Of a stretch of DNA of 25,606 nt, positions 1 to 25,606 are shown in pieces (the first letter of the stretch is position 1; the number at the start of each line of letters is the position of its first letter). Position numbers and translations under genes: made by a program. Origin of the DNA: a virus; IMG/VR virus record IMGVR_UViG_3300037189_005608, positions 1 through 25,606 of that record. One strand, written 5' to 3'. A model generated the notes under the pieces. It was given only the letters and a program-made list of their open reading frames with translations. It had not been told where the DNA came from and did not search any database.

Positions 1-4
1 ATTC

Positions 5-244
5 GTGAAACAGGTGCAACAGTTTTATCACTTGTATCATATGAATCTGATTAAATGGTTAGGTACAACAGGCGTAATTGTAGCAACAATTCTTAGAGCC
101 TTTGGTTACCATACAGAAGATATGATTGTTGGGTTCATGGGAACCGCATTGTGGGCGTATGCTTCTTATGTAGACCGTGACCGCGCCCTATTAACTTGTA
201 ATATCTTTATTCTTACTGTATTATTATATGGAATTTTTACATGA
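5..244 (+). CDS. Small membrane protein, unknown function
   Basis: The product is up to 79 residues and is mostly hydrophobic. Three likely membrane segments lie at about residues 18-35, 40-56 and 61-79, with a short charged loop (YVDRDR) between the last two, so it should sit in the inner membrane. The GTG at 5 is the first usable start in the window, but the gene lies against the window edge and could begin upstream. An in-frame ATG at 41 (MNLIKWLG) would give a 67-residue protein and fits the first membrane segment better. I see no clear Shine-Dalgarno sequence for either start. Its stop overlaps the start of the nucleosidase gene by 4 bases (ATGA), so the two are probably translationally coupled. 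I do not recognise the family; a holin-like or superinfection role cannot be told from the sequence. Confidence 0.6.
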   Translation: MKQVQQFYHLYHMNLIKWLGTTGVIVATILRAFGYHTEDMIVGFMGTALWAYASYVDRDRALLTCNIFILTVLLYGIFT

Positions 245-777
245 ATGATATTATTTTATTAGCAATGCCCGAGGAAGCTCCCTCATTTATAGGCAAGAGT
301 AACGTATTCTATACTGGTGTTGGCAAAGTAAATGCAGCTATTGTTGCTGCTACACTAATTGAACGGTATAAACCCGCTCGGGTATTCAACTTCGGTACTG
401 CTGGCGGTATAACCGCATCCCATGGTGGCATCTACAAGTGTACTACATTTAATCAACGTGACGTTATCCTAGGTGGGGTGATTGTTGGACCACAAGCAGA
501 AGTGTTACATGCACCTATTGTCATCGGTGATGATGGATGGTCACTGAGTACGGGTGATAATTTTGTAACCGATACATATAATATCAATGCTGACCTAGTT
601 GATATGGAAGCATTTGCCATTGCTAAAGCTTGTCAAATAGCAAGTGTAGTGTTTATCTGCCATAAGTATATCAGTGACATGGCTAACGACGAAGCACCTG
701 ACCATTTTGTAGATCATGTTCACAAGGGCGAAGAACACTACATTGAAATACTAAAAGAGTACGGAGTACAACTATGA
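241..777 (+). CDS. MTA/SAH nucleosidase-like enzyme, short form
   Basis: This 178-residue protein resembles the MTA/SAH nucleosidase (Pfs/MTAN) branch of the nucleoside phosphorylase superfamily, which cleaves adenine from methylthioadenosine and S-adenosylhomocysteine. The visible motifs follow the family order: AMPEE near residues 8-12 (general acid Glu region), TGVGKVNAA at 25-33, FNFGTAGG at 49-56, STGDNFV at 103-109, DMEAFA at 121-126 (ribose-binding Glu) and YISDMAND at 143-150 (the SD-x-A catalytic Asp). Cellular enzymes are about 230 residues, so surface loops have been lost while the catalytic positions remain. It overlaps the upstream membrane gene and the downstream deformylase gene by 4 bases each. 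The reaction is inferred from motifs; another purine-nucleoside substrate is possible. Confidence 0.8.
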   Translation: MNDIILLAMPEEAPSFIGKSNVFYTGVGKVNAAIVAATLIERYKPARVFNFGTAGGITASHGGIYKCTTFNQRDVILGGVIVGPQAEVLHAPIVIGDDGWSLSTGDNFVTDTYNINADLVDMEAFAIAKACQIASVVFICHKYISDMANDEAPDHFVDHVHKGEEHYIEILKEYGVQL

Positions 778-1280
778 ACCTAACATTACTAGCGGAAAAC
801 AATCCACAGTTACTTGACGTTTCAGAAGATTGGGACTTTAGACTTGACGGCAGCCCCGAAGAACTGGTTAGGGCTATGTCAAAGTTTATGGCTGACAATG
901 GTGGAGTAGGACTTGCTGCCCCTCAACTAGGAATCAAGAAGCGCATCTTTATCATGGGTAACTTCACTAAGCTTGTGGCTTGTATTAATCCTAAGATTGT
1001 CTCACTCTCAGAAGACCGTGGCACCGATTTAGAAGGTTGTCTAAGTTTTCCCGACTTGTTCATGAAGGTTAAGCGCCCTACCACTGCGGTAGTACAATAT
1101 CATACTGTATCAGGTGAATTAGTTGAACGTGAACTGACTGGATTTGAATGCAGAGTATTCTTGCATGAATACGACCACTTAATCGGAGTCACATTTGACC
1201 AGCGGGTAGGTAGTTTGTCGTTTAAGATGGCTAAGGATAAGCGAAAGAAAGAATTAAAGAAATTGAGTAGAAAGGATTAA
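774..1280 (+). CDS. def: Peptide deformylase
   Basis: This 168-residue protein has all three signature motifs of peptide deformylase: GVGLAAPQ (44-51), EGCLS (87-91, metal-ligand Cys89) and HEYDH (131-135, metal-ligand His131 and His135 with catalytic Glu132). It should remove the N-formyl group from nascent polypeptides in the cytoplasm. The length is normal for a compact enzyme, and the C-terminal tail is lysine-rich (residues 151-168). Phage-encoded deformylases are known in marine T4-like phages. The ATG overlaps the nucleosidase stop (ATGA), so translation is likely coupled. Both neighbours act on products of methionine metabolism (formyl-Met peptides and SAM by-products), which may be meaningful. 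Confidence 0.95.
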   Translation: MNLTLLAENNPQLLDVSEDWDFRLDGSPEELVRAMSKFMADNGGVGLAAPQLGIKKRIFIMGNFTKLVACINPKIVSLSEDRGTDLEGCLSFPDLFMKVKRPTTAVVQYHTVSGELVERELTGFECRVFLHEYDHLIGVTFDQRVGSLSFKMAKDKRKKELKKLSRKD

Positions 1281-1282
1281 TA

Positions 1283-1561
1283 ATGTCAACATTTGATACA
1301 AATGTGCAACTAAAAAGTATTACTGACCATGACGCTGGACAGAAGATAAAAAATATTATCAAGAAATACATTACTCATGATATTTCGTTAGAGCTATGCG
1401 ATAAGATTATGGACGATCTCAAAGAAACGTTTGGAGAAAATCATCCAGCTCAAGTAAATCTTGATGATGAGACGCACGATATAGAAATCATTGTACGTGA
1501 TAGCAATGGAAGATTTATTAAGTGTTCTTCACGTACACTATTTCCGGAAGAATATCTCTAA
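1283..1561 (+). CDS. Hypothetical protein, 92 residues
   Basis: This gene starts 2 bases after the deformylase stop and looks like the last member of that operon. The AGAAAGGATTAATAATG context provides a Shine-Dalgarno sequence (AAAGGA). The protein is charged and soluble, with a predicted helical first half (residues 12-50) and a beta-type second half ending in TLFPEEYL. I recognise no domain. Its stop overlaps the end of the opposing gene by 4 bases, so the two transcription units converge here without an obvious terminator. Confidence 0.65.
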   Translation: MSTFDTNVQLKSITDHDAGQKIKNIIKKYITHDISLELCDKIMDDLKETFGENHPAQVNLDDETHDIEIIVRDSNGRFIKCSSRTLFPEEYL

Positions 1562-1941
1562 GGCATCCGCTTAACAAGAGTGATACTTCTACGCTTTGAA
1601 CGTTTCTTAATGAATTCATTCATACTAACGACTGGGCCATGAACGATATCTAGACTTTTATTGTTGAATGTTTTGATGTATGGTTTGAAGATTGACCATT
1701 CTTCTTTTAAGAAAAGGTTGATAGGAATCGTTCTATTCGATTCCCACCACCATATATCTCCCAATTCTAAATACTTAGCACGTAAAATAGGGAGAACTAT
1801 GGCTCCATAATCATACATGGATGTCACGGTATCGTCTCTATTTTGTATTATACCTACATAGTCTTGACCAGCGTAGGAACAAATAGAAATATAGGGATGA
1901 TTCTCGCTCAGCTTCTTGAAAAAGTCTTCGTTCATACTCAC
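1558..1941 (-). CDS. Hypothetical protein on the minus strand, 127 residues
   Basis: This soluble protein of unknown function has a Trp-rich patch (DIWWWE, about residues 62-67) and a very basic C-terminus (KKRSKRRS). The longest start is a GTG at 1941; an ATG two codons in (1935) gives the same protein minus two residues. Neither has a Shine-Dalgarno sequence. On the minus strand a TGTAAATA element (1955 down to 1948) would place +1 at 1942, next to the GTG, so this may be another gene with almost no leader, though the element departs from the late consensus. Its 3' end overlaps the plus-strand gene by 4 bases. Confidence 0.6.
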   Translation of the reverse strand: MSMNEDFFKKLSENHPYISICSYAGQDYVGIIQNRDDTVTSMYDYGAIVLPILRAKYLELGDIWWWESNRTIPINLFLKEEWSIFKPYIKTFNNKSLDIVHGPVVSMNEFIKKRSKRRSITLVKRMP

Positions 1942-1983
1942 AATACATATTTACACCTTTTTGCCCAAAGTAATATTTTAATG

Positions 1984-1992
1984 AATAAATAC
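1984..1992 (+). promoter_or_regulatory. T4-type late promoter (AATAAATAC)
   Basis: AATAAATA with a following C matches the T4 late promoter core at seven of eight positions. With the motif at -13 to -6, +1 falls near 1997, giving a 14-base leader that carries GAGGAG before the GTG at 2011. The same motif recurs before other virion genes in the window. Confidence 0.75.
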
Positions 1993-2010
1993 TTTACTGA
2001 GGAGATTTAA

Positions 2011-2778
2011 GTGTACGCAACATCTGTATTCGTTTATACACAACGGCAAACTGTTGTACTCCTCATTGGAAACTCACCGAGGAAGTATATGCCTGTATAT
2101 GCAAAACCATTAACACTCAACAAGGGTGTAGACAACCGAATTCAGTTTCAGTTCCTAAATCAGGAACAGAAGCCAGTAGACATCACAGGTAAAAGTATTA
2201 CTTGTAGAATCCTTAACTACACCGGAACCGAAGTCCTGCTTCGAAAAGCATTGGATTTAGATTTCGCACTTACCGGTATTGCCTCACTTAAAGTTAATGC
2301 TGCTGACATTGAAGGCATCGATGCTCAAAGAGCATATTATTCACTAGAGATTCCGGTAGGCGAGTTTGACTATCCTGTATTCGTAGATTCGAATGCAGGG
2401 GCAAGAGGCGACATGAATATTGTAAATTCTGTATTGCCTTCATTTGTTCCTTCACAGACAGTAACTATTCCAACTGGTCAGGCTTTCCCCAACATTAGTA
2501 ATAGCAGCGGCAATACTAATCTTGTATACGATACAAGTATTATTAACACACAATCTAATCCAGTCCTAACTATTCAAACACGATATGACGAATATTACGG
2601 AAATGTTGCTATATTAGGTTCCAGTATCGTAGACGGAGACTTCTATGTGATTCAAGCTGATGATGACTTAGCTAATGTGACTGAAACTAGAGGATATACC
2701 ATTCATGGATATCATCCATTCGTCAAGGTAGAATTTACAAGTAATTCAGGTGCGGTAACCAATATACTTGCACGATAA
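2011..2778 (+). CDS. Virion structural protein, baseplate/fibre-type N-terminal domain
   Basis: The reading frame gives 255 residues from a GTG at 2011. From residue 27 (MPVYAKPLTLNKGVD) the protein resembles N-terminal domains of phage baseplate and fibre proteins: a beta-rich segment of the form 'fqFlnqdqkpVDiTGksitcrIl' at about residues 46-70, similar in style to BppU-type domains. The rest is Ser/Asn/Thr-rich beta protein. There are two plausible starts. The GTG at 2011 has GAGGAG and lies just behind a late promoter. The ATG at 2089 has GAGGAAG and fits the conserved-looking N-terminus better. A late promoter supports a virion role; the exact location in the particle is inferred. Confidence 0.7.
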   Translation: MYATSVFVYTQRQTVVLLIGNSPRKYMPVYAKPLTLNKGVDNRIQFQFLNQEQKPVDITGKSITCRILNYTGTEVLLRKALDLDFALTGIASLKVNAADIEGIDAQRAYYSLEIPVGEFDYPVFVDSNAGARGDMNIVNSVLPSFVPSQTVTIPTGQAFPNISNSSGNTNLVYDTSIINTQSNPVLTIQTRYDEYYGNVAILGSSIVDGDFYVIQADDDLANVTETRGYTIHGYHPFVKVEFTSNSGAVTNILAR

Positions 2779-2796
2779 CGAATTTAGTGTTATAAT
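2768..2796 (+). promoter_or_regulatory. Sigma70-type promoter for primase/helicase
   Basis: TTGCAC (2768-2773), a 17-base spacer and TATAAT (2791-2796) with an extended -10 TGT just before. It begins inside the end of the upstream virion gene. The hexamer geometry places +1 at 2803, which is the first base of the primase ATG. Confidence 0.85.
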
Positions 2797-2802
2797 CAAT
2801 TA

Positions 2803-3774
2803 ATGTTTGATATCCTGACAATTATTCCGGGAAAGAAGAAGCTTACCCAAAGTGGCTGGACTAGCTTCAATGCGGTCTGCTGTCATCACCGCGGGCACAA
2901 AGCTGACAAGAGAAGCAGAGCAGGCATTAGATTTGATGGCGACAACTGGAGCTATCACTGCTTCAATTGTGATTTCAAAGCAGGTTTTCAGTTAGGAAAG
3001 AGTATCAGCCGCAACACAAGACAGTTACTTGAATGGTGCGGTATTGAACAGAATCAGATTGCTAAGTGGAATCTAGAAAGCTTACAACAAAAAGACCTGC
3101 TTGATTTTATCAAGGTAAGAAAAGAAAAGAAGAAAGTAAAGTTCAAAGAACTATCGCTGCCGGATGCTGAATTGCTTGATACTACTAATGAAAAACATAA
3201 GGTCTTCATTGAATATTTGAGCAGCCGAGCTATAAAGCATGATGAGTATCCTTTTATGGTTACTCCTGATGAGCAAGGCAGAAATAGTAACAGAATCATT
3301 ATCCCTTATACGTTTGAGGGCAAGATAGTAGGGCATACTAGTAGGTATCTTGATGACAGAACACCAAAGTTCATCAAAGAACAGCAGACTGGGTATGTGT
3401 TTGGATATGATTTTCAGAAGCCTAATTGGGAAATTTGCTTAGTAGTTGAGGGTATCTTTGACGCCCTTTCTCTTAACGCCTGTGCGCTAACCCATGATAC
3501 AATTAGTGATGAGCAAGCAGAGATACTACGAAGGCTTAATCGCAAAGTGATTGTCGTTCCAGACTTAGATAAGACTGGACTAGCAATTTGCGATAGAGCA
3601 TTAGAGCTAGGGTTTCATGTCGCCATTCCCGAATGGAGTGATGAGATAAAAGATGCTAATGATGCAGTAGTAAAATATGGCAAATTGCCGACACTGCTAA
3701 GTATACTGAAAAGTGCAACTAACAGTAAGATCAAATTACAGATGATAAGGACAAAACTTGCTAAAAGAATATAA
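2803..3774 (+). CDS. 61: DNA primase, T4 gp61-like
   Basis: This 323-residue protein (T4 gp61 is about 340) has primase architecture. An N-terminal zinc-binding module lies at residues 26-56, with CCHH (26-29) and CFNC (53-56). A central region follows. A Toprim domain is then visible as LVVEGIFDAL (213-222, Glu216) and VVPDLDKTG (251-259, Asp254 and Asp256), followed by AIPEWSDEIKDANDAV (274-289). It should make RNA primers for lagging-strand synthesis together with the gp41-type helicase encoded next. There is no Shine-Dalgarno sequence; the ATG sits at the predicted +1 of the sigma70-type promoter. The 3' end overlaps the helicase gene by 17 bases. Confidence 0.9.
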   Translation: MFDILTIIPGKKKLTQSGWTSFNAVCCHHRGHKADKRSRAGIRFDGDNWSYHCFNCDFKAGFQLGKSISRNTRQLLEWCGIEQNQIAKWNLESLQQKDLLDFIKVRKEKKKVKFKELSLPDAELLDTTNEKHKVFIEYLSSRAIKHDEYPFMVTPDEQGRNSNRIIIPYTFEGKIVGHTSRYLDDRTPKFIKEQQTGYVFGYDFQKPNWEICLVVEGIFDALSLNACALTHDTISDEQAEILRRLNRKVIVVPDLDKTGLAICDRALELGFHVAIPEWSDEIKDANDAVVKYGKLPTLLSILKSATNSKIKLQMIRTKLAKRI

Positions 3775-5164
3775 CACTGATATACAACGTCTATTCCTTC
3801 AGATGATGGTCACTAATTCCGAGTTGTATACTCGTGTCATGAACATCATGAATCCAGAAAACTTTGATCGTAGTCTAAGAAACGTTGCGGAATTTATCGT
3901 AGAGCATACTGCCAAGTATAGCATTATGCCTGATATAACGCAGATTAAAGCAACCACAGGTGAAGCAATTGACCATATCGAAGACTTGTCTGATGGACAT
4001 TACGAATGGTTTTTGGAAGAATTTGAGTCGTTCACTAAGCGTCAGGAGCTTGAAAGAGCTATTCTTAAAGCAGCCGATATGCTTGAGAAGGGGGAGTTTG
4101 ACCCGGTCGAACAACTAATCAAAGATGCAGTGCAAATCAGTCTACAGCGTGACATGGGTACAGATTATTTCGCTGACCCTAAGGAACGATTGAACAAGTA
4201 TTTCAATGCAGGTGGTCAGGTATCTACTGGTTGGCCCCAGCTTGACAGAGTTATGTATGGTGGAATGAGTCGTGGCGAGTTGAACATCTTTGCAGGCGGC
4301 TCTGGTTCTGGTAAGTCACTTGTCATGATGAACATTGCACTTAACTGGCTCAGTCAGGGACTTAGTGGGGTCTATATCACTCTCGAACTTTCAGAGGAAT
4401 TGACATCGCTTCGTACTGATGCTATGTTGACTAATATGAGTACTAGAGACATTCGAAAGAATTTGGATGATACTGAATTGCGAGTCAAGATGGCTGGTAA
4501 GAAGTTCGGTAAGTATCGTGTTAAAGCACTTCCGGCACAGAGTAACGTCAACGCTATTCGTTCTTATATTAAAGAAGTGCAGATTCAGACTGGTATCAAG
4601 GTTGATTTCGTAATGATTGACTATCTTGATTTGGTCATGCCGGTGTCTGTCAAAGTCAATCCTAACGACCAGTTCATCAAGGACAAGTATGTATCAGAAG
4701 AACTTCGCAATCTAGCGAAAGAACTTGGTGTTCTTCTCATCACTGCATCACAGTTAAATCGTAGTGCAGTTGAAGAAATCGAATTCGATCACAGTCACAT
4801 TGCAGGCGGTATTTCTAAGATTAATACTGCTGACTATGTGTTCGGTATCTTTACGTCACGTTCTATGAAAGAGCGCGGCAAGTATCAGATTCAGTGTATG
4901 AAGTCTCGTAGTTCCACTGGGGTAGGTCAGAAGATTGATTTGGAATACAACATTGAAACTATGCGTATTACTGATGACGATCCAGAAGAGGGTAGACAGC
5001 AACAGCCTACTCCTAATCAAATACTAAGTCAAATTAAAACTACGAGTCAAGTAGGTTCTACTAACGATGCAGTGCATAATACAATTGAACAAAAGGAAAC
5101 TAAAGGTGTAGGGGACGCACAATCCGCTAAATTAAAGTCACTATTGAACTCACTTAAGAAATGA
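3758..5164 (+). CDS. 41: Replicative DNA helicase, T4 gp41/DnaB-like
   Basis: This 468-residue RecA-fold hexameric helicase unwinds DNA ahead of the fork. An N-terminal helical domain (residues 1-130) precedes the motor domain. Walker A is GGSGSGKS (180-187), Walker B is FVMIDYLD (284-291), and the motif with the sensing Gln is ITASQLNRS (328-336); an SRSSTGVGQ segment (383-391) fits the arginine-finger region. A Pro/Gln- and Thr-rich tail follows residue 415 and ends in a short basic helix (LKSLLNSLKK), a possible partner-binding tip. The start is TTG at 3758, inside the primase gene, preceded by AAGG; the overlap suggests coupled synthesis of the two primosome subunits. Confidence 0.93.
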   Translation: MLKEYNTDIQRLFLQMMVTNSELYTRVMNIMNPENFDRSLRNVAEFIVEHTAKYSIMPDITQIKATTGEAIDHIEDLSDGHYEWFLEEFESFTKRQELERAILKAADMLEKGEFDPVEQLIKDAVQISLQRDMGTDYFADPKERLNKYFNAGGQVSTGWPQLDRVMYGGMSRGELNIFAGGSGSGKSLVMMNIALNWLSQGLSGVYITLELSEELTSLRTDAMLTNMSTRDIRKNLDDTELRVKMAGKKFGKYRVKALPAQSNVNAIRSYIKEVQIQTGIKVDFVMIDYLDLVMPVSVKVNPNDQFIKDKYVSEELRNLAKELGVLLITASQLNRSAVEEIEFDHSHIAGGISKINTADYVFGIFTSRSMKERGKYQIQCMKSRSSTGVGQKIDLEYNIETMRITDDDPEEGRQQQPTPNQILSQIKTTSQVGSTNDAVHNTIEQKETKGVGDAQSAKLKSLLNSLKK

Positions 5165-5178
5165 TTTTCAGACTTAAG

Positions 5179-5187
5179 AATAAATAC
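5179..5187 (+). promoter_or_regulatory. T4-type late promoter (AATAAATAC)
   Basis: AATAAATAC lies 15 bases past the helicase stop and predicts +1 near 5192. It would drive the four overlapping genes from 5212 to 8759. A direct repeat of ACTTAAGAA (about 5153 and 5173) lies immediately upstream. Confidence 0.75.
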
Positions 5188-5211
5188 ATTCAGTAGGATC
5201 TTTACACTATT

Positions 5212-5460
5212 ATGCAAAAAAAGACTCGTAGCCTTTTAGAAGAACTCCAATCGTTCGGGGATACCCGTGATATTAATAATATCATTGAAAACCGTGCGTC
5301 CAACATTATTACTAGTGCTATCAATTTGATTGAATTGATGCAAAAACACTATCCTTCCGATAAGGCAGAACTGCTTGAGAAGAAATTGTTGAGTGCAATT
5401 AAGGGTAAAGATCAAGCAAGATTTGCAAAGTCCTTAAGGAAGAAAAATGAAAATAAGTGA
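5212..5460 (+). CDS. Small conserved-type phage protein, 82 residues
   Basis: This mostly helical protein has a heptad-like run (NIITSAINLIELMQKHY, about residues 31-47) and a basic tail. It is the first gene behind the late promoter at 5179. AGGA at 5195-5198 lies 13 bases before the ATG, a long spacing. Its last 14 bases overlap the next gene, whose ATG lies inside the final codons. The style (TRSLLEEL start, then a helical bundle) resembles small unknowns near gene 41 in marine T4-like phages, but I cannot assign a function. Confidence 0.65.
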   Translation: MQKKTRSLLEELQSFGDTRDINNIIENRASNIITSAINLIELMQKHYPSDKAELLEKKLLSAIKGKDQARFAKSLRKKNENK

Positions 5461-6811
5461 ATTCAAAAAGCTTGAAGAACAAATAGAAAAGCAGAAATTA
5501 GATGAGCTTAGTCTAAGCAGTTTTATCGGAGATTTCGGATCAGCCGCAGTAAAAAGTGCGTTTTCTGGTAAAGGTCTCAAGCAACAGATGATTCAAGACA
5601 TGTTCTTGAAAGATTTTTACGATGACGCTTACACTTCACTTGATAATGCAATTAAAGGTCGAGTAGTAAACCCTAAAGTAAAAGGAACTCTTTCACCCAC
5701 AGCCGTTGAAAAGAATCCTGCTGATGTCAAGCCCGAACCGGGAGAACCAGGAGCTAAACCTACTCCCACAGCTCCAACTGCTTCAGGAACACCCGCAGTT
5801 CCAGGAACACCTTCGGCAGCTCCAGCTACCCCCGGAGCACCCGCAGCCAAAACAAGTGCTACAGCACCCGCAGTTGCAGCTAATAAGTCACAGCAGCAAA
5901 CAACGCAGAATATCAATAACTACGTTAAGCAGGCTGCACAATCAATTAATCAAGCTACTGATAAAAATCAAAAAATTGCACTTACAAAAGAACTTGTAAA
6001 CTCTATGGCTGACCGTCAAGGAACGCCCGAATGGAATAACGCTGTTAAAGGCGTTGAAGGTATTATTAAACGAGCAGGAACTGATCCTGCTTTTGCCAAT
6101 CAAGCGGTTAATAATCTTCGTTTAGGTAAAACTATGTCAGAAGCTTGGCGAATCTATTTCGCTAACAAGTTGGTAGAAGCAGTAGGACTTACTTGGAAAG
6201 ACTTGGGTCTTTCTGTACTGAAAGAGGGTAAGAACTACTATATTGCTGAAACTCGCTACGTTAAACTAAACCAATTATTCGAAAGCATTATGGAAGTTAC
6301 AACAGGCGGTGTCGGTTTCGGAGCTACACCTGCTGGAACTACTGCAACAGTCGGTAAAGCAGGGTCAACTCCTGCCCCACAAAACATCAATCTTCCGCCT
6401 AATGCTACTCTAAATACTCCTACAGTTCCTGCAACTCAACAAGCGCAATCACGCGGCGGACCGCAAAGCGTTGGTCAGTATATACTAGCTTGGTTTAATC
6501 AGTATATGAATGGTGTAGACTGGAAAGCTAGTGAAGATACGGTTTTGCCTCTGATTCAGGCAATCGAAGATTCTTATCCTTCAGGATATAAGAATGCAAT
6601 CAAAACACTAGCAAGAACTGCATTTGCGATTTCTAAAGCTTCACCTTCATTACCTGCTGGCATCAAAGATGAAACTGATAAACTTGATAAACCTGATGAA
6701 GAAGAACCAAAATCCGGTAGTGTTTGGGACGGGGTATTTAAAAAGCCCGGAGCAGATGCAGAAAATCCCGATGCTAAAAAAACTACAACAGAGTCAAGAC
6801 GCCGCAGATGA
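5447..6811 (+). CDS. Pro/Ala-linker multidomain protein, putative virion-associated
   Basis: This 454-residue protein has alternating folded and disordered parts. A helical, charged N-terminus with two Gly/Ser-Phe segments occupies residues 1-75. A Pro/Ala/Thr-rich linker follows (about 80-150), then a helical domain (about 150-285, including EAWRIYFANKLVEAVGL), a second Thr/Pro/Gln linker (about 285-345), and a C-terminal helical domain (about 345-420) containing SVGQYILAWFNQYMNGVDW. The tail is acidic, then basic (ESRRRR). There is no enzymatic motif. Its expression from a late promoter and its coupling to the nucleotidyltransferase (ATGA overlap at 6808) suggest a late or virion role; the linkers suggest a tether or adaptor. 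Function unknown. Confidence 0.6.
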   Translation: MKISEFKKLEEQIEKQKLDELSLSSFIGDFGSAAVKSAFSGKGLKQQMIQDMFLKDFYDDAYTSLDNAIKGRVVNPKVKGTLSPTAVEKNPADVKPEPGEPGAKPTPTAPTASGTPAVPGTPSAAPATPGAPAAKTSATAPAVAANKSQQQTTQNINNYVKQAAQSINQATDKNQKIALTKELVNSMADRQGTPEWNNAVKGVEGIIKRAGTDPAFANQAVNNLRLGKTMSEAWRIYFANKLVEAVGLTWKDLGLSVLKEGKNYYIAETRYVKLNQLFESIMEVTTGGVGFGATPAGTTATVGKAGSTPAPQNINLPPNATLNTPTVPATQQAQSRGGPQSVGQYILAWFNQYMNGVDWKASEDTVLPLIQAIEDSYPSGYKNAIKTLARTAFAISKASPSLPAGIKDETDKLDKPDEEEPKSGSVWDGVFKKPGADAENPDAKKTTTESRRRR

Positions 6812-7674
6812 GCATCTTAACTGAAGGTGGGGCAATGCCCGGTGTTGGTGCAATCCATATTGATGAGATTGAACCCACATTGGATAGCCTAGAAAAGATT
6901 TTAGGCATTGACCTCAAGAACAACACTTTAGGTAGCGTAGGCAAGAAAGAATTTTCTGGCGATATCGATGTTGCTCTTGAAATAGACCCAGAGGATATTC
7001 CTGCATTCGTAGAGAAATTACAGAATATTCCAGAAGTGCTAGACCTTGCAAAAAGTTCAGTAATCATGACTAAGGTTAAGATTGCTAACTATGATCCAAA
7101 CAAACAAGTACAAGGTAAACCAAGAACAGGGTATGTTCAATTAGACTTCATGCCCGGCGAACCGGGCTGGCTCAAGACTTACTATCACGCACCCCAGGAG
7201 AAAGATAGCAAGTACAAGGGAGTGTATAGAAATCTTTTACTAGCATCAATTGTTGCCCGCGTAAATCGTAAGGACTCAGAACAAAAACTACCCGATGGCA
7301 GAGCTATGCAATCAGAACGATATATGTGGAGCCCAACTGACGGGTTGGTAAAAGTATTAAGAACTCCTGAACCTAACAAGAAGGGCGATGGCTACACTAA
7401 GAAAAATAATAACAAGATTATCGACGGTCCATATAAAGACCCAAATGAAATTGCCAAAGTGTTGAAACTTGGTACTGCTGATAGTTTATATTCATATGAA
7501 ACATTACGTAAGGCAATGGACGAAAATTATCCATCTGAATTAGTAAACCTTATGCTTAAAGATTTCTCAGAAAATCCTACAGTACGTGACATCGGTGTTC
7601 CTACTGATATCAAGCTTAGCGAGAGCGTAGGTACATCTGACTGGTTCAGAACATTGCTGGACATCGTAAAATGA
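6808..7674 (+). CDS. Pol-beta-superfamily nucleotidyltransferase-like protein
   Basis: This 288-residue protein carries the Pol-beta-type nucleotidyltransferase signature: LGSVGKKEFSGDID (41-54), i.e. the GS motif (Gly42-Ser43) followed by the catalytic pair Asp52 and Asp54, with the expected third carboxylate in VQLDF (Asp113). This fold transfers a nucleotide to RNA, DNA, protein or a small molecule; the substrate cannot be read from the sequence. A Lys-rich stretch (about residues 187-210) could bind nucleic acid. The ATG overlaps the upstream stop, and the 3' end overlaps the ligase-fold gene (ATGA), so it is embedded in a coupled late operon. Phage toxins and tRNA-repair enzymes share this fold, but the late-operon setting argues against a simple toxin. 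Confidence 0.7.
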   Translation: MSILTEGGAMPGVGAIHIDEIEPTLDSLEKILGIDLKNNTLGSVGKKEFSGDIDVALEIDPEDIPAFVEKLQNIPEVLDLAKSSVIMTKVKIANYDPNKQVQGKPRTGYVQLDFMPGEPGWLKTYYHAPQEKDSKYKGVYRNLLLASIVARVNRKDSEQKLPDGRAMQSERYMWSPTDGLVKVLRTPEPNKKGDGYTKKNNNKIIDGPYKDPNEIAKVLKLGTADSLYSYETLRKAMDENYPSELVNLMLKDFSENPTVRDIGVPTDIKLSESVGTSDWFRTLLDIVK

Positions 7675-8759
7675 GAATAGTTGAACTACTAAACGAATCA
7701 CGGTTGCTTGAAGCAGATGCTAGAACTCCCCATCCTGAGGATTCAGTACTCAGCGGAGTGTCCTCTGCTCGTGATGCTGTTGATTCAATGTATCATGTAA
7801 TTGATAATCCAGAAACACTCACTATCAAGTGGGACGGTTTCCCAGCTCTTATCTTTGGATACAATGACAAAGGACAATTCACTGTATCAGACAAATATAT
7901 GTTTGATAAAGGTACTGAGTACTTAGGAACAAGCCCTAAGTTTTGGCAAGAGTATGATGCTAGTAGAGGCAAGAGTCGCCCAGATTTGTACGGTAGACTC
8001 AATTCTATTTGGAATGGATTGAAAGACGCGGTAGGCGCTAACAAAGGCTTCTTTTGGGGAGACTTGATGTGGGGCGAACAACTAAACCCGGTCGACGGCA
8101 AGTTCGTATTCAAGCCCAATACTGTAACTTATGCAGTTCCTGTAAAGAGTGAGCTAGGTAATATCATTGCTGGAACCAGCGGAGGTGTTGCAGTTCATCA
8201 GTATTTTGCTGATATTAGTTCACCTCCCGTGCCATGGAACGGCAAAGGTCTACAGAGTAACAGTCAGGTTGCTATTCTCACTCCGAATATGGGCATTGAT
8301 TTTGCATTAGAAGCTCCTAAGAATGAAGTTTCGAATGTCAATCAAGCACTTGCTAAGAATGGTAAACTGGATGACTTCTTGAATGGCATGGATGGTGTGG
8401 CAAGAAACGCTCTAATGAAATACTTAGGACACACAGCAACTAGGCAAACTAACTTGCCACTAGAGCAATGGCTACAAAACAATGTCAGTGGTAAGCAATA
8501 TCGATTCTTGGTCGGGGAAAACGACGGTTATCTTTTCCAAAACAAGGAAGCATTAGATAATCTTATTGAATTGTACTTTGCTATCGCCGAACTTAAAAAT
8601 AGTCTTTCCGATCAACTTGAACAGCAGGTTAAAGGACTAGAACAATCAATCAATGATAGACCGGGCGGCGAAGGATTTGTCTTCAATACTCCTAAGGGAC
8701 TAGTTAAGTTAGTCAATCGCGGCGGTTTTAGTGCTGCTCACTTTGGAAAGAAAAAGTAA
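7671..8759 (+). CDS. Ligase-fold (covalent nucleotidyltransferase) protein, putative nucleic-acid ligase
   Basis: This 362-residue protein shows the spaced motifs of ATP-dependent DNA/RNA ligases and capping enzymes. Motif I is KWDG (53-56, the Lys that would take AMP). SDKYMFDKG (73-81) follows; GFFWGDLMWG (126-135) resembles motif III with Asp in place of Glu. Motif IV is EGFVF (334-338) and motif V is LVKLV (344-348). The 278 residues between motifs I and IV make it larger than a minimal ligase, with a helical insert near residues 215-330. It ends the late operon and overlaps the Pol-beta-type gene by 4 bases. T4 late RNA ligase 1 (gp63) is a precedent for a ligase that also serves tail-fibre assembly. 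Activity and substrate are inferred. Confidence 0.65.
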   Translation: MRIVELLNESRLLEADARTPHPEDSVLSGVSSARDAVDSMYHVIDNPETLTIKWDGFPALIFGYNDKGQFTVSDKYMFDKGTEYLGTSPKFWQEYDASRGKSRPDLYGRLNSIWNGLKDAVGANKGFFWGDLMWGEQLNPVDGKFVFKPNTVTYAVPVKSELGNIIAGTSGGVAVHQYFADISSPPVPWNGKGLQSNSQVAILTPNMGIDFALEAPKNEVSNVNQALAKNGKLDDFLNGMDGVARNALMKYLGHTATRQTNLPLEQWLQNNVSGKQYRFLVGENDGYLFQNKEALDNLIELYFAIAELKNSLSDQLEQQVKGLEQSINDRPGGEGFVFNTPKGLVKLVNRGGFSAAHFGKKK

Positions 8760-8786
8760 CCCAAAACCGAGTTTTTTTCTGTCCGG

Positions 8787-8795
8787 CATAAATAC
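8787..8795 (+). promoter_or_regulatory. T4-type late promoter (CATAAATAC)
   Basis: CATAAATA plus C predicts +1 at 8800, one base before a UUCG hairpin. It serves a single gene that is closed by a strong terminator. Confidence 0.8.
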
Positions 8796-8800
8796 TTATA

Positions 8801-8814
8801 TGAGCTTCGGCTCA
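8801..8814 (+). promoter_or_regulatory. 5'-terminal UUCG tetraloop hairpin in mRNA leader
   Basis: TGAGC-TTCG-GCTCA forms a perfect 5-bp stem closed by C(UUCG)G, the most stable tetraloop class. It lies one base after the predicted late transcript start. Such 5' stem-loops are known to protect bacterial mRNAs from decay. AAGGAAA lies further down the leader as the ribosome site. Confidence 0.7.
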
Positions 8815-8835
8815 CTTTTATAAGGAAATAATACA

Positions 8836-9210
8836 ATGGCACAATTTACAAGAGTTAATGGTGACTTCCAGCAAGTTCTAAACTTAGACGCCGGTGCGTA
8901 CACCAACGAAGGCAACACTTCAGCAATCGATTCGGCAGTAACTGTACAGCCTCAGGGTCCAAAGCTTGACTTCTTCACCATCACAGGTAACGGTTCACAG
9001 GTAGCTGACAACATCAATGCAGTATTCCAAACTGTTCAGCAGCTTGCAACTGTATACATCTATGAGTATACTAACGCAACTGACGACACACTTGCAATCG
9101 CTGTATACCCAGTCGCTGCATGGACAACTACTACACTTGACGCTGCACTCACAAATGCATGGACTTCAGCAAACGTAGCTGTAACTGCAACTGCAACTTT
9201 CACTAACTAA
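8836..9210 (+). CDS. Small virion protein, probably abundant
   Basis: This 124-residue Thr/Ala/Asn-rich protein has very few Lys or Arg residues and alternating hydrophobic segments, the composition of a beta-rich capsid-decoration or tail protein. The gene is monocistronic: late promoter at 8787, stable 5' hairpin, AAGGAAATAATACAATG start context and a strong terminator at 9236-9268. That arrangement points to high late expression. A 6-bp inverted repeat (ACTAAC/GTTAGT, 9202-9218) straddles the stop codon. I cannot match it to a named T4 protein; a Soc/Hoc-like decoration role is one possibility. Confidence 0.7.
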   Translation: MAQFTRVNGDFQQVLNLDAGAYTNEGNTSAIDSAVTVQPQGPKLDFFTITGNGSQVADNINAVFQTVQQLATVYIYEYTNATDDTLAIAVYPVAAWTTTTLDAALTNAWTSANVAVTATATFTN

Positions 9211-9235
9211 TAGTTAGTAAAACTACTACAACAAG

Positions 9236-9268
9236 AACCCGGGGGATTTTAAATTCTCCGGGTTTTTT
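9236..9268 (+). terminator. Rho-independent terminator
   Basis: The 11-bp stem AACCCGGGGGA (9236-9246) pairs with TTCTCCGGGTT (9254-9264), with two G-U pairs, and is followed by a run of six T (9263-9268). It closes the 8836-9210 unit and isolates it from the late promoter at 9274. Confidence 0.9.
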
Positions 9269-9273
9269 ATTAC

Positions 9274-9282
9274 TCTAAATAC
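9274..9282 (+). promoter_or_regulatory. T4-type late promoter abutting a start codon (TCTAAATAC)
   Basis: TCTAAATA plus C lies directly behind a terminator. With the last A at -6, +1 is 9287, exactly the A of the next gene's ATG. Confidence 0.7.
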
Positions 9283-9286
9283 GTGT

Positions 9287-9724
9287 ATGTATCGCATATG
9301 CTGTTATACTTTATTTGATATCACAAAGACCGGTGTACACAACCGTTCTAAGCCGATAGATGATTCAGTTGATGATTGGCTAAAGCGAAGAAATACACAA
9401 TGCAATTTTGATACTGTGCTACAGGTAATTTCTCTCAGGTCACAGCCTGAAGTAACTAAAATCCCTGTCATGTGTCAAATGGATATACAAGATTTTGATA
9501 AGTTTGGATTCCTCTACAACACAGAAGAACCTTGCTACTATTGGAAATTCGAGTTTGAAATACAACACCCTAGTGTTTTTGAAAATGGTATTAAGCCATT
9601 AGGAGCACTATATAACGATTGTGAGGGTGTACCGATGATTAGTATAGAAGGACAGCATTCGGCTTGTCCTAAATTTCTAAACGTTTCTGTAGAATTACAG
9701 AATATTTATTTTGAGGTAGTATGA
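9287..9724 (+). CDS. Conserved-type phage protein, 145 residues
   Basis: This soluble protein begins MYRICCYTLFDITKTGVHNR, a strongly patterned N-terminus, followed by an RNTQCNFDTVLQVISLRSQP segment (residues 35-54) and several Cys residues. It looks like a conserved T4-like phage family of unknown function; I cannot name it. The ATG has no Shine-Dalgarno sequence and coincides with the predicted +1 of the late promoter, so the message would be leaderless. The stop overlaps the next start (ATGA at 9721), so the following gene is coupled to it. Confidence 0.7.
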   Translation: MYRICCYTLFDITKTGVHNRSKPIDDSVDDWLKRRNTQCNFDTVLQVISLRSQPEVTKIPVMCQMDIQDFDKFGFLYNTEEPCYYWKFEFEIQHPSVFENGIKPLGALYNDCEGVPMISIEGQHSACPKFLNVSVELQNIYFEVV

Positions 9725-10206
9725 CTAACGCAATTAAATTAGCTAACTTTATCGATTCGGGTCTTGACTCCAATATCTCAGAGATATTGGTTACTAAAGA
9801 ACATGCCGGTAGATATACCTTGTTCAATAAGTATTCAATTGTACTTAATAAGCGCGGATTCTATACTGTGTTTTCATCCAAAACGATGTCATTGAGTGAG
9901 TTTTCTAGTCTTAAGATTGCTATGTCATGGTGTGTATTTGATCATCTTGGTAAATACAGCGAAGGCCGTAGATTAGAGCATTTAGATTTAAAACTGTGTA
10001 GTATTGCGATTGACATTGCGGTGCATAAAAAGAAAATCAAATCTTCAAATGATGTGGCTAGTAAGTTGATCTATACTATCAAGCTACAAGAGGACAATTT
10101 TTGTCGTAGACAAACCCTACAAGAAATCAAAAATTACATAAATAATTCTAGAGCATTGCAGGAACAAAAGTTTAGGGCAAAAGCTCCTAAAATTAATTAC
10201 GTGTGA
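9721..10206 (+). CDS. Hypothetical protein, 161 residues
   Basis: This basic, soluble, mostly helical protein has a beta-type segment near residues 30-50 (RYTLFNKYSIVLNKRGFYTVF). No known motif is visible. It overlaps the 9287 gene by 4 bases and ends just before a late promoter, so it is the second gene of a two-gene unit. Function unknown. Confidence 0.65.
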   Translation: MTNAIKLANFIDSGLDSNISEILVTKEHAGRYTLFNKYSIVLNKRGFYTVFSSKTMSLSEFSSLKIAMSWCVFDHLGKYSEGRRLEHLDLKLCSIAIDIAVHKKKIKSSNDVASKLIYTIKLQEDNFCRRQTLQEIKNYINNSRALQEQKFRAKAPKINYV

Positions 10207-10213
10207 TAAATAC
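10205..10213 (+). promoter_or_regulatory. T4-type late promoter (GATAAATAC)
   Basis: GATAAATA plus C overlaps the last codon and stop of the previous gene and predicts +1 at 10218. GGAAG lies in the 23-base leader of the gene at 10241. Confidence 0.8.
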
Positions 10214-10240
10214 TACACAATCAATATGGAAGAATAACCT

Positions 10241-10960
10241 ATGAAACTCACTGATTTAGATAAAAATAATGTTGCAGCAAAGGCTCTTAAAGAGAGCTTT
10301 GCAGTTGACTTTGACATTTCAGGTCTAGACAGACCAAAGACTTTAACAATGTTAAAGAAAGTCAAGGGGCTTATCGCTGAAACTAGACAATCACCTAAGC
10401 AGCATCGTTCGGAAACTAACCCGACCTATATGAAGATGTTGTTCATGGAACAAGCACTGTCTGCTCATCTTAAGGTTGCTAAGACTCCTCGTATCGTTTT
10501 TGAAAACGAAGAAGTAGATAAGTCACAGGTAATTCTTGCTGCACAAGACATGATTGATTCTGTACAAAAAATGTATGAAGATGTTAATGATATGCTTGTC
10601 AAAGAACTTCCAGCACTGACTGATTCAATTCAGAGTGAAATCGGTGTTAATGAAAGTGATGCATTCAACACTGCTGCTACTGAGGCACTCAATACATTAA
10701 ACACTGCACTACAAGCAGCACAGACTGGTCTCAGAGGCGCTCTAGGCGGTCTAACAGGACAAGCTGGCGCTGGATTTGATCCAAGTGCAGAAATGCCAGT
10801 TGGAGGAGAAATGCCAGCCGGAGATGAAGAAGTAGACCTCAACGTAGATATTGATGCTGAAATGCCAGCAGAAGAACCTGGCGCAGAACTTCCTCCTATT
10901 CCAGATATGGATGACGAAGAAGACCTCCCAACTGGCGGTGCAGGCCGAGCAAAGCGATAA
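10241..10960 (+). CDS. Acidic-tailed helical protein, putative head scaffold/core-like
   Basis: This 239-residue protein has a long helical body (about residues 1-165), a Gly/Ala-rich hinge (about 165-180) and a very acidic Pro/Glu/Asp tail (about 180-232, with three GEMP/AEMP-type repeats) ending in GRAKR. It is driven by a late promoter. Helical bodies with acidic tails are typical of prohead core or scaffold proteins, and sites of the T4 prohead-protease type (L/I-x-E, e.g. IAE near residue 45) are present, but these are common by chance. Another virion role is equally possible. The next gene starts 6 bases downstream. Confidence 0.6.
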   Translation: MKLTDLDKNNVAAKALKESFAVDFDISGLDRPKTLTMLKKVKGLIAETRQSPKQHRSETNPTYMKMLFMEQALSAHLKVAKTPRIVFENEEVDKSQVILAAQDMIDSVQKMYEDVNDMLVKELPALTDSIQSEIGVNESDAFNTAATEALNTLNTALQAAQTGLRGALGGLTGQAGAGFDPSAEMPVGGEMPAGDEEVDLNVDIDAEMPAEEPGAELPPIPDMDDEEDLPTGGAGRAKR

Positions 10961-10966
10961 CATATA

Positions 10967-11308
10967 ATGTTATTGCGTGAGTTTGATAGAGATCAGGATA
11001 GTGCGATGGTTAGCCAAATCGTCGCACTAACCAATCAACTCCAGCAAGATGTTGACTCCGGTGAAGTAGATGCTGATAACTATACTGTTGACCAGCTTTT
11101 AGATTATTTTCAACAATATGACGTTATACTAGACGTTAATGACTTGTACAACATGGTACGAGTTCCTCCCTTAAAAGGTATTATTACTAATATTCAGGGT
11201 GATAAGGTAGTCTTTAAAGGCCATCAAGAGGACACTGCTGACAAGCCAGAGGGCGGAGACAGTGAAAAAACTGTTCAGCAAATGGCTAAACGAGCAATGA
11301 AAACTTAA
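10967..11308 (+). CDS. Hypothetical protein, 113 residues
   Basis: This acidic protein has a helical N-terminus, a conserved-looking core (DQLLDYFQQYDVILDVNDLY, residues 43-62) and a beta hairpin (IITNIQGDKVVFKG, about 72-85), then a disordered charged tail. It follows the acidic-tailed gene within 6 bases and shares its late promoter. Such adjacency suggests a partner of the upstream protein. I recognise no domain. Confidence 0.65.
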   Translation: MLLREFDRDQDSAMVSQIVALTNQLQQDVDSGEVDADNYTVDQLLDYFQQYDVILDVNDLYNMVRVPPLKGIITNIQGDKVVFKGHQEDTADKPEGGDSEKTVQQMAKRAMKT

Positions 11309-11317
11309 CCATAATAG

Positions 11318-11347
11318 TTGCATTTTTGCAACAATGTGCTATATTAT
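11318..11347 (+). promoter_or_regulatory. Sigma70-type promoter, with overlapping inverted repeat
   Basis: TTGCAT (11318-11323) is followed at 16 bases by TATATT (11340-11345), or at 18 bases by TATTAT (11342-11347). The -35 sits in a perfect inverted repeat, GTTGCA-TTTT-TGCAAC (11317-11332). This repeat could act as an operator, or as a weak terminator hairpin for the gene upstream. Predicted +1 is 11352-11354, just before the ATG at 11355. Confidence 0.65.
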
Positions 11348-11354
11348 AGCTTCA

Positions 11355-12116
11355 ATGAAAAAAGAAATAACAATATCTCATTTAGTTGTTAACGGATGCA
11401 GCTTTACATACTGTGAAGGATTGGAAAATCCCTCAACCCAAGGATGGCCTACTTTATTAGCAAAAAAGCTAAATGTTCCGGTAGTAAATCTAGCTATGGG
11501 CGGAACCGGAAATCATAGAATATATCGTAAAACCGTAGATTATTTCTTTAAAGATACCGAAAGCAATCCTTTTTATTTAATAGGCATGACTTCATGCACA
11601 CGAATGGAACAGTATAGTAGGCATATATCAGATTATGTTGCTATTAATATAGTGGGTAAACATTACACTCAGTTGTGGGAAAATCAGTTCGTAAGGTTAA
11701 TGCAGAAGGGCAATGATCCTCTAATATTAGCAAAAGCTAAACTAGATATTTGGCTATCTATCATCAACTTATTCAAATCAACCGACACTAATTATCTTAT
11801 GACTGACATGCTGGTAAACGGACCTGAAGTTGACGATGAACTTAGTGAGATGTACCCAAAATTATTCGACTACACAATCAATGACCCTAACCATGCCAAA
11901 GATTATGTAAAACACACGAGTAACTTAGGTAAGCTTCCGTGCAACCATTATGATGCTGAGGCTCAAATTAAAATATCCGAGTACTTGTATCAGGAACTAA
12001 CAGCCAGGTATATTGTTAATCCAGTAAGCACTGACTATCTAAAACTCAAAGATTTTTACACTGAATCGGAAACTAACTACATTAGTACCCGAAAAAAAGG
12101 AGACTGGATAATATAA
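11355..12116 (+). CDS. SGNH/GDSL-type hydrolase-like protein
   Basis: The protein is 253 residues from the ATG at 11355; an in-frame ATG at 11334 would add 7 residues, but it lies inside the promoter. The N-terminus shows VVNGCSFTYCEG (the nucleophile-Ser block of SGNH hydrolases, G-x-S-x-x), a Trp-Pro segment and NLAMGGTGN (a Gly/Asn oxyanion-type block). A late CNHYDAEAQIKISEYLY segment fits the region carrying the catalytic His. These enzymes cleave acyl or acetyl esters. In phages the target could be a cell-surface or virion glycan, but an early-type promoter hints at an intracellular target. The stop shares one base with the next ATG (TAATG). Confidence 0.65.
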   Translation: MKKEITISHLVVNGCSFTYCEGLENPSTQGWPTLLAKKLNVPVVNLAMGGTGNHRIYRKTVDYFFKDTESNPFYLIGMTSCTRMEQYSRHISDYVAINIVGKHYTQLWENQFVRLMQKGNDPLILAKAKLDIWLSIINLFKSTDTNYLMTDMLVNGPEVDDELSEMYPKLFDYTINDPNHAKDYVKHTSNLGKLPCNHYDAEAQIKISEYLYQELTARYIVNPVSTDYLKLKDFYTESETNYISTRKKGDWII

Positions 12117-12802
12117 TGTCTTTAATAACTAAATTCCCCTATAAAGAAATGAAACGTGAAACGACTACAGAAGGTCGTAAGTATGTTGCACCCGATGGCA
12201 ATAAGCTTCCAAGCGTCACTACTATCCTTGACGCAACAAAACCAATTGAAGCAAAGAAAGCGTTGATTGAATGGCGCCGCAGAGTAGGCGAACAAAAAGC
12301 TAAGGAAATCACCACAGAAGCTGCCGGAAGAGGCACCAGAATGCATAAGTATCTTGAGAACTATGTTCTTACAGGAGAAACAGGTGAGCCCGGAAGCAAT
12401 CCGTATAGCAAGCAATCACATACGATGGCGCATACAATCATATCTCAAGGCTTATCCAACTGTCCCGAGTTCTGGGGCACGGAAGTATCTCTATATTTTC
12501 CTAAAATTTATGCTGGGACCACAGACTTAGTTGGCTTACATAGTGGCGATGAAGCTATCCTAGACTTCAAGCAAACAAACAAGCCAAAGAAGCGTGAATG
12601 GATTGAAGACTATTTTCTACAGTTGACTGCCTACGCAAACGCACATAATGAAATATACGGAACTAAGATACGCAAGGGTGTAATCCTTATGTGTAGTGCT
12701 GATAATCAATATCAAGAGTTTATTGTAGAAGGCAATGAGTTTGATACCTGGTCAGATAACTGGTGGAAACGAGTAGAGGAATACTACACCAAGTTCATTT
12801 AA
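12116..12802 (+). CDS. PD-(D/E)XK exonuclease, MGME1/RecB-like
   Basis: This 228-residue nuclease has the ordered motifs of the RecB/MGME1-like branch: GRGTRMHKYLE (71-81, His77), a conserved Glu123, TTDLVG (135-140, Asp137), ILDFKQ (148-153, Asp150 and Lys152) and DYFLQLTAY (165-173, Gln169 and Tyr173). It should degrade DNA ends and could serve recombination, host-DNA breakdown or end processing. It overlaps the hydrolase gene by one base, so both come from the sigma70-type promoter near 11340. The length is close to that of a stand-alone nuclease domain, with no fused helicase. Confidence 0.87.
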   Translation: MSLITKFPYKEMKRETTTEGRKYVAPDGNKLPSVTTILDATKPIEAKKALIEWRRRVGEQKAKEITTEAAGRGTRMHKYLENYVLTGETGEPGSNPYSKQSHTMAHTIISQGLSNCPEFWGTEVSLYFPKIYAGTTDLVGLHSGDEAILDFKQTNKPKKREWIEDYFLQLTAYANAHNEIYGTKIRKGVILMCSADNQYQEFIVEGNEFDTWSDNWWKRVEEYYTKFI

Positions 12803-12811
12803 ACCTGTAAA

Positions 12812-12820
12812 GATAAATAA
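12812..12820 (+). promoter_or_regulatory. T4-type late promoter (GATAAATAA)
   Basis: GATAAATA predicts +1 at 12825. The promoter's 3' edge is also the 5' arm of a 9-bp inverted repeat whose other arm touches the ATG at 12849. Confidence 0.75.
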
Positions 12821-12848
12821 GTGTAATTAACGGACAAAGATTACACTT
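12819..12848 (+). promoter_or_regulatory. Inverted repeat masking the start of the fibre gene
   Basis: AAGTGTAAT (12819-12827) and ATTACACTT (12840-12848) are a perfect 9-bp inverted repeat with a 12-base loop; the second arm ends at the base before the ATG. RNA started at the late promoter (+1 near 12825) would lack most of the first arm. Read-through RNA from the exonuclease gene would contain all of it. Confidence 0.7.
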
Positions 12849-15422
12849 ATGGCAATTTTACAGATTTCTAAAATTCAACAACGTTCGGGTAATTTAGTAG
12901 ACTTACCACAACTGGACGATGCAGAGTTTGGTTGGGCGACTGATGCCAAACGACTTTTCATTGGTAAATCTACCCCTAACGAGAACATTGAAGTTCTTAC
13001 TTCATACTCGCAGATTAATTTTAGTCAAATTAACGGTTCAGTTGGCAATTTAAATATCAGCAATGTCACTTTGGTTGACGGTCAAGTACTAGCCTATGAT
13101 GGCAGTGAGTGGGTCAATAAGGGCGGGGATGCAGGTGGATTAATAACATTGGGCGATGTTTCTAATGTTAAGATCGACGGCGGCGCAATTGGTTATGTTC
13201 TTGAAACTGATGGAGTAGGTAATCTATCTTGGACACCTAAATCCAGTATTACTTCGTTTTTTGAAAACGTCACCAAAGCTGATCCAGCAGTAGTAACTAC
13301 TACTCAGGATAACTTTTTCACTCAGGGTGCATCAATCACTGTAACAAATGTTACTGGAATGACGCAACTTAATGGTAATGTATATTATGTAGATGTTCTC
13401 ACTTCTAATACTTTTGCACTTTATCATGATTCTGGCTTAGCAAATACAGTAGACTCTACTGGTTATGGTACTTTCCCCTATGCTACAGTTTCGGCAACCG
13501 ACACTTTAACAGATCAAATTACAGTATCCGATGCAACGCCCTTTACTCTAAATGACCCTGTTGTATTTACCGGTGATTTAGGTAATAGTACAATTGTTGT
13601 TGGTCAAACATACTACGTTAAGACTAAAGACACATCAGCCCCAAATACTTGGATTACTATTTCAACGATTGCTGGTGGCAATACCTTTGATCCAGGTACA
13701 GAAGCAAGTCCGACTGGCGCAGCAGTGTATGTTCCGGGCGGTCGCGCCGTATCATTAGTATCAGGTGGAACATCTTCACTTGCAGCCGCAGGTACGCCTA
13801 CTCAAATTCAATACAATGATACCAGTCTCTTGCAGGGTAATGCAGATTTTACCTATAACAATTCTACAAAATTATTAACTCTGAATGGCAATGCTAACGT
13901 AGGTAATTTAAATGCAACTGGTGTATCAACTGCTACCCGATTTATATCTAATATAGCTAACGGAACTCCTCCGCTACAAGTAACATCTGTTACCCGAGTA
14001 TCTAACTTAAGCGTAGCATATTCTAACGTTTCAGATTTCGGTGTAGTGACTACGCAAACAACAGGTACATTCTATCCTGTTATGGTAAGTGCTAACACTA
14101 GTGCAAACTATGCACTAGCATCTAACGCTAATATTTCATTCAACGCAGCAACCGGAAATCTTTCAGTAACTCTTTTGAATGCTTCTAGCAATGCGAACGT
14201 TGGTAACTTAGGAACTGCTGGATTAATCGTTGCAACTGGTAATGTTACTGGTGGTAATTTGGTAACAGGCGGCGCATTGAGTGTAACAGGTAATGCGAAC
14301 GTCGGTAACTTAGGCACAGCCAGAGTTATTGCTACTGGAAATATTAGCGGTACGCAGTTGATCAGCAATATTGCAACTGGCACTGCTCCTCTTGTAGTTA
14401 CATCAACTACTACTGTTGCTAACCTTGCTGCTGCAACAGCCACTACTGCTGGCACAGTGACAACAGCAGCACAACCCAATATCACTAGTGTTGGTACACT
14501 AACTTCATTAGCAGTGACAGGTAATATTAGTGCAGGTAACGTAAGTGCTACAACATTCACCGGTGCACTAAGCGGCGCGGCGACAAGCGCAACTACTGCT
14601 GGTACTGTAACAACTGCGGCGCAGCCTAATATTACATCAGTTGGTACGTTAACAAGTTTAAGTGTCACTGGTAACATTAGTGCAGGTAATGTAAGTGCAA
14701 CAACATTTACAGGCGCATTGACTGGAGCAGCAAGTACAGCCGGTACTGTTACTACAGCGGCACAGCCTAATATTACATCAACTGGCACATTAACATCACT
14801 GGCAGTAACAGGTAACATTAGTGCAGGTAATGTAAGTGCAACAACATTTACGGGTGCATTGACCGGAGCTGCAACTACTGCTGGTACTGTAACAACTGCG
14901 GCGCAGCCTAATATTACATCAACTGGCACATTAACATCATTAGGTGTAAGTGGAGCGTTAACTACTACGCAAATTACAGCAGGCGCAAACACTACAGCAG
15001 GTAACATAACCGGCAACTGGACATTAACAACAGGTTCAAGCTTAACTGCTACTTACGCTGACCTTGCAGAATACTACGAAGCTGATGTAAAATATCTGCC
15101 TGGCACGGTGTTGATGTTTGGTGGAGAGAAAGAAGTCACTCTAGCAGATGACGGTACAAATAGAGTAGCAGGCGTAGTGTCTACTAACCCAGCATATGTC
15201 ATGAACGCAACCTGTCCCGGACTACTGACCGCAGTAGCACTACAAGGTCGTGTACCATGTAAAGTTCGTGGCAAGATTAGTAAAGGCGACATGCTCATTT
15301 CAGGTGGCAATGGATTCGCAAGACCAAATCAGTTCCCTTCTATGGGTACGGTAATAGGTAAAGCACTGCAAGACTTTGATGGTTATGAAGGCGTCATTGA
15401 AGTAGCAGTCGGAAGATTATAA
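12849..15422 (+). CDS. Repeat-rich tail-fibre-like virion protein
   Basis: This 857-residue protein is built like a trimeric fibre. The N-terminus (ISKIQQRSGNLVDLPQLDDA, then FGWATDAKRLFIGKST) is of the type that begins many phage fibre and tropism proteins. A YYVK-containing beta module lies near residues 215-290. From about residue 440 come short VGNL/VTGN repeats, then four longer units of 47-50 residues (TVTTAAQPNITS...TLTSL...VTGNISAGNVSATTFTGAL; about 532-702). The C-terminal domain (about 737-857: ADLAEYYEAD, GTVLMFGG, VAGVVSTNPAYVMN, GRVPCKVRGKISKGD) is a recurrent fibre-end domain reminiscent of Peptidase_G2/chaperone-type tips. There is no clear Shine-Dalgarno sequence. Confidence 0.85.
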   Translation: MAILQISKIQQRSGNLVDLPQLDDAEFGWATDAKRLFIGKSTPNENIEVLTSYSQINFSQINGSVGNLNISNVTLVDGQVLAYDGSEWVNKGGDAGGLITLGDVSNVKIDGGAIGYVLETDGVGNLSWTPKSSITSFFENVTKADPAVVTTTQDNFFTQGASITVTNVTGMTQLNGNVYYVDVLTSNTFALYHDSGLANTVDSTGYGTFPYATVSATDTLTDQITVSDATPFTLNDPVVFTGDLGNSTIVVGQTYYVKTKDTSAPNTWITISTIAGGNTFDPGTEASPTGAAVYVPGGRAVSLVSGGTSSLAAAGTPTQIQYNDTSLLQGNADFTYNNSTKLLTLNGNANVGNLNATGVSTATRFISNIANGTPPLQVTSVTRVSNLSVAYSNVSDFGVVTTQTTGTFYPVMVSANTSANYALASNANISFNAATGNLSVTLLNASSNANVGNLGTAGLIVATGNVTGGNLVTGGALSVTGNANVGNLGTARVIATGNISGTQLISNIATGTAPLVVTSTTTVANLAAATATTAGTVTTAAQPNITSVGTLTSLAVTGNISAGNVSATTFTGALSGAATSATTAGTVTTAAQPNITSVGTLTSLSVTGNISAGNVSATTFTGALTGAASTAGTVTTAAQPNITSTGTLTSLAVTGNISAGNVSATTFTGALTGAATTAGTVTTAAQPNITSTGTLTSLGVSGALTTTQITAGANTTAGNITGNWTLTTGSSLTATYADLAEYYEADVKYLPGTVLMFGGEKEVTLADDGTNRVAGVVSTNPAYVMNATCPGLLTAVALQGRVPCKVRGKISKGDMLISGGNGFARPNQFPSMGTVIGKALQDFDGYEGVIEVAVGRL
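14442..14955 (+). repeat. Coding tandem repeats in the fibre gene
   Basis: Four repeat units begin near 14442, 14592, 14733 and 14874 (steps of 150, 141 and 141 bases, all whole codons); the last is partial. Each contains ACTGTAACAACTGC-type and CAGCCTAATATTACATCA-type blocks. The units differ mainly at synonymous or conservative positions, so copy number could change by recombination without breaking the frame. Confidence 0.9.
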
Positions 15423-15432
15423 GGATAATAAA

Positions 15433-15951
15433 ATGGCATCTTACGTATATACAGGTAATGCAGTATCACAGCAATCAGCTAATATTGCTACAGACAAAAT
15501 TAGAATATCAACTACAGGCGTAGCTATTCACGCCGTAACAGGCTATCCTAGAGTAGCCGGTACTGGAACAGCCACAGCAGCAACTAACTCAGTAACAGTT
15601 ACTGGTGTAGGAACTGCATTTAACACTCAGCTAGAAATCGGCGCTTGGATAGGAAATACCACTGGAACAACAGTAGGAATTGTAGCAAATATTGCTAATG
15701 CTACTAGTTTGACGCTAACTGCAAACGCAGGAGTAGCCCTATCAAATGTTGCATACACTTTTAATAATGCAGGTGTTCCTTACGCAATTGCTACCCAGCA
15801 GTCAGCGATTTATTCTGCTAATGACAGCTATAATAGCGTTTATTGCGGTCAAGGCAACGTAGTGGCGTTCCTTACAACAGGCGGCGGAGCCGGATCAGAA
15901 TTCAGTATTACAGAATTAGGCATGCCACATGCCAATACAGGTACCGAATAA
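15433..15951 (+). CDS. Virion structural protein, 172 residues
   Basis: This beta-rich, Ala/Thr/Asn-rich protein with few charged residues contains a module common in phage tail and fibre proteins: GTGTATAATNSVTVTGVGTAF (about residues 46-66), then an 'IGAWIG...VGIVANI...TSLTLTANAGVA' pattern. It starts 10 bases after the fibre gene with AAGGATAATAAAATG and should be made from the same late transcript. Its job in the particle is unknown; an accessory fibre or decoration role is a reasonable guess. Confidence 0.75.
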   Translation: MASYVYTGNAVSQQSANIATDKIRISTTGVAIHAVTGYPRVAGTGTATAATNSVTVTGVGTAFNTQLEIGAWIGNTTGTTVGIVANIANATSLTLTANAGVALSNVAYTFNNAGVPYAIATQQSAIYSANDSYNSVYCGQGNVVAFLTTGGGAGSEFSITELGMPHANTGTE

Positions 15952-15963
15952 TTTCGCAATAAA

Positions 15964-15972
15964 GCTAAATAC
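15964..15972 (+). promoter_or_regulatory. T4-type late promoter (GCTAAATAC)
   Basis: GCTAAATA plus C predicts +1 at 15977, giving a leader of about 77 bases that contains an 8-codon reading frame and three short hairpins before the gene at 16054. Confidence 0.65.
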
Positions 15973-15980
15973 ATTGTAAC

Positions 15981-16035
15981 GTTCTCAATGAGGAGAACTT
16001 ATGCAGTACCCACTGCGTAGCGACTAGAACTCGCT
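15981..16035 (+). promoter_or_regulatory. Leader with three consecutive hairpins
   Basis: GTTCTC/GAGAAC (15981-15986 and 15993-15998) would cover the Shine-Dalgarno sequence of the small frame at 16001. GCAGT-ACCC-ACTGC (16003-16016) lies inside that frame. AGCGA/TCGCT (16019-16023 and 16031-16035), followed by TTTT, spans its stop. The ribosome site for the main gene (AAAGGAG, about 16040) follows. The arrangement recalls translational leader control; none of the stems is long. Confidence 0.5.
16001..16027 (+). CDS. Upstream mini-ORF (leader peptide), 8 codons
   Basis: ATG at 16001 preceded by GAGGAGAACTT, a good Shine-Dalgarno sequence at normal spacing. It encodes MQYPLRSD and stops at TAG, 26 bases before the main ATG. 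It lies wholly in the leader of the large virion gene. It could regulate that gene, or be a remnant of an earlier start region. Confidence 0.4.
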   Translation: MQYPLRSD

Positions 16036-16053
16036 TTTCAAAGGAGAAAACAA

Positions 16054-17352
16054 ATGGGTAGACCACTAAAAATTGCTAAATCACAGGCAGTCATTACTAT
16101 TACTGCAACTGCTGCTGCAACGGATATCGTAACAACTTCAGCAAACTTCACTAATCTCGGCATCATTGCAGGTATGCCATTCGTAACCGCATCTAACGTT
16201 GGCGGACTAATTGCTGGCACACTCTACTGGATTCTTCAAGTAGTAAATGCTGGAAATAACAGTACATTTACTGTTTCTGCAACTCCACTAAACGCTAACC
16301 CAACTTCAGCTAAGGTTGACTTGTCATCTACTTCAGGTCAAACTATTGCAACTACTGTTGCTCCAGTTGATATGTATTTCAACAATCCAAACGGTCCTCA
16401 GTGGCCAGCAACAAACGCAAACACTTACTCAGTAGTCGGTGGCAACACTGCACAATACGGTAAGCAAGTACTTGCTAACGTTGGATTTGGTGTTCAAGGT
16501 ACAGGTACACAATTAGCAAGTACAAGTAGCAATGTTATAGTTGGTTTAGGTACTGACTTTGCTAATATCGCTAATGGTACAATTATCTTTGCTCAGTATG
16601 GAACAAAAGGTTACGGTGCTAATACAGTAATAGGAACAGGCGCTGTAACATTAATAGGTACAGTTGCCGACAACGTTGGTGATGTAACAGTAGCAGTCGC
16701 TAACTCAACTGCAACAGGTAACGTCATTCGCACAAGTGGAAATGCACAGACACTTGTGTTGGACGGCGCAGTAACTTTTGATACAGCATTCGGCGGACTA
16801 TCAGCAGATACAGCTTACTTTGTCAAAACAATTGCCAATGCGACAGCATTCACTGTTTCTGCAACACCAGGTGGTGCACCACAAGCAGTTACATCAAACG
16901 CAAGTGTAACAGCAAATGCTATTCAGCAACAACTAGTGTTGGATGCTGATGCGGCAAATAATAGCACGGGTGTAAGTGGTGCAGGTGATACATTCATTCA
17001 AGTATTACCAGAAGCAGGCTACATTGTTCGTCAAAAGGGCAAGCAGAAGTATCTCGTAACAGGTACTACAACTGGTCTAACTGGTGCAGTTTATACTGCT
17101 AACGTTGCAAATACTGCATTGCTTCCAAACACAATGACAATCACTGCAACTTATGCTAACTCAGGTACTGTTAATGTTCAGAGCCTCAGCGATCACACTG
17201 CTGAACTCTTTACTGCAACATCTGGTCCAGTTGCAACAGGTAACATCGTATTGCAGAACGCTAACCCAGCATTCTCAACATTCAATGCTGCCGCTGCTGC
17301 AAATGCAAACCCAGGTCAGCCTTACCCAATTGTACAAATTGGCAACGCATAA
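16054..17352 (+). CDS. Virion structural protein, 432 residues
   Basis: This large, Ala/Thr/Asn/Val-rich, lysine-poor beta protein is typical of phage tail or fibre components. It carries at least two copies of a module of the form 'Y(W/F)(V/I)...fTVSATP' (about residues 52-75 and 249-275) and a GTGTQLASTSSNVIVGLGTDF block (about 149-169) that resembles the module in the 172-residue protein upstream. A related YYVK module also occurs in the 857-residue fibre protein, so neighbouring virion genes share building blocks. It starts with AAAGGAGAAAACAAATG. The role is inferred from composition and neighbours. Confidence 0.75.
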   Translation: MGRPLKIAKSQAVITITATAAATDIVTTSANFTNLGIIAGMPFVTASNVGGLIAGTLYWILQVVNAGNNSTFTVSATPLNANPTSAKVDLSSTSGQTIATTVAPVDMYFNNPNGPQWPATNANTYSVVGGNTAQYGKQVLANVGFGVQGTGTQLASTSSNVIVGLGTDFANIANGTIIFAQYGTKGYGANTVIGTGAVTLIGTVADNVGDVTVAVANSTATGNVIRTSGNAQTLVLDGAVTFDTAFGGLSADTAYFVKTIANATAFTVSATPGGAPQAVTSNASVTANAIQQQLVLDADAANNSTGVSGAGDTFIQVLPEAGYIVRQKGKQKYLVTGTTTGLTGAVYTANVANTALLPNTMTITATYANSGTVNVQSLSDHTAELFTATSGPVATGNIVLQNANPAFSTFNAAAAANANPGQPYPIVQIGNA

Positions 17353-17362
17353 GGAATAAACG

Positions 17363-17680
17363 ATGGCTCAGGCTTCTACAGTTCAAAAGATTAAAGAGAC
17401 TGAGACCGAAATTGCAGTCCTTCAGGTACAGTATGGATATCTAAATGAAAAAATGGATGATATCAAAACTGACCTGAAGGACTTGCGCTCTCATATTGAT
17501 GGCCATGCCCTCGCAGCACAACAACTCATTACAAATTTTCAAGAAGAAAATAAAGAACAACACGCAAAGGTTGAAAAGAAAGTATCTGCTCTAGAAAAAT
17601 GGAGATGGATGCTTATGGGAGCTGGTGTATTAGCTGGGGCATTGGGATGGCCTACTCTAGAAAAATTACTCGGTATCTAA
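17363..17680 (+). CDS. Coiled-coil plus one-membrane-segment protein, XhlA/holin-like
   Basis: The protein has 105 residues. Residues 5-78 form a charged coiled coil (EIAVLQVQYGYLNEKMDDIK and following heptads). After KWRW comes a single hydrophobic segment (about 82-97, MLMGAGVLAGALGW), then a short amphipathic tail. This is the layout of the XhlA/haemolysin-type accessory holins, which act at the inner membrane in lysis. It sits at the end of the late virion genes with AAGGAATAAACGATG. No endolysin is visible in the window, so the lysis role rests on layout alone; a membrane anchor for another process is possible. Confidence 0.65.
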   Translation: MAQASTVQKIKETETEIAVLQVQYGYLNEKMDDIKTDLKDLRSHIDGHALAAQQLITNFQEENKEQHAKVEKKVSALEKWRWMLMGAGVLAGALGWPTLEKLLGI

Positions 17681-18082
17681 TCAAGTAAGACTATTCAACT
17701 TTTCAATTACAATATCAATATTCACAGTAGAAAATAATCCGGGGTGTAAAGGCTTCGGATATTGTCCTTCTGTTACCCAGGCATAACCGACATGCTCATC
17801 ATTCAATGCAGGAATAAATTCTTCTTCGACTTCACAGAAAAAAGTATGATATACAAATGCGTTGTTCACAAACTTCTGAATGGGTATTAATTTTAGTTCA
17901 GAAATATCAAATTTCATTTCTTCATCGCATTCTCTTGCAATACCCTCAAACAATGTCTCATCTTGTTCAATGCCCCCACCTGGTATACTCCATGTAGGAC
18001 TTCTTGAGTCAGTTCTTAGCAAATAAAGATAACGGTGAGTAGATTTACTGTAAAAGAAAACGCCGGCAGCTTGATGGGTCAT
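17681..18082 (-). CDS. Nudix hydrolase
   Basis: The 133-residue protein has a near-complete Nudix box at residues 36-58: G36-x5-E42-x7-R50-E51-C-x-E54-E55-x-K57-F, where Lys replaces the usual final Gly. Catalytic Glu residues are present, so it should hydrolyse a nucleoside diphosphate linked to another group (NTP, dinucleotide, NADH, ADP-ribose or capped RNA); the substrate cannot be read from the box. It overlaps the gp15 stop by 4 bases on the minus strand and is probably coupled to it. It abuts the convergent coiled-coil gene with no intervening base. T4 itself carries a Nudix gene (nudE), but I see no basis for calling this its orthologue. Confidence 0.88.
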   Translation of the reverse strand: MTHQAAGVFFYSKSTHRYLYLLRTDSRSPTWSIPGGGIEQDETLFEGIARECDEEMKFDISELKLIPIQKFVNNAFVYHTFFCEVEEEFIPALNDEHVGYAWVTEGQYPKPLHPGLFSTVNIDIVIEKLNSLT

Positions 18083-19455
18083 AAAACTATACTATAATCA
18101 CCTTGCTCATACCAACCCTCGTAAGATTTCATCCACATACCTTCTGAAGGAACATATCTATACTGTACGTTTGTAGTGAGATTGGTTACAAATTCTACGT
18201 TATTAGCGTTGATACTATCAAATGAAACTTGCCATTCGCCAGCGTTAGCATTATATTGGATGATATCGTTAGCATACGCTACTAGATCGCCCCAAGCTAC
18301 AGTAGTATCTCCTTCAGAACCAATGTCCTCTACAATAAGATATCTTACACCTGGAGTAGGTCCGGGCAATCCTGCATTAGGTGCAGTCAATTGAGGATTA
18401 ATAACGCTGGTTACCGGGGACATTGTGTTTTGCGGCAGCGTATCAGGGTCAATGCTATAAATTAAGTATCTATCGTCAAGTGGATCAGGTACAATAGTTC
18501 CTACAATGTCATCTGCGATATATGGATTCTGTAGCCAAATCTGACTAATACCAGGCTTTACTGCTCCGTATACGTTAAGCAAACTAGCCCAGTATAAGCT
18601 AGTGTTTGGATTAGTAGGTTGTTCTAGTGATGAATTAGGAGGATAGAGTGCTTCGTTTGCAGGTAGTAACTGTAGTTGATTACCTTGCAGTAGTAATTTA
18701 TATCCGTATGGGGTAATCTTTTGCCGAGTTCCCAGTAATAAATCGTCATCTTGCATATCTTGGAAAGCATTACCTTTAAAAATAGAAGCGATAACTTTAT
18801 GAATCACTCCCATCTTCTTAAGCTTACTTGACGTTGTAATCCAAATCGGCATATAGAATTTCCAAGTCATAACATCAATTGGATTTCCGGTACCTTGTGG
18901 AATGCTTCTACTTGAGAACGTCAACCCATCTTGATACACTACTGTCAATGAAGTCCAGTCTACAAAGTTGTCAGTGCTTTGAATATCTAATGCAGGGTTA
19001 AACAGTACCCCAAGCTGCTCAATTAGTTCTAGCTTCTGTTGATAATTTGTAGTCCAAAAATCAACAGTAATTCTTAATTTATACGGAACAGGCATCATTC
19101 TTTCTAATGTAAATGCTTGCCCTTGAGTCTGTTCGAATTCACCGGTGTCTTGATTAACTGCACGTTGACGAATTTGCATTTTATCTACGAAGAATGGGTC
19201 TTGTGTTCTGCTTTGTTCGTACTCTAGCCCACTAACATAATAAGTAATCATCGGCGCTGAGGGCAAGTTACTAGCACTGTTATTAGCAATAATAGTGGCA
19301 GCTTGTCTACTACTATCACCATACATAATAGGAACTCTAACAAGAATTTCATTACCGTTAGGATCTTTGCCTCTGGTGACATACCAATTGCTAAAAATCT
19401 TAGCAAATTGAATTAGAAATCTTCTAATCTGATTATCGTAAAAGAAGGCAGCCAA
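18079..19455 (-). CDS. 15: Tail sheath stabiliser/completion protein, T4 gp15-like
   Basis: The first ~225 residues follow T4 gp15: MAAFFYDNQIRRF aligns with the T4 start MFGYFYNSSFRRY, and the LFSN and VPI-x-Y landmarks recur as IFSNWYV and VRVPIMYGD. Later, PYKLRITVDFWT and VMTWKFYMPIWI match the gp15 pattern. In T4, gp15 caps the finished tail and joins it to the head. At 458 residues this version is much longer than T4's 272; the added C-terminal half includes a beta-rich domain near residues 370-455 with EGMWMKSYEGWYEQG. The start is TTG, supported by the alignment and by AAGGA nine bases upstream. It has no late promoter of its own that I can see. Confidence 0.88.
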   Translation of the reverse strand: MAAFFYDNQIRRFLIQFAKIFSNWYVTRGKDPNGNEILVRVPIMYGDSSRQAATIIANNSASNLPSAPMITYYVSGLEYEQSRTQDPFFVDKMQIRQRAVNQDTGEFEQTQGQAFTLERMMPVPYKLRITVDFWTTNYQQKLELIEQLGVLFNPALDIQSTDNFVDWTSLTVVYQDGLTFSSRSIPQGTGNPIDVMTWKFYMPIWITTSSKLKKMGVIHKVIASIFKGNAFQDMQDDDLLLGTRQKITPYGYKLLLQGNQLQLLPANEALYPPNSSLEQPTNPNTSLYWASLLNVYGAVKPGISQIWLQNPYIADDIVGTIVPDPLDDRYLIYSIDPDTLPQNTMSPVTSVINPQLTAPNAGLPGPTPGVRYLIVEDIGSEGDTTVAWGDLVAYANDIIQYNANAGEWQVSFDSINANNVEFVTNLTTNVQYRYVPSEGMWMKSYEGWYEQGDYSIVL

Positions 19456-19469
19456 AACATAATTCCTTG

Positions 19470-19478
19470 CATAAATAG
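19470..19478 (+). promoter_or_regulatory. T4-type late promoter-like element (CATAAATAG)
   Basis: CATAAATA predicts +1 at 19483 for the endonuclease gene. An inverted repeat GTGAGT/ACTCAC (19481-19486 and 19506-19511) and a smaller one, ATGCT/AGCAT (19516-19520 and 19534-19538), around AAAGGAG and the ATG follow. T4 homing endonuclease genes are known to use late promoters with ribosome-site hairpins, which this resembles. Confidence 0.55.
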
Positions 19479-19536
19479 TTGTGAGTCACGGTATTGGAAC
19501 TACCCACTCACTCTAATGCTATAAAGGAGCACCAGC

Positions 19537-20238
19537 ATGATTATTTATCTATATCACAAACGTCATCTTAAAACAGGACTTAATTACTTTGGCAAAACGA
19601 CATCTGAACCGTATACCTATGCGGGATCAGGAAAATATTGGAAACGACATTTAAATAAGCATGGTCTAGACATAGAGACTGTTTCTGTTTGGGAATTTCA
19701 GAATCAAGAAGATTGCACTGACTTTGCACTAAGATTTTCTACAGAAAATGATATAGTTGAGTCTAAAGATTGGGCCAATTTAAAAGCCGAAAATGGTAAA
19801 GATGGTGGCGATCCTGGACCAGCAGGACGGAAAAAAATTGCTGAAGCGCATGTCGGTAGAAAACACTCAGTAGAACAAAATAAACAAAAAAGCAACCGAC
19901 AAACTGGAATAAAGCGTTCTCCTGAATATCTTGCAAAAAAGGTAGGCAAGAAATATAAAAAATCAAAAGAAAGAACCGCACCAAATAAAAATAAAGGAAG
20001 ACCTTTGCCTAAAGCTTGGGTAGAGAAAAGTGCAACCTCTAGAAGAGGGATGAAATACAATATAGTGACATGTCCTCACTGTAATAAACAGGGAGGGTCA
20101 TCATCAATGCCTAGATGGCACTTTGATAATTGTAAACTAAAATCTTATACTACTGGGGGAACAGGGGGTAGCGTCGGCTGTAATACCGACGATAGTGGCT
20201 GTGCCTGCGGAACAAATGTTCCTTCACTATTTAGATAG
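19537..20238 (+). CDS. GIY-YIG homing endonuclease
   Basis: This 233-residue free-standing endonuclease has an N-terminal GIY-YIG domain (YLY at 4-6, YFG at 17-19, GSGKYWKRH at 30-38, catalytic-type Glu70 in FSTEN). DNA-binding NUMOD3-like repeats follow (VGRKHSVEQNKQKS at about 106-119 and IKRSPEYLAKK at 125-135), then a basic stretch and a C-terminal zinc finger (Cys179, Cys182, His195, Cys199). The natural end of the family seems to be near Lys202 (20142). The last 31 residues read antisense through the end of the gp14-like gene. It is the only plus-strand gene between two minus-strand tail genes, as expected for a mobile insertion. AAAGGAG precedes the ATG. Confidence 0.88.
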   Translation: MIIYLYHKRHLKTGLNYFGKTTSEPYTYAGSGKYWKRHLNKHGLDIETVSVWEFQNQEDCTDFALRFSTENDIVESKDWANLKAENGKDGGDPGPAGRKKIAEAHVGRKHSVEQNKQKSNRQTGIKRSPEYLAKKVGKKYKKSKERTAPNKNKGRPLPKAWVEKSATSRRGMKYNIVTCPHCNKQGGSSSMPRWHFDNCKLKSYTTGGTGGSVGCNTDDSGCACGTNVPSLFR

Positions 20239-21869
20239 ATTTCTTCTTGATCATTAATAAATCCTGATAGTTGCGATTTATCCTCGACAGTGAATCCAGT
20301 CTCAGTTCTTACGTTCTCACTGATTCTAACCCAAATTCTACCGTCCCAACGATACAATAGCTGGGGATTGTAGTCTATGCGTAAGAAATAGTCCCCGACT
20401 TGCGGATTCTGCGGAAACGCAATACCAGCGCCAGTCGGATAACCATTAGGTGCTTGACCGTCGCCAGTAAGCATTCCTGCTGAGTAACCAAATGATCTAG
20501 GACTCGAACGAACAATAAACTGATATCTAGGATCACAGTCTGCACGATAGTCCATTTGCTGAGTAATGTCACCGGTGAATCCGGGTAGTTCAGGATTTTG
20601 ATCTGCGGTAGCATAGGTATTATCAGCAGTTCCGTATGGTCCGTCGATGATGCCAAACGATTGCACTGATAATAGCTTAGTAGTTTCTACTGAACCAGAA
20701 CCACTTCCGATTCTTTCTGGAGCCTGCTCGACCATTTCTAAACTTGCTTGTACGAATTTATTAATTTTGTCATCCATTGACATATGGTCACTATCTGCGG
20801 TCATATCCCAAATAGATTGCAGTGCATTTTTTGATACTTTGATGCCTGCACTTGCATATTTGTACTTTGGATTACGCATATAGACAACCTGCCCAGACGG
20901 TGATGTATTGCTAGTTGTAGGAATTGTGTTAACATCAATTGGCGGCGCAGGTTGATTATACTTACCGGATAGTGTAGTGTTTGACTCGTACTCGCCGTAT
21001 GTTGGAACAACATATAGCTTACTAGTATCGTATCCTGCTTTGGGTACTAACCTCTGTGCTTCTCGTAGTGCAGCATCATTGATTGCGATGTTCTTACTAT
21101 AGGTTGAGAGAATACTAGCCAAACTATCATTTTCCTTTAGCAACCAATATGTTGGGTTAGGAGGACTAATTCCAATCGGAACTTCTATAATTGATTCGTA
21201 AATTTTGTCTCCGAACGCAATAGTATAGCCCGGTGGATAAGTTCTATCCTTATCCCAATCACCGAGATAGTTGTCTTGATTGATCGGCTCTTTAAGAATG
21301 TCAGTAAATTCTTCACTGTTGACAAGTGGTTCACACTTAATACGCCATAAGTGAGGATACCAAGTTTGACTAAAGCCCTCACTTGCATAGTTACTATCCG
21401 TAATTTGATAGAATCTCTTTAATGCAACTGGAATAGTTTCGTTGAGTGGATTGTAATCAAGTAAGTGCGGAAGTTCCAGTACGTCACCGACCATAAGTTT
21501 TCTACCTACAAGATCTATCATATCGTTGTAGTGGACAGTGATAAAGATGATATCATTATTCAGGAACAGCCCGAATTGGCTTAAGTCAAAATCTAAGTTC
21601 TGTACGTTATAGTGACCACGTAAACGATAGATATCTTTGTCATACTTTCTATCTCGGTTCTCTAAGAACAACAAGTCTTGAATGTTTAATGGGTCTAGCG
21701 TATCATAGTTGGGCTGAGTAAAATCAGTTGAAGTATCACCTGTTGCTGGACCTAAATATTTGTGAATATATAGGTCTGTGCCGCCCACGGTGAATTGCTC
21801 GGCTATCGTTCTGTCTAGAAAGCGATAGTCGTTTTGTTTGTTCGAACGATATAAACTTAACTTTGGCAT
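20145..21869 (-). CDS. Neck protein, putative T4 gp14-like, enlarged
   Basis: This 574-residue virion protein starts MPKLSLYRSNKQNDYRFLD (ATG 21869). Residues 92-190 follow a gp14-like pattern: LSQFGLFLNND, then MVGDVLELP (126-134), RFYQITD and LWRIKCEPL. A W-x5-YPPG...YES...PTYW segment (205-242) resembles a small CBM5/12-type carbohydrate-binding fold, and GDYFLRIDYNPQLLYRWDG near the C-terminus is another surface module. T4 gp14 is only 256 residues. The position upstream of gp15 in the same orientation supports gp14, but the identity is not certain. An upstream in-frame TTG (21911) is less likely. There is no Shine-Dalgarno sequence; the late promoter abuts the ATG. The 3' end overlaps the endonuclease by 94 bases. 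Confidence 0.7.
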   Translation of the reverse strand: MPKLSLYRSNKQNDYRFLDRTIAEQFTVGGTDLYIHKYLGPATGDTSTDFTQPNYDTLDPLNIQDLLFLENRDRKYDKDIYRLRGHYNVQNLDFDLSQFGLFLNNDIIFITVHYNDMIDLVGRKLMVGDVLELPHLLDYNPLNETIPVALKRFYQITDSNYASEGFSQTWYPHLWRIKCEPLVNSEEFTDILKEPINQDNYLGDWDKDRTYPPGYTIAFGDKIYESIIEVPIGISPPNPTYWLLKENDSLASILSTYSKNIAINDAALREAQRLVPKAGYDTSKLYVVPTYGEYESNTTLSGKYNQPAPPIDVNTIPTTSNTSPSGQVVYMRNPKYKYASAGIKVSKNALQSIWDMTADSDHMSMDDKINKFVQASLEMVEQAPERIGSGSGSVETTKLLSVQSFGIIDGPYGTADNTYATADQNPELPGFTGDITQQMDYRADCDPRYQFIVRSSPRSFGYSAGMLTGDGQAPNGYPTGAGIAFPQNPQVGDYFLRIDYNPQLLYRWDGRIWVRISENVRTETGFTVEDKSQLSGFINDQEEIYLNSEGTFVPQAQPLSSVLQPTLPPVPPVV

Positions 21870-21874
21870 ATAGT

Positions 21875-21882
21875 TATTTATC
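21875..21882 (-). promoter_or_regulatory. T4-type late promoter, minus strand, abutting the gp14-like ATG
   Basis: Read on the minus strand, GATAAATA runs from 21882 to 21875. With its last A at -6, +1 is 21869, the first base of the gp14-like ATG. No ribosome site lies between them. Confidence 0.75.
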
Positions 21883-21886
21883 GGAA

Positions 21887-21923
21887 AAAAAAGGTTGACA
21901 TGGTTACCCAAAACTGTTATAAG
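21887..21923 (+). repeat. Promoter-bearing direct repeat, copy A
   Basis: Near-identical to 22499-22535: 35 of 37 bases match, the two differences being T/C changes in the spacer. It holds TTGACA, the block GGTTACCCAAAACTG and TATAAG. It lies upstream of the HNH gene. Confidence 0.92.
21895..21923 (+). promoter_or_regulatory. Sigma70-type promoter for the HNH gene
   Basis: TTGACA (21895-21900), 17-base spacer, TATAAG (21918-21923). Predicted +1 is near 21930. It diverges from the minus-strand gp14-like late promoter a few bases away. Confidence 0.88.
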
Positions 21924-21958
21924 AGTATATCAGCAACAGAAATGAAAAGTTGAGTATC

Positions 21959-22510
21959 ATGAAAATTAAAACTTCAGTCGAAAAGATCATCGTTTCTATG
22001 AATGATCGTCCTCGCTGTATTACACCTGGTTGTAACAACGCCGGGCAGCTAGTAAATCGTAATGTTTTTGGTCAGCCAATCTTCCGCTCATATTGCAGTT
22101 CGTGCCACACTAAGCGCCGGATTCGATTCCAAGAGAAACTGGCAGCTACTGACCGCCGGTCTGCTCCATGTTGTTCTGCTCCCGGATGCCGCAAAAAAAC
22201 GAGTATATCCGGCACAAACCGAAAAGGTGAACTTAAGTTTACTACCTATTGCCCGGAACATGTGGGGCTTGCTTCTGCACACCTTGCATTTCGTAAAACA
22301 TATTGTGAAAATCTTGACAGCCGATTTGGGTTTACTTGCACAACTACCATCATGCTAATGGCACAACTTGAAGTTGATCATATTGACGGTAACCCGTACA
22401 ACAATGATCCAAATAATTTACAAACACTTTGCAGTTGCTGCCACAAGTATAAAACAATTACTAATCGTGATTATGCTACCCCGGGTAGAAAAAAGCTGAA
22501 AAAAGGTTGA
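21959..22510 (+). CDS. HNH endonuclease with zinc-ribbon pairs
   Basis: This 183-residue protein has two Cys-rich modules (Cys20/25/46/49 and Cys71-72/77/98 with His101) and a C-terminal HNH nuclease motif: LEVDHIDGNPYNND (137-150) followed by NLQTLCSCCHKYKT (153-166). It should cut double-stranded DNA, as free-standing phage HNH enzymes do. The ATG at 21959 is preferred; a TTG three codons upstream is possible, and neither has a strong Shine-Dalgarno sequence. The gene is framed by two copies of the same promoter sequence, and the downstream copy overlaps its last codons. That suggests gain by duplication or insertion. Confidence 0.87.
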   Translation: MKIKTSVEKIIVSMNDRPRCITPGCNNAGQLVNRNVFGQPIFRSYCSSCHTKRRIRFQEKLAATDRRSAPCCSAPGCRKKTSISGTNRKGELKFTTYCPEHVGLASAHLAFRKTYCENLDSRFGFTCTTTIMLMAQLEVDHIDGNPYNNDPNNLQTLCSCCHKYKTITNRDYATPGRKKLKKG

Positions 22511-22535
22511 CACGGTTACCCAAAACTGCTATAAG
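22499..22535 (+). repeat. Promoter-bearing direct repeat, copy B
   Basis: Second copy of 21887-21923, displaced by 612 bases with no gap in the alignment. The first bases lie inside the end of the HNH gene. Confidence 0.92.
22507..22535 (+). promoter_or_regulatory. Sigma70-type promoter for the 67-residue early gene
   Basis: TTGACA (22507-22512), 17-base spacer, TATAAG (22530-22535). Predicted +1 is near 22542, leaving AAGGAGATAGTGTATG as a short leader with a strong ribosome site. Confidence 0.9.
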
Positions 22536-22559
22536 AAGACTATAGCAAGGAGATAGTGT

Positions 22560-22763
22560 ATGGGATATCGTGTTCTTCGTGACCGTGAGACTAAGTATCA
22601 GCCGCGCAAGGGTCTTGAAGGTCCCTTCTTCTATCCAAACGGTCGAGTAACATACTACGACCCGAAAGAGGGCGCATACTGGGACCCAACAACTGACTTT
22701 TATCTGTCTTTTGAGGAACAGAACGAACTCCAAAATATGATTTTTGATAAACTTAAGGCTTGA
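22560..22763 (+). CDS. Small early protein, 67 residues, unknown
   Basis: This is a charged, Tyr- and Pro-rich protein. A beta-type segment (GPFFYPNGRVTYYDPKEGAY, residues 21-40) is followed by a C-terminal helix (SFEEQNELQNMIFDKLKA). It has a consensus sigma70-type promoter and AAGGAG, so it should be made early and in quantity, as host-takeover proteins often are. No known family is recognised, and a role in takeover is only inferred. The stop overlaps the -35 region of the next promoter. Confidence 0.7.
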   Translation: MGYRVLRDRETKYQPRKGLEGPFFYPNGRVTYYDPKEGAYWDPTTDFYLSFEEQNELQNMIFDKLKA

Positions 22764-22788
22764 CATTGCAAGCCTACCGTTGTATAGT
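22760..22788 (+). promoter_or_regulatory. Sigma70-type promoter for the 386-residue early gene
   Basis: TTGACA (22760-22765), 17-base spacer, TATAGT (22783-22788). The -35 lies in a perfect inverted repeat GGCTTG/CAAGCC (22757-22774) that could be an operator. The flanking TTAAGGCTTGACA is shared with the promoter at 25492. Predicted +1 is near 22795. Confidence 0.9.
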
Positions 22789-22820
22789 GATATATAAGCT
22801 GATAATTCAGGAGATATAAT

Positions 22821-23981
22821 ATGGCTCGTCGCCCCGCAATCATCAAAGCTAAGTCTACTAAGAAGACTACTCGTGCCCCTCGTCGCGGCGTCAATCGCTT
22901 TAGCTTGATGCCCACTGACAATTGGGATAAGGCTAGGTTCTTTGCTCACTATGATGTTGAGCGCAAAGATTGCGGCAACAAGGTTAGGGAGTATATCAAA
23001 CAGAACTTTCCTAAAGATGTACTGACTAAGATCAATCGTCTTCCTGATTGGAAGGTTGATATGTATAGTCATTGGGCTGCTACTGCCCATCTTCTTGAAG
23101 TTAATCCTAATCTTGTTCCAGATGGCTATAAGACTGGTCTCGTTAAGTGGATTGAGACGCTTGCCATTGAAGGTTCTGCACTCACTGCTAAGAAAGAAGA
23201 AACCGAAGGTGAAGAGAAGCCTAAGAAGGTAGTCAACATTCAGGAAATTATGCGTGAAAAGGCTGATGAAGCCTTCGGCGACATTGAAGCACTGTTTGAC
23301 GAATTTATTGATTCGGGCTGCTCTAAGGATTTCAGCGTTGACAAGAAGGTGGTAGGCGCACTGGCTACTCGTAATATTCTCCCGCAGCATATGGCTAGTG
23401 CTATCAAGCGTTATCAACGACTGCTTGACGAATATCTTGAAGTTCAGGGTGGCAAGTGCGATCAATTGAACGAGGGCTATAGTCACTATAGCAAGATGCA
23501 AATCCGTTACGCTATCAAGATTATCGAAGACATTATCGCCGAAATGAATGGCTACATCAGTCTTAAGCAGGCTACTAAGAAGCCTCGTGCTAAGAAGGCT
23601 GTACCTGTTGAAAAGATTGTCGCTCGTCTTAAGTATTGTAAGGCGTTTAAGGACGATGCACTCATGCTTGAACTTACTGGTCTAAGCCCCGTTAAGCTTC
23701 ATGAGAGCACCGAAGCTTGGGTCTATGACACTAAGAAGCGTAAGATGCATCACTACGTTGCAGACGCTTACAGTAAGTGTCTGATGGTCAAGGGCAATAC
23801 TATCATTGGTTTTGACAAGAAAGAAAGCGGCATGAAGACGCTTCGCAAGCCTGTTGAACAGATTAAGGCGTTGATGGGTAGTAAGCCCGTTGCTCGTAAG
23901 TATTTCAAGGAGATCAAGGCTGTTGAGGCTGTACCAAATGGTCGCTTCAATGCTGATATGGTCATCCTCAAAGCATTCTAA
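22821..23981 (+). CDS. Large basic early protein, 386 residues, unknown
   Basis: A soluble, Lys-rich protein whose N-terminus is a basic tail (ARRPAIIKAKSTKKTTRAPRR). A helical domain follows (about 35-115), then a Glu/Lys linker (about 118-135), a long helical region (about 135-255), a second basic linker (KKPRAKKAV) and a C-terminal alpha/beta domain (about 260-386). No catalytic or zinc motif is visible. It sits behind a consensus promoter with CAGGAGATATAATATG. Codon choice leans to CGT, AAG and CTT more than its neighbours, consistent with strong expression. The basic tail and linker suggest nucleic-acid binding. MazG follows after 11 bases. Confidence 0.75.
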   Translation: MARRPAIIKAKSTKKTTRAPRRGVNRFSLMPTDNWDKARFFAHYDVERKDCGNKVREYIKQNFPKDVLTKINRLPDWKVDMYSHWAATAHLLEVNPNLVPDGYKTGLVKWIETLAIEGSALTAKKEETEGEEKPKKVVNIQEIMREKADEAFGDIEALFDEFIDSGCSKDFSVDKKVVGALATRNILPQHMASAIKRYQRLLDEYLEVQGGKCDQLNEGYSHYSKMQIRYAIKIIEDIIAEMNGYISLKQATKKPRAKKAVPVEKIVARLKYCKAFKDDALMLELTGLSPVKLHESTEAWVYDTKKRKMHHYVADAYSKCLMVKGNTIIGFDKKESGMKTLRKPVEQIKALMGSKPVARKYFKEIKAVEAVPNGRFNADMVILKAF

Positions 23982-23992
23982 AAGGAAAATAT

Positions 23993-24406
23993 ATGACAAC
24001 TCAAATTGATTTAAACAAGTACGCAGATTTTGTTCTTACTGTAGCGTCGGAACCTAGCAAGGATGCAGAAACATTTGTAGAGCATGTTCGTAAGCTACAC
24101 AACAACAGCCGTGTTAATATCCCGTTGCTACTCACTTCAGGTATCGGTCTTGCTAGTGAAGGTGGAGAGTTCAACGAAATCGTGAAGAAGATTTTCTTTC
24201 AGGGTAAGCCCCTCAACGAAGAAAACATTTTTCATATGAAGCGTGAACTAGGCGATATTATGTGGTATTGGATGAACGCTTGTAACGCACTTGGTCTTGA
24301 TCCTAACGATGTTATTGCTGAAAACGTTAGCAAGCTAGAAGCACGTTATCCAGGCGGCGAGTTTGATGCACACTACAGCGAGAACCGCAAAGAAGGTGAC
24401 TTGTGA
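23993..24406 (+). CDS. mazG: MazG-like nucleotide pyrophosphohydrolase
   Basis: This 137-residue protein of the all-alpha NTP pyrophosphatase superfamily has metal-binding pairs visible as EGGEFNE (56-62) and ELGD (85-88), followed by the conserved helix IMWYWMNACNALGLDPNDVI and NVSKLEARYP (111-120). It should hydrolyse (d)NTPs or related nucleotides to monophosphates; phage MazG proteins are often linked to nucleotide supply or alarmone control, though the true substrate is unsettled. It starts with AAAGGAAAATATATG, 11 bases after the early 386-residue gene. The stop overlaps the GTG of the acyl-carrier-like gene. Confidence 0.9.
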   Translation: MTTQIDLNKYADFVLTVASEPSKDAETFVEHVRKLHNNSRVNIPLLLTSGIGLASEGGEFNEIVKKIFFQGKPLNEENIFHMKRELGDIMWYWMNACNALGLDPNDVIAENVSKLEARYPGGEFDAHYSENRKEGDL

Positions 24407-24642
24407 GCAATAAGCTTGAAGCATCTATTTTAAAACTTATCGCTGAACAGTTTGGTTTAGGCAAAGTACATCCTAAAGATCGTCTCATTGAGGATTTAAA
24501 GGGCGATGCATTAGACGCAATTGAACTTGTAATGCGCCTAGAAGAAGAATTTAATGTTCAGATACCTGATGAAAAACTAGACTATATCATCACTGTACAG
24601 GATGCTATTGATTGCGTTATTAAAAGTAAGCAGTTAGTTTAA
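24403..24642 (+). CDS. Acyl-carrier-protein-like protein lacking the carrier serine
   Basis: This 79-residue protein has the length, acidity and four-helix pattern of an acyl carrier protein, including ELVMRLEEEFNVQIPDE (41-57), a hallmark of helix II and what follows. The usual D-S-L motif that receives 4'-phosphopantetheine reads D35-A36-L37 (codons GAT GCA TTA), so the attachment serine is missing. It therefore cannot be charged in the normal way and may act as a decoy or binding partner of ACP-dependent host proteins. The start is GTG, overlapping the MazG stop. Origin from a true ACP is clear from the fold signature; the function is open. Confidence 0.82.
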   Translation: MSNKLEASILKLIAEQFGLGKVHPKDRLIEDLKGDALDAIELVMRLEEEFNVQIPDEKLDYIITVQDAIDCVIKSKQLV

Positions 24643-24665
24643 GTACAATAGAATAGAGGTCGTGG

Positions 24666-24700
24666 TCGTTTCCTGATAAATAAAGTATAACAGGAAACGA
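24666..24700 (+). promoter_or_regulatory. Inverted repeat around the late promoter of gp13
   Basis: TCGTTTCCTG (24666-24675) and CAGGAAACGA (24691-24700) form a perfect 10-bp inverted repeat with a 15-base loop. The loop is the late promoter, and the 3' arm contains the AGGA ribosome site two bases before the ATG. Read-through RNA can mask AGGA; RNA begun at +1 (24688) lacks the 5' arm. Confidence 0.85.
24675..24683 (+). promoter_or_regulatory. T4-type late promoter (GATAAATAA)
   Basis: GATAAATA predicts +1 at 24688, a 15-base leader to the gp13 ATG. It sits in the loop of a 10-bp inverted repeat. Confidence 0.78.
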
Positions 24701-24702
24701 AC

Positions 24703-25488
24703 ATGGCAGCAGACCTTCTAGCAACACCAAATAACCAAGACTTAATTGAGTACAAGCAAGGACTCTTTGAGAACCTTCGTCTACGTATGGGCGGCGACAT
24801 TGTTGACCTCGAACTTGACCCTCAGCACTATGAAGCAGCATATAATTATGCCATCAAGCTTTACCGCCAAAGAGCGCAGAACGCTAACATAGAATCATAC
24901 ACACTCTTCACCGTACAGAAGAATGTGTATGAATACACGTTGCCCAGCGAATTCATCAACGTAAGATCCCTGTTCAGACGCACAGTAGGGCTTGAGACAG
25001 GTCCAAGTTCAACGTCATTTGACCCGTTCTCAAGTGCAATTCTCAATACCTATCTACTGAATTATAACTATACCGGTGGTCTTGCTACATACGATTTTTA
25101 TGCAGGCTACGTAGAACTTACAGCACGTATGTTTGGTGGTTATCTTACATATACCTTTAACCCGGTTAGTAAGTTGCTAAAGGTCACTAGAGACTTCAAA
25201 GGAACCGGCGAACGCATTCTTATTTGGGCAGACGTACAACGTCCCGAACTAGAATTGTTACAGGATCCTGGCGCAGGGGTTTGGATTGGCGACTATATCC
25301 TAGCAGTGCTTAAAGGCATCATTGGTGAAGCTCGTGAGAAGTTTCAATCAATTGCAGGTCCTGGTGGCGGAACGTCACTGAATGGTGCTGCTATGAAGGC
25401 TGAATCCAAAGCAGACCAAGAGCGATTGATAATGGAATTGAAAGCCTACGTAGATTATTCGCAGCCTCTCACTTGGGTACAAGGTTAA
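24703..25488 (+). CDS. 13: Neck protein, T4 gp13-like
   Basis: This 261-residue homologue of T4 gp13 (309 residues) forms, in T4, the head-neck collar with gp14, closing the filled head before tail joining. RLRMGGDIVDLELDPQHYEAAYNYAIKLY (about residues 26-54) aligns with T4's [28 protein letters not shown]. The C-terminal third matches as well: WIGDYILAVLKGIIGEA... GPGGGTSLNGAAM... aligns with T4 WVKDYATALAKELNGQ... LPGGVTIDGQRL.... Central loops are shorter than in T4. It follows early-type genes but has a late promoter nested in an inverted repeat, which would confine its translation to late infection. Confidence 0.9.
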   Translation: MAADLLATPNNQDLIEYKQGLFENLRLRMGGDIVDLELDPQHYEAAYNYAIKLYRQRAQNANIESYTLFTVQKNVYEYTLPSEFINVRSLFRRTVGLETGPSSTSFDPFSSAILNTYLLNYNYTGGLATYDFYAGYVELTARMFGGYLTYTFNPVSKLLKVTRDFKGTGERILIWADVQRPELELLQDPGAGVWIGDYILAVLKGIIGEAREKFQSIAGPGGGTSLNGAAMKAESKADQERLIMELKAYVDYSQPLTWVQG

Positions 25489-25491
25489 GGC

Positions 25492-25520
25492 TTGACAACA
25501 CTCACTTCTTATGTTATAGT
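25492..25520 (+). promoter_or_regulatory. Sigma70-type promoter for the dNMP kinase gene
   Basis: TTGACA (25492-25497), 17-base spacer, TATAGT (25515-25520). The upstream TTAAGGCTTGACA matches the promoter at 22760. The geometry places +1 at 25527, the first base of the next ATG. Confidence 0.88.
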
Positions 25521-25526
25521 ATAAGA

Positions 25527-25606
25527 ATGATCATAGGAATAACAGGACTCATCGGTAGCGGCAAAGATACAGCCGCTGACTATCTTTGCACATTTCACGG
25601 CTTCAA
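25527..25606 (+). CDS. Deoxynucleoside monophosphate kinase-like protein (partial)
   Basis: Only the first 26 codons are in the window. They encode MIIGITGLIGSGKDTAADYL followed by CTFHGF, with a Walker A loop GLIGSGKDT (7-15) and the following Ala-Asp that match T4 gp1-type dNMP kinases (GVKRSGKDTTADF in T4). Such enzymes phosphorylate dNMPs for phage DNA synthesis. A dephospho-CoA-kinase-like protein is an alternative with so little sequence. The ATG lies at the predicted +1 with no Shine-Dalgarno sequence. Confidence 0.75.
   Translation, partial: MIIGITGLIGSGKDTAADYLCTFHGF

Follow-up and report, generated by a model that had tools for sequence, protein, structure and literature searches.

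A probable promoter-cassette exchange hotspot at duplicated sigma-70 promoters in an uncultured T4-related phage lineage

T4-type phages carry regulatory cassettes known as promoter early stem-loop (PeSL) elements (Arbiol et al. 2010; Comeau et al. 2014; via PMC4503421). As described there, they share several features with a locus found in the IMG/VR record IMGVR_UViG_3300037189_005608, the whole 25,606 bp of which is referred to here as the window. Both comprise repeats of a promoter, predicted here to be of early type, next to small ORFs that vary in a T4-related myovirus, offering homology for gene shuffling; in both, variable ORFs are bracketed by the repeats at places where related phages have gained or lost genes, seen here as empty alleles and exchange of cargo; and both lie in T4-type genomes, marked in this case by a gp15-type stabiliser and a late motif. 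In four relatives of the locus (L037, L044, L047 and L054), a strong terminator hairpin directly precedes the promoter (z -5.9 to -7.6), forming a composite terminator-promoter of the same kind. The differences from PeSLs are that the promoters in the window were not found to adjoin a terminator-like stem-loop (fold z -0.9 and +1.2), that the extended -10, like the conserved GGTTACCC spacer, is specific to this lineage, and that the phage is distant from T4. Hence the locus behaves as a hotspot of the PeSL-mediated type, although the copies in the window are not themselves strict PeSLs.

Two further systems invite comparison. The free-standing HNH homing endonucleases of T4 and its relatives, encoded by the mob genes, are likewise intergenic, lie between conserved genes and are absent from related alleles (PMC2988022). 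The HNH reading frame in the window ends in the promoter of the next gene, as downstream promoters are embedded in endonuclease genes in T4 (PMC2988022); however, it lies behind its own putative early promoter, whereas the same review reports no early promoter for the free-standing endonucleases of T4. The likeness is drawn through domain and position, with homing itself putative. The morons of lambdoid phages also consist of a single gene with its own promoter, gained or lost as a unit, but the present locus differs in the repeated promoter acting as a homology arm, in its T4-like setting and in having no terminator in the window.

The window is a genome fragment, and searches of the phage's own sequence cover this extent. 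Its predicted products include a tail sheath stabiliser of the gp15 type (PF16724, 70.8 bits) and, by PHROGs, structural proteins of the virion and MazG; together with a T4-type late promoter motif, these identify the phage as a T4-related myovirus, remote from those in culture. At the protein level, its closest isolated counterparts include Pseudomonas phage PA5oct (287 kb) and Agrobacterium phage Atu_ph07 (490 kb), at less than 50% identity covering part of the protein. No near relatives at the DNA level were found among isolated phages outside the MazG gene region, and a search of bacterial and archaeal genomes with the structural gene bordering the locus found no relative. As the closest proteins occur in very large phages, and relatives of the locus are carried on contigs of 340 kb (G020) and 364 kb (G016), the full genome is probably several times the length of the window, and the lineage is probably one of jumbo phages. 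Its habitat, at a guess, is fresh water.

The left border of the locus is a divergent virion structural gene of 574 aa (20145..21869, - strand, with the ATG at 21869; phrog_11591, E=1.6e-84). Its late-promoter-like motif, GATAAATA (21875..21882, - strand), lies back to back with the first promoter copy; a late promoter function is predicted from the T4 late consensus, and the motif [AGC]ATAAATA is also found directly 5' of other genes in the window (5179, 8787, 10205, 12812 and 24675). On the opposite strand is a free-standing HNH endonuclease gene of 183 aa (21959..22510, + strand), the cargo of the cassette, which matches the Pfam HNH domain at 22.4 bits (cut-off 21.4) as well as PHROG HNH families and has an intact nuclease motif (VDHIDGN..NN..H); a sequence search for relatives of solved structure returned none that was convincing. 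It is followed by ORF7 (67 aa, 22560..22763, + strand; phrog_13298, unknown function), which is the first gene after the promoter in HNH-less alleles and is 97-100% conserved in the close ones, and then by the right border, the conserved ORF8 (386 aa, 22821..23981, + strand; phrog_11903). ORF8 is preceded by a second sigma-70-like promoter, TTGACA-17-TATAGT (22760..22788, + strand; 11/12 hexamer matches), without the GGTTACCC spacer.

The first-pass annotation had described a repeat on both sides of the HNH gene, 612 bases apart and identical at 35 of 37 positions. The repeat is real, and is slightly longer: the copies at 21887..21924 and 22499..22536, both on the + strand with a period of 612 bp, agree in 36 of 38 columns. 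Each comprises TTGACA, a 17 bp spacer containing GGTTACCCAAAACTG, and TATAAG; in full, they read AAAAAAGG-TTGACA-T-GGTTACCCAAAACTG-T-TATAAG-A and AAAAAAGG-TTGACA-C-GGTTACCCAAAACTG-C-TATAAG-A, so that the two mismatches are the bases flanking the 15-mer (T..T in the first, C..C in the second). Both are near-consensus sigma-70 promoters with an extended -10 (TGnTATAA), from which promoter activity and early timing can be predicted. The search of the record for additional spacer copies that the annotation had recommended returned just these two: the 15-mer has two sites in the 25,606 bp, even when two mismatches are allowed, and when the promoter class is expressed as a profile of 36 positions, the first and second copies score 37.9 and 38.5 bits respectively, and the rest of the record at most 6.4 bits. 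A chance origin of the repeat is excluded. Separately, AGTAACCCAAAACCG at 8755-8769 matches the 15-mer with three mismatches, probably by chance; the profile search identifies no promoter there.

The copies differ in what follows them. Between the first and the HNH gene, which starts 35 bp past TATAAG, is a leader, ATATCAGCAACAGAAATGAAAAGTTGA... (21925..21958, + strand), common to first-position cassettes in relatives; these share promoter and leader but have unrelated ORFs, with similar leaders preceding the genes for HNH183, HNH148, HNH125, HNH145 and HNH152 and the 178-aa and 171-aa ORFs. The second copy is followed by another type of leader containing a Shine-Dalgarno sequence, CTATAGCAAGGAGATAGTGT (22537..22559, + strand), which also precedes many other downstream genes of the lineage. 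The HNH stop codon, TGA at 22508-22510, falls within the -35 hexamer TTGACA of the second copy, and HNH genes likewise terminate inside the next TTGACA in L015 and L037. As a result, a random deletion that extended beyond the HNH gene on its 3' side would damage the downstream promoter, whereas a promoter-to-promoter crossover would be clean; the T4 review makes the same argument for the retention of embedded promoters (PMC2988022).

Scanning IMG/VR with TTGACANGGTTACCCAAAACTG retrieved 30 contigs, and relatives of ORF8, used as an anchor, gave 80 loci. HNH-less alleles with one promoter, anticipated from the window alone, are indeed present in L018/L035, L020, L025/L073, L027 and L029/L036, at about 98% DNA identity to the window, and in more diverged form in L010, L050 and L053. 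In these empty alleles the single promoter has the left flank of the first copy and the right flank of the second, and the close ones carry the C..C bases of the second copy. The gap between the structural gene and ORF8 is 952 bp in filled alleles (the window and L033) and 338-340 bp in empty ones. That of L020 is 340 bp, a difference from the window of 612 bp, exactly one repeat period; the value of 339 bp in L018, L035, L036, L027 and L073 is due to one base fewer before an A-run. When the 612 bp unit is subtracted from the window, the result is 100% identical to L020 over 200 bp across the junction. L020 differs from the window by around 2% elsewhere, hence it is not the direct product of the window's allele.

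The suggestion that recombination between the copies would delete the gene cleanly and leave one promoter is therefore borne out to this extent: the empty alleles have the sequence expected from such a crossover removing the 612 bp unit. The same sequence would equally be expected had the unit entered by homology at a single promoter. The end states are alike for gain and for loss, and no contig caught the event within one population. The direction is instead suggested by the distribution of the gene: L033 has an identical copy (100%), as does L106 for the portion that it contains, and many neighbouring lineages lack the gene, hence its presence in the window is most likely a recent gain.

Across the relatives, the block belongs to a lineage-specific class of sigma-70 promoter, GG-TTGACA-N1-2-GGTTACCC-...TGN-TATAA, modelled by clustering sites by their downstream sequence (35 contexts, with 27 clear copies in the model). 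It is not specific to the HNH gene, as the same class precedes many other genes, both at this locus and elsewhere in related records: ORF7, several HNH types, 178-, 171- and 116-aa ORFs, rIIA and, away from the locus, small ORFs of unknown function. A degenerate copy without the GGTTACCC core is associated with the TonB-dependent receptor gene in L037 and L044. In the model search, promoter-bearing records had between one and seven clear sites, with seven in the 62 kb G004, three in the 111 kb G001 and two in the 72 kb G002, both of the latter around its HNH gene. The first-pass annotation had conceded that the block might occur at many promoters and so be an ordinary early-promoter feature; it is indeed a normal promoter of the sub-lineage, but a sparse one, concentrated in a single hotspot. 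A general role across the wider group is not supported, as the model matches the 340 kb G020 at three places, all weakly (19.9 bits at best), and the 364 kb G016 at none. Nor is the promoter part of a mobile unit of the HNH family, an idea ruled out by the homologues of the HNH gene situated elsewhere (L107-L136, 262 kb), none of which was found to have a copy. Hence the promoter is a feature of the phage lineage rather than of the HNH gene.

An unbiased scan from the left border, using the 19-mer GGCATATAGTTATTTATCG, identified 66 contigs, in which alleles have one promoter, two around one ORF (including the window, L028, L007/L051, L074, L008/L015/L016 and L058/L059) or three (L003/L005/L014). 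Outside the sub-lineage (e.g. L164 and L161), an ordinary single promoter lies immediately 5' of ORF8; within it, the slot contains the GGTTACCC promoter and variable cargo, which comprises several HNH types, the 178- and 171-aa ORFs, TonB-dependent receptors and, in L047, RIIA and RIIB homologues. The 178-aa ORFs of L028 and L064 are 93% identical, with ORF8 proteins that are 85% and 60% identical, respectively, to that of the window. Two contigs are mosaics. L033 has a structural gene like that of L050 (98.2%) and a right part like that of the window (99.6% in ORF8), the change occurring between 2430 and 2508, some 300-380 bp to the left of the first promoter copy. L058 has the structural gene of L064 (100%; 66% in ORF8) joined to a right half like that of L059, the switch occurring within 3679-3810, no more than 140 bp left of its first promoter (3820). 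These alignments show exchange at the slot, with the conserved flanks as well as the promoter apparently serving as homology. Crossover inside the 38 bp block as the sole breakpoint is not supported: the mapped breakpoints lie where the structural gene begins, in a conserved stretch, and in the region upstream of it, hence ordinary homology beyond the block matters at least as much.

Some of the variable genes merit description in their own right. A TonB-dependent receptor gene is carried at the hotspot in seven phage contigs (L037:5853-7643, L044:~4149-5975, L047:2047-3573, L048:5045-6646, L054:5931-7457, L063 and L004); the BtuB-like proteins combine a plug with a barrel domain (Pfam barrel E about 1e-43) and are 75-96% identical to one another. 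Translation of the L044 gene from a TTG start gives a signal-peptide-like N terminus, LKTFKLLVTTAALVFATAAQAES. Searching isolated-phage records by tblastn returned few matches, mostly to bacterial-looking sequence, and a literature search for phage-borne TonB receptors produced nothing relevant among the matches listed. The lysis-inhibitor homologues of L047, RIIA (4789-6948) and RIIB (7014-7910), also lie in the hotspot, RIIA immediately after a promoter copy. Elsewhere in the window, a second free-standing homing endonuclease gene (phrog_314, 19537-20238), with gp15 on one side and, on the other, the 3' end of the structural gene, which it overlaps antisense, is present in L106 and missing from L035, L036, L027 and L073, in which about 20 bp remain. 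L033 and L034 have an insert between window positions 24651 and 24668 (L034:2026-2974), before the late motif of the gene at 24703, with a 314-aa ORF that is possibly another endonuclease; its final codons and stop (GAT AAA TAA) form the late motif GATAAATA, so this is again a cargo gene ending within the promoter of the next gene.

The observations that the promoter is duplicated, that an exact empty allele exists, that other cargo occupies the slot and that mosaics break at or near it are probably best accounted for by a promoter-cassette exchange hotspot driven by homologous recombination at shared promoters and conserved flanks, although it is the mechanism, recombination, that we infer. 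The site would be the junction between a late operon, represented by the structural gene on the - strand, and an early operon containing ORF7 and ORF8 on the + strand. One-gene cassettes, each preceded by its own copy of one strong sigma-70 promoter bearing the GGTTACCC spacer, could be gained or lost there, with direct promoter repeats and conserved flanks acting as homology arms. Crossover between copies would remove one promoter along with its gene, leaving a working single promoter for the next gene; entry would be through the reverse event, or through exchange between co-infecting phages. Set against this, some records have sites outside the hotspot, showing that the promoter is also used elsewhere. 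The presence of the class before many genes, with up to seven copies in a 62 kb record, would fit a simpler account in which the block is an ordinary early promoter, present twice as two genes each need one and unrelated to gain or loss of the HNH gene. We consider this unlikely given the clean empty allele from which precisely one period is missing, the sparse, hotspot-concentrated distribution of the class and the different spacer of the region's other sigma-70-like promoter (22760). That the repeat is an artefact of mis-joined reads, conceivable for a metagenomic contig, is extremely improbable: the same filled structure recurs independently in the contig L033/L023, with its left half also present in L106/L019, and the same architecture is seen with diverged sequence in L015, L008, L016, L021 and others.

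The HNH protein might itself drive the exchange, by nicking an HNH-less allele near the slot such that repair copies the gene in, with promoter duplication incidental; this is a reasonable possibility, though with somewhat less than an even chance of being correct, and the same standing attaches to the idea that the duplication arose as the gene brought a promoter with it, leaving ORF7 with one. The intact HNH domain is in keeping with such homing, as is the HNH tract that is 100% identical between L033 and the window despite their different left backgrounds, with a long common tract on the right; furthermore, free-standing endonucleases of T4 home with distant cleavage sites, and often have promoters of downstream genes in their reading frames (PMC2988022). 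However, cargo other than endonucleases (the 178- and 171-aa ORFs, TonB receptor and rII genes) occupies the same slot behind like promoters, hence homing, which cannot account for such cargo, is not needed to explain the pattern, and may instead add to recombination at the promoters. The spacer had also been proposed to bind a regulator, and the GGTTACCC core could be a putative operator for a phage or host protein, conserved for regulation with recombination as a by-product. The sequence GGTTACC is near-palindromic, and the core is maintained before unrelated genes in two registers relative to the -35, shifted by 1 bp in some copies while the total spacing stays at 17. These features are compatible with, rather than a demonstration of, regulator binding; as recombination among copies, or promoter strength through the extended -10 TG, can also preserve a spacer, we regard this explanation as rather improbable.

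The swapping of small genes at reusable promoters is probably the process operating in this lineage, and would represent a variant of one already described in T4-like phages. It is a doubtful, if attractive, extension that the GGTTACCC-core promoter is both the operator for a dedicated regulator and a reusable exchange site, trading endonucleases, rII lysis-control genes and an entire phage-borne TonB-dependent receptor, all under a common control. The alleles described here document, at the level of single bases, the states before and after a gene is gained or lost at duplicated promoters in T4-like phages from the environment, and show the promoter to be a property of the phage lineage rather than of the endonuclease. 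With natural alleles exactly one repeat unit apart, PeSL-type shuffling becomes testable in an uncultured lineage.
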